Positions 1 through 43,208 of a stretch of DNA of 43,208 nt are shown one piece after another. This DNA is from a virus. The position numbers were made by a program, and so were the translations under genes. The first letter of the stretch is position 1. Every line of letters begins with the position of its first letter. The DNA lies in IMG/VR virus record IMGVR_UViG_3300049435_000021, positions 1 to 43,208 of that record; one strand, 5' to 3'. The notes beneath the pieces are model-generated. The model worked only from the letters and a program-made list of their open reading frames with translations. It searched no databases and was not told the origin of the DNA.

Positions 1-100
1 GATTGCCAGGCAAGCGAACCCACAACCCGTCAACTCGAATTCCCCAATGCACCAACGGTTCACCTTTGAGGGAAAGGCTATGTTTATGTATGTGAATCAT
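1..100 (-). CDS. Minor tail protein, N-terminal fragment (runs off left edge)
   Basis: An open frame begins with ATG at 100 and stays open to the window edge, giving 33 residues that start MIHIHKHSLS. The ATG overlaps the TGA of the previous gene as ATGA, the junction used throughout this tail operon, which suggests translational coupling. Its place two genes after the tape measure is where siphophages encode baseplate or minor tail proteins, so that role is inferred from position only. No domain can be judged from so short a piece. Confidence 0.6.
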   Translation of the reverse strand, partial: MIHIHKHSLSLKGEPLVHWGIRVDGLWVRLPGN

Positions 101-1164
101 CGTGACCTCTTGAACCGCTGCGACAGACGCGCAACGATCTGCGCATTAGGGTTGTTGGCCCTAACTCGCAAGTGCGCCACCGTCTTTGGGGGTACCGGGT
201 ACAGAAACCGAATGTACTGCCGTAGCCACAGCGGCTCACCCGAGAGCGCCGCCGTGGGAGTGAGCAGAAAGTTCAGCAGGCCTGCTGCGCGAAGGATCTT
301 GTAGAACTCGTTGTCGTGCGGATCATTCTCTGACACAAGGGTTTTGTGTGTCGGGTCGGTGTCCACTGTGACCTGGCCGTCGCTGGCGAATATGGGGCCA
401 ACCTCTTGGGTGCGTTCCATGATGTTGTCTTGGACAAAAACCGTTCCCTCGCAGTCGGTTAGCAGGTACTCGACGTAGCTGCCGATGTCGCCGGTATTCG
501 GAATGGCAAGTGTCCCATGGTAAAAGCCGTCTTTGTCTGGTGCGCCAGCTTTGGCTGCGAGCCACGGCATCGTCATGAGCGACGGCGTGCTGTAGTACGG
601 TACAGGAGAAAGCCAGTTGATGTCCCAGATGGCTTGGTTGTTGTCGTAGGCAACGGGGTCTGACTTCTGTGTGGTGTCAACGGTTTTCGCGGGCCACACC
701 TGTATCCAACGCCAACCTGAGAAACGTGTAAACACTCCGAACCACCCTCCATGCACCTCGTCTTGCCCTGTCCACCAACGATCCTCGCATGCACGGTAGG
801 TGATGTTGTTCATGCCGGGTCGTCCGATATAGACACGCAGATTGATCTTGCGCGCAAGGTAATTCACGCGTTCGATGGTCGAGCCGAACTGGTACGCGCT
901 CTCGGTTGTGACCTGCTCGAAGAACAGGTGTTGCTCGCCTTGTATGTTCTCGTGTAGGCGCACACCTTCACGACCGGCGAGTGGCCCGTTTAGGTGAAAG
1001 ACGTTGCCCGAGTGGTCGATAAAGACCATGACGGTTTCCATGGCCTGCAACGGATATGGGAAGTCTTCGATATGTTCGTATGTCGCAACAACTTCCGGTC
1101 GCAGATAGTCTGCACTCGGAATGTTGAGATACGGTTGCGCCGGTATCGGAATTGCTTGTGTCAC
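97..1164 (-). CDS. Minor tail protein (distal tail-like)
   Basis: This 355-residue protein follows the tape measure with an ATGA overlap, where actinophages place the distal tail or first minor tail protein that caps the tube and joins it to the baseplate. It is rich in Trp and Tyr, has no signal peptide or membrane segment, and reads like a beta-rich virion protein (for example GWFGVFTRFSGWRWIQVW near residues 140-157). The C-terminus is basic (QRFKRSR). The family is assigned by synteny and composition. A role in adsorption specificity is possible but cannot be read from the sequence. Confidence 0.75.
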   Translation of the reverse strand: MTQAIPIPAQPYLNIPSADYLRPEVVATYEHIEDFPYPLQAMETVMVFIDHSGNVFHLNGPLAGREGVRLHENIQGEQHLFFEQVTTESAYQFGSTIERVNYLARKINLRVYIGRPGMNNITYRACEDRWWTGQDEVHGGWFGVFTRFSGWRWIQVWPAKTVDTTQKSDPVAYDNNQAIWDINWLSPVPYYSTPSLMTMPWLAAKAGAPDKDGFYHGTLAIPNTGDIGSYVEYLLTDCEGTVFVQDNIMERTQEVGPIFASDGQVTVDTDPTHKTLVSENDPHDNEFYKILRAAGLLNFLLTPTAALSGEPLWLRQYIRFLYPVPPKTVAHLRVRANNPNAQIVARLSQRFKRSR

Positions 1165-4100
1165 TGCGGGAGTCCTCCTGTGAAGCCGTGCAGGGTCGAG
1201 TTCTGCGCATTACGTTGTTCATGCACTGGTGCCATAATCGTTGAAGGGTCAACTCCCGCAGTAACATTGATCGGCATATAGTCGCCTTGCACAACCTGAG
1301 CAGGTCCCGGTAGCGGACCTGCCGGTGCCCCGAACGGGCCAGGCGGTTGTGTCGCAACGATGTTGGGTCCGCTGCTCACGCCGCTGGCTTTCGGTAACGT
1401 AAGTCCAAGGCTCCCAGACAATCCCGACAACATTCCGCCGCTACCTGCTGGCCCGCCACCTTGTTGATCCCATCCTTCGATAGGCTGAAAGCCGGTCATA
1501 CCGGTATGGCCTTTGCCGATTTCGTCGGCCCATGCGTTGGCCGTGCCCATAGCCCAACTTGCCGCTCCCGTAAGGAGTTTCACCGCTCCCCACTCCCACG
1601 GCGGCTTGGCAAACAAGTCACCAAAACCGAGTTCCTGTCCTATACCACCGAGCAGCGACGAACCAAGCTGTTGAAACTCTTGAGCGCCAACAGCTTTCGG
1701 CACCTGCTGGGAACCGCTTGTGCCACTTGGCTTTTTGTACATCGACTCTTGTTGCTTGCGTTCCGCGTCGGAGATGTTGTCATTCTGCTGGCTACGCTCG
1801 CGCTGCGATTTGCCCAATTGGTATGTGGCCTCGTCCAATTGGTCATTGAGTTGCTTGCGCTTGTCGTCGGCTGCCCTCTGCTCGTCAGGCGTGAGCGGAA
1901 GAGGCTTACCCGTAAGTTCCCCTGTCTTATCCGAGACTCCGACTTTCCCAATCTGCGCCTTGATGTCCTCAATCTTCTTCTGCTGCTGGGCAATTGAATG
2001 ATCCATGTCTGCCGCACGGTCTTTCGCGTCCTGCACAGCTTTCTCAGCTGACCGCTGCTGGTCGTAGGTCTCACCGCCATACACGCCGCTTCCACCGTAT
2101 TGCCCTGGCAGACCAGGATATTGGAGGTCACCTGCTTGCCCGAGCGGCATGTAGTAATGCGATGTGAACGCCGGATCGTCAGCGCCGGTGCCTCCGATAC
2201 CACGATTCTGTGCAGCCTGCTCACTGCCCCAATTGAACGGTGTGCCACCAGGTAACGTTGCCTGAGTGTGGTGGCTGTTGAAGCCAACTCGGAAGTCACC
2301 AGGGCCACCCTCGCCCGGTACGAAACCGTGCGACTGAAGCCATTGCGCCTCGTTGCCGGTGAACATTCCAGACGGCGCGGTGAGGCCACGGCCCTCTAGG
2401 TGGTTCACCAAAGCTTCTATGGCGGAAGAACAATCAGCTAATCCCTTGGACAGGTCGTCGCGCTTCTCGCCGGGATCTGCGTAGTGACCAGATGGCACAC
2501 CTCGCAGTATCGCCATGTCGAGGGTATCAGCAGCGCCGCCTTGGTCGAATCCCTTGGCCCCCTGGTGAAGTGCCGAAATCAGCCAGCCATGCTTATCGAC
2601 TGTGTCTGTGTCCCATACGTATTCGCCTCTGGTGAGCATGGCGGGTATATCGTCTACGCCACCGCTGCCGCCTGTGACAAGGGAACCTGTACCGTACTTG
2701 CGCTTACCGAGTATCGCATCCCAGTCTGGACCCATAAAGTAGTGCGGCGCACCAGAATTCAGTGTGTGCCCGCCCGGTATCTTCAGGTCAACCGTTGGCC
2801 CGCCGAACCATCCACTAGTACCAGTCTGCCAGCCGCCGCCCGTAGTACCCCAAAGGTCAAGTGGCCCATTGGGCCTCCACTTGCCGTGGCCTTTCTGTCC
2901 GCTACCGGATATCGCCGCTTCGGCGACTGGCCCGCCGTGCTGGTAGTAGCCTTGCCCGCCTGGGTGTTGGTAGTACTGTGCCCAAGCATTACTCGGTGTA
3001 CCGTAGCGATCCCTGATGTACTGGTACATCGTTTTGAGTTGCGTGGCAGGGTCAGTACTGTAACCACTTGCGTACTGGTCCTTTTCGTGCCCAAGGAACT
3101 GCCCCATACCGAACGCGCCAGAATCGGGATTCCTTGCAGTGGAATCGAATCCGGCCTCTTTCATCTCTAACTTTTCAAACGCATCCCACTCATCCTGACC
3201 CCACGGGAAAAGCTGGTGTGCCAGTGCACGATTGGCCTGCTGACCGCCACCCAAGCCTTGACCGCCACCGCTGGCCTGTACGTCACCGCTACCTGTTCGA
3301 CCACCGAAACCTGTTGCGCCACCACCAGATTCACCGCCACCAAATCCACCACCACCACCGGACCAGCCGCCGCCAGGTGCAGCAATACCACCCTCACCAG
3401 CGCCGCGCCCGAGGCCCATTCCTATTGCGCCACCGGAGGTTTCGACCGAGTCGGCTGCTTTCTGCGTAGCGTCGGACACGTGGTCTGCGTAGGTGTCCCA
3501 CGAATCTTTGGCCTTATCAACATCAATCTTGTGATCTTTCAACCACTGTGCAACGTCTTTCATTTTGTCGCCGACATGCACGTTCTCTAGCTTGCCGCCG
3601 AACTCTTGTGCATTCTTGCCAACGTCGATCAGCGAGTTGCCCATATCGGTGAAACCCGGTATGTGAGAAAGGATTTCACCTTCAGCCTGCACGAACAGAC
3701 CCATGCCCTTAAGCGCTTCACCGAACACCGCGTCGATTGCATCGACCACTGGCGCGAAGAATTCCAGCAGGGCAATCGCCATATTCTGTGTGCTAGCAGC
3801 GAATTCGATGATGAAATCGCCGCCACCCCTAATGGTTTTCTTGATGCCATCCATGTGGGTGTCGATATACTTTGCGAGAGCATCGATCCCAGCACCGGCG
3901 AGGTGCACAGCCTCCAAACCCATTGGGAGAAAAGCCTCTTCGGCTTTGTGCTTGACTATCTCCCACTCGTTTTGCAGCGTGCGAGTTTTCTCTACGAAGT
4001 CGTCTACCGCTGCACCCGACGAGTTGAACGCGTCAGGCCCAGCTTTAACAATGTTCAGGTACTCTTCAACGGCTGCCTTTGCAACGGCCCAACGCCTTGT

Positions 4101-5441
4101 GCCGAACAGCTTTTCAGATAAGGCTTGCCCTTCCGGACCGCCCCCCAACTCGTTTAAGCGAGCGGCCGCGAGCTTCATGCCGTCCGAGAACGAAAGTCCT
4201 TCTTTGCCAAACTCTTTCATGGCAGTGTTCAAGCCCATGATGACGGAGCGGCCAGAGGTGCCCATCTCCATCAGCTTGCCCGTAAACGCGCCTGCCTGTT
4301 CAAGATTCAGGCCAGCCTCTTGCAACGTGTACGACACGTCACCGGACAGCGCCGACGACAACTGACCCAAGTCCTGACCGCTGTTACGTGCGCTCTGCAA
4401 CAGTGACGCTAAAGACGAATCCGCTTCTTCCGCAGGCGTTTTGAACGCATAAAAAATAGACGCAAGGTCGGTAGCCTTGAGGCTGTTATACCGTCCTTGC
4501 AATTCTTCGGTGTGCTGTGTGAGCCGGTCCAGCGCCGCACTCGGCTCTGCGTCGAGTATGGCCGCGAACTGGGCCATGGTCTGGCCGGTGTTCTTACCGG
4601 CAACGTCTAGTGACCCAAATACCTTCTGCGCGTGAGCTTCTAGTTCCTCGAACTGGGTGCCGGTTGCACTGGAGAATTCGGTGATTTGAATTCCCAAGTG
4701 CTCGTAGGTCTCTCCGATTTCGACCATCTTGTCAGCGAATTCGCCAGCAAGCTCGATGCTCTTTTTGAAGCCTTCGATGCCTGCCTCTGCGAGACCTTCT
4801 ACGGCTTTCGCAACGCCTGCTGCCGCAACAACACTCAGCCCGCCGATGGCACCGGCCAACAGGGACGAGCCGGTCGCCATGCTCTTGGTGGCCTCTGCTG
4901 CCGCCTGAGACTTGTTGGTGTATTCGCCATATGCCGCATTGGTTTTCGGCAACTGTTCGTTGACAGCGGCGTGTGCCCGAGACTCTTCCTGTATCAGCGG
5001 CAGAACGATTGACGCTTTGTTTATGCCGTTGTCCCGCGCCGTATTTAGCCGATTCTGCGCTTCGGTGTGAGCGCCAAGAGTCTGAGTCAGGTTCTCGTAC
5101 TCAGTACGATACTTTGAAAGTGCTTGTGCCGCTTCGCCTTGAACTTTGGCAATGAGTTTGGTGTCAATGTCGCCGCTGAGTTGGTCAATCGCCTTGTTCA
5201 GCCCGAGGGGCAACTCGATCTTTGAAAGCCCTTGCGAGATAGTGGAACTGAGCTTGGACGTGAAGTTGCCGCCCATTGCCTCCGGTGACGTACCGGAGTT
5301 GAATCCCTCTTCAAACTTTCGCTTGGACTCCTGGCCAGCCTTGCGCATTTCCTCGCCCATGTGCGAGGTTTCCGGCATAACCGGAATCCACAGTGCTGCA
5401 AGGTTTATGTCGTTGCCATGACCGCCACCTGGTTGTGTCAT
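1161..5441 (-). CDS. Tape measure protein with two cell-wall hydrolase-like domains
   Basis: At 1426 residues this is the longest gene in the window. It lies directly after the tail assembly chaperones, the standard place for the tape measure that sets tail length. The N-terminal part is helical and Ala/Gln-rich, with a hydrophobic stretch near residues 190-225. A Gly-rich linker near 690-740 precedes a segment with EAGFDSTARNPDSGAFGMGQ, typical of soluble lytic transglycosylases (about 740-850). A second segment has DCSSAIEALV (Cys near 1004) and SHHTQATLPGG (His near 1057), the Cys/His layout of NlpC/P60-like peptidases seen in mycobacteriophage tape measures. Both domains probably help the tail tip cross peptidoglycan at DNA entry. 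The start overlaps the chaperone stop as ATGA. Confidence 0.93.
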   Translation of the reverse strand: MTQPGGGHGNDINLAALWIPVMPETSHMGEEMRKAGQESKRKFEEGFNSGTSPEAMGGNFTSKLSSTISQGLSKIELPLGLNKAIDQLSGDIDTKLIAKVQGEAAQALSKYRTEYENLTQTLGAHTEAQNRLNTARDNGINKASIVLPLIQEESRAHAAVNEQLPKTNAAYGEYTNKSQAAAEATKSMATGSSLLAGAIGGLSVVAAAGVAKAVEGLAEAGIEGFKKSIELAGEFADKMVEIGETYEHLGIQITEFSSATGTQFEELEAHAQKVFGSLDVAGKNTGQTMAQFAAILDAEPSAALDRLTQHTEELQGRYNSLKATDLASIFYAFKTPAEEADSSLASLLQSARNSGQDLGQLSSALSGDVSYTLQEAGLNLEQAGAFTGKLMEMGTSGRSVIMGLNTAMKEFGKEGLSFSDGMKLAAARLNELGGGPEGQALSEKLFGTRRWAVAKAAVEEYLNIVKAGPDAFNSSGAAVDDFVEKTRTLQNEWEIVKHKAEEAFLPMGLEAVHLAGAGIDALAKYIDTHMDGIKKTIRGGGDFIIEFAASTQNMAIALLEFFAPVVDAIDAVFGEALKGMGLFVQAEGEILSHIPGFTDMGNSLIDVGKNAQEFGGKLENVHVGDKMKDVAQWLKDHKIDVDKAKDSWDTYADHVSDATQKAADSVETSGGAIGMGLGRGAGEGGIAAPGGGWSGGGGGFGGGESGGGATGFGGRTGSGDVQASGGGQGLGGGQQANRALAHQLFPWGQDEWDAFEKLEMKEAGFDSTARNPDSGAFGMGQFLGHEKDQYASGYSTDPATQLKTMYQYIRDRYGTPSNAWAQYYQHPGGQGYYQHGGPVAEAAISGSGQKGHGKWRPNGPLDLWGTTGGGWQTGTSGWFGGPTVDLKIPGGHTLNSGAPHYFMGPDWDAILGKRKYGTGSLVTGGSGGVDDIPAMLTRGEYVWDTDTVDKHGWLISALHQGAKGFDQGGAADTLDMAILRGVPSGHYADPGEKRDDLSKGLADCSSAIEALVNHLEGRGLTAPSGMFTGNEAQWLQSHGFVPGEGGPGDFRVGFNSHHTQATLPGGTPFNWGSEQAAQNRGIGGTGADDPAFTSHYYMPLGQAGDLQYPGLPGQYGGSGVYGGETYDQQRSAEKAVQDAKDRAADMDHSIAQQQKKIEDIKAQIGKVGVSDKTGELTGKPLPLTPDEQRAADDKRKQLNDQLDEATYQLGKSQRERSQQNDNISDAERKQQESMYKKPSGTSGSQQVPKAVGAQEFQQLGSSLLGGIGQELGFGDLFAKPPWEWGAVKLLTGAASWAMGTANAWADEIGKGHTGMTGFQPIEGWDQQGGGPAGSGGMLSGLSGSLGLTLPKASGVSSGPNIVATQPPGPFGAPAGPLPGPAQVVQGDYMPINVTAGVDPSTIMAPVHEQRNAQNSTLHGFTGGLPQ

Positions 5442-6294
5442 GTGTATTCCTCACGCGCTTGTTGCTGCCGTGCCCGTAGTCGCCTCATGAAAGGCGAGTT
5501 GGGTGTGCCATCGTTCTCTTCCGAATCAAGTTGTATGCCATCCCAATTGGGCAGAGTTTCGATCTCGGAGCGTGGCTTAACCAGCGACGAATCGACTTGT
5601 GGCCGTGCGTATCTCGCGCTGAGGTTGAGCAACCCGGCATGCTGTTCACCAAGATTCGCAATCAACTCGTCCGTGCGGGACCAAGCGTTGGGATCGTAGT
5701 GATGAACAGCAGAGCCGGGCGGCGCAGCCAGAACAACCGAAATCAGTTGGCACACAGTCAATCTGTCGGTGCCGATATCGTCTGCCGTGCGACCGAGGGC
5801 GAATAGGTCGCGCTCCACTGCATGCCAGTGATCCTTGATGCACGCAGCGAGCGCAATCATTTTCCCGAGGTGACAGCACCTTTCGGCCCCGCCCCGCGCA
5901 TGGCTTTCATGATCTCGAACCACTCATCGAACATCGCGAAATACTCTGTGTCGGGCAGCATTTGAGCTTGACGCTGAATAGCCCTGGGCACGCCCGCCCG
6001 CTCCATCCACAGCCACGTCTGCGACAGCTTGGGAAGCTGTGCCAGATCGAAGAACCAGAGCTTGTCGGGTGGATCGAAACCGTTGAGAGCCAACAGAATT
6101 GGCTCACTGCCATCCTTGGGCTGATACGAGTAGTACTGCACCCCTTCGGGATACGGTGACTTCGCTTGAGCCTCAACCTTTTCCGGCTTGGGTAGACCTT
6201 CGAGTAGGTTCACCTCTTTCGGCTCGAACTTTTCGGGTGGTCGCTTCTTCTGCGAATTCACCCGTGTCCCAGTCCTTTTCACTGCGGCAGCCAT
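5438..6294 (-). CDS. Tail assembly chaperone, frameshifted long form
   Basis: Ribosomes starting at 6294 can slip back one base on GGGAAAA at 5866-5860, just before the stop of the short form, and continue in the -1 frame to 5438. The product would be about 285 residues: 145 from the first frame, then MIALAACIKDHWH and onward. This matches the lambda gpG/gpGT arrangement in which the long form is made at low level and loads the tape measure. The downstream frame alone (open from 5923) has no good independent start, which supports expression by frameshift. Coordinates span both frames; the join is at 5860. Confidence 0.85.
5857..6294 (-). CDS. Tail assembly chaperone, short form
   Basis: This 145-residue protein lies between the major tail protein and the tape measure. 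It is charged, with a Lys/Pro/Glu-rich N-terminus (residues 1-50) and an aromatic second half (DKLWFFDLAQLPKLSQTWLWM). By position it is the gpG-like chaperone that coats the tape measure during tail assembly and is absent from the finished virion. Its ATG shares bases with the stop of the major tail gene (TAATG). It ends TSGK-stop exactly at the slippery heptamer. Confidence 0.85.
   Translation of the reverse strand: MAAAVKRTGTRVNSQKKRPPEKFEPKEVNLLEGLPKPEKVEAQAKSPYPEGVQYYSYQPKDGSEPILLALNGFDPPDKLWFFDLAQLPKLSQTWLWMERAGVPRAIQRQAQMLPDTEYFAMFDEWFEIMKAMRGAGPKGAVTSGK
5860..5866 (-). other. Programmed -1 frameshift slippery site GGGAAAA
   Basis: On the minus strand the short chaperone ends tcG GGA AAA tga. 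The heptamer GGGAAAA fits X_XXY_YYZ in the zero frame and lies directly before the stop. After slipping, the next codon is ATG of the -1 frame that encodes the long form. The fit of frame, stop and downstream open frame is exact. Confidence 0.88.
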
Positions 6295-6905
6295 TATGCG
6301 GTCGGCTTTCCGTCGTTGACGTACAGGTAGCCGTGGTTCTTGTTGCTGTCAGGGTACGCCTTGAGCGTGCACTCCACAGTCATGTAAGTCTTGTGGGTCA
6401 TGTCGATTTCGCCCACGGTGACCACACGGCCAATCGGAATGACAATGCGGACAAGGTTATTCGCGTAAACCCCGTCGAACACCCACGAGCGGGTATCGAG
6501 AATTCCGGCGTTCAGCTTGACGGCGATTTCCTTGCCGTTGGTCGCTGTTGCCGGGACAACCGACACGTTGCTGATTCCGTATGTGGCACTGAGGACTTCG
6601 GTGTTACGAAACTGCATCAGACGGAACGTCATCGTCCTGTCGTACTGCGTCTGCAACGTACCGGCGAGGTCGCCGCCCCACACGAAAACGTCTGTGGTGG
6701 AACGGGTCTCACGCTGCTTGAGTCCGTTGTCATCGGCGAATCCGAGATCCTTCAGGCCGGTGACCGCTGTGCCATCGAGAGCCGCGTAACTCGTTGTGGG
6801 AAGGACACATCCGATTGGACCCCAGAGGATCGAGCCAGACGTGCGTGGTGACGGTGCCAGCAGTTCAAGCACATTGTCTGCTGTAATTGGAGCAGGTGCA
6901 GTCAT
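6294..6905 (-). CDS. Major tail protein (tail tube)
   Basis: This 203-residue protein, encoded just before the tail assembly chaperones, should form the stacked hexameric rings of the tail tube. The sequence is typical: an N-terminal arm, a segment with TSYAALDGTAVTGLKDLGFADDNG, then alternating beta-rich stretches (DVFVWGGDLAGTLQ, RTMTFRLMQFRNTEVL) and a Tyr-containing C-terminus. An AAAGGAT ribosome site sits just ahead of ATG at 6905. A 67-base gap with tandem repeats lies upstream, so this highly expressed gene may have its own control. Confidence 0.9.
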   Translation of the reverse strand: MTAPAPITADNVLELLAPSPRTSGSILWGPIGCVLPTTSYAALDGTAVTGLKDLGFADDNGLKQRETRSTTDVFVWGGDLAGTLQTQYDRTMTFRLMQFRNTEVLSATYGISNVSVVPATATNGKEIAVKLNAGILDTRSWVFDGVYANNLVRIVIPIGRVVTVGEIDMTHKTYMTVECTLKAYPDSNKNHGYLYVNDGKPTA

Positions 6906-6941
6906 ATCCTTTGCCTTTCAATAACTTTCGGTTATGTTCTG

Positions 6942-6975
6942 GTATTCAGTTGTGTATTCAGTTGGTATTCAATTA
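6942..6975. repeat. Three tandem 11-base direct repeats upstream of the major tail gene
   Basis: GTATTCAGTTG occurs at 6942-6952 and 6954-6964, followed by the variant GTATTCAATTA at 6965-6975. The spacing is 11 to 12 bases, about one helical turn. The array fills most of the gap between the tail terminator stop and the major tail protein start, and its last unit overlaps that stop codon. Confidence 0.7.
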
Positions 6976-7392
6976 GATTGGGTGACCCTGCACCCTCCAC
7001 GTCAACGCAGAACGATAGCGTGGAAGCTCTATGTCGGGGTTCGGAAGTTTCTCCCCCCCAACGGCGTTAACGACCATGACCACGTACCAGCCCATGATAG
7101 TCAAGCCCTGCACTGATGTACCGTAGCGCATGAGTTTGCGTGAGATGTCAGCAGCCTCGTACTCATGCGGTGAGTAGGCATGCAGGATAAAACTCAAATC
7201 CCATTGCGCCAGACCAACTCTCGACGCCGGTGCCGCCTCGACGGTGACGAACCCATTTACCGTGTCAGCATTGTCAGCAACATTGGGCAGCCGCGTGTCA
7301 ATCGGTGTCGGCGCGATGATCGGCGTGAAGTAGTACGGCACCAGATCCTCGATGTCCGGTAAATCCAGCGGCGGCACAACATAATTCGTCAC
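6973..7392 (-). CDS. Tail terminator protein
   Basis: This 139-residue protein precedes the major tail protein and follows the small connector genes, the standard slot of the tail terminator that stops tube growth and joins the tail to the head. Size and composition fit the gpU/gp10-like fold: an N-terminal DLPDIEDLVPYYFTP segment, a beta-rich centre (VGLAQWDLSFILHAYSP) and a helical AADISRKLMRYG stretch. ATG at 7392 overlaps the previous stop by ATGA. Function is assigned by synteny. Confidence 0.72.
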   Translation of the reverse strand: MTNYVVPPLDLPDIEDLVPYYFTPIIAPTPIDTRLPNVADNADTVNGFVTVEAAPASRVGLAQWDLSFILHAYSPHEYEAADISRKLMRYGTSVQGLTIMGWYVVMVVNAVGGEKLPNPDIELPRYRSALTWRVQGHPI

Positions 7393-7697
7393 TTGCCGCT
7401 CATCCCCAACGCCGCCTTGAGCAGTATGGCTTGCGACAGTTCCTCGTGGATGCCCTCACGGTTCTTTGGTGCAACATAGGACCGTGGCCGCTGCGTATCT
7501 GGTCGTGACTGCGTGATAATTTCAAAGTTCGATGAGCCGGTCGAATTCTTAAGCATCGCAGCCTTTTCGAGCATTTTGAGAATCACGTCTGGCATGTGAC
7601 GGATGCGCTTGTCAATCTCGGGCGTGATGCCGGGATCGTAGTCTTGACCAGCCAGCACTTTGAGCGTGTTTCCGTTGGCAGAGAACAGGTTTGGCAT
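7389..7697 (-). CDS. Head-tail joining protein (HK97 gp10 position)
   Basis: This 102-residue protein sits between the stopper and tail terminator genes. It begins MPNLFSANGNTLKVLAG, has a helical centre (IRHMPDVILKMLEKAAML), then a basic segment with PRSYVAPKNREGIHEELSQAILLKAALG. A small gene with such an ending is usual at this place in mycobacteriophages and is often left as a hypothetical tail-completion protein. It is coupled to both neighbours by start-stop overlaps. The structural role is inferred from position. Confidence 0.65.
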   Translation of the reverse strand: MPNLFSANGNTLKVLAGQDYDPGITPEIDKRIRHMPDVILKMLEKAAMLKNSTGSSNFEIITQSRPDTQRPRSYVAPKNREGIHEELSQAILLKAALGMSGK

Positions 7698-8080
7698 TAC
7701 GTCACCCGCCTAATCAACACTTGACCGCCGAACATGTCGTCGTACTCGCTCATGATCTGCATGCCATCACCCCAATCCTCGAAGCCCGGGTTGCCTTGCA
7801 CCACAAAGGCTATGCCGTTGATAAGTACTTGATCCTGATTCTTGTATACCGTAGCATCTGGCACGTCCATCAGCAGGTTCGTATCGGTGCGCCCCAAGTC
7901 TTCTATGTTGATCGGGTCCGGTATCGGACGCTGCCAACGCGCCGGATACACCTGGTAGGCGAACCGCTCGATGGGGTCGGAAAGCGTTCCCTCGCTTGCC
8001 TGCCCGTGCCGAGGTTGTGGACCGCTGTTCTGCACCCATACACGGTGCATTACGGGCACCTCAGCTTCCAGCACAGCCAT
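7697..8080 (-). CDS. Head-to-tail stopper
   Basis: This 127-residue protein follows the head-to-tail adaptor by two bases. By position and size it is the stopper that seals the portal channel after DNA packaging. The C-terminal half is beta-rich and reads like this small barrel family (ATVYKNQDQVLINGIAFVVQGNPGFEDWGDG). The stop at 7697 overlaps the next ATG by one base. Assignment is by synteny with HK97-like phages. Confidence 0.7.
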   Translation of the reverse strand: MAVLEAEVPVMHRVWVQNSGPQPRHGQASEGTLSDPIERFAYQVYPARWQRPIPDPINIEDLGRTDTNLLMDVPDATVYKNQDQVLINGIAFVVQGNPGFEDWGDGMQIMSEYDDMFGGQVLIRRVT

Positions 8081-8082
8081 TT

Positions 8083-8619
8083 TCAGACCCTCGTTATGGT
8101 GTACGGGCCGAGACGCGTTTTCTGGTCGTCAGAGAGCACCGCGCCGAATTCCAGAAAGTCCATATCCGTTGGGCCACGGGTCATGTGCTTCACGACACCA
8201 GCGGGCTTTTCCATCGTGCGAGCAGTCAACTCGAAACCGACTTCGGCCACCGCTTTCGGCATTTCCTCGTAGCCGTGCGTAAAGTCAACGGAGACAACGC
8301 TCCCGCGAGCGCGCCGCCAGCCGAAGGTCTGCATCGTCAGGAATCCTGCCGGATCTGGCTCGTACGCAACGGATTCTACGACCCATGGTGCCGTGCCCGG
8401 TATCCGTACCGCTTCGACTGACACGAGGTTCAGCGTCGGTAGCATGATGATTCCCTTGTTCCCAATGCGGGCACGCTGATCTAGCACTGAGATGATGGGC
8501 CAGATGTGCCAGCCGCAGAAGTCGCGAATCGTGTCACCGACAGCGCCGAGGAACCAATCTTGGTCTCTCGCCTGGAATTTCGCAAAATCGGTTGCACTGA
8601 GCAAGGGGTCGAGCGTCAT
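8083..8619 (-). CDS. Head-to-tail adaptor
   Basis: This 178-residue protein has the hallmarks of the HK97 gp6/SPP1 gp15 adaptor family. The helical N-terminus (LSATDFAKFQARDQDWFLGAVGDTIRDFCGWHIWP) resembles the common opening of these proteins, and a beta segment follows with LPTLNLVSVEAVRIPG. It should bind the portal and start the head-tail connector. It is coupled to the preceding small gene by ATGA. Confidence 0.78.
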   Translation of the reverse strand: MTLDPLLSATDFAKFQARDQDWFLGAVGDTIRDFCGWHIWPIISVLDQRARIGNKGIIMLPTLNLVSVEAVRIPGTAPWVVESVAYEPDPAGFLTMQTFGWRRARGSVVSVDFTHGYEEMPKAVAEVGFELTARTMEKPAGVVKHMTRGPTDMDFLEFGAVLSDDQKTRLGPYTITRV

Positions 8620-8774
8620 GGGCGTGGCTTTCTCACGGTTACTTCACGAGGTTGGCCGTCGCCGCCGTCGATGCCGGGGAACGTCGAAACCACGTCTGTC
8701 GCAACATCTTCGCCGTATTCATGCGTGATGCCGAGGTCGCTCTCGTCGTCACTGTAGGGCCATGTACCGGGCAT
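8616..8774 (-). CDS. Small conserved protein between capsid and connector genes
   Basis: A 52-residue acidic protein starts with MPGTWPYSDDESD at 8774. The frame is open further upstream, but this ATG is preferred because it overlaps the stop of the 40-residue gene (TAATG). It ends with a basic tail, EVTVRKPRP. No domain is recognised. Its location suggests a head-associated or connector-associated role, with no direct evidence. Confidence 0.6.
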   Translation of the reverse strand: MPGTWPYSDDESDLGITHEYGEDVATDVVSTFPGIDGGDGQPREVTVRKPRP

Positions 8775-8896
8775 TAGTGATGCCTCAGCTTGCCCTCGAC
8801 GTATTCGACTGTTGGGTTGCACCAACAGGTTTCATCGAGAACGTGCATTGGCTCATCGCTCCATGTCGGTGGTACGTCTTGAATCAAATCGTCCAT
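8774..8896 (-). CDS. Small CWCNP-motif protein downstream of the capsid gene
   Basis: This 40-residue frame begins MDDLIQDVPPTWSDEP and contains ETCWCNPTVEYVEG. A CWCNPTVE-like motif in a short protein next to the capsid or connector genes recurs in mycobacteriophages. The start is supported by an AAGG ribosome site and the TAATG overlap with the next gene. The CxC pair could bind metal. Function is unknown. Confidence 0.6.
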   Translation of the reverse strand: MDDLIQDVPPTWSDEPMHVLDETCWCNPTVEYVEGKLRHH

Positions 8897-8915
8897 TGTC
8901 CTTGCCTTTCAATAG

Positions 8916-8937
8916 GACTGAGTCATGTGACTCAGTC
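8916..8937. repeat. Palindrome family 1, copy 1 (perfect, 22 bases)
   Basis: The core ACTGAGTCATGTGACTCAGT lies at 8917-8936 and is extended by one matching base on each side. It is intergenic, between the capsid terminator-like hairpin and the 40-residue gene. See the finding on the ten-copy family. Confidence 0.9.
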
Positions 8938-9001
8938 GGTAGGGTGGCGTGGTGCCAGGGAGACGACCAATCGACCCAGCACCACACCAGCCCTCCCTAC
9001 C
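8938..9001 (-). terminator. Long imperfect hairpin after the capsid gene
   Basis: The arms are GGTAGGG plus TGGCGTGGTG (8938-8954) and CACCACACCA plus CCCTACC (8980-9001), with one wobble pair and a five-base bulge. It lies just after the capsid stop in the direction of transcription. No U-run follows, so it may act as a partial terminator or an mRNA stabiliser for the capsid message. Confidence 0.55.
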
Positions 9002-9026
9002 TCGTAACCTGTTGGCCTGTAACAGA

Positions 9027-10556
9027 TTACGCGAACTGGACGATCTCGAACAACTCGGGACGCTTGACCTGTAGACCCGCACGGATCTCAGCCCTCATCG
9101 TCCACAAGTTCTGTTCAAAATCGAACCCGTTCATGTTGGTCACATCGACACGCATGCCGCCTCGACGGAGAATCTTGCCACCGTCTCGGAAGTCACCAAC
9201 GATCGGAAGCCCCTGCGGCTGAACGGGAGTCGAAACGACCCGCTTGCCCCACAGTGACAGGTTGTCCTCGATACCGACACCGCCGCTGTTCGCGCCGACG
9301 CCGTAGTTGGTACCGAAGAACGAGCCGCCCAGATATTGACCGTTCGCATCCTTCGCCAGGCGAAGAGTTGTCCAGTCGGTCGGATTGAGTACCATGGCAT
9401 CCGGCTCGAAGAAATACGTGATCCGAATGTCGGTGATCGCCTGCAACAGCCCTTCCGCCAGCGCCGCTCCCTTGGTGTAATCCGTTGGGAGCGTGTACTT
9501 TCGGCCTGGCGTGATGCTGGCGACAGTGTCCGAGCTTGCACCCGAACCGACGCCGCCGCCGATAACAACGTTCGTCACCGGAGTCACTACGGTAGGTGCG
9601 AGGAATCCCGAAGGATAACTCAGACCAGCACTCGGTGCGTTACGGGTGAGCAGACCGAGAATACCCGGCATGCCAACTCCTGCAAGCAATTCCACCTCGA
9701 ACTTACGAGACACACCGAGCACGCCATCCTGCTGGACGAGTGCCCAGAACTGCGGAGCGTCCTCAATAGTTTCATCGGTGACCCGCTCAAGGTTGGTGAT
9801 CTTGCCGATGGTATCGGCATAACGAGCAACCGCCACAGACGAAGTCGGCTTAGTCGAACCTTCAGGCGTGGCCGCTGCGTTGTTCGTCATGCCGGTCTGC
9901 TTCACGTAGCTCACTACGCCGCCGTTGACCGGGACACTGGGGAACAGCGACTCAATCACGTTGGGGTAGAAGCGAAGCTCCGCGATCCCCGGCTCAAACT
10001 CAGGCTCGACCAACGTACCAGCAGCGCCGCCCGTGAGGAACACCTGACCGGGCGAGAGATAGCCGGTCGGGGGAGCCGTTGTGCCAGCAGCGGTTACACC
10101 CTGCAAGCCAGCGACACCCTGAGCCTTGAACACGATATCGTCAGCCATGTTCTTGAGCGGGATGTCGAAGCTGAAATCGCCTCGCCCAGAACCATTTTGA
10201 CCTTGGGCGATGTTCTGAGCATTGTTGTGTGCGATCTCTTGTAGCTTCTTGTACCGTGCCCAATTCTCCTGTGCCTGCTTGTATTTCGCAGGCATCGGCG
10301 TTTCGGGCGGCTTGCCGTCTTCACCGCCAGCACCGTCTGCGACGTCGGTGATTCCGCGAGCGGCGTTGTAAGCCTTGATGCCGTCGCCGATCTCCTTGTC
10401 CATCGCAACGAGACCGGTCTTGTCGTCCCCGTTGCCGAGCATCTTCTGAGTGAACTCAGCTTGCGTGATCGCACCGCTGTTGACATCCGAAAGGGCTTTC
10501 GCCGCTTCGTTTTTCAGCTCAGCCGACTTCTGCTTGAGTTCCAATACGTTAGGCAT
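9027..10556 (-). CDS. Major capsid protein, HK97 fold, with N-terminal scaffold-like region
   Basis: This 509-residue protein follows the protease gene. Its first 150 or so residues are charged and helical (NVLELKQKSAELKNEAAKAL), like the delta scaffolding domain that the protease removes in HK97. From about residue 150 it matches the capsid domain: GYLSPGQVFLTGG, FYPNVIESLFPSVPV, an E-loop-like segment, PDAMVLNPTDWTTLRLAKD and an ending VTNMNGFDFEQNLWTMRAEIRAGLQVKRPELFEIV. These are characteristic of actinophage capsids. It is the main shell protein. Confidence 0.95.
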   Translation of the reverse strand: MPNVLELKQKSAELKNEAAKALSDVNSGAITQAEFTQKMLGNGDDKTGLVAMDKEIGDGIKAYNAARGITDVADGAGGEDGKPPETPMPAKYKQAQENWARYKKLQEIAHNNAQNIAQGQNGSGRGDFSFDIPLKNMADDIVFKAQGVAGLQGVTAAGTTAPPTGYLSPGQVFLTGGAAGTLVEPEFEPGIAELRFYPNVIESLFPSVPVNGGVVSYVKQTGMTNNAAATPEGSTKPTSSVAVARYADTIGKITNLERVTDETIEDAPQFWALVQQDGVLGVSRKFEVELLAGVGMPGILGLLTRNAPSAGLSYPSGFLAPTVVTPVTNVVIGGGVGSGASSDTVASITPGRKYTLPTDYTKGAALAEGLLQAITDIRITYFFEPDAMVLNPTDWTTLRLAKDANGQYLGGSFFGTNYGVGANSGGVGIEDNLSLWGKRVVSTPVQPQGLPIVGDFRDGGKILRRGGMRVDVTNMNGFDFEQNLWTMRAEIRAGLQVKRPELFEIVQFA

Positions 10557-10575
10557 GATTCCTTTTCTCCTTGTG

Positions 10576-11259
10576 TTATTGCCCTGTTGTACTTGCGAGT
10601 TGGAACGCAGCGGCTACAGCTTTGTTGTATGCGGCTGCATCTTCCTTCGGCGTGTCAGCGGACGGGTCAGCCTCGTCGGAGGGTGCCTTGCTGTCCGGTG
10701 CATCCGAAAGTTCTTTGATTTCAACGCCCGTCAGATCACTAATCATCTTAAGCGTTTCGGCTACCGCGTTTTTCACAATACCTTCTACGAAAGATTTTGT
10801 CTCATCATCCATCTCGTCAAAGCTCTTGGATGCCAACACCCTTGCCTTGACGTTGGAGGGGACGACAACGAAGCTCCCGTTGATAAGTTCGCGAGAGACG
10901 GTGCCCGCCTTTTGATCCCGCTTCTCACGGTAGCTGACGGATGTGTACGGTACGTGCTCGATGACGGCGCGGGTGTCTTGCGCCACCTGGGTTTTGGCCC
11001 ATGTACCCTTGCACATGATCTTGCCGCCCACCAGTTCCGGTGTGGCAGAACCGACTACGGACGCCATTTTGTGGGTGTGATCGTTGACGAACGTAATCTG
11101 TTCAGGCAAAGGGGTTTCCCACTCGTCGGCCTTGAGCACGTCACCGTCACGGTCCAAGGTCTCGTTACTCAACTCGACGAGGAACGTGCCGGGATATTCC
11201 TCGGCGCTGGCCGACGTGTCAGTAATGGTGGCGTTGACTGCCTTGGTCTTGATGTCCAT
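10576..11259 (-). CDS. Capsid maturation protease (prohead protease)
   Basis: A protein of about 227 residues lies between portal and capsid, as in HK97-like phages. The pattern fits the S78 serine protease family: ETLDRDGDVLKADEW, a catalytic His candidate in FVNDHTHKM and a Ser candidate in PYTSVSYREKR. It cleaves the capsid scaffold region and then itself. Two in-frame ATGs are possible, at 11265 and 11259. The second is preferred because it overlaps the portal stop (TAATG) with better spacing from GGAAGG. The C-terminal third is acidic and probably disordered. Confidence 0.9.
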   Translation of the reverse strand: MDIKTKAVNATITDTSASAEEYPGTFLVELSNETLDRDGDVLKADEWETPLPEQITFVNDHTHKMASVVGSATPELVGGKIMCKGTWAKTQVAQDTRAVIEHVPYTSVSYREKRDQKAGTVSRELINGSFVVVPSNVKARVLASKSFDEMDDETKSFVEGIVKNAVAETLKMISDLTGVEIKELSDAPDSKAPSDEADPSADTPKEDAAAYNKAVAAAFQLASTTGQ

Positions 11260-12734
11260 TAGCATTTACCTTCCATCAGTATGTGCAGGCAGGCAACTTG
11301 AATGTCCTGCCTGTCACTAGGGTTTCGTTCCATCAGTTTGTGCGCTACCTCATCCCACGCCTTACCCCGACCAAGACCTGAGAAGATTTGATTCTGATAC
11401 TGCTTGCCCTTATCTGTAAGCGCCGGAACCTTTTTCGGCAAATCACCCTGCGGATTCGGGTTGCTGTTGTTACTCGGGTGTCCACTCGGCAACGCCAGCG
11501 GCCCAGGTGATGCTACCGGCTCAGGCGGATTGATAAGCAACTCAAGGGATTTGAGCGCTTGGTTGCCGAACAGTTGGTCAGCGTCAGGTCCAGCGTCACC
11601 GAGACCAAGCCACGAGCGTCCCTCGGACGGCTTGAGCACAGCGGACTGGACGAGTTGCACGATGGCCGGTGCCAACACTTCGATGTCGGCGCGCAACGCA
11701 TTGTGCACTTCGAAGCGAAAGTCTTTGGGTCCGTTGAACTCTGAGCCCACGTAGAAGTCGAATGTGGATTGGAAGTCCTGCAATCGGTGGTCGATGCTGG
11801 ACTTGTAAACGTCTTTTGTCATTGGGCCGTAAGACGTTTGGGTAGTGTGGTCATTGAGTTGCGCCACAGCAGGATTCAAGTCGTAGACCTCAAAGCACTC
11901 GTCTCGGTTCAGTTTTCGGGTCTCGATGTACTGCATTTCTTCTGCGTCGAGCTGCATACGGGTGGCGGTAACGTCATCTTCTAGCACCATAACGCCACCC
12001 GCGCCCTCCACGCCGCCTACCGACTGGACGGCAGCCTCAAGGTTCTTGAACCCCTTTTCTCCCAACGTCTTTGGGGTGCTCAGCACGTAGCTCGGTCGAA
12101 GCATGTTGTCGTACAAACTCTTTGCGGCTTTGCGTGCCGAATCCTCGTTCATGAGAGTCTGTCTCAGCGGTTCCATGCGGGACAGTCCGCGCATGGTGTT
12201 GTCGGGATTGTAGCGGCGGAACGGCACGATATCGGCTTCGTCAAACCACATGTCCGGCCTGCCGGTGAATCCGTATTGAATCCGGCCCGTGGCAGGGTCT
12301 CGGTGCACATAGGTGTTAACGGGATGCATAGGGATGAAGCTGGATACCTTGCCGCTTGGTCCGCGAGCCTTGATCAGGTATGCCTCGCCGTAGGTTTCGT
12401 ATGTGGTTGAAAGCCAGTGGTAGAACTTGAATCTCGGCAGTGTTGCGCACGGGTCTTTCATCAGTTTGGCGTATGGGCCTTTGCGGTCCAGCACGTCTCC
12501 GCTGTCCGGTGCTGTGTCGTACACTCCGATGGGCAGTTTCGCAACGAGGTTGGCGATTTTGTCGATGGCCGAAAACAGATGTGGCTGAGTGCGATACATC
12601 AGCCCGTAGGTTGCAACCTGATGTTGCAGCTGAATTCCGGTGCGGGGCGCGAAGTATGCCTCGTTTAGTTGTGGTGCGGTCTCTGCGAACGCCTGCGGTG
12701 CAAGCGCTCGAAACACGCCGCTACTCAGTAACAT
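11259..12734 (-). CDS. Portal protein (HK97 type)
   Basis: This 491-residue protein forms the dodecameric ring through which DNA enters the head. Features typical of the family are MYRTQPHLFSAIDKIANLVAKLPIGVYD near the N-terminus, PVNTYVHRDPATGRIQYGF, the DIVPFRRYNPDNTMRGLSRMEPLRQTL segment, and LNRDECFEVYDLNPAVAQLNDHTT. The C-terminus is a Pro/Asn-rich tail plus a helical end. AGGAG precedes ATG at 12734. The start overlaps the small membrane protein gene by 14 bases. Confidence 0.95.
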   Translation of the reverse strand: MLLSSGVFRALAPQAFAETAPQLNEAYFAPRTGIQLQHQVATYGLMYRTQPHLFSAIDKIANLVAKLPIGVYDTAPDSGDVLDRKGPYAKLMKDPCATLPRFKFYHWLSTTYETYGEAYLIKARGPSGKVSSFIPMHPVNTYVHRDPATGRIQYGFTGRPDMWFDEADIVPFRRYNPDNTMRGLSRMEPLRQTLMNEDSARKAAKSLYDNMLRPSYVLSTPKTLGEKGFKNLEAAVQSVGGVEGAGGVMVLEDDVTATRMQLDAEEMQYIETRKLNRDECFEVYDLNPAVAQLNDHTTQTSYGPMTKDVYKSSIDHRLQDFQSTFDFYVGSEFNGPKDFRFEVHNALRADIEVLAPAIVQLVQSAVLKPSEGRSWLGLGDAGPDADQLFGNQALKSLELLINPPEPVASPGPLALPSGHPSNNSNPNPQGDLPKKVPALTDKGKQYQNQIFSGLGRGKAWDEVAHKLMERNPSDRQDIQVACLHILMEGKC

Positions 12735-13032
12735 TCGCAGTCTCCTGAATTTCCTGGTAGTACAAGATGTTTCGGTATGGGACGAACAGTTGGCCTGGTG
12801 CCGCCTGCATGACGACGCCGCCGGGGTTTGTCGGCTGCAACTTAACGTCCACGAAAGTCCAACGATCCCAACGCTTTTTGGTGCAAAGCGCTACGAAAGC
12901 ACCTTCGTTGTTCTTCAAAGTGATCGCATAACGTCGAGCTTTCTTGATGTTAATCACCCAGTATGCAATGCAGACGATGATCCACGGTAGGATGAACACA
13001 ACCGCCAATATCGTTGCGAGCCAGGTGTACAC
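12721..13032 (-). CDS. Small membrane protein between terminase and portal genes
   Basis: A 103-residue protein starts at a GTG (13032) three bases after the preceding stop. The first 28 residues form a strong membrane segment (LATILAVVFILPWIIVCIAYWVI) followed by a basic stretch (KKARRY) that would stay in the cytoplasm. The rest is soluble and beta-rich. Function is unknown. Its place inside the packaging operon is unusual for a membrane protein. Confidence 0.7.
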   Translation of the reverse strand: MYTWLATILAVVFILPWIIVCIAYWVINIKKARRYAITLKNNEGAFVALCTKKRWDRWTFVDVKLQPTNPGGVVMQAAPGQLFVPYRNILYYQEIQETANVTE

Positions 13033-13035
13033 GAG

Positions 13036-13353
13036 CTATGACCCCACTACGGTCGCGTCGGCATCCCATTGGAATTCGCTGACCGGCAAGTGCATCCGGC
13101 ATCCGGTGCAGTATGTCGCGCCGTAGAATTGGGGATCGCGAGCGTATGTCTCGGCGAGGTCGTCGCTCATGATTGTTACTGTGCCGCAAGCTCTTCCGGT
13201 TGTGTGCTTGTAGCTCTTGCGCACTGGTCGCACAAATCCCTTGTCCCGCTCCGCTTTTGACAGTACAAGGTATGCGTCGGCCTGAGGTGCTGGCGCGTCG
13301 TCTGCACCGTGCGTCAGCCGTGGGTCGCTAGGATCACTTACCAGATCAGCCAT
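13036..13353 (-). CDS. Conserved zinc-site protein downstream of the large terminase
   Basis: This 105-residue protein carries YLVLSKAERDKGFVRPVRKSYKH, then DDLAETYARDPQFYGATYCTGCRMHLPVSEFQW. I recognise this pattern as a family widespread in tailed phages of unknown function. The central CG, the CTGC pair and the following His suggest a zinc ribbon. ATG at 13353 follows the terminase stop by one base with AGGA ahead. A packaging-related role is inferred only from position. Confidence 0.8.
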   Translation of the reverse strand: MADLVSDPSDPRLTHGADDAPAPQADAYLVLSKAERDKGFVRPVRKSYKHTTGRACGTVTIMSDDLAETYARDPQFYGATYCTGCRMHLPVSEFQWDADATVVGS

Positions 13354-13354
13354 T

Positions 13355-14977
13355 TCAGAATCCTCGTCTCTGTATCACTCGCACGCCGCGAGTGGCGTAG
13401 ATGCTTACCTGTTCGGGTAGGTGATCCATACCCCACACGGCACCAATGGCAGCATACAAAGGTGCTGTGTCACTTGGTGATCGCCGAATATCAACACGCC
13501 AGCCACCGCCAGGCTGGAAAAGTTGAACCGCAGTGAGCGCCGCCGCATCCATGCCCCTGTGTGGCAGATGTTCAATTGTCTTGTCACGCAGACGATCTGA
13601 AATATCAGCGTGAGCCGCTTGAACGTCAGGACCGGGCCATTCGATGATCGGAAACTGGATCGGGTCACCGTCGTTGTCAACGGCATTCTTCAAGTCCTCC
13701 AACAGGTTAACAGTCGGCGCACCGCTCTCGCTGCGAATCACTATGCCACGGTACGTTTCTCGGGTGTCGATCAGATAACCGAGCAGCTTACTCGGCTCTA
13801 CCTCTTCCGAGATACCAACGACCGCAACGTCTTTCGAGTCTGAAATGTACCGGCCTGCACGTGCAACGTACGCTAATTGCCGCCGCTCCGAAAGTTCAAC
13901 GCACACAACAATTTCGGCATCCTCGCCGGGTGTTGCCTCGGGGTCAACTGTGGCTTCCCACTGCCCCTCAGGCCATGGCCCGCCCTCGGCACCGGGGACA
14001 TGGCGGCACATAACCTCTTGATCGAATTCCAGCGGTGGCGTACTGCGAAGTCCTGCAAGGAGACTGCGCGTCGTCGGACAGTTCCACGTTGTCTCAGTGT
14101 GGTTCAGGCTCGGATTCGCTTGCGCCAGCGCCCAAACGTCGGTGCGCTTCGCGTTCGGCGCTGCTGACCACTCGAACAACGCCGTCGTGATCTCGTCCCA
14201 GCCCTCGGGTAGCTCGTCGGGGTCGATGCCCTCGAAAAGCTCACTGTCAGAACCTAATAGGTCCGCTTCGTCGTCACCGTCAGGCCAGCCCAGTTCCTTG
14301 TGGGCAAGCGCTCTCTGATACCTCAGAACGACGCTCAGATCGGTGCCTGCGTTAGAAAACGCGAACACCTGTGCAAACGGTCTAGCGTTGATTGTGTTGG
14401 TCACAGAAGCCCATGAATCCCAATTGTGGTGCTCGCGTAGCTCATCCAGCAGAATCAGGTCACCGGAGAAACCACGACCACCCTTGCCGGTAGCGGCAAC
14501 AACCTTGTACTCGCAGCCGTTATCGAGGTTAAAGAACTTGGGGTGACCGAAGTTTCGGTCTTCGATCATTTCGTTCAAGTCGTCCTGCAGCTCGGCGAGC
14601 GCCAGGCAGTCTTTCCATGCCTCTTCGGAGCGGTCCAGGTTCTGCGCTGTGCCGATCACTAAACCGCTTTCGAGAGAGTACATGTGCCACAACGCAAGTA
14701 TGTTCTCTACCGTAGTCTTTCCGTTCTGGCGTGCAACCATCGTCAACACGATGCGGAAGCGGTACAGCTTGTTCGTCTCGTCCAGTTCAAGCGCGTGGTT
14801 CAAAAGCCATTCCTGCCAAGGGAATAGCGTAATACCAAGGATGTCGTTGGCGAACGCGATGGCCGCTGGCCCGTCTGTGAAATCCGCCAACAGTTCACCT
14901 GTCAGCGGATTCACATGCGAGTCAAGAGGTTTCGTGTAAATCCTCGGTGTCGTACTGCCGAGGACAGTTGCACCCAC
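13355..14977 (-). CDS. Terminase large subunit
   Basis: This is the packaging motor ATPase and nuclease, 540 residues from the chosen GTG. The Walker A motif is in VLTMVARQNGKTTVENILALW and Walker B in GDLILLDELREH; a C-terminal nuclease domain follows. The frame is open up to 15205, but the upstream residues are Arg/Cys-rich, unlike terminase, and overlap the 61-residue membrane gene. GTG at 14977 lies two bases after that gene's TAA, and the protein then begins VGATVLGSTTPRIYTKPL, a normal terminase opening. Confidence 0.93.
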   Translation of the reverse strand: MGATVLGSTTPRIYTKPLDSHVNPLTGELLADFTDGPAAIAFANDILGITLFPWQEWLLNHALELDETNKLYRFRIVLTMVARQNGKTTVENILALWHMYSLESGLVIGTAQNLDRSEEAWKDCLALAELQDDLNEMIEDRNFGHPKFFNLDNGCEYKVVAATGKGGRGFSGDLILLDELREHHNWDSWASVTNTINARPFAQVFAFSNAGTDLSVVLRYQRALAHKELGWPDGDDEADLLGSDSELFEGIDPDELPEGWDEITTALFEWSAAPNAKRTDVWALAQANPSLNHTETTWNCPTTRSLLAGLRSTPPLEFDQEVMCRHVPGAEGGPWPEGQWEATVDPEATPGEDAEIVVCVELSERRQLAYVARAGRYISDSKDVAVVGISEEVEPSKLLGYLIDTRETYRGIVIRSESGAPTVNLLEDLKNAVDNDGDPIQFPIIEWPGPDVQAAHADISDRLRDKTIEHLPHRGMDAAALTAVQLFQPGGGWRVDIRRSPSDTAPLYAAIGAVWGMDHLPEQVSIYATRGVRVIQRRGF

Positions 14978-14979
14978 TT

Positions 14980-15165
14980 TTAGTACCAGTACCGCCTGCC
15001 GCCGACAGTACGACCGCTGAACTGACCGAACAGCAGCAACAGCACTCCGACAACAACAGCGATCCAGCCTAGTACGTACAACACATGATCCACGTTGGGC
15101 GGCACCGGAATTAGCTCCGGTAGCAGCCACGCGACGAGCAGCAGAATAATGCCGAGGACGATCAT
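14980..15165 (-). CDS. Small membrane protein upstream of the large terminase
   Basis: A 61-residue protein consists almost entirely of two hydrophobic segments, MIVLGIILLLVAWLLPELIP and VLYVLGWIAVVVGVLLLLFG, with a basic aromatic end (GRRYWY). The start overlaps the previous gene as ATGA. The topology resembles small holin-like or antiholin proteins, but lysis genes lie elsewhere, so the role is open. Confidence 0.72.
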   Translation of the reverse strand: MIVLGIILLLVAWLLPELIPVPPNVDHVLYVLGWIAVVVGVLLLLFGQFSGRTVGGRRYWY

Positions 15166-15434
15166 TTGATTTCGTTGCCCTTTCCGTCTGGCGACTCACC
15201 GACATGCTTGCGCTTGTTCGGGTCGTTGTCGGGATTGTCCCAGTTCGTCACCGGCCTGCCACGCTCAGTTGACCTCTCCGACACCGTCTTTGACGGCGTT
15301 GCTTTCTTCGACGTAGCGCTTGAACCGCTCTTTGCGCCGGACTTGCTCTGCGACTTCGGCGTCGGGTCCGTCTGCCCCGCTGCATTCACCGTCGATGCCG
15401 AGGTTTCCGCTGTCCGAACTTCCGTCTCTCCCAT
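15162..15434 (-). CDS. Low-complexity Ser/Thr/Lys-rich protein, overlapping frame
   Basis: A 90-residue frame begins MGETEVRTAETSAS and is rich in Ser, Thr, Lys and Pro, so it is probably disordered. AAGGGAAAG lies at good spacing before ATG at 15434. Its first 170 bases overlap the 3' part of the 136-residue gene in another frame, and both frames show GC-rich third positions. It is coupled to the membrane gene downstream. It may be an overprinted gene; function is unknown. Confidence 0.6.
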   Translation of the reverse strand: MGETEVRTAETSASTVNAAGQTDPTPKSQSKSGAKSGSSATSKKATPSKTVSERSTERGRPVTNWDNPDNDPNKRKHVGESPDGKGNEIK

Positions 15435-15675
15435 TGACTTTCCCTTTCATATGGGGATGCTGTTGCATCCATTGATCTTCCGTTACCTCATCATCACCAC
15501 GCCAGAAATGACGAGTGCCATCCTTATCCTGCGTGATGTACAACCCCAAACGGTGACGTGTCTCAACTTGCCTGCGTTCTCGACCCTGTTGTGCGAGAGC
15601 CTTTTTCGTCATTTTCTTGCCGTCGTCATCGTGGATGACAAGCTCGCCCTTGGCGTTTACCGTGCTGTGAATCAT
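15265..15675 (-). CDS. Hypothetical protein downstream of the small terminase
   Basis: This 136-residue protein starts at an ATGA overlap with the small terminase stop. Its first 80 residues look like a real small domain (GELVIHDDDGKKMTKKALAQQGRERRQ, then LGLYITQDKDGTRHFWRGDDEVTEDQWMQQH). The last 55 residues, which overlap the next gene, are acidic then basic. No family is recognised. Confidence 0.65.
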   Translation of the reverse strand: MIHSTVNAKGELVIHDDDGKKMTKKALAQQGRERRQVETRHRLGLYITQDKDGTRHFWRGDDEVTEDQWMQQHPHMKGKVNGRDGSSDSGNLGIDGECSGADGPDAEVAEQVRRKERFKRYVEESNAVKDGVGEVN

Positions 15676-16187
15676 TGTGCCCGTTTCACTTTCGTCAGAG
15701 AGCCTACCGTAGCCAACCTACCGCCGCTCTTACGCCTACCAGTGGCCTTCTTCGCCTCCGACTCACCATGCAAGTCAGAAAGAATCGCCATAAGCTGCTT
15801 CGTTGTTGACGTGTGAATACTCGAAAGTTTTGGATTATCAACGATTTTTGCTAGGTTCCTAGCAGCTTCCACCAATGTTGGCCTTTTCCTACCCTTTTCA
15901 AGCTCGGCGCACTCCTTGATAACGGCGCGCTCCATACGACCTGCCGCACTCGGGACTGAGTCGTCTGACTCAGTTGCCTTGCCGCTGCGCAGGTTCGCAG
16001 TGAGCTTGGCGTTGCGTGCGCTGCGCTTCTCGGCTAGCTCATCCTTCTCCTGCTGCTTCACCGCACGCCGGTCACGGTTATATTCGGTGTTCGCAGCCTT
16101 GCACACGTCGCAGCGACAATTCCACGGCCTACGGTAGCCACGCAACCCGTGGGGTATAGGGTCTTTGGAATCGCCGGTTACAGACAT
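15672..16187 (-). CDS. Terminase small subunit (probable)
   Basis: A 171-residue basic protein lies at the head of the packaging operon. Its N-terminus has PHGLRGYRRPWNCRCDVCKAANTEYNRDRR, a Cys-rich motif common in actinophage small terminases and HNH-like DNA binders. A linker holding a TESDDS repeat copy follows, then a helical domain (AAGRMERAVIKECAELEKGRKRPTLVEAARNLAKIVDNP) like the oligomerisation part of small terminases. The start at 16187 is preferred over 16247 because GAGG precedes it. It would recognise the packaging site, perhaps in the repeat-rich region just upstream. Confidence 0.72.
   Translation of the reverse strand: MSVTGDSKDPIPHGLRGYRRPWNCRCDVCKAANTEYNRDRRAVKQQEKDELAEKRSARNAKLTANLRSGKATESDDSVPSAAGRMERAVIKECAELEKGRKRPTLVEAARNLAKIVDNPKLSSIHTSTTKQLMAILSDLHGESEAKKATGRRKSGGRLATVGSLTKVKRAQ
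15955..15974. repeat. Palindrome family 1, copy 2 (in small terminase gene)
   Basis: ACTGAGTCGTCTGACTCAGT, read on the minus strand as Thr-Glu-Ser-Asp-Asp-Ser in the linker between the two domains of the small terminase. Confidence 0.9.
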
Positions 16188-16636
16188 CTCGTTGCCTCGG
16201 TTACAGTTATCGGTCGTCGTCTCGAAATCCATTGTGCCACAGCACATCTCGTTAGCTCAGAAAACGCCTCTGACCTGCGGGTTTGGGCGTAAATCGCAGT
16301 TTCCTTCTCCGCGAAAAATCCGAGTGCCTAGCAGCGGGGCGATCTTGATTTGCTTTGAAGTTCAACCCCCCTCGTTTATGCAGGTCAGGGGCCTGCCGAG
16401 GGTGAATCAGTGTTTGCTGAGGGTGCATTTCCGCAGGTCAGACGCCCATGGTACAAGCAGTGGTACATCGGGCATCAAGATAGGGTGGTTACACTAACTA
16501 GTTGAGGGCGGTTACACATACTTTGCCCTATACCCCGCCAGGGTATCCCACCCGGTAAGGTATCTCCTTTGTAATGCATTGCTGCACAGTACCTTTCATG
16601 CATGTGAATCACGTTGTGCCACAACACCTTTGTGGC
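16188..16636. other. Repeat-rich noncoding region upstream of terminase (packaging-site candidate)
   Basis: No convincing gene fills these 449 bases. They hold three copies of GCAGGTCAG: 16380-16388, 16433-16441 and inverted at 16270-16278. Two of them lie in a 12-base inverted pair, 16269-16280 with 16431-16442. There are also two direct copies of AGGGYGGTTACAC (16482-16494, 16505-16517), two GAGGGTG copies near 16398 and 16419, and one perfect plus one partial copy of palindrome family 2. The position in front of the small terminase suggests a pac/cos or operator region. Confidence 0.6.
16613..16625. repeat. Palindrome family 2, perfect copy GTTGTGCCACAAC
   Basis: An intergenic perfect copy of the GTTGYGSCRCAAC palindrome, with partial copies at 16232-16242 and 16709-16719 nearby. 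Confidence 0.85.
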
Positions 16637-16876
16637 TCAAGCACTATGCACACCCATATCACCTAGTATGCATGGCGTGTAGCAATGGGGTAGCACGGGC
16701 GAGTAGTACTGTGGCACACCATGATTAGGCACTATTGAATCATGCTGTGGCACAACAGCTTTCGTACTGTGCAGCATAGCCCATACGACCAGGGCCAGGC
16801 ACACCAGGACAATGGCTGCACACGTACCATACACAGTGGCACGCAGGCCCATGATATCCAGTGTGCGCCTTACCAT
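16637..16876 (-). CDS. Small membrane protein
   Basis: A 79-residue frame starts MVRRTLDIMGLRATVYG at 16876, overlapping the HNH stop by seven bases (ATGGTAA). It has one strong membrane segment (TCAAIVLVCLALVVWAML, about residues 17-35) and a Pro/His/Tyr-rich tail. The tail contains VVPQ encoded by a family 2 palindrome at 16744-16756. An earlier in-frame start at 16891 exists. No family is recognised; whether it is expressed is inferred from the coupling. Confidence 0.5.
   Translation of the reverse strand: MVRRTLDIMGLRATVYGTCAAIVLVCLALVVWAMLHSTKAVVPQHDSIVPNHGVPQYYSPVLPHCYTPCILGDMGVHSA
16744..16756. repeat. Palindrome family 2, near-perfect copy
   Basis: GCTGTGGCACAAC lies inside the small membrane protein gene and is read as Val-Val-Pro-Gln, in the same phase as other coding copies. 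Confidence 0.75.
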
Positions 16877-17226
16877 TTCGGCCGTACCCAATCCTGTTGT
16901 GCCACAACGTTTCTCGCTTGGTGTGTACGGTTACATCTGCAATGGCTGGCACGTAAGTTGTTCCATGCCAGCATAAGCCGAGGGTGTGTGGACCGAGGCT
17001 TACGATGGTCAGTCTCGTACGCGTACGGCGTGCTATGCACCGCCTCGTAGTCGATGGGCGCACCACCGAGGACACACTTGCCATGCGCCGCATACCAACA
17101 CGGCAGGTTACGAGATGCACTGTAGGACTTGTGCTTTCGCTTCAATGCCCGCCATGCCGCACTGTCCAGTCCGGTACCCGAAGGTGTTGTGCGCCTTGGC
17201 TTTCGAGCGGTTACCTCACGGGCCAC
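16870..17226 (-). CDS. HNH endonuclease near terminase
   Basis: A 118-residue basic protein has AYETDHRKPRSTHPRLMLAWNNLRASHCRCNRTHQAR. The DH pair, central Asn-Asn and later His fit the HNH fold, with Cys residues that could hold zinc. HNH proteins beside terminase genes are needed for specific DNA end cutting in several HK97-like phages, so a packaging role is likely, though a free homing nuclease is possible. The start is a GTG at 17226 overlapping the previous stop. The C-terminus contains VVAQQ from a family 2 palindrome. Confidence 0.85.
   Translation of the reverse strand: MAREVTARKPRRTTPSGTGLDSAAWRALKRKHKSYSASRNLPCWYAAHGKCVLGGAPIDYEAVHSTPYAYETDHRKPRSTHPRLMLAWNNLRASHCRCNRTHQARNVVAQQDWVRPKW
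16896..16908. repeat. Palindrome family 2, perfect copy in HNH gene
   Basis: GTTGTGCCACAAC, read on the minus strand as Val-Val-Ala-Gln near the HNH C-terminus. Confidence 0.85.
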
Positions 17227-17686
17227 GGTACGGCAGCCGTTCGAGGGTGACGCTGGTGATGTTCACCGGAGTAGCGGCCGTGGGCGCTACAAACGCGAAG
17301 TTTGAAAGTCGTTGCAGCGCACCGCCGTAGGTGACGTTATGAAACCGTACGTGGTACACCAAGGGTTCACCGAAGTCTAGCCAAGCCGTATTAGCAACTA
17401 GCTCAACACCTTTGGGATCACCGACCGCGATTGTGGAGAGCACACCCTCCATGATTCTGCCGGTGATCGGTGCCAGTGATAGCTCTGTGTCGCCAAACGT
17501 AGCGTAATCCGGTACGTACAAAGTCAATCCGCCGAGTAACGCCTCACCGGCAGTGCCAGGGAAGAAATCGACGTACGCGCTCACGTCCTCCACGCGTGGT
17601 GTGATGACACCAGCATTTTGGGGCAACGGCTGCTCAACATCCTGCCAAGCGCCGTCGACACGAAAGTACGTAAGAGAGTTGGGCAT
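17216..17686 (-). CDS. Phage protein of unknown function, possibly a virion component
   Basis: The chosen start is ATG at 17686 (MPNSLTYFRVDGAWQDVEQPLP), giving 156 residues; the frame is open to 17749, but the earlier part is Cys-rich and less protein-like. The sequence is beta-rich, with ITPRVEDVSAYVDFFPGTAGEALLGGLTLYVPDY. I recall similar proteins in mycobacteriophages, where they are unnamed or called minor tail proteins. It is followed by the HNH gene with a short overlap. Function is not assigned. Confidence 0.7.
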   Translation of the reverse strand: MPNSLTYFRVDGAWQDVEQPLPQNAGVITPRVEDVSAYVDFFPGTAGEALLGGLTLYVPDYATFGDTELSLAPITGRIMEGVLSTIAVGDPKGVELVANTAWLDFGEPLVYHVRFHNVTYGGALQRLSNFAFVAPTAATPVNITSVTLERLPYRGP

Positions 17687-17767
17687 TGGGAATCCGATTC
17701 TGGGCAGCATGCATGGCTGACAATCGCATGATACAGAACTACGAAACATGCTGCAAACACAGTCTTT

Positions 17768-17926
17768 TCATGGCGTGTCGCCCTGTAGCTTATTTAGTGA
17801 AAATTGTTGTGGCACAACGTATGTTCCTGTTCCTAACCCGACTGAGTCATCTGACTCAGTTGGCCTGCCCTCATCAATGAGCGAATTGATACGCGCCACC
17901 AGGGCATCGAATTCGTCTCTGTTCAT
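17768..17926 (-). CDS. Small protein carrying both palindrome families
   Basis: This 52-residue protein starts at an ATGA overlap with the upstream DNA-binding gene (MNRDEFDALVARINSLIDEGRP). The first 23 residues form a likely helix. The rest is largely built from the two repeats: TESDDSV from family 1 (17841-17860) and YVVPQQF from family 2 (17806-17818). About half of its C-terminal part is therefore repeat sequence. Function is unknown. Confidence 0.65.
   Translation of the reverse strand: MNRDEFDALVARINSLIDEGRPTESDDSVGLGTGTYVVPQQFSLNKLQGDTP
17806..17818. repeat. Palindrome family 2, perfect copy GTTGTGGCACAAC
   Basis: It lies inside the 52-residue gene and is read as Val-Val-Pro-Gln, 22 bases from a family 1 copy. 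Confidence 0.85.
17841..17860. repeat. Palindrome family 1, copy 3
   Basis: ACTGAGTCATCTGACTCAGT inside the 52-residue gene, read as Thr-Glu-Ser-Asp-Asp-Ser. Confidence 0.9.
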
Positions 17927-18858
17927 GACGCCCGTTTCGGGCCAGGCTTGCGACCCGGTTTGAGCCTTGCTTCGCACACGTCGCTGTAGGTGAACATATC
18001 CACTGGTCTGCCCATCTCATCGTAACCAGTGTGGCGTGGCGCTAATCTGCCGTCCCGCAACAACTTTCCGAACGTGCTGTGCGGTATCCGATCATTGAGC
18101 CTGGTCTCCATCAGCCTGGTCAACTCGTCACGGGTGAACAGCATGTCCTGCACCGCATTTCGCAGACCATCACGCAACGCCTCCACGCTGTGCATGGTGT
18201 GACACCGAGGACACTGTACGCCGCTGGCGTTTTCTTCTGCGTAAAGCAGTGTGCCACAAGGGATTAACAGCTTGGGTACCAGTCCGTCGTCCAACTTTGG
18301 GTCGGGGATCATGGTTGGGCATGCGCCGCAACAGATGTCGTTGGGTCTGTTGATGATTCGCCATGCTGTGCGTGCACAGTCCAGCATCTCGGCATGTAAC
18401 CGGTGTGCGTCGGGGCAGTGGTGGCGTATCAGCACCACGTTGGCCGCAACATATCTCGCGCGCTTGACCTCTAAGCGCTCAAAATCCTTTGTTGGATGCC
18501 CTGTGTGCCAGAAACTGTTTTCGGCGCTGTGCGTGGCTCTTAGCCGGTCGCAAACAGCCTCCCAGCGTGCCAACACGGTACCTATCCGCGCCAGTAGCTC
18601 AGCGGCCTGCTTGTTGCCGAGCAACGCATAACCAGTAACAGTCCCACGAGCACTCAGTGAGCGTCCCAGTCTTGTCTGACCGTAAGCACTCTCACGCAGA
18701 CGTTTCACATACCAGGTGATACCGGGCTGCCCATCAACCTCTTTCGACCCGACGAGCAGATCATGGATCTCGGTTGCGCACCTACGGCAGATGTAGGCGT
18801 TGTTAGTGGCACGCCTACACACCTTGCACGTCTCAATTCGTTTGGAATGCTTTGGCAT
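17923..18858 (-). CDS. Zinc-ribbon and HTH DNA-binding protein
   Basis: A 311-residue basic protein has an N-terminal CKVCRRATNNAYICRRC zinc knuckle, a helical middle, a second Cys cluster (ICCGACP, then CG and CPRCH) and a C-terminal helix-turn-helix region (FTRDELTRLMETRLNDRIPHSTFGKLLRDGRLAPR) followed by a Lys/Arg/Pro tail. This layout is known from mycobacteriophages as a DNA-binding protein of unknown role. GGAG precedes ATG at 18858. The gene overlaps its upstream neighbour by 26 bases. It is a candidate binder of one of the palindromes. Confidence 0.8.
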   Translation of the reverse strand: MPKHSKRIETCKVCRRATNNAYICRRCATEIHDLLVGSKEVDGQPGITWYVKRLRESAYGQTRLGRSLSARGTVTGYALLGNKQAAELLARIGTVLARWEAVCDRLRATHSAENSFWHTGHPTKDFERLEVKRARYVAANVVLIRHHCPDAHRLHAEMLDCARTAWRIINRPNDICCGACPTMIPDPKLDDGLVPKLLIPCGTLLYAEENASGVQCPRCHTMHSVEALRDGLRNAVQDMLFTRDELTRLMETRLNDRIPHSTFGKLLRDGRLAPRHTGYDEMGRPVDMFTYSDVCEARLKPGRKPGPKRAS

Positions 18859-19057
18859 TCACGTGCTCCACTTCGAGGAATTCGTGCAGTTTGTGCCCAT
18901 CGTTCTCCGGCTTGGCTACGATAGCCGATACACCTTTGACCAACTCAGCTGTGCACTCAGCGCAGTAGTCGCGCACGTAATGTTTCTGTCCACCGAATTC
19001 CTTTGCGGTGCACTGATATACAGCTTGGTTGGGGCAGCTTGTGGACTCGCATTTCAT
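18833..19057 (-). CDS. Small zinc-knuckle protein
   Basis: This 74-residue protein begins MKCESTSCPNQAVYQCTAKEFGGQKHYVRDYCAECTAEL, with CxxxxxC and CxxC pairs that look like one zinc site. ATG at 19057 overlaps the previous stop as ATGA, so the longer frame from 19072 is not needed. The C-terminus is charged. Function is unknown. Confidence 0.68.
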   Translation of the reverse strand: MKCESTSCPNQAVYQCTAKEFGGQKHYVRDYCAECTAELVKGVSAIVAKPENDGHKLHEFLEVEHVNAKAFQTN

Positions 19058-19302
19058 TGCACTGCCCCCCACAACCTCGGCCCTTGCGTCGGCCCTAACG
19101 GCACTGGCCCACCTTCGGGCGGCAATGGTAATCCGTCGAGTCCCGCCACCAACTCAGGGTTGTTGACCGCGAATTGTGCTTGCTGCAAAGCGATTTCAGC
19201 CATACCCGTATAGGCGATCGTGGAGTTGAGATCATCCACTTTGTCAGCGTGAGCGAGCCATTGAACGCTCAAGTCCCACAAGCCTTTTGCTATCTCATTC
19301 AT
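19054..19302 (-). CDS. Hypothetical protein
   Basis: This 82-residue protein has a helical first half (MNEIAKGLWDLSVQWLAHADKVDD, then AEIALQQAQFAVNN) and a Pro/Gly-rich second half (GLPLPPEGGPVPLGPTQGP). It is coupled to both neighbours by ATGA overlaps in a run that begins with endonuclease VII. No family is recognised. Confidence 0.65.
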   Translation of the reverse strand: MNEIAKGLWDLSVQWLAHADKVDDLNSTIAYTGMAEIALQQAQFAVNNPELVAGLDGLPLPPEGGPVPLGPTQGPRLWGAVQ

Positions 19303-19763
19303 GCCCCTGTCTCCATTTCTGCTCTCATCTGTGCGAGCGCTCGTCGCGCCGGTGGATCATCGTGGACATCAGCGAGTCTACGCAGTGCGTCGGCGTCGAG
19401 GCGTCCCATTACTTCGTTGCAGTAGGCACATAGTAATGCCCGAATACAGTTGGGGCAGCCCATGTTTGGATCATGCCCGCATACCTCGGCAGCTTTCTTG
19501 TGATCATGGTCTACCGCCAGTCTGCGCCGTTGACCCTTGGCCTTGCGACATCCGTAGCAGACACCTCCTTGCCACTTGTAGAGGAATTCGTATATGGCAG
19601 TGGTGATCTGATAGACCTTTTCAATCCTCTTGCCGTGGGCGGCTTTTGAGCGTTTGCGTTTCTGCTCACGCCAATGCTCATCGCAGCGAGGGCCGGGGTT
19701 GTACGCGCGTCGATCAGTTATGCGTCCCACGGCGTTACAGTCGATGCACCTGGTTTGTCTCAT
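19299..19763 (-). CDS. Recombination endonuclease VII-like protein
   Basis: A 154-residue protein has the phage T4 endonuclease VII pattern: YKWQGGVCYGC, RLAVDHDHKKAAEVCGHDPNMGCPNCIRALLCAYCNEVMGRLDAD. The CxxC pairs hold zinc and the DHDH and Asn residues form the active site. The enzyme resolves branched DNA before packaging. Start at 19763 is chosen because GGGAGG lies seven bases upstream. The frame also reads through to 19868, but that part would be made of palindrome repeats. The gene opens a block of overlapping genes after a 296-base gap. Confidence 0.88.
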   Translation of the reverse strand: MRQTRCIDCNAVGRITDRRAYNPGPRCDEHWREQKRKRSKAAHGKRIEKVYQITTAIYEFLYKWQGGVCYGCRKAKGQRRRLAVDHDHKKAAEVCGHDPNMGCPNCIRALLCAYCNEVMGRLDADALRRLADVHDDPPARRALAQMRAEMETGA

Positions 19764-19782
19764 ACCGTAGCCTCCCGTTCTG

Positions 19783-19815
19783 ACTGAGTCATCTGACTGA
19801 GTCATCTGACTCAGT
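19783..19815. repeat. Palindrome family 1, copy 4 with a duplicated half
   Basis: ACTGAGTCATCTG is repeated twice in tandem and followed by ACTCAGT. The element is thus one palindrome with an extra 13-base half-unit. It lies 20 to 52 bases upstream of the endonuclease VII start, where it could act as an operator or leader hairpin. Confidence 0.9.
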
Positions 19816-19941
19816 TGCTCAATGTGGTTGACCGGATTAGCCGTGCCGCCACCCGTATAGCGCTTCACTGCAACCCCTTGTAATGCGTTGTCATTGGCAA
19901 ACTCCCGTGCCTAGTGGTACGCCTCGCGTGCGGGAATGTAG

Positions 19942-19968
19942 TTGTCTTACTTGTCTATGTTGTCCTAA
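19942..19968. repeat. Three 9-base direct repeats (TTGTC units)
   Basis: TTGTCTTAC, TTGTCTATG and TTGTCCTAA follow each other at 9-base spacing, with an inverted GGACAA at 20016-20021. They are in the gap between the helicase stop and endonuclease VII. Together with the palindrome copy downstream they suggest a control region. No clear promoter was identified. Confidence 0.6.
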
Positions 19969-20059
19969 TTGCAGGTCAAAGCAAAATCCAGTGTGTCCGT
20001 AAGGGTTACCTAAAAGGACAACTAGGACCGCTAGACTGGTAGTGACCACCATTGACCGC

Positions 20060-21580
20060 TCACCACTTCCTATACGTCTTAGCAAACTCAGGTAGCATCC
20101 AAACATGTTGGTTAGGCTTGTCTTTCACTGGCTGTGATCTGCTCACCACGCCAGCGCGAGCTTTCGCTCGGCTCAGCATCTTGTCGTTGTTGATGACACT
20201 CGCTGCTTTCGCATCTTTCTGCACTTGCCACACGGGCGCGGGTTGGTTCTCCATGAGGTAGTCGGTCAGCCACTCTGCCGTAAAGGCTATGCCCGTCAAC
20301 TCATCTCGCGACTCGTCTATGTCGGAGATGGAAATGGTTGTGGTGCCTTTGATTTCAAACTTAGGTAGCTCGAAAGGTACCCCGTCCTGGTCTTGGGTGT
20401 ACTGGATGGGCAGGAAGTATTCGAGCTTCAAACCTGTTGGGCCAGCACTGTTTTTAACCTGCTCCATTACGTGAGCACCATTCTCAAACGGTGCGAAGCC
20501 GAACACGCCGCGAGGTACCTCACCGAACGCACTCGACCCATTCATGGAGCCGAGGACATCGTTGACTGTGCCTTTGCGCAAGTGATGCACACACACCACA
20601 ATCCCGTTGATAGCTTGGGCAATTCGGGTGAACGGTGCGAGGTACTGTCGAACTTCGTTGTTTCGGTACACATCTGCCTTGCCGCCGAAGGTGGACATCA
20701 CGGGGTCGATGAACACAGCGCGCACGTCGTTTTGGAGCAGACCCGCAGTGAATTCTTGCTCATCCCGTATAGAAGCGAACACCGATTCGTTGCCTGCTTC
20801 GGTGAAGCGCGGCAACACAATTCGGCTCATATCTGCACCGGCCACCTGTAGGCTTGGCACCACTGTCGTGTCCTCTTGTTCCTCGATGGACACCATGGCG
20901 ACAGTCATGGGTGTTCCTTCCCATACGCCGGGCAACTGACCACGCGACAAGCGAGCAGCGAACCACCTTGACGCAGTTGACTTTCCGGCAGCAGGTTTAC
21001 CCGCGAACATGCACAGTGTGCCAAGTTGGATGCGACCCACATTGTCGTGTTCCCAAACCCATTGCGGTACACGGGTTCTGATTGACGACGCACGCACCCA
21101 CGTGATTGTGCGGTCACCGCTGTCAGCGTCTTGTGGCGCAGCCAACCTGGGACGCTTCGCTACCTCTGCCGGGATACGTTGGGCGGCAACCTTTTCCATG
21201 TCGCGAGGGCCGGAGCGGATACCCTTAGTGATGCCGCTTGTGTCGTCGTCGCGGAGCAGCTTACTAACCTCATACTCGGGTAATCCGCTACGGCGGGCGG
21301 CGTTGCCGATCTCAAGGCGCACCGTCTGCTCATCCAATTCACCCGCTGCTATCAACTGGCCGAGGTTGAACAGCTCTTTGTTCGTGGTGTTGTTGCGCTT
21401 GGTGGCTGTTTCGATTGCCTCACAGGCCTTTCGGAGTGCTCCTTGGGCATAACCACCCTTGGCAACGCTGTTTGTGGCTGAGCGTGACGCTGAGCGCCGC
21501 TGCGGGGGGTCTGTGGCGCGCTTGCGTGCAGCTTTTATTGCGTCGTCTCGTTTGATGCCGTCGATGAAGTCGTCAGTCAT
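20060..21580 (-). CDS. RecA-fold replicative helicase/ATPase (RepA-like)
   Basis: This protein of about 506 residues has an N-terminal segment (GALRKACEAIETATKRNNTTNKELFNLGQLIAAGELDE) often found in phage and plasmid primase-helicases. Its RecA-like ATPase domain has Walker A GKPAAGKST near residue 195 and Walker B AVFIDPV, then VVCVHHLRKG. It probably unwinds DNA together with the primase-polymerase encoded upstream. ATG at 21580 overlaps the previous stop (TTATGAC). The C-terminus (DKPNQHVWMLPEF) resembles the winged-helix end of AAA_25 proteins. Confidence 0.85.
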   Translation of the reverse strand: MTDDFIDGIKRDDAIKAARKRATDPPQRRSASRSATNSVAKGGYAQGALRKACEAIETATKRNNTTNKELFNLGQLIAAGELDEQTVRLEIGNAARRSGLPEYEVSKLLRDDDTSGITKGIRSGPRDMEKVAAQRIPAEVAKRPRLAAPQDADSGDRTITWVRASSIRTRVPQWVWEHDNVGRIQLGTLCMFAGKPAAGKSTASRWFAARLSRGQLPGVWEGTPMTVAMVSIEEQEDTTVVPSLQVAGADMSRIVLPRFTEAGNESVFASIRDEQEFTAGLLQNDVRAVFIDPVMSTFGGKADVYRNNEVRQYLAPFTRIAQAINGIVVCVHHLRKGTVNDVLGSMNGSSAFGEVPRGVFGFAPFENGAHVMEQVKNSAGPTGLKLEYFLPIQYTQDQDGVPFELPKFEIKGTTTISISDIDESRDELTGIAFTAEWLTDYLMENQPAPVWQVQKDAKAASVINNDKMLSRAKARAGVVSRSQPVKDKPNQHVWMLPEFAKTYRKW

Positions 21581-21744
21581 AACAGACCCACCTGTACGCA
21601 GCAGCATATGCTTTCGATGAAGCTACGCACGATACCTGTTGGTGGCATAGTGAATCCGACGTCGTCGCGTATCGTCACCGTGTTGTACTCACCGCACATG
21701 TGACCGCTGTGCGAATCATGGTGGCAGCGTTGACATTCAATCAT
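21577..21744 (-). CDS. Small Cys/His-rich protein
   Basis: A 55-residue protein begins MIECQRCHHDSHSGHMCGEYNTVTIRD. The CxxC, His and Cys spacing suggests one zinc site. A conserved-looking end has ESICCCVQVGLL. The start at 21744 overlaps the preceding stop by eight bases. It is coupled to the helicase gene. Function is unknown. Confidence 0.6.
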   Translation of the reverse strand: MIECQRCHHDSHSGHMCGEYNTVTIRDDVGFTMPPTGIVRSFIESICCCVQVGLL

Positions 21745-21901
21745 GTTCACCCGTCCGTACACCACCACGATCCATCCACGCATATAGATTCGCGAATCCC
21801 ATTGCACTGGCCCAACTTTGAGACCCGTAGTGCGTAAACTCGCGGTCATCACTGAGTACCTGCCACAGTTCATCCTCTTTGTGTACGCGCCACCTACGCA
21901 T
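21737..21901 (-). CDS. Small aromatic protein
   Basis: This 54-residue protein runs MRRWRVHKEDELWQVLSDDREFTHYG and ends WASAMGFANLYAWMDRGGVRTGEHD. It reads like a short folded domain and resembles unnamed proteins of mycobacteriophages. The ATG at 21901 overlaps the upstream stop (ATGCGTAG). It has no membrane segment or metal site. Function is unknown. Confidence 0.6.
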   Translation of the reverse strand: MRRWRVHKEDELWQVLSDDREFTHYGSQSWASAMGFANLYAWMDRGGVRTGEHD

Positions 21902-22190
21902 GGTCACCGTCCATGTTGATCGGCGCGGCCACATCGAACATTGGAACGTCAATGGACATATCACCGTCGTAATGAAACCGTGCCACAGGTGGCGGCAGCT
22001 TGGCTTGCTCATTGCACTTGATCGAGTCCTGCATGAGTACGTTCTTACGCGGATTACGTTCCCATTCAACAGGTTTGCGGTTAGTGCGTAACGCCTTGTC
22101 GAGTATCGTGCAGGCTCCGTTGCGCCAGCAGCGGTGACAATGGTGCTCGATCCAAATGTCTTGGTGCGTCTGGTTTTTGAACAGAGTCAC
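21894..22190 (-). CDS. Zinc-knuckle protein
   Basis: A 98-residue protein starts at GTG 22190, overlapping the previous stop as GTGA. The segment EHHCHRCWRNGACTILDKAL suggests a zinc site, followed by RTNRKPVEWERNPRKNVLMQDSIKCNEQ, a motif I recognise from early genes of many actinophages. The C-terminus is acidic and Pro-rich. The longer frame to 22235 lacks support. Function is unknown. Confidence 0.65.
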   Translation of the reverse strand: MTLFKNQTHQDIWIEHHCHRCWRNGACTILDKALRTNRKPVEWERNPRKNVLMQDSIKCNEQAKLPPPVARFHYDGDMSIDVPMFDVAAPINMDGDHA

Positions 22191-22588
22191 GGTCGCCTGC
22201 TCAGCATGATCGCTCTGAAAGCTTGTGCCTGCCAAGGCTCTAACGCCTGACCCTGTTCTTCCATCCAGTCGATGGCGCGTTCCACCAGTTCCTCGGGTGA
22301 GGCGGCAGGTCGAACGTTTGCAGGGATACCGGCAGGCGGGCCGGATATGGTGCCAACAAAAGGCATGTTTTGCAGTAACGGTACGGCTTCACCTGGTTCG
22401 TAGACTGGCTTAAGTTGTTGCAGCGCATTGTTTTCCGTTGCTTCGTTGGCGTGTGCCCATAGGATTTTCACGCACGGCTGTTTAACATAGGTCGGCGAGT
22501 GGCAAACCACGCAGGACCGGGTACACGCGGGCCCGCACGTGCACAGCGTGTAGGCGGTTGATAGTTCTTTGATGTCGGGATAGCTCAC
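22187..22588 (-). CDS. Cys-rich hypothetical protein
   Basis: This 133-residue protein has an N-terminal Cys cluster (LCTCGPACTRSCVVC), a Pro-rich linker and a C-terminal helical part (PEELVERAIDWMEEQGQALEPWQAQAFRAIM). The last part resembles a short helical hairpin found in other phage early proteins. It is coupled by overlap to both neighbours in the replication operon. Function is unknown. Confidence 0.65.
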   Translation of the reverse strand: MSYPDIKELSTAYTLCTCGPACTRSCVVCHSPTYVKQPCVKILWAHANEATENNALQQLKPVYEPGEAVPLLQNMPFVGTISGPPAGIPANVRPAASPEELVERAIDWMEEQGQALEPWQAQAFRAIMLSRRP

Positions 22589-22746
22589 GATTGCACCTTC
22601 GTCCTGAATTCGATTCGTACGCCGTCGATTTCGCCGTTCAACAGTTGTGCTAGTCGTATCAGTACCGCTTGCCCGACCTGCTGCTGTTTCTCCACTGTCA
22701 TGTTGAGCCCTGTTACTGTCATGGTCGTCGGTTCTTTACGTGTCAT
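22585..22746 (-). CDS. Small hypothetical protein
   Basis: This 53-residue protein runs MTRKEPTTMTVTGLNMTVEKQQQVGQAVLIRLAQLLNGEIDG and ends VRIEFRTKVQS. A strong AAAGGA site with seven-base spacing supports ATG at 22746 over the longer frame. It is likely a mixed alpha/beta domain. No family is recognised. Confidence 0.62.
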   Translation of the reverse strand: MTRKEPTTMTVTGLNMTVEKQQQVGQAVLIRLAQLLNGEIDGVRIEFRTKVQS

Positions 22747-22873
22747 TGGTGTTCCTTTCGTAATCTGTTCTGTCGTAAAGCTTTTCGAGCGGCACGGTTT
22801 CCTCGCCCGCATCCATGGCTATGGCACGGGATTTCGCGCCAGCGGTCGCGGCCTGGTCACTCTGGCTGCACAA
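22736..22873 (-). CDS. Possible small protein with TTG start
   Basis: The frame ends KLYDRTDYERNTNDT and overlaps the next start by 11 bases. GAGGAGGG sits five bases before a TTG at 22873, giving 45 residues; an ATG further down would give 26. Without it there would be a 110-base hole in an otherwise gap-free operon, which is the main support. The product would be soluble and acidic. Confidence 0.42.
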   Translation of the reverse strand: MCSQSDQAATAGAKSRAIAMDAGEETVPLEKLYDRTDYERNTNDT

Positions 22874-23081
22874 CGTAACCCTCCTCGTCACCGCCCACCT
22901 GATAGATGAGCAACCGCAGAATCCCCTGTAGCGCAACAGCTATCGCATAGTCAGCGGCACGCGGCCCGTACATTCCTGCCAGGTGTTCGCGTGAGATACG
23001 GTAGTATTCACGGGCAGCATCCAATGCCATCCGTCGCGGCCTCGTCGGGTCGTTAGGGTCGGACGGTGCGGCGTGCGTCAT
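22857..23081 (-). CDS. Hypothetical protein
   Basis: This 74-residue protein starts MTHAAPSDPNDPTRPRR and continues into an amphipathic helical region (ALDAAREYYRISREHLAGMYGPRAADYAIAVALQGILRLLIYQV). ATG at 23081 overlaps the upstream stop as ATGA. The second half could form a helical bundle or touch the membrane. No family is recognised. Confidence 0.62.
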   Translation of the reverse strand: MTHAAPSDPNDPTRPRRMALDAAREYYRISREHLAGMYGPRAADYAIAVALQGILRLLIYQVGGDEEGYVVQPE

Positions 23082-23239
23082 GATCTCGCCGCCTGCTCCC
23101 AATGCATGGCCTCTTCGAGTTTCGTTAGCACCAAAGCTTTTTCGCGTTCATGCCCGTCTGGTATGCGGTTGGCTACGGTCATGGCGCACTCGTACCACCA
23201 GTCGTCACCGAAACGCTTCTGTATGAAACCCTTTTCACT
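23078..23239 (-). CDS. Possible Acb2/Tad1-hairpin-like small protein
   Basis: A 53-residue frame from GTG at 23239 ends with ECAMTVANRIPDGHEREK and ALVLTKLEEAMHWEQAARS. That ending resembles the helical hairpin of Acb2 and Tad1, phage proteins that soak up cyclic nucleotide signals used by CBASS and Thoeris defence; related proteins often end LTKLEEAMMWANAAIAR. The gene lies between the PrimPol and an ATGA-coupled neighbour. The start lacks a strong ribosome site. The assignment rests on motif memory only. Confidence 0.5.
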   Translation of the reverse strand, partial: SEKGFIQKRFGDDWWYECAMTVANRIPDGHEREKALVLTKLEEAMHWEQAARS

Positions 23240-23244
23240 TGGTG

Positions 23245-24006
23245 TCATTTCAGTAACTCTCCTTTGATGATTGGGCTAGGTTCCACTAGCCACGTGTAGC
23301 TGCGTCCTGGTGCACGCAGCAGCGACGGCGGCGCAACCACGTAGCCGCCGAGTCCCCGGTAGTCGATGCCCGGTCGTATGCCTGCGTAATTCCTTTTGCC
23401 CGTTGGTTTTACGTATAGGTGTGTGCCGCCTGACGCGGTGACGGCTACGGCGTGGCATTCCGGTACCTTGTGTGCGTCGAGTAGCTCCATGAATGAGTGC
23501 ACCCCGTCGTGGCATGGGTTGCCGTCGGAATCCTTTGTGTCGACGTCGATCACGTCGAACATGTGCCCGGTGGCTAGCCCTATGTTGTGTTCGGGATGTC
23601 TGTCCCACCATTTCTCGATGCGTTTGCGGTCTGTTGTTGCGTCTTTGAATCCTTTGCCGCCTTTGGCTTTCGGGATGGCTGGTGCCTTGGAGTGTTTGGC
23701 GAGTGGGAACACGGGCCAGCCGTTGCTTGCGTATTCGTATGCGGCGGCACCTAATTCGATGTTGCGCATAGACTCCATCAGTTCCTCGGTTTCGGCTGCC
23801 CGGTCTGAGTCACCTGACTCAGTCTCGCTGACCCATAGGTCGCCGAGGGATTCCAGCTGCGTCTGTACCGTAGCGCACGTTGGGTGTGAATGCTGTTCCG
23901 CCGTAATAACTTTCATCAGCGACCCGCAGTCACGACACGTCGAGTACACATCGACCAGCCCGTCGAGGAACAGGGGCGGGTTACGCGGGTCATAGATGAC
24001 TGTCAT
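23245..24006 (-). CDS. Primase-polymerase (PrimPol)
   Basis: This 253-residue protein carries a bifunctional primase/polymerase core. Catalytic acids lie in FDVIDVDTKD (Asp 154 and 156), followed by TASGGTHLYV (His 196) and GIDYRGLGGYVVAPPS (Asp 215). The N-terminus has a possible zinc site (STCRDCG, later HSHPTC) and a TESGDS repeat copy in the linker. It should prime, and perhaps copy, phage DNA with the RecA-fold helicase. ATG at 24006 follows GGTGGGA. The frame is open to a GTG at 24162, but that extension would read through a long palindrome. Confidence 0.85.
   Translation of the reverse strand: MTVIYDPRNPPLFLDGLVDVYSTCRDCGSLMKVITAEQHSHPTCATVQTQLESLGDLWVSETESGDSDRAAETEELMESMRNIELGAAAYEYASNGWPVFPLAKHSKAPAIPKAKGGKGFKDATTDRKRIEKWWDRHPEHNIGLATGHMFDVIDVDTKDSDGNPCHDGVHSFMELLDAHKVPECHAVAVTASGGTHLYVKPTGKRNYAGIRPGIDYRGLGGYVVAPPSLLRAPGRSYTWLVEPSPIIKGELLK
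23804..23823. repeat. Palindrome family 1, copy 5 (in PrimPol)
   Basis: TCTGAGTCACCTGACTCAGT, read as Thr-Glu-Ser-Gly-Asp-Ser in the linker before the catalytic domain. Confidence 0.88.
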
Positions 24007-24052
24007 GTTCCCACCCATTACTCGTTGCGCGAATTCCCTTGTGTCCCCACAT

Positions 24053-24081
24053 GATTCCACATGTGCAGCACATGTGGAATC
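24053..24081. repeat. 29-base perfect palindrome upstream of PrimPol
   Basis: GATTCCACATGTGC (24053-24066) and GCACATGTGGAATC (24068-24081) flank a single A. A further CACATG copy lies just outside at 24048-24053. It sits 47 bases before the PrimPol ATG in a 156-base gap, a good place for an operator or an origin. It is unrelated to the two dispersed palindrome families. Confidence 0.8.
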
Positions 24082-24162
24082 CGGCACTGTGGTCGTCGTA
24101 GTCAGCGCAATCGTGCGTGTGCGTACCGTTCTGCTCGCGGAATGTGGCGCTACAGTTCCCAC

Positions 24163-25293
24163 TCATACCGTAACCCCTTGCGCTTCAAGTTCTTTCGAAC
24201 GTGCAGTGAGCATGGCTTTCGCGCTCTTGTCGAGTCGGCCCATCTGAGCGGCGTTCGTCCACAACAGGCGCAACTCTTTGAGACTACCTGCACGGCCTGC
24301 CATTTCGGTTAGCTCCAACTCCATGTCCCGCTCGATCACCGGATTCCACTCGCGTGCTTCCCACACTCGTTTCGCCAGTTGGCAGGCGCGCCAACCCATC
24401 TCGATATTCATGGGTTCAACACGGCACTCGCCCTTCCCTTCGGGTAGGTAGATGATGTGACCGACCGACAGATCCACTTGCTCGATGTCGGAACCTCTTG
24501 TGTCGCCGGGGAATTGGTAGGGCACCATGTGCGCGTACATCGCGAGTTGCATGGCGTGACCGAGTTTGTTGAAGTCGGACCCGGTCTTGATGTCGAAGAT
24601 TCTGAGTCTGCCTTTGTACCAGCCGATTCGGTCTACCGTACCGGCGACACCGAAACATTCGCACGTGCCGCCGTAGCGCACCGGTTTGTGGTTACAGTCG
24701 GCGATGCCCTTGACCCAGTCATCGAGGACGCGGAAACTCTCAATCGAAACCCATTCGATACCAAGGGATTTGATCGTTGACTCGTACACCTTCAGGTCGC
24801 CGACCCAACGCTGCGGTACCGTACCCAACGTTTCGCCCCGGTCCATCTGGTGTGTCAGCTTGTGCAGCGACGTGCCGATAGTCGCTTTGATTTTGTCGCC
24901 AGCTTCCCGTTGTGCCTCTTCCACAATGGAATTCAGATCTTTGTAGTCTTCGCTGCCCGACTCTATCTCTGATGGCCGCTTACACGTCGACGCCTGCAGT
25001 ACGAGGTCGGGTCGTTGCGCCATACCCCATGCGACGTTGCGGTTGCCCCACTGCTTGAGCAGGTATTCGTCTTGCAGTACATCAATGAATGTTGTTGTGC
25101 GCCTGTAGTACAGGCATTTGCATGAGCCTTTGCGGTAGTTGCCTTTCACTGTGGCGACCATGCGTCCGCATGTTTCGCATTTCTTTTTACCCGGAATGTG
25201 TTTAGCGCCAGGAGGTATGATCAGCGGTCCACCCTCGCCTCCCCACGATGTTTTGCGTCTCGGTATTTCGGTCGTCGTCAGTTGGATCGGCAT
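24163..25293 (-). CDS. Cas4/RecB-like exonuclease (PD-(D/E)XK)
   Basis: This protein of about 376 residues contains the RecB nuclease signature in order: GTSLHKLTHQ (His 144), FGVAGTVDRIGW (Asp 221), LRIFDIKTGSD (Asp 234, Lys 236) and HAMQLAMYAH (Gln 249). An N-terminal zinc-ribbon-like segment has CETCGRM and CKC. Such enzymes process DNA ends in phage recombination and replication. Two starts are possible, ATG at 25299 or 25293; the second forms TAATG with the previous stop and has better spacing from AGAGG. It lies directly upstream of the PrimPol operon segment. Confidence 0.85.
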   Translation of the reverse strand: MPIQLTTTEIPRRKTSWGGEGGPLIIPPGAKHIPGKKKCETCGRMVATVKGNYRKGSCKCLYYRRTTTFIDVLQDEYLLKQWGNRNVAWGMAQRPDLVLQASTCKRPSEIESGSEDYKDLNSIVEEAQREAGDKIKATIGTSLHKLTHQMDRGETLGTVPQRWVGDLKVYESTIKSLGIEWVSIESFRVLDDWVKGIADCNHKPVRYGGTCECFGVAGTVDRIGWYKGRLRIFDIKTGSDFNKLGHAMQLAMYAHMVPYQFPGDTRGSDIEQVDLSVGHIIYLPEGKGECRVEPMNIEMGWRACQLAKRVWEAREWNPVIERDMELELTEMAGRAGSLKELRLLWTNAAQMGRLDKSAKAMLTARSKELEAQGVTV

Positions 25294-25490
25294 TAGCATT
25301 GTCCTCTATGGTGTAGTCCGCACTCGTCACAGCGCGGAGGTAGTGCGGTAGAACGCTTTTCATGGCTGGCGCATGATGAGTGCATAAGTTCATCGTCCAG
25401 GTATTCGATTTCGTCGCCACGCTCTATCCGGCCTGTTGTGCAGTCTTCACTGGCGCAACGACTGTCGTACTTCGCAATGAACGCCATCAT
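25293..25490 (-). CDS. Small zinc-binding protein
   Basis: A 65-residue protein starts MMAFIAKYDSRCASEDCTTGRIERGDEIEYLDDELMHSSC and ends PPRCDECGLHHRGQC. The Cys/His pattern suggests one or two zinc sites, in a layout seen in small phage proteins of unknown function. ATG at 25490 overlaps the upstream stop as ATGA, so the extended frame to 25601 is rejected. Confidence 0.65.
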   Translation of the reverse strand: MMAFIAKYDSRCASEDCTTGRIERGDEIEYLDDELMHSSCASHEKRSTALPPRCDECGLHHRGQC

Positions 25491-25747
25491 TCTCCCTCGT
25501 CGTCTAATATCAACTCCCGCACCATGTTTCGCGTGCGTGCGGGGATGATGCGTGGCTTGGGTAGCGAGTTGAACGCGGCTACGGTAGCTTCTATGTTCCA
25601 TCGTGTGCCTGCGTTGATGTGAAGCTCGGTGCCCGTGGCGTTTACGCTTGAGTTGGCGAGCATCGAGCCGATGTGGTTCAGCACGTCGGCCAGGTTCTCC
25701 GATGCCTGCATCTCACGCGAAGTTTCATACAGCACAAGGACTTTCAT
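25487..25747 (-). CDS. Hypothetical protein
   Basis: This 86-residue protein starts MKVLVLYETSREMQASENLADVLNHIGSMLAN and has a soluble alpha/beta composition with an acidic end (ELILDDEGE). It is tightly coupled to both neighbours. No motif is recognised. Confidence 0.65.
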   Translation of the reverse strand: MKVLVLYETSREMQASENLADVLNHIGSMLANSSVNATGTELHINAGTRWNIEATVAAFNSLPKPRIIPARTRNMVRELILDDEGE

Positions 25748-25947
25748 CTCGACCAGTCCTTCGGAGACCAGCCCTGTTCGTATGCGTACGCGTCCAGTTC
25801 AGCAACAGCTTTGCGTGCGTTACCGATTCGCTCGTTGCAGTCCCTTAGCTGCGCCGACAGTTCACCCTGTTGGTCCAGTTCGCGCGACAAGTCCAGCATG
25901 CGGCTACGGTACTCGCGCCTAATCGCCTGATACACAGCACCTTTCAT
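25744..25947 (-). CDS. Small coiled-coil protein
   Basis: A 67-residue protein, MKGAVYQAIRREYRSRMLDLSRELDQ and onward, with regular hydrophobic spacing through QLRDCNERIGNARKAVAELDAYAYEQ, probably forms a helical hairpin or coiled coil. It ends WSPKDWSR. ATG at 25947 overlaps the previous stop as ATGA. Function is unknown. Confidence 0.62.
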   Translation of the reverse strand: MKGAVYQAIRREYRSRMLDLSRELDQQGELSAQLRDCNERIGNARKAVAELDAYAYEQGWSPKDWSR

Positions 25948-26315
25948 TTCACTCTCACGATTCTCTCGGGCACCAGCGTCAGACCGGCGCGGAATTCCTC
26001 GTCCAATTCGTCGGGCAATCCTGCTATGCGCAAACGAAATTCGCAGTCGTTGGGCATCTCTTCGACCAGAAGCATGGTGGGACGGTAGTTCTCCCAATCG
26101 ATTTCGGCTATCACCGTGAACAGCCGGTCACCGTCGTTCGGATTCACGCCGTTGTACCGTACATCACATTTAACTTCGATGCCCGAATCTAGTTGTACCC
26201 GTACGTTAACCGGCTTCGGCTTACCCGACGTGTCGATGGCGACGGGCTGCCATTCATGCGGCTCTGTCGGAATGGCAAGGGACGCAAGGTCAAACGCGTT
26301 ATGTTCGTTGGGCAT
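25944..26315 (-). CDS. Hypothetical protein
   Basis: This 123-residue protein begins MPNEHNAFDLASLAIPTEPHEWQPVAIDTSG and is beta-rich (VNVRVQLDSGIEVKCDVRYNGVN). ATG at 26315 is preceded by ATTGAAGACA, a close variant of the start-associated element of the 33.9-38.5 kb genes. An in-frame TTG three codons earlier is less likely. No family is recognised. Confidence 0.62.
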   Translation of the reverse strand: MPNEHNAFDLASLAIPTEPHEWQPVAIDTSGKPKPVNVRVQLDSGIEVKCDVRYNGVNPNDGDRLFTVIAEIDWENYRPTMLLVEEMPNDCEFRLRIAGLPDELDEEFRAGLTLVPERIVRVK

Positions 26316-26529
26316 TGTCTTCAATCCTTTTCTTCTGTTTCGCCGATAGTTCGTATCCCAGATCCCACATCAGTAGTGCGAGACCGAGAAGTGCTCTGTC
26401 CCAGTCGAAGTCGGCGCTGGGACGCTTGCCGGGGTTTTTGAAGCTGCTGTAGTCGCGCAGGTCCGGCTTGCCGTGACTTCGCGGTTTCGTCGCCTTAAGC
26501 GACAACGCGTTAGTTCTGCGGGCGGGCAT
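26299..26529 (-). CDS. Hypothetical protein
   Basis: This 76-residue protein has a basic N-terminus (MPARRTNALSLKATKPRSHGKPDLRDYSSF) and a hydrophobic helical segment, DWDRALLGLALLMWDLGYEL, then a Lys/Arg end. It may bind nucleic acid. ATG at 26529 overlaps the preceding stop as TGATG, which defines the start. Function is unknown. Confidence 0.6.
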   Translation of the reverse strand: MPARRTNALSLKATKPRSHGKPDLRDYSSFKNPGKRPSADFDWDRALLGLALLMWDLGYELSAKQKKRIEDNAQRT

Positions 26530-26705
26530 CAGCGCGGCCTCGGATGCGCCGCTATGGTGCCGTCTTTGCGAACCCGCTTGTCGTGGTTGCAGAATGGGCA
26601 CACACCTACTCCGTCAACAGCTTTCACTCGTGCATACGAGCCGGGGCAGCCACGAGGATTCGGCCGCCGCGTATACTGTCCTGTAGTCAGCCGTACGTGT
26701 CTCAT
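26529..26705 (-). CDS. Small basic zinc-knuckle protein
   Basis: This 58-residue frame starts MRHVRLTTGQYTRRPNPRGCPG and contains GVCPFCNHDKRVRKDGTIAAHPRPR. The CPFC pair plus flanking Cys and His suggests a zinc knuckle, and the charge suggests DNA or RNA contact. Both ends overlap neighbours (ATGA upstream, TGATG downstream), which strongly supports it as a gene. Function is unknown. Confidence 0.6.
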   Translation of the reverse strand: MRHVRLTTGQYTRRPNPRGCPGSYARVKAVDGVGVCPFCNHDKRVRKDGTIAAHPRPR

Positions 26706-26998
26706 TGGTCGTCACGCTTCTGGTGTTGCGGGAATGCTTCGGCCCACCACTCGCACGCTTCACTCGTCCTGTGTACGTGAGGTGTTGAGGCTACTGCTTC
26801 CGCGTCGGTTGTGCCGCCCATGTCGTGGCCGGTCTCTTGCGCTTCACGAATTGCCTTGCGGTACTTACGTGCATCCTCGCCACGAGGAATGATGTCGCCG
26901 TCGCGGAATACCACAGGTGCGTCTGAGTCAGGTGACTCAGTCACCGAGTCGTCGGCCTGTTGCTGCACCGAATCATGTTCGAAGTTGTTGTCGCTCAT
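26702..26998 (-). CDS. Acidic protein with TESPDS repeat
   Basis: This 98-residue protein starts MSDNNFEHDSVQQQADDSVTESPDSDAP. The first 30 residues are disordered and include the family 1 repeat (26922-26941). The rest is hydrophilic and helical (GEDARKYRKAIREAQETG) and ends near ACEWWAEAFPQHQKRDDQ. ATG at 26998 overlaps the previous stop as ATGA. Function is unknown. Confidence 0.62.
   Translation of the reverse strand: MSDNNFEHDSVQQQADDSVTESPDSDAPVVFRDGDIIPRGEDARKYRKAIREAQETGHDMGGTTDAEAVASTPHVHRTSEACEWWAEAFPQHQKRDDQ
26922..26941. repeat. Palindrome family 1, copy 6
   Basis: TCTGAGTCAGGTGACTCAGT, read as Thr-Glu-Ser-Pro-Asp-Ser in the disordered N-terminus of the 98-residue protein. Confidence 0.88.
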
Positions 26999-27126
26999 GG
27001 GTTTAACCCACAGACGCATAGGATGCGCTCAGTTGGTACAGGTTTTACACCTCGGGGTATTTCAACTCCCCATTGCCATTGCCGGTGATGTAGCATCACG
27101 CGGTGCCACCATAGTTTGAATCTCAT
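26995..27126 (-). CDS. Small basic protein
   Basis: A 43-residue frame, MRFKLWWHRVMLHHRQWQWGVEIPRG and onward, ends LCVCGLNP. A strong AAAGGAG site and an ATGA overlap with the next gene support it. It is rich in Trp, His and Arg, with a terminal CxC pair. It is the first gene after a terminator-like hairpin. Function is unknown. Confidence 0.58.
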   Translation of the reverse strand: MRFKLWWHRVMLHHRQWQWGVEIPRGVKPVPTERILCVCGLNP

Positions 27127-27150
27127 ATTGGTCGTCTCCTTTAGATGCGA

Positions 27151-27189
27151 AAACCCTTGCCGCCGAGGGGAAGTCAGCGGCAAGGGTTT
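27151..27189 (-). terminator. Strong intrinsic terminator
   Basis: The 13-base arms AAACCCTTGCCGC (27151-27163) and GCGGCAAGGGTTT (27177-27189) pair perfectly, with a short T-rich run after the stem on the minus strand. It lies just after the 108-residue gene and should end its transcript. The next gene has a good ribosome site but no obvious promoter. Confidence 0.8.
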
Positions 27190-27194
27190 CGGGG

Positions 27195-27521
27195 TTAACT
27201 TACCTCTTCGACTACCTGTCCCTCTTCGGCTGTCACCGCTGACTCGTCAGGCTTAAGGCCCCAATACTCGCGCATGTGCGCAAGCTGGTCACGGTTGTAG
27301 CCGGGTTCGTTGTCGATCTGTTCAGCGTCGGTCTTGCTTACCCGACCCGGCTTGTGTAGCTCGGCGCGCTCCTGCTCCAACGACTCGTTGCTCTCGTCGG
27401 TCGGGAACGTCACCGCCTCCGCTCTCACCTCCATCAATGGTGAGTCCTGTTTGCGGACTTGAGATTTCGGTTCTGACTGCTTCGCTGGTGCCGCTTTCTT
27501 CGCTGCTGCTTTGGTTGCCAT
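27195..27521 (-). CDS. Lys/Ala-rich and acidic hypothetical protein
   Basis: This 108-residue protein begins with a histone-like MATKAAAKKAAPAKQSEPKSQ and continues with a charged disordered segment. A small helical region ends it (NRDQLAHMREYWGLKPDES). GAGGAG precedes ATG at 27521. The first 200 bases overlap the preceding gene in another frame. The basic tail could bind DNA. Function is unknown. Confidence 0.65.
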   Translation of the reverse strand: MATKAAAKKAAPAKQSEPKSQVRKQDSPLMEVRAEAVTFPTDESNESLEQERAELHKPGRVSKTDAEQIDNEPGYNRDQLAHMREYWGLKPDESAVTAEEGQVVEEVS

Positions 27522-27666
27522 TGTGGTATTTCTCCTCGTGCAATCGTGGGTTCCAAACGATGCTGCCGCAACGCGTGCAACAGGTCAATGCTACGCTCCC
27601 CTGGCTCGCTGTGATAGCGAACCCAAAGTAGCGTGTCATGTACGGTGCATCTTCAGCCATTGTCAT
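27322..27666 (-). CDS. Zinc-knuckle protein with long overlap
   Basis: A 114-residue frame starts at an ATGA overlap (27666). Its first half resembles a known small phage type, MTRYFGFAITASQGSVALTCCTRCGSIVW with HEEKYH, a likely CxxC...H...H zinc site. The second half is Gly/Arg-rich and overlaps the next gene, so it may be only the unavoidable reading of that gene in another frame. The N-terminal domain is convincing; the tail is doubtful. Confidence 0.58.
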   Translation of the reverse strand: MTMAEDAPYMTRYFGFAITASQGSVALTCCTRCGSIVWNPRLHEEKYHNGNQSSSEESGTSEAVRTEISSPQTGLTIDGGESGGGDVPDRREQRVVGAGARRATQAGSGKQDRR

Positions 27667-28106
27667 GTGTCCCTTCGGTTTTCAACTCGTCCGCTCGGAT
27701 AGCAGATGTCTATCGGCCTGCGCACGCGCTCGGCGAAGTCAACGGTGTACCAGGTGCCTCCCCAATTCATAGGGTCTGGCTGTTCCTCCTGCCTCGGCAG
27801 TGCCTTGAGAATGGTTGCGGCTCTTACGATTTCGCGGTTACGTGGCAGGTAGTGCATGCGCGGATGCACCATGACCAAGGCGTGCGGCGTAAGGCATTGG
27901 GCTGCAAGCCATTTGAAGTTGATCGGAGGCCACACATGCACGGGTATCCCAAGCTCTAGGCACGCCTCGTGCATCAGCAGGTCCGCTCCCGTGCACGCTC
28001 CATGGTGTACGACAGCAGGTCGATGGTCCTCCAATTGTGTGTAGACCCAAGCTCTTTGGGCGTCGGTCACTTTGTGGCGTGTGCCGGTGAAACCCCAGAC
28101 CGTCAT
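27663..28106 (-). CDS. SLOG-superfamily protein (DprA/YspA-like fold)
   Basis: This 147-residue protein begins MTVWGFTGTRHKVTDAQRAWV, then VVHHGACTGADLLMHEACLELGIPVHVWPP, and later YLPRNREIVRAATILKALP and GGTWYTVDFA. The GFTGTR and GxxxGAD segments are the nucleotide-binding loops of the SLOG Rossmann-like family. Such proteins may bind or process nucleotide ligands and occur in defence and phage contexts. ATG at 28106 overlaps the previous stop as ATGA. A role in counter-defence is possible but not shown. Confidence 0.75.
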   Translation of the reverse strand: MTVWGFTGTRHKVTDAQRAWVYTQLEDHRPAVVHHGACTGADLLMHEACLELGIPVHVWPPINFKWLAAQCLTPHALVMVHPRMHYLPRNREIVRAATILKALPRQEEQPDPMNWGGTWYTVDFAERVRRPIDICYPSGRVENRRDT

Positions 28107-28267
28107 GAGTGTTCCTCGCAGAAATGCTGGATGCCTATGACAGTCCAGCCAACGTCGCGTAGAGGTTCTGCGCTGCTGCCCAGTCCGGTGCCGCCGACGA
28201 ATATGCTTACCTGCCTTGGGCATTCATCGCAGCGCACCGTCACGCGCTCCACTCGTAGCACTGTCAT
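28103..28267 (-). CDS. Small zinc-knuckle protein
   Basis: This 54-residue protein runs MTVLRVERVTVRCDECPRQVSIFVGG and ends IGIQHFCEEHS. The CDEC pair plus terminal Cys/His forms a likely zinc ribbon. It lies 11 bases after the preceding stop and is coupled to the SLOG gene. Function is unknown. Confidence 0.62.
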   Translation of the reverse strand: MTVLRVERVTVRCDECPRQVSIFVGGTGLGSSAEPLRDVGWTVIGIQHFCEEHS

Positions 28268-28278
28268 GCGTTGTACGA

Positions 28279-28470
28279 TCACGGCGCACCATGCCATAGG
28301 GCGAGCAGCTTGTCTGTGCAGCTTGGGCACAGTTGCACTTCGCGTACCGTCTCACCGAGACTCAGCCACCCCAACACCGGTGATAGCGGTTTGCTAACTC
28401 GTACAAGGAAATGCGAGTCCTCGCTGTTCAGCACTTCTGCCATGCAGCGGTCGCAGCGAATCAGCTTCAT
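28279..28470 (-). CDS. Small zinc-ribbon protein
   Basis: This 63-residue protein starts MKLIRCDRCMAEVLNSEDSHFLVRV and ends VQLCPSCTDKLLALWHGAP. Two CxxC pairs separated by a beta-rich segment are a classic zinc ribbon. Several similar proteins follow one another here, suggesting duplication or a shared role. The individual function is unknown. Confidence 0.68.
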   Translation of the reverse strand: MKLIRCDRCMAEVLNSEDSHFLVRVSKPLSPVLGWLSLGETVREVQLCPSCTDKLLALWHGAP

Positions 28471-28482
28471 TGGCTTATTCTC

Positions 28483-28644
28483 CTATATGTAGCATTCGTG
28501 ACAGACCCAGATGGCGTTGCCCGCATGGTAGCGGACACTGAGGCTGAGAGTCTTTGTGCCCCACAGGATTGCGAGGTTACGGCTGAACGGTCGTGCCTGC
28601 ACATGCCCGCTGGTGCAGCGGTCGCGGTACATCTTGACTTTCAT
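28483..28644 (-). CDS. Small Cys-containing protein
   Basis: This 53-residue protein, MKVKMYRDRCTSGHVQARPFSRN and onward, ends WVCHECYI. The terminal CHEC and an internal Cys/His could bind zinc. ATG at 28644 overlaps the preceding stop as ATGA. Function is unknown. Confidence 0.6.
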   Translation of the reverse strand: MKVKMYRDRCTSGHVQARPFSRNLAILWGTKTLSLSVRYHAGNAIWVCHECYI

Positions 28645-28925
28645 GGCGCTGTCCCTACTAGGTAGATATGCCATATGAAACCGTCACCCATTACTGCTGT
28701 GCCGCAATATATTCCGGTCACCGGTACGGGGTGACCTGTACCCGCCATCTCGAATGTGGCTGCGACAGTTGGCGCGTTAGGGTCCACCTCGGCCCACAAC
28801 TGTATCCCCTCCATGGTGGCCGATGTAACACGCTGTGGGCCGACATGACGAACCTTGAAACCTGTTGGTATGTCGATGGTTTGCCGACCAGCAGGTCCGA
28901 GTGTGTACTTGTATATGCTTTTCAT
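28641..28925 (-). CDS. DUF7352-like phage protein
   Basis: This 94-residue protein has the pattern KYTLGPAGRQTIDIPTGFKVRHVGPQ, GIQLWAEVDPNAP, AGTGHPVP and GDGFIWHIYLVGTAP. It is familiar from many phages as a small beta domain of unknown role, recently named DUF7352 as far as I recall. It is coupled on both sides by ATGA overlaps. The function is unknown even where the family is recognised. Confidence 0.75.
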   Translation of the reverse strand: MKSIYKYTLGPAGRQTIDIPTGFKVRHVGPQRVTSATMEGIQLWAEVDPNAPTVAATFEMAGTGHPVPVTGIYCGTAVMGDGFIWHIYLVGTAP

Positions 28926-29233
28926 TTCACGCCTCCGGTGCGTTGCTTGCGCTTGCTCCGTTGTATACGGGAGCGCATAGGTTGGGTGTCGAAGCGCCCG
29001 AACCTGTTGGCGCGGCGCACCTCTCGCATACTCATGTATCCCTGGCTGTGTTTGAGGTACACGTTGCCGTTGAGGTCGCCTGCTGCCTGGCCGTGTTCGT
29101 CCAGGCCGGTGACCGGTCGTGTCGGTGTGGCTGGTGGAACCCGTACGGTAGCAAGCGCTTTCGCTGCTCGTTTGGTGAGGTTGCCTTTCTTGGTGCGGTC
29201 CTCGTTGTGGGCTCGCATGTCGCTGTATCTCAT
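28922..29233 (-). CDS. Basic hypothetical protein
   Basis: This 103-residue protein is Arg/Lys-rich (MRYSDMRAHNEDRTKKGNLTKRAAKALATVRVPP, then REVRRANRFGRFDTQPMRSRIQRSKRKQ). It probably contacts nucleic acid. No family is recognised. Confidence 0.63.
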   Translation of the reverse strand: MRYSDMRAHNEDRTKKGNLTKRAAKALATVRVPPATPTRPVTGLDEHGQAAGDLNGNVYLKHSQGYMSMREVRRANRFGRFDTQPMRSRIQRSKRKQRTGGVK

Positions 29234-29655
29234 TGGTACTCCCTGTATTTGACGTTCTCGTTTATGACTTCCTCGATGTCTGCGTCAGCGTCCAAGTTGA
29301 GCAACGCCAGCAGGGGTCGTATCGAATCAGGGTCCAGCACAAGCTGTTCGTAGGTGAGGCAGTAGACCGGTACGCTGACAAGCCTTATGGCGCAGGCTAT
29401 TTCATAATAGCCGGATCGCAGCTTAGCTTCCGCTTCATAGCGTGAGAGTCCTTCTGCCTGTTGGCTTTTCATGGTGGCTACCGGGTCGCGGTACACCACG
29501 ATCATCACGTCGCACGCATCGGCCAGCGGAGCAAGCATCATCCACTCGTTGCGGTATGTCGCTGAACGGTGATACACGTCCGCGCCAGCGCTGCGAAAAA
29601 TACGCGACACCAGTGAGGTACCCGACGACTCCGGCCCTGTAACAGTGACTTTCAT
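29230..29655 (-). CDS. P-loop sulfotransferase-like protein
   Basis: This 141-residue protein has an early P-loop-like GPESSGTSLVSRIF (residues 7-20), a central CDVMIVVYRDPVATMKSQ and a later VPVYCLTYEQLVLDPDSIRPLLALLNLD. This order matches PAPS-dependent sulfotransferases: a 5'-PSB-like loop, the YRDP strand and the YEDLxxDP segment. A phage enzyme of this type might modify a host glycolipid or small molecule. It is shorter than typical family members. ATG at 29655 overlaps the upstream stop as ATGA. A nucleotide kinase remains possible. Confidence 0.65.
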   Translation of the reverse strand: MKVTVTGPESSGTSLVSRIFRSAGADVYHRSATYRNEWMMLAPLADACDVMIVVYRDPVATMKSQQAEGLSRYEAEAKLRSGYYEIACAIRLVSVPVYCLTYEQLVLDPDSIRPLLALLNLDADADIEEVINENVKYREYQ

Positions 29656-30095
29656 TTGCGTGTCCAAGGTGTACGCACAAACGTTTCATTGTGCCGCTCC
29701 AACGCTGCACCGACGTAGCCCTCCTCCAAAATCCCTACATAGCTTAGGGTTTGGAGCAGCATCGAATAGTGATGCCACGGCATGGGCTTGCGGATGTACA
29801 GATGAGAGTTGCCTACCGTAGACGACGGCACCAGCAGCGCTGGCACGTCGATGTCCAGCACCGGGCAGTGCATACCCCGTTTGCTTTGGCTGCCAATAGC
29901 ATTCGCGTTCGCGAGCCGCTGCACGTCGGGGTCCAACACCTCGTGACTGTTGTCGATGTCCCGTGACCTGCCCTTGCTGAAAGACAGTTGCACCCAATGG
30001 AATTCACCGTTCACGAATTCGCGGTACCGCTGCCCGACTGGGGTGACGAGGTACCGTTGTGCCGGTGTCACTTCGAGGTCGAGTACTCGTCTCAT
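29652..30095 (-). CDS. Conserved phage early protein
   Basis: This 147-residue protein contains RGMHCPVLDIDVPALLVPSSTVGNSHLYIRKPMPWHHYSMLLQTLSYVGILEEGYV and ends VRTPWTRK. I recognise this as a family common in mycobacteriophages, of unknown function. The SSTVGNSHLYI stretch resembles small primase-like or nucleotide-handling proteins, but this is speculative. ATG at 30095 overlaps the previous stop as ATGA. Confidence 0.72.
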   Translation of the reverse strand: MRRVLDLEVTPAQRYLVTPVGQRYREFVNGEFHWVQLSFSKGRSRDIDNSHEVLDPDVQRLANANAIGSQSKRGMHCPVLDIDVPALLVPSSTVGNSHLYIRKPMPWHHYSMLLQTLSYVGILEEGYVGAALERHNETFVRTPWTRK

Positions 30096-30277
30096 GACGT
30101 GAACACCTCCACTTCGCAGCACAGCGCAGGGCAGATCGAATTGATATGGGCCGCAGTCGCTTCGACCTTTTCGTAGCTTGGGCTGTGGTATTCGCTGACT
30201 GCCCGCCCGACCGGCTTGTGTAGCTTGTCGGCCCAGTAGTCGTTGCGGTGCCAGCTCAGCGCGAAACTAGCAGCCAT
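30092..30277 (-). CDS. Small hypothetical protein
   Basis: This 61-residue protein runs MAASFALSWHRNDYWADKLHKPVG and ends SICPALCCEVEVFTS. It has a helical centre (SYEKVEATAAHINSI) and a Cys-rich end. Its start lies inside the 3' part of the 42-residue gene. No family is recognised. Confidence 0.62.
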   Translation of the reverse strand: MAASFALSWHRNDYWADKLHKPVGRAVSEYHSPSYEKVEATAAHINSICPALCCEVEVFTS

Positions 30278-30384
30278 GGCGCGTTCCTCTCAATTGTCCT
30301 GAGCTGACCGGTGATTGAGATGAACAGGTATGACGCGGTGAGGTTGAACAGCGTTTGCGCGAGCATTGCAAAGATGTTCCACAT
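30256..30384 (-). CDS. Small membrane protein
   Basis: A 42-residue frame starts MWNIFAMLAQTLFNLTASYLFISITGQL and ends APWLLVSR. It begins one base after the preceding stop and overlaps the next gene by 22 bases. One membrane segment spans about residues 3-25. It fills what would otherwise be a 108-base gap in a tightly packed operon. Function is unknown. Confidence 0.55.
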   Translation of the reverse strand: MWNIFAMLAQTLFNLTASYLFISITGQLRTIERNAPWLLVSR

Positions 30385-30385
30385 G

Positions 30386-30625
30386 TCAGAAGTCCGGCTC
30401 GTCGCTGCTCGGGTCGGGCGTCACACGGTCTGAGTCGTCTGACTCAGTTGCCTTGCCCCGCTTGGCTTTCGGCTTGTCCACTACGGTAGCCACGATCTCG
30501 TTGTCGGGGACGCCGTTGCTGCTGTCGCGCCAATCAATCAGCGCCGCAATGGTTTCCGCTGCCGACCCGCTATTGGTCAGTATCGAACTGACTACCAGCA
30601 CGTCCTCTACTTCGGTGGTTTTCAT
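30386..30625 (-). CDS. Acidic protein with TESDDS repeat
   Basis: This 79-residue protein has a helical N-terminus (MKTTEVEDVLVVSSILTNSGSAAETIAALIDWRD) and a charged disordered C-terminus that holds KAKRGKATESDDSDRV from a family 1 palindrome. AGGAACGACGACC precedes ATG. It is the first gene after the SSB-like protein and a 111-base gap. Function is unknown. Confidence 0.65.
   Translation of the reverse strand: MKTTEVEDVLVVSSILTNSGSAAETIAALIDWRDSSNGVPDNEIVATVVDKPKAKRGKATESDDSDRVTPDPSSDEPDF
30429..30448. repeat. Palindrome family 1, copy 7
   Basis: TCTGAGTCGTCTGACTCAGT, read as Thr-Glu-Ser-Asp-Asp-Ser in the disordered end of the 79-residue protein. Confidence 0.88.
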
Positions 30626-30736
30626 GGTCGTCGTTCCTATCTTGTTGTGTACGTTAGTGTTTCATTGTGTGTGCGCGTGATTCCTGCCAGCATGCGCGCC
30701 CCGCTGTGCCAGGTAGCCGCTACCTTGCAGGCTTCA

Positions 30737-31354
30737 TCAGAACGGCGGCTCGTCGTCGTCCGCTACGGGAGCGGATGACTCGGCCTCTGCGCTGATCGGT
30801 TCGTGCAAACTGTGGTACACAGCTTCAGCTTTCGTGACCCACTCCGACCCAACCTTGGGTTCCCGCAACTCAATTGAGCCGTAGATGCCGACCGACTTGC
30901 CACGCGGAACGTTGGTAAGCGTTGCCTGGTCAGTGATTTCAGCGCCCGACGCCTGGCCTTGCGCGTCGTACACCTGTGCACGCTCGGTCTTCTGTGACAC
31001 AATGTCACCGACCTGCACGGGTCGTCCCAGTTCGTTCTTCGCCTGAATCCAATCGGCGAACGCCTTACCTTTAAGGATAAGGCGCACAACCTCTTCGGGT
31101 GCTGGCACGTGCTCATCGTCGCCGAGTCCAACTGGTGCGGTAGTGGACGGTAGGACTAGGCATGTGATGACCAGTTCCTGCTTCGGGTTGCCACCTGCTT
31201 TGAGTATCGGTACCATCTGATTGGTCGTCTCGTCCCGCTTCAGCCTGTCACGCTGATCAATCTTGATGACCGCGCCGAAGAACTTCTGCCCCAACGCTGT
31301 TCGCTTGACGACGGGGAGTCCTGCTTTGCGTTCGGGTTCCAACTGTATCGCCAT
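30737..31354 (-). CDS. SSB-like single-stranded DNA-binding protein (probable)
   Basis: This 205-residue protein begins MAIQLEPERKAGLPVVKRTALGQKFFGAVIK and is beta-rich through the middle (GDIVSQKTERAQVYDAQGQ). It ends with an acidic tip, VADDDEPPF, very like the DDDIPF tail by which SSB proteins recruit partners. It lies upstream of the nuclease, primase and helicase genes. AAAGGAAAC precedes ATG at 31354. The OB fold itself cannot be proved by eye, so the call rests on tail and context. Confidence 0.65.
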   Translation of the reverse strand: MAIQLEPERKAGLPVVKRTALGQKFFGAVIKIDQRDRLKRDETTNQMVPILKAGGNPKQELVITCLVLPSTTAPVGLGDDEHVPAPEEVVRLILKGKAFADWIQAKNELGRPVQVGDIVSQKTERAQVYDAQGQASGAEITDQATLTNVPRGKSVGIYGSIELREPKVGSEWVTKAEAVYHSLHEPISAEAESSAPVADDDEPPF

Positions 31355-31381
31355 GGTGTTTCCTTTGTGTTGTTGTGTTGT

Positions 31382-31394
31382 GTTGTGCCGCAAT
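31382..31394. repeat. Palindrome family 2, near-perfect copy
   Basis: GTTGTGCCGCAAT in the 97-base gap ahead of the SSB-like gene, about 28 bases before its start codon. It could act as an operator for that gene. Confidence 0.7.
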
Positions 31395-31451
31395 AGTGTT
31401 CACCCGTTACGGCTCGGGAGTATGAGGACAGGCGGAATAGTGTTGGCGTGC

Positions 31452-31709
31452 TCATGTGTCCTCCTGGGGTGGGTTGTCAGCCACGGCGGCAGCAGCGAGA
31501 TAGGCTGTGATCATGCCGCTGCGGCCATACCGCTCAGCGCAGTCACGGCACTCGGCCATGTGCACCGGATGTCCCGCAGCATCGGCGTATCCCGATTCCC
31601 CACCGGGGAACTCGGTGTGTTCGACATAAAGATCGCCAGGCTGTATTGGCTTGCAGCAACTTAGGTGCATCTTGCGTGCTCGTCGGACCCTGCTCGTCGT
31701 CCCGCTCAT
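31452..31709 (-). CDS. Zinc-site hypothetical protein
   Basis: This 85-residue protein has RARKMHLSCCKPIQPGDLYVEHTEFPG and HMAECRDCAERYGR. The Cys/His pattern (CC...H...CxxC) suggests a zinc-bound fold found in several phage and mobile-element proteins. GAGGGAG precedes the start at 31709. Function is unknown. Confidence 0.65.
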   Translation of the reverse strand: MSGTTSRVRRARKMHLSCCKPIQPGDLYVEHTEFPGGESGYADAAGHPVHMAECRDCAERYGRSGMITAYLAAAAVADNPPQEDT

Positions 31710-31771
31710 GCTTGGTCTCCCTCTACCACAGTTGCGTTCTCGTTTCGGCCACTGCTCTGGCCTACATGAAA

Positions 31772-31825
31772 GACCGCCTGCCCCAACCGGATTGGAGACA
31801 AAGCCAACAGCCAGGGCAGGCGGTC
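31772..31825 (-). terminator. Hairpin holding an inverted start-associated element
   Basis: The 12-base arms GACCGCCTGCCC (31772-31783) and GGGCAGGCGGTC (31814-31825) are perfect. The 30-base loop carries GATTGGAGAC in the plus-strand sense (31790-31799), so the minus-strand transcript shows its complement. This may be a terminator or a regulatory hairpin between the two flanking genes. Confidence 0.6.
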
Positions 31826-31830
31826 GGTCC

Positions 31831-32091
31831 TCATGAGAAATTCACTCCGTGAATCTCTTGCGCCGCAATTATTCTCGTCACTAGGACAGCGCATCCCAGC
31901 GCCAGGTTGGCGAGCGCTTCCGCCTGGTCGTCTGCCTGGCAGTAGGTTTCGAGCATGATATTCGCCAGGCCGACAGTGTGTTGCGCACTGGACCCATCGG
32001 GTTCTTGTGCGCGCCTACGCTTCTCAACCTCCATCAGGCGATCCATGTAGGCACCTGTTATCGCGACGTTGTGGTCGCATCCTGCACACAT
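31831..32091 (-). CDS. Small zinc-knuckle and helical protein
   Basis: This 86-residue protein starts MCAGCDHNVAITGAYMDRLMEVEKRRRA, with CxxC and His as a possible metal site, followed by a long helical region (ANIMLETYCQADDQAEALANLALGCAVLVTRIIAAQE). The ATG at 32091 shares a base with the previous stop (TGATG), so the longer frame to 32139 is rejected. IAAQ near the end comes from a family 2 palindrome. Function is unknown. Confidence 0.65.
   Translation of the reverse strand: MCAGCDHNVAITGAYMDRLMEVEKRRRAQEPDGSSAQHTVGLANIMLETYCQADDQAEALANLALGCAVLVTRIIAAQEIHGVNFS
31858..31868. repeat. Palindrome family 2, perfect 11-base core TTGCGCCGCAA
   Basis: It lies near the 3' end of the 86-residue gene and is read as Ile-Ala-Ala-Gln, in the same phase as the other coding copies. 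Confidence 0.8.
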
Positions 32092-32573
32092 CAGCTTGCC
32101 ACTATCTTTGCTCGACGGGCCAGAGTTGTTGCGCGCCAAGACTTATGACCTGGCAGTTTCTCGATCAGCCCTTGCCGCTTCAGCCCTTGAATGCGCCCAC
32201 CCGCCGTCTTGTTCGACAAGCCAAGCAGCTGAGATACACCTCTAGTTGTGACACCCTCGGGGAAAAGCATCACAGCTTCCAGCACGTCGAGGTGTAGGCG
32301 TGTCACCGAAACATGTTGCGGCGCAACTGAGTCGGGTGACTCAGTTGGCACCGCCCGCAGCACAGGCTTAGGAACAGCGATACGTTCATTCGGTATGGGA
32401 GGTAACGGCTTTGGGTCTGGTGGCCCGCCAACGCGCCATGATGGCGCTGGCGCGTTGACTGCGACCGGCATGTGCAGGCTGCCCAGCGGCGTGTTGAGTA
32501 CGGCGATGGCCAGCCGTAGCTCAGCCTCGTTGTCAGCGGTTACGGTGATGCCTCCCAGGGTGATTGAGTACAT
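32091..32573 (-). CDS. Winged-helix DNA-binding protein
   Basis: This 160-residue protein has a short N-terminal domain (MYSITLGGITVTADNEAELRLAIAVL), a Pro-rich linker, then both repeat-coded segments (TESPDSVAPQH, residues 78-87). A winged helix follows: RLHLDVLEAVMLFPEGVTTRGVSQLLGLSNKTAGGRIQGLKRQGLIEKL (91-140). It probably binds DNA as a regulator. The chosen ATG at 32573 lies six bases after the ParB-like stop. It is a candidate for binding the palindromes, one pair of which lies in its own gene. Confidence 0.78.
   Translation of the reverse strand: MYSITLGGITVTADNEAELRLAIAVLNTPLGSLHMPVAVNAPAPSWRVGGPPDPKPLPPIPNERIAVPKPVLRAVPTESPDSVAPQHVSVTRLHLDVLEAVMLFPEGVTTRGVSQLLGLSNKTAGGRIQGLKRQGLIEKLPGHKSWRATTLARRAKIVAS
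32315..32327. repeat. Palindrome family 2, perfect copy GTTGCGGCGCAAC
   Basis: It overlaps by two bases the family 1 copy at 32326-32345 in the winged-helix gene, and is read as Val-Ala-Pro-Gln. Confidence 0.85.
32326..32345. repeat. Palindrome family 1, copy 8
   Basis: ACTGAGTCGGGTGACTCAGT in the linker of the winged-helix gene, read as Thr-Glu-Ser-Pro-Asp-Ser. Confidence 0.9.
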
Positions 32574-32578
32574 GGCAC

Positions 32579-33295
32579 CTATCCCGTCATGAGATCGTCG
32601 AGGATGTCTTGCAATCCCTTGGCAACCTCGCCGAGGTTTTCCATGTTGGCGTTGGCGACACGCTTGCGGGCGTTGCTCCATTTGTCTTCCGCCATAAGCT
32701 CTTTCATCTCGGCCCACGCCTGCCACAGCGCCGTGGTCTCATCATCGAACGCCTTGACGATGCTAACAGCCGTCAGCGCCTCGTATACGACACCTTCCGA
32801 ATCCTCTTCATCGTCAACAACTTCCGCGTCGATGACGTCGGCTTGCCTGCCGTTCTTCGGACGCACGGCACCGTCGAGCGAGGTGACGGTTGCGCCCTCT
32901 TGCACCTCTTCGTCTTCGAGGTCGCGGTCCACCGTCTTCTGGCTGACGTTGAGTGTTGACGCAATGGCGCGCTGGCTCATGCCCTGACCGGATAGAAACT
33001 GTGTCAACGCTTTTCGGTCCTCGCGCTGAGGCACGTCGATGTTCACTGCGTCGGCCAGGTACGCGGTCCATGATTTCAAGCCCAGCGCTTTGTGGATCTC
33101 GCCGTCGCGTGCCGTAGTCAACAGTTCCTTGAGTTCGTCAAACAGCTCAAGGGTTTTCGTGTGATTCTTGACCGCCGCGTCAGACTTGCGCCGGATCTGC
33201 GTGTCCAACTTTTTGGCGTCACGCTTCGAGAGTGGTTGCCACTCAGCGATTTCCGCGTCGTCGCTTGGAATCACCGCGATATCAGTGGTCGTCAT
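32579..33295 (-). CDS. ParB-like HTH DNA-binding protein
   Basis: This 238-residue protein has an N-terminal charged helical part, KSWTAYLADAVNIDVPQREDR, then a clear helix-turn-helix GMSQRAIASTLNVSQKTVDRDL (residues 105-126). An acidic linker and a C-terminal helical domain end it. Similar proteins of mycobacteriophages are called ParB-like or HTH regulators. The HTH suggests binding to a repeated site, and the dispersed palindromes are obvious candidates. The family is recognised; the target is unknown. Confidence 0.8.
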   Translation of the reverse strand: MTTTDIAVIPSDDAEIAEWQPLSKRDAKKLDTQIRRKSDAAVKNHTKTLELFDELKELLTTARDGEIHKALGLKSWTAYLADAVNIDVPQREDRKALTQFLSGQGMSQRAIASTLNVSQKTVDRDLEDEEVQEGATVTSLDGAVRPKNGRQADVIDAEVVDDEEDSEGVVYEALTAVSIVKAFDDETTALWQAWAEMKELMAEDKWSNARKRVANANMENLGEVAKGLQDILDDLMTG

Positions 33296-33731
33296 TCCCT
33301 GACTCCATATCCTTATCTAGTTGCGCCAACGCATCGCTGACGTTTGCACGGTCGGCCCGCACAAGTCTTGTGATCGCAGCAGCGCAGAACAGCACTGTTG
33401 CCAAGTGCCCCAGATCGCCTGGTGCCGCCATTTCGCTCTCGTAGATGTAGGACTTCATGAAGTCGAAAACCACTGAGGGGTCGGTGTTTCCGCCTGCCGT
33501 ACGGTACAGGCCTGCCTCTTGTGAGCGGATGTAGCCGATGACAGTGTCAAGACTTTCGGACGCGTCAGCCCATGCCTGCTCTGCGCTGTGTACAGTAGCC
33601 GGTGCGCTGTTGATTTCTCCGAAATGGTCGCGGGCCGATTCCATGTCGGGGAACATCGCTTTGCAGTTACATTGGACTGCGCCGCTAGGGAACACCATTG
33701 CGATGCCGTGCCGTCGTCGGGACTGAGTCAT
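33282..33731 (-). CDS. Hypothetical protein starting within a palindrome
   Basis: This 149-residue protein begins MTQSRRRHGIAMVFPSGAVQCNCKAMFPDMESARDHFGEI. Its ATG and the stop of the upstream gene both lie in the family 1 palindrome at 33722-33739. The N-terminus has CNC, and the rest is helical with a hydrophobic stretch (LGHLATVLFCAAAITRLV). The much longer frame to 33983 is rejected because its extra part is Arg/His-rich. Function is unknown. Confidence 0.63.
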   Translation of the reverse strand: MTQSRRRHGIAMVFPSGAVQCNCKAMFPDMESARDHFGEINSAPATVHSAEQAWADASESLDTVIGYIRSQEAGLYRTAGGNTDPSVVFDFMKSYIYESEMAAPGDLGHLATVLFCAAAITRLVRADRANVSDALAQLDKDMESGNDDH

Positions 33732-33739
33732 GTGACTCA
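33722..33739. repeat. Palindrome family 1, copy 9 (stop/start junction)
   Basis: ACTGAGTCATGTGACTCA supplies the TGA stop of the upstream 77-residue gene and the ATG of the 149-residue gene, eight bases apart. Confidence 0.85.
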
Positions 33740-33970
33740 CACCTCGGCCAGGAACGGATGCTCGGTGTCGGCCTTGCGTGCGGCCACGATCTGCTCGAAC
33801 AGGGTCTCTACTGATTGGCGTGTCTTGCAATGGATTTCGGTGCCGTTGTGCTTGCCGCCGACGATGCGCAGCAGGTAGCGCATGCCGTCGTCGTCGGGAT
33901 GATGCTCTGCCACAATGGATTCGGTGCACCGCTGATAGCAGCGCAGTATGTGTTGCGCGGTGAATGGCAT
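33737..33970 (-). CDS. Small protein with start-associated leader
   Basis: This 77-residue protein, MPFTAQHILRCYQRCTESIVAEHHPDDDGMRYLLRIVGGKH and onward, is compact and alpha/beta in composition. GATTGGAGAC precedes the ATG, as for five other genes up to 38.5 kb, and settles the start against the longer frame to 34123. A gap of 306 bases lies upstream. Function is unknown. Confidence 0.65.
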   Translation of the reverse strand: MPFTAQHILRCYQRCTESIVAEHHPDDDGMRYLLRIVGGKHNGTEIHCKTRQSVETLFEQIVAARKADTEHPFLAEV

Positions 33971-34207
33971 GGCTTGTCTCCAATCAGTGACTTGGTCGTC
34001 GTGTCGTGACACTACGCGCCTGCCACAACATTGCAACGTGTTGACACGGCGTGTCGCGAACCTGTGAATATATTTTTTCCCAAGACAACGACCCCAATGG
34101 CCTGCTATGGCACCATGTTTCATCGCCTACGGTAGCGAACCTGAGTTGCTATCCCTGGCAGTAACCCTGGCACACCGATTCCCGGCCCTGAGCTGGCTTG
34201 TGGGCAT
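33971..34207. promoter_or_regulatory. Noncoding control region upstream of the 77-residue gene
   Basis: After the start-associated element (33971-33985) lie two GTGTC/GACAC inverted elements: GTGTCGTGACAC at 34001-34012 and GACACGGCGTGTC at 34043-34055. An AT-rich patch follows (34065-34078), holding a -10-like TATATT on the minus strand but no clean -35 partner. A CTACGGTAG palindrome is at 34127-34135. The region probably holds the promoter for the downstream minus-strand genes. I see no gene in it. Confidence 0.45.
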
Positions 34208-34245
34208 AAAAAAAGCCCACCGCAGGGTTTTCCCCCACGGCAGGC
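34208..34245 (-). terminator. Intrinsic terminator after the RHH gene
   Basis: On the minus strand GCCTGCCG pairs with CGGTGGGC (two wobble pairs), with further inner pairs GGG/CCC, followed by seven T (34214-34208). This is a textbook rho-independent terminator. It ends the transcript coming from the exported-protein and RHH genes. Confidence 0.88.
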
Positions 34246-34276
34246 TTCTCTATGTGCTTGTGTCCCCTCCGATCTA

Positions 34277-34486
34277 TCACGTAGCCGATGAATGGTTGTC
34301 GTGATTCCCGCGCGTTAGCTGCGATGTATATACACTTTCGCCGGTCGAACTGTCCTGCTGTATATACAGAGTGAGCCAAAACCGAATCAGCGCCGACAAG
34401 TCGTCACCCTCGCGTCGAGCACGAGCATGCGCCTTGGCCCACAAATCGTCTGGTACCCGAACGGTTCGTATCTTGGTTTTCGCCAT
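34277..34486 (-). CDS. Ribbon-helix-helix DNA-binding protein
   Basis: This 69-residue protein reads MAKTKIRTVRVPDDLWAKAHARARREGDDLSALIRFWLTLYI, a classic ribbon-helix-helix: a short basic strand then two helices. Such dimers bind palindromic operators. The ATG at 34486 overlaps the preceding stop as TGATG. The 3' part of the gene carries two TGATATACA-like palindromes (TGTATATACA at 34325 and 34359), which suggests it may bind its own gene. A strong terminator follows. Confidence 0.82.
   Translation of the reverse strand: MAKTKIRTVRVPDDLWAKAHARARREGDDLSALIRFWLTLYIQQDSSTGESVYTSQLTRGNHDNHSSAT
34325..34369. repeat. Two TGTATATACA palindromes in the RHH gene
   Basis: TGTATATACA at 34325-34334 and CTGTATATACAG at 34358-34369, centres 34 bases apart. 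The same ten bases occur once more in the window, inside the promoter at 38815-38843. Confidence 0.8.
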
Positions 34487-34836
34487 CACGTTACCGTCTT
34501 CTCTGTCGCAGTCCACACCCTGAACGCGGGCATGTTCGATGGGCACAAATCCCATATGGCACTGGTGATTACGACCGATGCGTCATGGCTCGACACACCG
34601 GCGTTGATTGCCTTGATTGCCTCTGTGTCGAGTCCATCTGCGCCGTACTGGCTTGCCGATGTGCAGATCTGGTATCCGACCACCAGCGCGGCCGGTCCTG
34701 CGTAGGCACCATGCGCGGCAACATCTTTCAGAAATGTTGCCTCATCAGCATGTGCCTCGGCAGGCCAGATGGCCTGTCCCACGGCGCACCCCGTCAACAC
34801 GCACACCCCGAGAATGGCTAGCTTGCGTCGTGTCAT
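34486..34836 (-). CDS. Exported DUF732-like protein, possible lipoprotein
   Basis: This 116-residue protein begins with a signal peptide, MTRRKLAILGVCVLTGCAVG, where LTGC fits a lipobox; an Ala-x-Ala cleavage near EAHAD is an alternative. The mature part, DEATFLKDVAAHGAYAGPAALVVGYQIC with later WDLCPSNMP, matches DUF732, a family of small exported mycobacterial proteins with two Cys. A start-associated element precedes the ATG. In a phage this could be a superinfection-exclusion or host-surface factor, by analogy with phage-borne lipoproteins. It looks acquired from a host. Confidence 0.75.
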   Translation of the reverse strand: MTRRKLAILGVCVLTGCAVGQAIWPAEAHADEATFLKDVAAHGAYAGPAALVVGYQICTSASQYGADGLDTEAIKAINAGVSSHDASVVITSAIWDLCPSNMPAFRVWTATEKTVT

Positions 34837-34860
34837 TTTTGCGTCTCCAATCGTTGTGGC

Positions 34861-34916
34861 AGTCTCTTCAGTGCCAGCATGCCAAAGCTGGCAGACCCAC
34901 TGTGTGGCAGTGGGTT
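34861..34916 (-). other. Two tandem hairpins in the spacer upstream of the DUF732 gene
   Basis: TGCCAGC pairs with GCTGGCA around 34876-34897, and CCCACTG with CAGTGGG around 34899-34917. They lie between the stop of the 58-residue gene and the start-associated element. They are probably transcript-processing or partial terminator structures. Confidence 0.55.
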
Positions 34917-34921
34917 TCGAC

Positions 34922-35098
34922 TCAGCGCCCGATCTGCGAGCGCGTGTAAAACGCGATGTTGGTTACCAGCCTGTTGGCCAGCTCCAACTGTTCAGGTGTC
35001 GGATCTGCAATGTCTAGCAGTTCCAGCATGTTCTCCACTGCCTTAACCCGAAAGTAGTTGTACTGCCGGGCAATTGGCAGCCTACCTGTGGGGTTCAT
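34922..35098 (-). CDS. Small hypothetical protein
   Basis: This 58-residue protein, MNPTGRLPIARQYNYFRVKAVENMLELLDIADPTPEQLELANRLVTNIAFYTRSQIGR in outline, is helical. GGGGGAGGGACA precedes the ATG, a very strong ribosome site, and the gene overlaps the preceding one by 17 bases. No family is recognised. Confidence 0.62.
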   Translation of the reverse strand: MNPTGRLPIARQYNYFRVKAVENMLELLDIADPTPEQLELANRLVTNIAFYTRSQIGR

Positions 35099-35309
35099 TG
35101 TCCCTCCCCCTGTGCGCTTTGAGCCACGCACCGAAGTTAATCAGTGTGTGGCCCTTAGCTTTCCAGTGTTCGACGTCACCGACATACTCGCCGGTGACAG
35201 CTTCTCGATGCTGCTCCTGCCGCCACCGCTCGAGCCGGTAGGACTCGACCAAGTCGGCGTGAGCCGGTGAACATGACCGGTGCCGGGGACTACATGGCGT
35301 GAAAGTCAT
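35082..35309 (-). CDS. Small hypothetical protein
   Basis: This 75-residue protein begins MTFTPCSPRHRSCSPAHADLVESYRLERWRQEQH and ends AWLKAHRGRDNEPHR. It is basic and helical. ATG lies three bases after the preceding stop. Function is unknown. Confidence 0.6.
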   Translation of the reverse strand: MTFTPCSPRHRSCSPAHADLVESYRLERWRQEQHREAVTGEYVGDVEHWKAKGHTLINFGAWLKAHRGRDNEPHR

Positions 35310-35312
35310 TGT

Positions 35313-35528
35313 TTACCCAACCTCTTTCGTGATATCAAAGGACCACACATCCCAAATAGGTGCGTAGTCCTTAACTTTCACGCCGTAGCGGATCTTGTCA
35401 CCAAATTTCATGATGTCACGCACAACGCCATGTCGACGTGGCTGACCACCCCAACGCCAAGACACACGGTCACCGACCCTGATTATGTCGGGATCGTATG
35501 GCGGGCAGTTGATTTCGTTTATACTCAT
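35313..35528 (-). CDS. Small beta-barrel-like protein
   Basis: This 71-residue protein, MSINEINCPPYDPDIIRVGDRVSWRWGGQPRRHGVVRDIMKFGDKIRYGVKV and onward, has the GDRVSW...GVV pattern of small SH3-like barrels. It is preceded by a canonical start-associated element (35529-35545), which fixes the start. A long frame to 35615 is rejected for that reason. Function is unknown. Confidence 0.68.
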   Translation of the reverse strand: MSINEINCPPYDPDIIRVGDRVSWRWGGQPRRHGVVRDIMKFGDKIRYGVKVKDYAPIWDVWSFDITKEVG

Positions 35529-35570
35529 GTTTTGTCTCCAATCGTTGTGATGGTTCGGTTGAATCCATCT

Positions 35571-35597
35571 CATACTGCACAGACCCGAAAGCCTGTG
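35571..35597 (-). other. Hairpin in the spacer before the SH3-like gene
   Basis: CTGCACAG (35575-35582) and CTGTGCAG (about 35593-35600) form an eight-pair stem. It follows the stop of the 112-residue gene and precedes the start-associated element, the same order as in the other spacers of this block. Confidence 0.55.
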
Positions 35598-35616
35598 CAG
35601 CATGCGTTGATTCACC

Positions 35617-35955
35617 CTAGTGGGTTGACCACGTCTTACCGCCGTCGTGACTATGCACGCCAGCGGCCAGCACTCTGCGGTCTACTGGTCGTGACGAAAG
35701 CTGCTCTGCCCGTTGAATTGCGAGCTTCGCAGCAGCGCTGCCGGTGCGTGTCATGGTCCGGTAGATGCAGGCGTCGGTGAGTCCGTCGCGGTCGGAATCG
35801 GTTAGGCCGGTGAAGGTGACCGCACCCTGCGGGCCCACCTTCAGTTGTACCGTGCGGTTCGCGATCAGCTTGTCAATGCCCGACATGCGCTTACGTACCT
35901 CAGCTTTGCGCTGCGCGAGTGTCTGGCGCGGCTTAAGCATTGTGTCGCATACCAT
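35617..35955 (-). CDS. Hypothetical protein with start-associated leader
   Basis: This 112-residue protein begins MVCDTMLKPRQTLAQRKAEVRKRMSGIDKLIANRTVQLKVGPQ, is basic and helical at the N-terminus, then has a segment LTDSDRDGLTDACIYRTMTRTGSA and ends HSHDGGKTWSTH. GATTGGAGAC precedes the ATG. No family is recognised. Confidence 0.65.
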   Translation of the reverse strand: MVCDTMLKPRQTLAQRKAEVRKRMSGIDKLIANRTVQLKVGPQGAVTFTGLTDSDRDGLTDACIYRTMTRTGSAAAKLAIQRAEQLSSRPVDRRVLAAGVHSHDGGKTWSTH

Positions 35956-36026
35956 TTCGTGTCTCCAATCATTAGCGGGCTGAGTTGCCCAGCGGCACAG
36001 CCTCTTTGAGGCTGGCCGAGTGTCAC
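35956..36026 (-). promoter_or_regulatory. Spacer module B: start-associated element plus nested hairpin
   Basis: The element GTCTCCAATC (plus-strand view) is followed by CTGAGTT, CCAGCGGCAC, then a stem CAGCCTC/GAGGCTG (35998-36014), then GGCC and ACTCAG at the stop of the preceding gene. CTGAGT and ACTCAG pair as an outer stem. This spacer is nearly identical to module A at 36834-36902. Confidence 0.75.
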
Positions 36027-36833
36027 TCAGACTGCTTTCCTGCGGGCCGGTACATCAAGGTCGATGTTGCGGCCGCTCTGCTTCGGCTTCACAACAGCCA
36101 CCTTTGACACGTCGGTGTTGACGTCGAGGAACGCTGTGCGCGCCTGCTTCACCTTCCGAATCGTTTGGCGGTCAACCTCTTTCGCTGCCTCGTTACCAGC
36201 CTTGACGATCTTGCTTGCTGCTTCGCGTGACGCTTTGATCGCCAGTTCCAGCCGTGATCCGGCTTCCGGGGTAAGCATCTTGCCAGCCTCAGCCGCCTTG
36301 TTCGCAGCTTCACGAATCGCCTTGGGATCCAACGCTTTCAGACCCTCTTGCATGTCGTCTATCAACTGCCGGATAGTGCCGGTGATGGCACGCATTGTTT
36401 CCACATCATCCTGTGCGATGATTCCGCAGTAGCAATAGAACTCGATGTGAGTGGTTCGTGCCTTGGCGTTGAATTCGTCAGCGAGCCTATGCCCTTCGGC
36501 GATAGCCTCACGCAGCAGTTGTTGCCGCCGTACCTCCGTCACGTTGCCGTCGGCATCCTTCACCTGAACAACGTCGTTGGGGCAGAGCAGCGTCCCCTTG
36601 AAAGCTGTTGACACGCAAACCGAAAGGATCAACCCACGGATCTTGGTGCGCTGCTTGATCGCCCGTTCCTGTTCTTCCACGTCACTAACCGTCTTGCGAG
36701 TGTGTATGTCTGTGACCTCCGTGCGGTCCAGGCGTTGCACGTCGCGGTCAATGCCGTGATAGGACACGTTGCCCTCAACGCTGGTGAACATACTCACCAG
36801 CAGGCCGGGGCGAAGTGTTTGAAACTCGGTCAT
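36027..36833 (-). CDS. Hypothetical helical protein paired with the AAA+ ATPase
   Basis: This 268-residue protein starts MTEFQTLRPGLLVSMFTSVEGNVSYHG, has a central part with two close Cys (FYCYCGIIAQDD) and a long helical Ala/Lys-rich C-terminal half (AANKAAEAGKMLTPEAGSRLELAIKASREAASKIVKAGNEAAKEVD). The start-associated element settles ATG at 36833. It follows the AAA+ gene through a matching spacer module, so the two are probably expressed together, and this may be a substrate or adaptor. No family is recognised. Confidence 0.7.
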   Translation of the reverse strand: MTEFQTLRPGLLVSMFTSVEGNVSYHGIDRDVQRLDRTEVTDIHTRKTVSDVEEQERAIKQRTKIRGLILSVCVSTAFKGTLLCPNDVVQVKDADGNVTEVRRQQLLREAIAEGHRLADEFNAKARTTHIEFYCYCGIIAQDDVETMRAITGTIRQLIDDMQEGLKALDPKAIREAANKAAEAGKMLTPEAGSRLELAIKASREAASKIVKAGNEAAKEVDRQTIRKVKQARTAFLDVNTDVSKVAVVKPKQSGRNIDLDVPARRKAV

Positions 36834-36902
36834 TTTGTCTCCAATCGTTGTGGACTGAGTTGTCCAGCGGCACACCCTCTTTCGAGGGTGGCCTAGTACT
36901 AC
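36834..36902 (-). promoter_or_regulatory. Spacer module A: start-associated element plus nested hairpin
   Basis: It has the same order as module B: GTCTCCAATCG, CTGAGTTGTCC, CAGCGGCAC, the stem CACCCTC/GAGGGTG (36873-36890), GGCC, then ACTCAG containing the AAA+ stop codon. The stem bases differ from module B but stay paired, a sign of conserved RNA structure. Confidence 0.75.
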
Positions 36903-38489
36903 TCAGTTGATGTCCAGTAACCGGCCCTTACCCTTTCGGACGGTACCAGCCTCTGGCTTGCTGGCAGGGCGAGCGCGCCCCAGCCAGAATTCACGCAGCC
37001 GAGCGATCTTCTCGCTCTGCTGCTTCGCAAGCGGCACAACGTCTTTTGCTGCCATGAGCAAATCATCGGTTGTGATTTTGCGAACGCCGTCATTGAACGC
37101 CGTACGCAGCGCATCAGGTACCAACGCGGCCATCTCGGCACCAGTGAATGTGTCGGTTGCCTCGGCAACACGATTCAAATCCACCGGCGCGATACCGCCG
37201 TTCGGCCCTGTGTCATAGGTACGCATTGCTGACGACAGGACCGCTGCACGCTCGACTGTGGTTGGCAGGTCAACCCACCAAACCTCGTCAAAGCGGCCCT
37301 TGCGCAACAGCTCCGGTGGAAGCTTCTCGGCATTGTTGGCAGTTGCGATAACGAACGCTTCACCTTGCCGATCCTGCATCCATGACAGCAGCGCTCCGAG
37401 CGCGTCAGCACTTACCCCGCCGTCTCCGGCCTCACCGCTGGCACCGGCGAGCGCTTTCTCGATTTCGTCAACCGCTACGATGCAGCGGCCCACGGCCTCG
37501 ATAACGCCTAATGCCTTGCGCAGGTTACCTTCTGACTCACCAACGTATTTCGACTTGAGCGCTCCGAGGTCCAGTTTGATCAGCGGCACTTGCCATTCAC
37601 CGGCGAGGGCCTTGAACATGTAGCTTTTCCCGCAGCCTGGAATCCCGACCAGCACAGCACCTTTCGGTGATGGCAGCCCGTAGGCGCGTGCCTCAGGGCT
37701 GAACGCTGTTGCCAGGCTTGCCGCCCAGCTTGTCAGGTTCTCAAGTCCGCCAACGGATTTCAGTCCGCGCGGCAGAGGTTCGATCCATTCCAGCAGGCCA
37801 TCCTTCGCGATCTTCCGCTTCTTCTCGGCGGATATGATGCCAGGGTCGATCTGCTTGAGTTGAACGATGGACTTGGCGAAGGTGGCTTGCGCCTCTTCAC
37901 CCGAAAGCCCAACCGCCGCATCTATTGCCGCGTCACGCGTACCGTTCATAATGTCCGGTAGATCCTCGATGTACGGCTCAACTGTTGCGTCGAGCAGTTC
38001 ACCGATTTCTTCGCGGTCAGGCAATGGCCACTCCAAAACTGTTGCATGGTTTGCCAATTCGGCGGGAACGTCCTTAGTTGGTGAGATCACAATGATAGCC
38101 TGCGCGTCGTCTTGATCCCTGCCGGGGAGCGAGCGAGCCAGATTCTTCAAGGCACGCAACGCAATTGGTCCGGTAGGTCCGCTAATCCATGCGGGGAAGT
38201 CCCGCAACACCCAAACTGTACGCTGACCCGCAGTCGTGTCGATACGTTTCAGTGCTTCGTCAGGGTCTTGCGCGGCATTCTCAATTGCCCCGTAAGGATT
38301 AAGGGGCTTACCCGAGTAATCGGTGAAACCTGCTGCCACGTCCCAGAATTGGGTGAGGAAACCGGCCAGGGCCGCAGCCTCGTAGAGGTAATCCTCCACG
38401 CGTGCTTCTTCCCCGGTCACAACCCATAGAAGCGGGTTGCGTGCGCGGAGTAGTGCGGCTATGTCCAGCATGACGCTTTGTGATTTCAT
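36903..38489 (-). CDS. AAA+ ATPase (Ycf46/FtsH-like)
   Basis: This 528-residue protein has an N-terminal domain (residues 1-240) that starts like Ycf46-type ATPases (LLRARNPLLWVVTGEEARVEDYL). Its AAA+ module has Walker A GIPGCGKS (282-289), a pore-loop-like KSKYVGESE (312-320), Walker B CIVAVDEIEKAL (336-347), sensor 1 ATANN and an Arg finger in RKGRFDEVWW. A helical lid follows. It probably remodels a protein or complex using ATP. It has its own promoter, long leader and start-associated element. The phage role is unknown. Confidence 0.85.
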   Translation of the reverse strand: MKSQSVMLDIAALLRARNPLLWVVTGEEARVEDYLYEAAALAGFLTQFWDVAAGFTDYSGKPLNPYGAIENAAQDPDEALKRIDTTAGQRTVWVLRDFPAWISGPTGPIALRALKNLARSLPGRDQDDAQAIIVISPTKDVPAELANHATVLEWPLPDREEIGELLDATVEPYIEDLPDIMNGTRDAAIDAAVGLSGEEAQATFAKSIVQLKQIDPGIISAEKKRKIAKDGLLEWIEPLPRGLKSVGGLENLTSWAASLATAFSPEARAYGLPSPKGAVLVGIPGCGKSYMFKALAGEWQVPLIKLDLGALKSKYVGESEGNLRKALGVIEAVGRCIVAVDEIEKALAGASGEAGDGGVSADALGALLSWMQDRQGEAFVIATANNAEKLPPELLRKGRFDEVWWVDLPTTVERAAVLSSAMRTYDTGPNGGIAPVDLNRVAEATDTFTGAEMAALVPDALRTAFNDGVRKITTDDLLMAAKDVVPLAKQQSEKIARLREFWLGRARPASKPEAGTVRKGKGRLLDIN

Positions 38490-38814
38490 TTTGTCTCCAA
38501 TCGTCGTTGTGGCTTATCTCATCAGCGATTTGGTAGCCATCCAAACCGGACCCGCTGCTAGGCAACGGGTTTCGATTGAAGGAGACAAGGAACGTCAGAC
38601 GTCGCTGGTAACACTGTCGCGGCCAACTCGTAACGTGGTGTCCCACTGGCTGGTGTTATGCAACTAACTCTCCCGTGCTAGTCATCTGTTCCTCTAATGA
38701 ATTTCGTCGGAACCTTTGTCCATCTAACCCCGCGCTACTAGCTAACGGGGACTGGTGTCCCAACCCGGTAGCGACATCCTGGTTTGAAGGGGCTTTCCGG
38801 TCTGATCTACGATC
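38490..38814 (-). promoter_or_regulatory. Long structured leader of the AAA+ gene
   Basis: These 325 bases between a promoter and the AAA+ start hold no sizeable gene. They contain the start-associated element (38490-38502) and its inverted near-copy CGATTGAAGGAGACAAGG (38573-38590). They also hold a stem ACCCGTTGC/GCAGCGGGT near 38549-38571 and a CCCCG/CGGGG stem near 38729-38751. There are four very short frames (8-11 codons). Pairing of the inverted copies would hide the ribosome site. Confidence 0.55.
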
Positions 38815-38843
38815 AGCCTAAAGGGTGTATATACACTTGTCAA
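38815..38843 (-). promoter_or_regulatory. Sigma-A-like promoter with palindromic operator
   Basis: On the minus strand, TTGACA (38843-38838), a 17-base spacer and TAGGCT (38820-38815) form a good -35/-10 pair. The spacer contains the perfect palindrome GTGTATATACAC (38825-38836), the same core found twice in the RHH gene. It should drive the AAA+ gene and the genes after it. Confidence 0.75.
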
Positions 38844-38954
38844 GTACCGTATAGCACCAGCTAACTCTAATCGCCCGTCGCCGGCGAGTGTCGCCGCTGG
38901 TCAGCGTGTTCCTATGAATATCCCAGCAACTCACCAATTTTCACACCAGTCACA

Positions 38955-38967
38955 GCTGTGGCACAAC
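38955..38967. repeat. Palindrome family 2, near-perfect copy
   Basis: GCTGTGGCACAAC, intergenic, next to the terminator-like stem that follows. Confidence 0.75.
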
Positions 38968-39022
38968 AAAAGACCCCGCGCGACCAGGACTTATCTCGAA
39001 AGTGCCTGTGTCGCACGGGGTT
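38968..39022 (-). terminator. Terminator after the membrane-protein genes
   Basis: CCCCGCGCGAC and GTCGCACGGGG pair with one unpaired base, and on the minus strand the stem is followed by TCTTTT. It separates the lysis-region transcript from the AAA+ promoter. Confidence 0.7.
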
Positions 39023-39046
39023 TCAGAATAGCGGTTTGACCTGCGG

Positions 39047-39133
39047 TTATCGGCTGAACCCATTCACAATCGCCGAAGCCAGCGGCAGACCGCAGAACAA
39101 CCACCACCACAACGAGACATCAGTGCGGCCCAA
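39047..39133 (-). CDS. Possible very small membrane peptide
   Basis: A 28-residue frame from TTG at 39133 reads with DVSLWWWLFCGLPLASAIVNGF, a convincing membrane segment. It overlaps the preceding 38-residue gene by 14 bases. The start is weak, so this is only a candidate. A role in lysis would fit the neighbourhood. Confidence 0.32.
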   Translation of the reverse strand: MGRTDVSLWWWLFCGLPLASAIVNGFSR

Positions 39134-39236
39134 TATGACTCACATAGACGAACAGGAAAAGCATTGCTACGTAAGCGATTCCGACCCCGATAATCAAGGG
39201 CCAGAGACTACTGCCCGCACGCTTTCCGCGCCTCAT
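39120..39236 (-). CDS. Small membrane protein
   Basis: A 38-residue frame, MRRGKRAGSSLWPLIIGVGIAYVAMLFLFVYVSHIGPH in outline, has a basic start and one strong membrane segment. AAGGCGG lies at good spacing before ATG at 39236, and the start overlaps the end of the 160-residue gene. Topology fits a small holin-like or spanin-like lysis accessory, but that is inference. Confidence 0.5.
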   Translation of the reverse strand: MRRGKRAGSSLWPLIIGVGIAYVAMLFLFVYVSHIGPH

Positions 39237-39690
39237 CCTGCACCGCCTTGTTGTGCTCGCGCAGATCATTGGCTTTGGCTACCTGCGCCAGGTACTCCTG
39301 CTGTATCGGCCTCATATACTGCTGGTAGACCGGATCGTTTTGCGGCAGAGCACGTACCTCGGCCGGTACCGAAAGAGAATCCACGATGGCTTTCTGGAAA
39401 CCGTCGCGTTCAACCTTGGCAGCCGCCGTCTCAGCCGAAGTTGAAACATTAAGGCGGATAGCGCAATTGCGTGCCTGTGTCACCGAAATCATGACCCACG
39501 ACACGGCGATGATAATGACGAGGCTGACGACGGTCACCAGCCCGTCGCCTTTGACGACGATGGGGTGATCGGGGTTTTTACGTACTTTACGCGCGCACAC
39601 AAACCAGTTGATACCGTAGCCGAGCAGCAAGCCGATTATCAGCGTGAACACATAGGGCAAAGTAACATGTGCGACAAGCCAATTGAACAT
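39208..39690 (-). CDS. Two-membrane-segment protein of the lysis region
   Basis: This 160-residue protein has two membrane segments, MFNWLVAHVTLPYVFTLIIGLLLGYG and GLVTVVSLVIIIAVSWVMISV, joined by a basic loop (CARKVRKNPDHP). A long soluble C-terminal part follows with helical character and a final Cys. AAGGAG precedes ATG at 39690. The layout could serve an envelope-spanning lysis step. No family is recognised. Confidence 0.68.
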   Translation of the reverse strand: MFNWLVAHVTLPYVFTLIIGLLLGYGINWFVCARKVRKNPDHPIVVKGDGLVTVVSLVIIIAVSWVMISVTQARNCAIRLNVSTSAETAAAKVERDGFQKAIVDSLSVPAEVRALPQNDPVYQQYMRPIQQEYLAQVAKANDLREHNKAVQDEARKACGQ

Positions 39691-39692
39691 AT

Positions 39693-39959
39693 CTATTCTC
39701 CTTTTTCCTTGTCGTAGGTGGCGCGCTGACGGATTAGATACCCGAACCATGCCGCCATGTTGCCCGTCCAGGCCAGCGAAATCGTTTGCGGCACAGCAGC
39801 TCCGGTGAAGTCGCCAGTAGTCACACCGCTAACGATATAGAACATGATATAGAGCAGCGTCACCACACCGAAGCCGAGGTGCGGCGCATACTTTTCCTGA
39901 AACATTCTGCGGCGCAACGGTACCCGAGCCGGAATCTCTTCGGGCGCTCGATGAGTCAT
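39693..39959 (-). CDS. Small membrane protein of the lysis region
   Basis: This 88-residue protein has a basic N-terminus (MTHRAPEEIPARVPLRRRMF) and two membrane segments, LGFGVVTLLYIMFYIVSGV and a weaker one near TISLAWTGNMAAWFGYLI, then a charged end. The start overlaps the previous stop as ATGA. Size and topology are holin-like, but another holin candidate lies nearby, so it may be an antiholin or partner. Confidence 0.65.
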   Translation of the reverse strand: MTHRAPEEIPARVPLRRRMFQEKYAPHLGFGVVTLLYIMFYIVSGVTTGDFTGAAVPQTISLAWTGNMAAWFGYLIRQRATYDKEKGE

Positions 39960-40345
39960 ATACACACTCCTAGAACAGGGTCGAGGTGCAGGCCCAGCAA
40001 CTCGCACGACTGCTCGGTCGGTGGCTCAGTCGTCGTTGTCGTCGTTGGCGGAACTGAGTCAGGTGACTCAGTCAGGCTAGACGGCAACGGGATCGGCGGG
40101 CTGACCGGCCTAACAGGAATGGGCCGTGCTGGCGCTGACGCTGACGGACTAACAGCTGGTACCGAGGGTGGTTGCACAGGTATCGCGGGCGCAGGCAGAG
40201 GAGCGTCAGCAGGCGGCGCAATCACGGCGGGCACCGAACTAGACGGAGAAACCGCAGCGGTATTCGTCGGAGTCGATGACGAAACGCCAACTCCCACAAC
40301 GGTTACCGCCGCGATTATCCCAGTGAACAGCAGCGATTCACGCAC
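39956..40345 (-). CDS. Exported Pro/Ser-rich protein with TESPDS repeat
   Basis: This 129-residue protein starts at GTG 40345 with a membrane anchor or signal peptide (MRESLLFTGIIAAVTVVGVGV), followed by about 80 residues rich in Pro, Ser, Ala and Val and a Thr-rich run. A short end contains two Cys (SCELLGLHLDPVLGVCI). The repeat-coded TESPDS lies in the low-complexity part. It may span the cell wall, as a lysis accessory or surface protein. Confidence 0.65.
   Translation of the reverse strand: MRESLLFTGIIAAVTVVGVGVSSSTPTNTAAVSPSSSVPAVIAPPADAPLPAPAIPVQPPSVPAVSPSASAPARPIPVRPVSPPIPLPSSLTESPDSVPPTTTTTTEPPTEQSCELLGLHLDPVLGVCI
40053..40072. repeat. Palindrome family 1, copy 10
   Basis: ACTGAGTCAGGTGACTCAGT, read as Thr-Glu-Ser-Pro-Asp-Ser in the exported Pro-rich protein. 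Confidence 0.9.
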
Positions 40346-40556
40346 TGCGTTCGTGCTTCCCTACCGTCTTGTTCGACGGGCCAGCCACCACTGCACCGGT
40401 AGTGCCGAAAACCGTTACAGCCCAAAGCACCCAACCCGCAGGGTTAGTCGGCCACGGCTGCCCACTCTGAGCCCACATCACAACTCCCGGCCCGATAACC
40501 GTGCTGACAAACGAGAGAATACCTTTCCAATATGCTTGCCATTTCATAGTTTTCAC
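40338..40556 (-). CDS. Holin-like membrane protein
   Basis: This 72-residue protein has two membrane segments (GILSFVSTVIGPGVVMWAQ and AGWVLWAVTVFGTTGAVVAGP) and a basic C-terminus (NKTVGKHERSA). The length, topology and position next to the lysin genes fit mycobacteriophage holins, which release lysins by opening the membrane. It is coupled to the hydrolase gene by an ATGA overlap. Confidence 0.68.
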   Translation of the reverse strand: MKTMKWQAYWKGILSFVSTVIGPGVVMWAQSGQPWPTNPAGWVLWAVTVFGTTGAVVAGPSNKTVGKHERSA

Positions 40557-41410
40557 CTTCCTGTTGGGACACCTGGCACCGGAGGCATGTTGTCCGGTAC
40601 AAACGGAATCGTCGGCGGTTGCAAATTCGGGGGGCAGAACGACCAGAACGGTTCTACGTCACTGCCCGACACCGGAACACCGGGCTGCGCAACATAATTC
40701 GCTTCGTGCATGATGACACCGTCTGAGCCGGTCCAAATATGCTCCTCGGACTGTGCCTTGCTGATGATGTAATGACCACTCAAATTGATTGCGAACCAAC
40801 CAGGTCCACCACACTGTGGGCCACCGTTGGCGTACGGATCGTGTGTGTCGTAGAACGCCGACGAGCCAGGCGGCACCGGCCTGTTCTGATTCAGCCCGCC
40901 AACCTCGTCCGTCCAGAACTGCACGAAAGGTGTATGGACATAAGGGTTGTGGTAGATACCCGTGCTCGGTTGCGGCGCGCCGAACATAAACAGGTTACTC
41001 GTTGTGCCTGTCTCACTAGCCAATTGGATCGCCGGTGCATTGCCCAGACTGAACCCCGCAATGACACACGAATTGGCCCCGCCGCAGTGCGCGTTGAACG
41101 CTGCGTGACCTGCTGCCATAGCTGCGTTCGCTTCTGCGGTAGTGTCTTTCGTGATGTCGGCACCCCACGTCACCTGGAATATGTGGTCGTTGTCAACCCA
41201 TCCGCCAGCAACGAATTGTCCTCTGGCGGAACCGCCGCCGTTGCCGTCGCCGGGATCGGTGTTGCCGCCGAACACAATCCAGTATGTCGGTTGTGTCCTG
41301 CCCATGATTAGCGCCAGTCCGCTACCAACGAGAACACAAGCCAGGCAGGCAACAATCATTCCATACCAGTGCTTGCGCCACTGTTGCGCGGCATTCCTAA
41401 CTGCGTTCAT
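40553..41410 (-). CDS. Membrane-anchored PE-PPE-like serine hydrolase (lysin B candidate)
   Basis: This 285-residue protein has an N-terminal anchor (YGMIVACLACVLVGSGLALIMG, about residues 16-37) and an alpha/beta hydrolase domain. The nucleophile elbow is CVIAGFSLGNAP (Ser 121); likely acids are Asp 188 or 191 (FYDTHDPY) and the His is 213 (SGHYII). The TAEANAAMAAGHAAF stretch before the elbow resembles PE-PPE esterase domains of mycobacteria. In the lysis region it could replace lysin B and cleave mycolic-acid esters. The C-terminus is Pro-rich. Confidence 0.72.
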   Translation of the reverse strand: MNAVRNAAQQWRKHWYGMIVACLACVLVGSGLALIMGRTQPTYWIVFGGNTDPGDGNGGGSARGQFVAGGWVDNDHIFQVTWGADITKDTTAEANAAMAAGHAAFNAHCGGANSCVIAGFSLGNAPAIQLASETGTTSNLFMFGAPQPSTGIYHNPYVHTPFVQFWTDEVGGLNQNRPVPPGSSAFYDTHDPYANGGPQCGGPGWFAINLSGHYIISKAQSEEHIWTGSDGVIMHEANYVAQPGVPVSGSDVEPFWSFCPPNLQPPTIPFVPDNMPPVPGVPTGR

Positions 41411-41435
41411 TCCTGTTCTCTTTCATAGTGTTTGA

Positions 41436-41441
41436 TACACT
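41436..41441 (+). promoter_or_regulatory. Extended -10 promoter for the only plus-strand gene
   Basis: TGATACACT (41433-41441) fits TGN plus a -10 hexamer TACACT. Seven bases separate it from ATG at 41449, so the transcript would begin at or one base before the start codon and be leaderless, a common mode in mycobacteria. No clear -35 is seen. Confidence 0.55.
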
Positions 41442-41448
41442 GTCAGCC

Positions 41449-41742
41449 ATGACGACCAGCAATGTTGTTTCCGAGCTAGCCAACAAATGGTGGCCTTTGC
41501 CGCCCGAAAAGTTCTTCACTGCACAGCGTGCGCCAGACATGTGGTTCGGCGACGAGTTGCCGCCTACCGCACAAGACGAGATGCGCAGTCCTCTTGTGAC
41601 ACAGTCGAAAATGATAGTGCAGATGCAAGTCAGGCAGTCACTCGGTGCCGCCCAGCGTCGACACGCAGAACGAAAAGAAGCGCTCCGACGTGCCATAGCC
41701 CGCTCCCGTGTTGGCAAGCGGGCCAAGGCATCCCGGAACTGA
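41449..41742 (+). CDS. Only plus-strand gene, hypothetical
   Basis: This 97-residue protein reads MTTSNVVSELANKWWPLPPEKFFTAQRAPDMWFGDELPPTAQDEM, then a basic helical end (AAQRRHAERKEALRRAIARSRVGKRAKASRN). Its composition is more protein-like than the opposite frame, which is Cys/Arg/Ser-rich. It lies tail to tail with the lysin gene, one base between the two stops, and has a leaderless-type promoter. It looks like an independently expressed cargo gene. No family is recognised. Confidence 0.65.
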   Translation: MTTSNVVSELANKWWPLPPEKFFTAQRAPDMWFGDELPPTAQDEMRSPLVTQSKMIVQMQVRQSLGAAQRRHAERKEALRRAIARSRVGKRAKASRN

Positions 41743-41743
41743 G

Positions 41744-42628
41744 TCAAGTTTTCTTCACCGCAACAACGTCCTCGGCGATGGCGTCGACCAGCGTACGGTC
41801 TTGTCCCTTACCGTTTTTGCCTAGCTGCGGCCACGGGCGGGCCACCTGGTCGCGCACGTCTGCGAGCGCGTTGACAACCGTCTTGCCCTCCAACTGCGGC
41901 CACCCGGTAGCCTCGTTGGGTCGGTTAGGGTCTGTCGGGCCTAGCAGCTGATCGCTGATAAGCCTTACACGAGTGAGCAATTCAGCCTGCTCCGCATCCG
42001 ATAGTGCCATGAGCCATCCTCCTGCTGCGTAGTGTGTCCACTGTCCGAAATCTGTTTGTAGTGCTTCGTCGTAATCGCATTGCACGCCACCGACATACAC
42101 GTACATGCCGCCTGGTCGGTTGAAGTTCTGATAGATGTGGGCCCGCTGGTCGAGGTTGCCGCCCGACCACGCTGAGGTCTGCCACCCCCACCGTATAGTC
42201 CCGTTGTCGAAGCAGCGCTTGACAACCCAATAACCGCCGTACACACCAACATTCTCCACTCCGAGCACCTGCGCAGCGCCGCGCAGGTAGTCGTCAATGG
42301 CCCCTTGCTGGCCTGGTGAGGCGTCGATGTCGCAGCTGAAATAGATTGGCCTGTCACGTCTTCCGCCGCAGGCCAGCACTTGGTTCAGCGCGCGTTGCGC
42401 ATCGAGTTGTCCCGCACCGAAACCGGCGAGCATCCTGTCCGCTGTTGTCTCCCAGTTGGATACGATGTCCACCCCGCTGTCCAGCAGGTCACGCGCCTCA
42501 CTCGGCAGTAACAGCTTGCCGGGCAGGCTTGGGCCTCCGTCGCTGAGGTAGCGGCAGACGAAATCGTAACCGGCGCTTTTGATTACAGAGCCGCTGGGTC
42601 TGCCGCCCGCATAGTCGAGTCCCCTCAT
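41744..42628 (-). CDS. Lysin with DUF1906 glycoside-hydrolase-like domain
   Basis: This 294-residue protein carries the DUF1906 TIM-barrel pattern: MRGLDYAGGRPSGSVIKSAGYDFVCRYLSDGG, VSNWETTADRMLAG, RPIYFSCDIDASPGQQGAIDDYL, GVYGGYWVVKRC and WGWQTSAWSGG, ending near VQCDYDEAL. Acidic residues of the CDID and WET segments are candidate catalytic ones. The C-terminal part (ALSDAEQAELLTRVR) is helical and may help wall binding. It should digest peptidoglycan glycan at lysis. ATG overlaps the preceding stop as ATGA. Confidence 0.88.
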   Translation of the reverse strand: MRGLDYAGGRPSGSVIKSAGYDFVCRYLSDGGPSLPGKLLLPSEARDLLDSGVDIVSNWETTADRMLAGFGAGQLDAQRALNQVLACGGRRDRPIYFSCDIDASPGQQGAIDDYLRGAAQVLGVENVGVYGGYWVVKRCFDNGTIRWGWQTSAWSGGNLDQRAHIYQNFNRPGGMYVYVGGVQCDYDEALQTDFGQWTHYAAGGWLMALSDAEQAELLTRVRLISDQLLGPTDPNRPNEATGWPQLEGKTVVNALADVRDQVARPWPQLGKNGKGQDRTLVDAIAEDVVAVKKT

Positions 42629-42801
42629 TTAGTTCCTCCTAACACGTTGTCGATGTCTGATTGTGCTTGTGCTAGTGCGTAATTCAGTGCCTCCAATGTG
42701 TAGTTGGACAAGTCGTAAGTCGCCTCGTTGATGGTTCGACCTTCCGTGAATGGGTCGTGATGTTTGACGAATCGTCCTGTGTGCGAGTCTCTTTCACTCA
42801 T
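42625..42801 (-). CDS. Small hypothetical protein upstream of the lysin
   Basis: This 58-residue protein, MSERDSHTGRFVKHHDPFTEGRTINEATYDLSNYTLEALNYALAQAQSDIDN and onward, is soluble with a helical second half. ATG at 42801 overlaps the HNH stop as ATGA and its own stop overlaps the lysin start. The longer frame to 43047 only shadows the HNH gene. Function is unknown. Confidence 0.63.
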   Translation of the reverse strand: MSERDSHTGRFVKHHDPFTEGRTINEATYDLSNYTLEALNYALAQAQSDIDNVLGGTK

Positions 42802-43190
42802 TCGCCACCACCCTCGTTGGGTATCTTGTCTGCGGTGCCGAGGTTCACCGCTGCTGTATATCCTTGCAGCGCATGCTCGTAACGCAGTGTGCCCTTGTAC
42901 CGGGAGAGCGGATACGGTAGGACACCGTTGTGATTCTTGAGCGCGGTCATCAGGGCATGAATTGTGTAATGGCAGTTGTCGCAAGCCATTACGAGGTTGA
43001 CGCTGGTGGACGTGCCACCGCACACTACCGGCAGAATGTGATGCCATACGAACCGCAACGGCTTAGGCGTATGGCCCGCTGAGCACGCGCAATAGGATGC
43101 TGGCCCAACAGCTTTCAGTACCTCGCCGACCGATCCGTCAGCGAAGGTCACCGTCTTGTGCGGCGTGTGCAGCACGTTCACCGCTTCCAC
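42798..43190 (-). CDS. HNH endonuclease upstream of the lysis genes
   Basis: This 130-residue protein has RFVWHHILPVVCGGTSTSVNLVMACDNCHYTIHALM, a clear HNH motif with HH, central Asn and final His, plus Cys residues (CACSAGH, CDNC) that hold zinc. GTG at 43190 with AAGGAAACC ahead is the likely start, though the frame may extend past the window edge. It could be a homing nuclease or a DNA-processing enzyme. It differs from the HNH protein near terminase. Confidence 0.8.
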   Translation of the reverse strand: MEAVNVLHTPHKTVTFADGSVGEVLKAVGPASYCACSAGHTPKPLRFVWHHILPVVCGGTSTSVNLVMACDNCHYTIHALMTALKNHNGVLPYPLSRYKGTLRYEHALQGYTAAVNLGTADKIPNEGGGE

Positions 43191-43208
43191 GGTTTCCTTG
43201 TCGCGAGA

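Follow-up and report, generated by a model that had tools for sequence, protein, structure and literature searches.

Start-associated sequences (SAS) were described in cluster K mycobacteriophages by Pope et al. (2011, PMC3203893) as short asymmetric repeats that sit on the ribosome site 3-7 nt before an ATG, run in one orientation, are conserved beyond the bases pairing with 16S rRNA and are confined to non-structural genes. Four K1 phages also have a single SAS copy in the opposite orientation, and the authors left open whether RNA or protein is the binder of the SAS (PMC3203893). In cluster K and Microbacterium cluster EF (PMC7302621), about half of the SASs have a second conserved element, the ESAS, just upstream; according to the cluster K authors, the arms of this imperfect 17-bp inverted repeat do not support RNA pairing, and the ESAS of Adephagia are reported to be DNA repeats with SigA promoters (PMC11373665). 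Type II hammerhead ribozymes (RF02276; Perreault et al. 2011, PMC3088659), with the core GAAA, UH, CUGANGA and a pseudoknot between loop I and the 3′ tail, occur in phage intergenic regions and between polycistronic genes, and a hammerhead variant located 13 nt upstream of the helicase start in haloviruses HF1 and HF2 provides a precedent for a position next to a start codon (PMC3088659). No report of hammerheads in mycobacteriophages was found in a paper search.

The DNA analysed here (the window) is a viral contig of 43,208 bases, with structural genes at 1-15 kb followed by replication and other non-structural genes, nearly all of the latter being on the minus strand. No close DNA match to the window was found among phage records. 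The nearest named relatives of its AAA-ATPase were in cluster O mycobacteriophages (48% identity), and a DUF732 protein also points to a mycobacterial host. Dispersed palindromes in the window (CTGAGTCNNNNGACTCAG) are comparable to the dispersed 17-bp palindromes of cluster O phages (Corndog, Firecracker; PMC4351075), whereas the Firecracker region had neither SAS nor Rfam ribozyme. A search of viral contigs with the ATPase, confirmed by tblastn, gave ten relatives, and L008, L013 and L017 (records G001-G003) were the carriers of the 10-mer described below. Their proteins were 43-76% identical to those of the window, and protein identity among all four was 43-89%. Because the four compared phages are related metagenomic contigs, G002 and G003 closely so, conservation among them is not fully independent.

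The sequence-only reading had placed a start-associated sequence before six ATGs, and this was borne out. The ten bases GATTGGAGAC lie 3-6 nt upstream of each of them, on the minus strand, and each ATG opens a reading frame:

38493..38502, minus strand, SAS copy 1 (GATTGGAGAC), start ATG at 38489, AAA-ATPase gene
36837..36846, minus strand, SAS copy 2, start ATG at 36833
35961..35970, minus strand, SAS copy 3, start ATG at 35955
35534..35543, minus strand, SAS copy 4, start ATG at 35528
34843..34852, minus strand, SAS copy 5, start ATG at 34836, DUF732 protein
33976..33985, minus strand, SAS copy 6, start ATG at 33970

The longer form proposed at the same time, CAACGATTGGAGACAAA, was exact at some of these sites only and not at all six. 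With up to one mismatch allowed, GATTGGAGAC had 8 matches in the window, whereas 100 shuffles averaged 2.3 matches and never exceeded 7. The exact 10-mer was located upstream of 7, 8 and 7 starts in L008, L013 and L017, respectively, with no other sense-direction copy there, and the tag was kept in all four phages at the orthologous genes for the ATPase, a 268-aa protein, a 112-aa protein and the DUF732 protein. Over the 28 sites of the four phages the ten bases, which had served as the search pattern, were invariant, and the next two positions were A in 26 and 25 of the 28. The sequence-only reading had proposed searching relatives for the element and regarded loss of its flanking bases as evidence against it; as all ten bases were kept in three relatives, no such loss was seen. 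When viral contigs were scanned for the SAS followed by an ATG, most of those retrieved were chance matches.

A variant previously grouped with the tag (GATTGAAGAC, before 26315) differs from the SAS by one mismatch, but it lacks a structured leader and falls within the reading frame upstream; it is not a member and probably serves as a normal ribosome site. The parallel with cluster K drawn earlier holds for the position, the conservation beyond the Shine-Dalgarno core and the restriction to the non-structural block (all six copies between 33.9 and 38.5 kb, with structural genes at 1-15 kb); the sequence itself differs. With GATTGGAGAC here versus the consensus GGGATAGGAGCCC, the tag is analogous to the cluster K repeats without belonging to their family. 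A merely strong ribosome-binding site, spread by duplication and unregulated, would account for GGAG at normal ATG spacing, and A-rich spacers are common. However, GATT and AC lie outside the pairing with 16S rRNA, yet they are identical in the 28 sites of four phages, and two separate complements of the tag (described below) are conserved, which makes this explanation very improbable.

The first of these complements is a seventh exact copy of GATTGGAGAC, on the plus strand at 31790-31799, which proved to be the key element; in the sense direction it forms a perfect antisense to the tag, presented in a hairpin loop:

31772..31825, minus strand, antisense hairpin with an 18-bp stem, the loop of which shows GTCTCCAATC (31790-31799), the perfect SAS complement

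This copy and its hairpin, like the ribozymes and pseudoknot leaders described below, were absent from the sequence-only reading. A chance origin of the 31790 copy was considered and overturned by its counterparts in the relatives: a search for sense-strand SAS complements revealed one such hairpin in each of the four phages, with stems of 15-18 bp, starting a few bases past a stop codon and approximately 1.5-3 kb downstream of the last SAS. The loop reads (U)AUGGCUUUGUCUCC(A/G)AUCC, the window having UUGG instead of UAUGG, and is invariant save for one A to G change in L017, which keeps a G.U pair with the SAS. The stem, in contrast, is different in every phage. Over 15 pairs, 60 of 60 cells were paired and 10 pairs showed double compensatory changes; the covariation score was 0.86 versus 0.30 in shuffles, none of 500 shuffles being as good, and folding z-scores were -5.2 to -7.4 in the four phages (-6.5 in the window). 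We regard this covariation around a fixed loop as a stronger argument than conservation among related phages. The short ORFs overlapping the hairpin have, by inspection, the loop in different frames in different phages, which leaves no peptide explanation for its conservation.

The extent of the two sequences also corresponds. Complementarity of the loop extends from GATTGGAGAC into the following AA(A) and stops 5′ where the loop ends; likewise, conservation of the SAS reaches the AA with which the UU of the loop would pair (26/28 and 25/28) and ends on the 5′ side at the end of the loop. The hairpin thus combines a variable stem with an invariant, target-complementary loop, one of the features used to recognise trans-acting antisense RNAs, and a fixed loop, a rewritten stem and many complementary sites would be the pattern expected of a multi-target antisense RNA. 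When all viral contigs were scanned for the loop, only these phages and two hairpin-less matches (L203 and L204) were found, and the latter, lying in apparent coding sequence, were rejected. Duplex calculation gave one other GGAG start in the window that was as good as a SAS (best -20.7, mean -12.4; SAS -17.5 to -26.0). The hairpin RNA could be assigned neither a promoter nor a terminator.

The leaders preceding the tags are themselves structured. Two of those in the window are, judging from core and pairing, type II hammerhead ribozymes with predicted self-cleavage:

38516..38576, minus strand, type II hammerhead, core GAAA / CTGATGA, loop-I TGGCT pairing with AGCCA after stem II, predicted cleavage at 38549/38548
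34861..34922, minus strand, type II hammerhead, predicted cleavage at 34894/34893; the Rfam match at 34854-34922 includes the pseudoknot strand

The core GAAA, UH and CUGANGA, an open stem II and the loop-I pseudoknot were all present. The leader of 34836 matched RF02276 at 34854-34922 with 45.1 bits (gathering 37) and a hammerhead of L013 matched with 39.2 bits, both above the Rfam threshold; the element at 38516-38576 falls below an Rfam hit and is therefore assigned by descriptor and alignment (canonical CUGAUGA/GAAA core). A hammerhead-core descriptor found 8 elements in the four genomes (2 in the window, 5 in G001 and 1 in G002), each located 8-13 nt before a SAS, whereas 20 shuffled windows gave no match; a ninth, L008_10898, was read by eye in the alignment. 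Stems II and III covary, with 5 pairs showing double changes and 0 of 500 shuffles doing as well. Known type II hammerheads differ from these in that here up to five or six occur per phage, each with an identical start tag, and are exchangeable with another RNA structure. RtcB ligase, a possible partner for ribozyme ends, was absent in the four phages, and no Rfam ribozyme was found in the more distant relatives or in the right arm of Anaya.

The structure that exchanges with the hammerheads is a pseudoknot, here called type A, found before two further tags of the window, and one more tag is preceded by a leader of another form:

36851..36905, minus strand, type A pseudoknot leader before SAS 2, the P1 strand containing the stop codon of the ATPase gene
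35976..36029, minus strand, type A pseudoknot leader before SAS 3, the P1 strand containing the stop codon of the upstream gene
35549..35615, minus strand, structured leader of other form before SAS 4, a long hairpin and a second hairpin, from a single-sequence fold only

Type A is built from a UGGAC/GUCCA hairpin whose loop contributes ACUCA as the partner of UGAGU, the pseudoknot enclosing an inner hairpin that varies in sequence. Across nine distinct sequences, 90 of 90 cells were paired and four pairs had double changes; no shuffle equalled the pairing or the covariation, and slid controls reached 21-41%. A loose descriptor had a high background (44 real versus 31 shuffled matches), so only SAS-linked copies were used, and a pattern scan of contigs found the element only in these phages, besides chance matches. 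At the ATPase leader a hammerhead is present in the window and L008 and type A in L013 and L017; upstream of the genes for the 268-aa and 112-aa proteins it is L008 that has hammerheads, the leaders of the window, L013 and L017 being type A; and for the DUF732 gene a hammerhead precedes the tag in the window, with type A leaders in the other phages. This interchange at orthologous genes suggests that hammerhead and type A leaders likely share a role.

By their position, the leaders resemble the ESAS, being a second conserved element just upstream of the tag, and the possibility has to be weighed that they act at the DNA level as promoters or operators, the role proposed for the cluster K ESAS. 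The SigA-like -35/-10 sequences of the Adephagia ESAS (PMC11373665) would agree with this, as would the resemblance of the type A arms CTGAGT/ACTCAG to the dispersed palindromes of the window. Nevertheless, a consensus scan gave no promoter at the leaders, several of which carry the upstream stop codon within their first structural strand; CTGAGTC palindromes are absent from G002 despite its six type A leaders, and the hammerhead swaps and pseudoknot covariation are features of RNA. We thus consider a role as DNA elements highly improbable and do not count the leaders, for which RNA pairing is supported, as ESAS. A different proposal is that type A is an undescribed class of self-cleaving ribozyme, the functional equal of the hammerheads that it replaces at orthologous genes. 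Its covarying pseudoknot gave no match in Rfam even at lax thresholds, and assignment to the pistol, HDV, hatchet or twister classes was considered and not supported; by inspection, though, type A has few conserved unpaired bases to form a catalytic core, and a structural barrier or insulator would look alike, so that we rate a new ribozyme class as improbable.

The second complement of the tag is in the leader of the first tagged gene, downstream of a candidate promoter:

38574..38586, minus strand, leader anti-SAS GTCTCCTTCAATC, 6+4 bp to the SAS with a 3-nt bulge
38815..38843, minus strand, likely promoter of the operon, TTGACA-N17-TAGGCT, whose spacer contains the palindrome TGTATATACA, seen by eye and unconfirmed by the consensus scan

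GTCTCCTTCAATC occurs once per phage, in this leader, and is invariant in the four phages, between which the leader is otherwise unalignable save for the hammerhead present in three of them; the leader of L017 has the anti-SAS and no hammerhead. The chance of such a complement is approximately 0.0017 per 400-nt leader. In predicted folds GTCTCCTTCAATC closes onto the SAS, forming a duplex of -16.0 kcal/mol versus -8.9 kcal/mol for the 16S anti-Shine-Dalgarno, and upon hammerhead cleavage the Shine-Dalgarno core is predicted to become more accessible (0.00 to 0.47 in the window, 0.17 to 0.44 in L008 and 0.23 to 0.51 in L013). Since the AATC of GTCTCCTTCAATC is also part of hammerhead stem II, the closed start and the active ribozyme would be mutually exclusive. 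A similar promoter was seen by eye upstream of the first leader in L013 and L017.

It is conceivable that the SAS is instead recognised by a protein, of phage or host origin, that acts on RNA during initiation, the hairpin loop and the leader copies being incidental or protein-related. Protein binding was kept open by the cluster K authors (PMC3203893), and more distant relatives (L009 and L015, records G004 and G005) have other start-associated repeats, the complements of which are absent elsewhere in the record, which also suggests that the antisense arrangement may not be general. A protein site, however, gives no reason to expect one reverse complement per genome in a loop closed by a covarying stem, or a second one in the leader, and we regard it as unlikely.

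The complementarity of the tag to an encoded hairpin loop, together with leaders that are mostly folded or ribozymes, suggests that the tag probably works as a switch operated through RNA pairing. The shared control proposed in the sequence-only reading is supported, in the form of translational RNA pairing in preference to transcriptional control. Our favoured reading, which we hold to be probable, is that the SAS is a ribosome-binding site and also the target of a phage-encoded antisense RNA, on an operon segmented by ribozymes. A single transcript would start near 38.8 kb. In its first tagged leader the second anti-SAS would keep the start closed as long as the transcript is uncleaved, and self-cleavage of the hammerhead between anti-SAS and SAS would free it. 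At the other genes, ribozymes or compact pseudoknots, which span the stretch between the upstream stop codon and the SAS almost completely, would separate the start from the upstream message. The hairpin RNA, encoded roughly 2 kb beyond the tagged genes, would presumably appear late, once transcription reaches 31.8 kb, and expose UUUGUCUCCAAUC for pairing with GAUUGGAGAC(AAA) across the Shine-Dalgarno core. As this pairing covers the core, it would most likely shut off translation of all tagged genes together, repression being a more likely effect than activation. Directly observed are the sequences and their complementarity, the covarying structures, the conservation across four phages and the match of a hammerhead to Rfam; from these we infer that the RNAs are made, cleave and pair in the cell, and that their effect is repression and not activation.

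The opposite-orientation copy of cluster K was compared with the hairpin described here, which differs in being a perfect complement in a covarying hairpin in all four phages. The cluster K copy (Anaya 59870-59882, Adephagia 58682-58694) lies in the loop of a stable hairpin within a non-coding gap. The anti-SAS hairpin was found in six compared K1-type phages (Anaya, Adephagia, Yunkel11, LastHope, Enkosi and Peanam), its loop was altered in six others (DarthP, Shandong1, Yuna, Tierra, ShedlockHolmes and Marshawn), and no comparable anti-SAS site was found in TM4 and Pixie. Covariation of its stem was modest, and extension of the antisense reading to cluster K is weak and may serve as a lead.

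More broadly, we propose tentatively, at somewhat under even confidence, a regulon in which one antisense stem-loop would control all tagged genes of an operon carrying hammerheads and pseudoknots, with the first start gated by cleavage; the same logic may explain the SAS of cluster K, the K1 subset of which has a hairpin with the SAS complement in its loop. The function of the SAS in actinobacteriophages has been open since 2011, and this locus would offer a specific answer, namely that they are targets of antisense RNA. It would also tie phage hammerheads to a defined task at translation starts, where a pseudoknot leader can replace them.

Start-associated repeats differing from the ten-base SAS of the window (AAAGGAGATCA, ACCGATGGAGACTA, CCGCGAAAGG and CCTAGGAGGTC) were located close to the same ATPase gene in the relatives L009, L015, L195 and L201, and ribozymes were absent beside these four repeats. 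G004, the record of L015, which carries such a different repeat, encodes an RtcB-like RNA ligase (22434–23441), and RtcB is also present in the cluster K mycobacteriophages. In two of the latter, the complement of the cluster K SAS lies in the loop of a hairpin with a 16-bp stem, within a non-coding gap; in other subclusters this element is changed or missing.

Adephagia (JF704105), 58682–58694: SAS complement in hairpin loop
Anaya (JF704106), 59870–59882: SAS complement in hairpin loop

Two leaders whose folds are neither hammerhead nor type A pseudoknot, at L013:12318 (SAS copy with one mismatch, followed by a GTG start codon) and at 33985 in the window, share GACGACCAA upstream of the SAS. 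Inverted repeats with the form GTTGTGGCACAAC, imperfect and several in number, make up family D3 in the window (16602–17818, 32304 and 39895).

Eleven dispersed copies of the palindrome (A)CTGAGTCNNNNGACTCAG(T), against 0.17 expected, were found between 8917 and 40072 of the window, several of them overlapping stop codons, comparable to the 17-bp palindromes of cluster O. Among the records of contigs sharing the SAS, the version in G001 was identical, while the counterparts were CTGATCC..GGATCAG in G002 and CTGAATC..GATTCAG in G003; each phage seems to carry a version of its own.

A second, perfect palindrome, TGTATATACA, occurred at three sites in the window:

38826–38835: inside the likely operon promoter
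34325–34334: within a small downstream gene
34359–34368: within the same gene

Judged by eye, this gene (about 34.3–34.5 kb) looks like a ribbon-helix-helix regulator, and with two copies inside it and the third in the likely operon promoter, it is possible that it is autoregulated.
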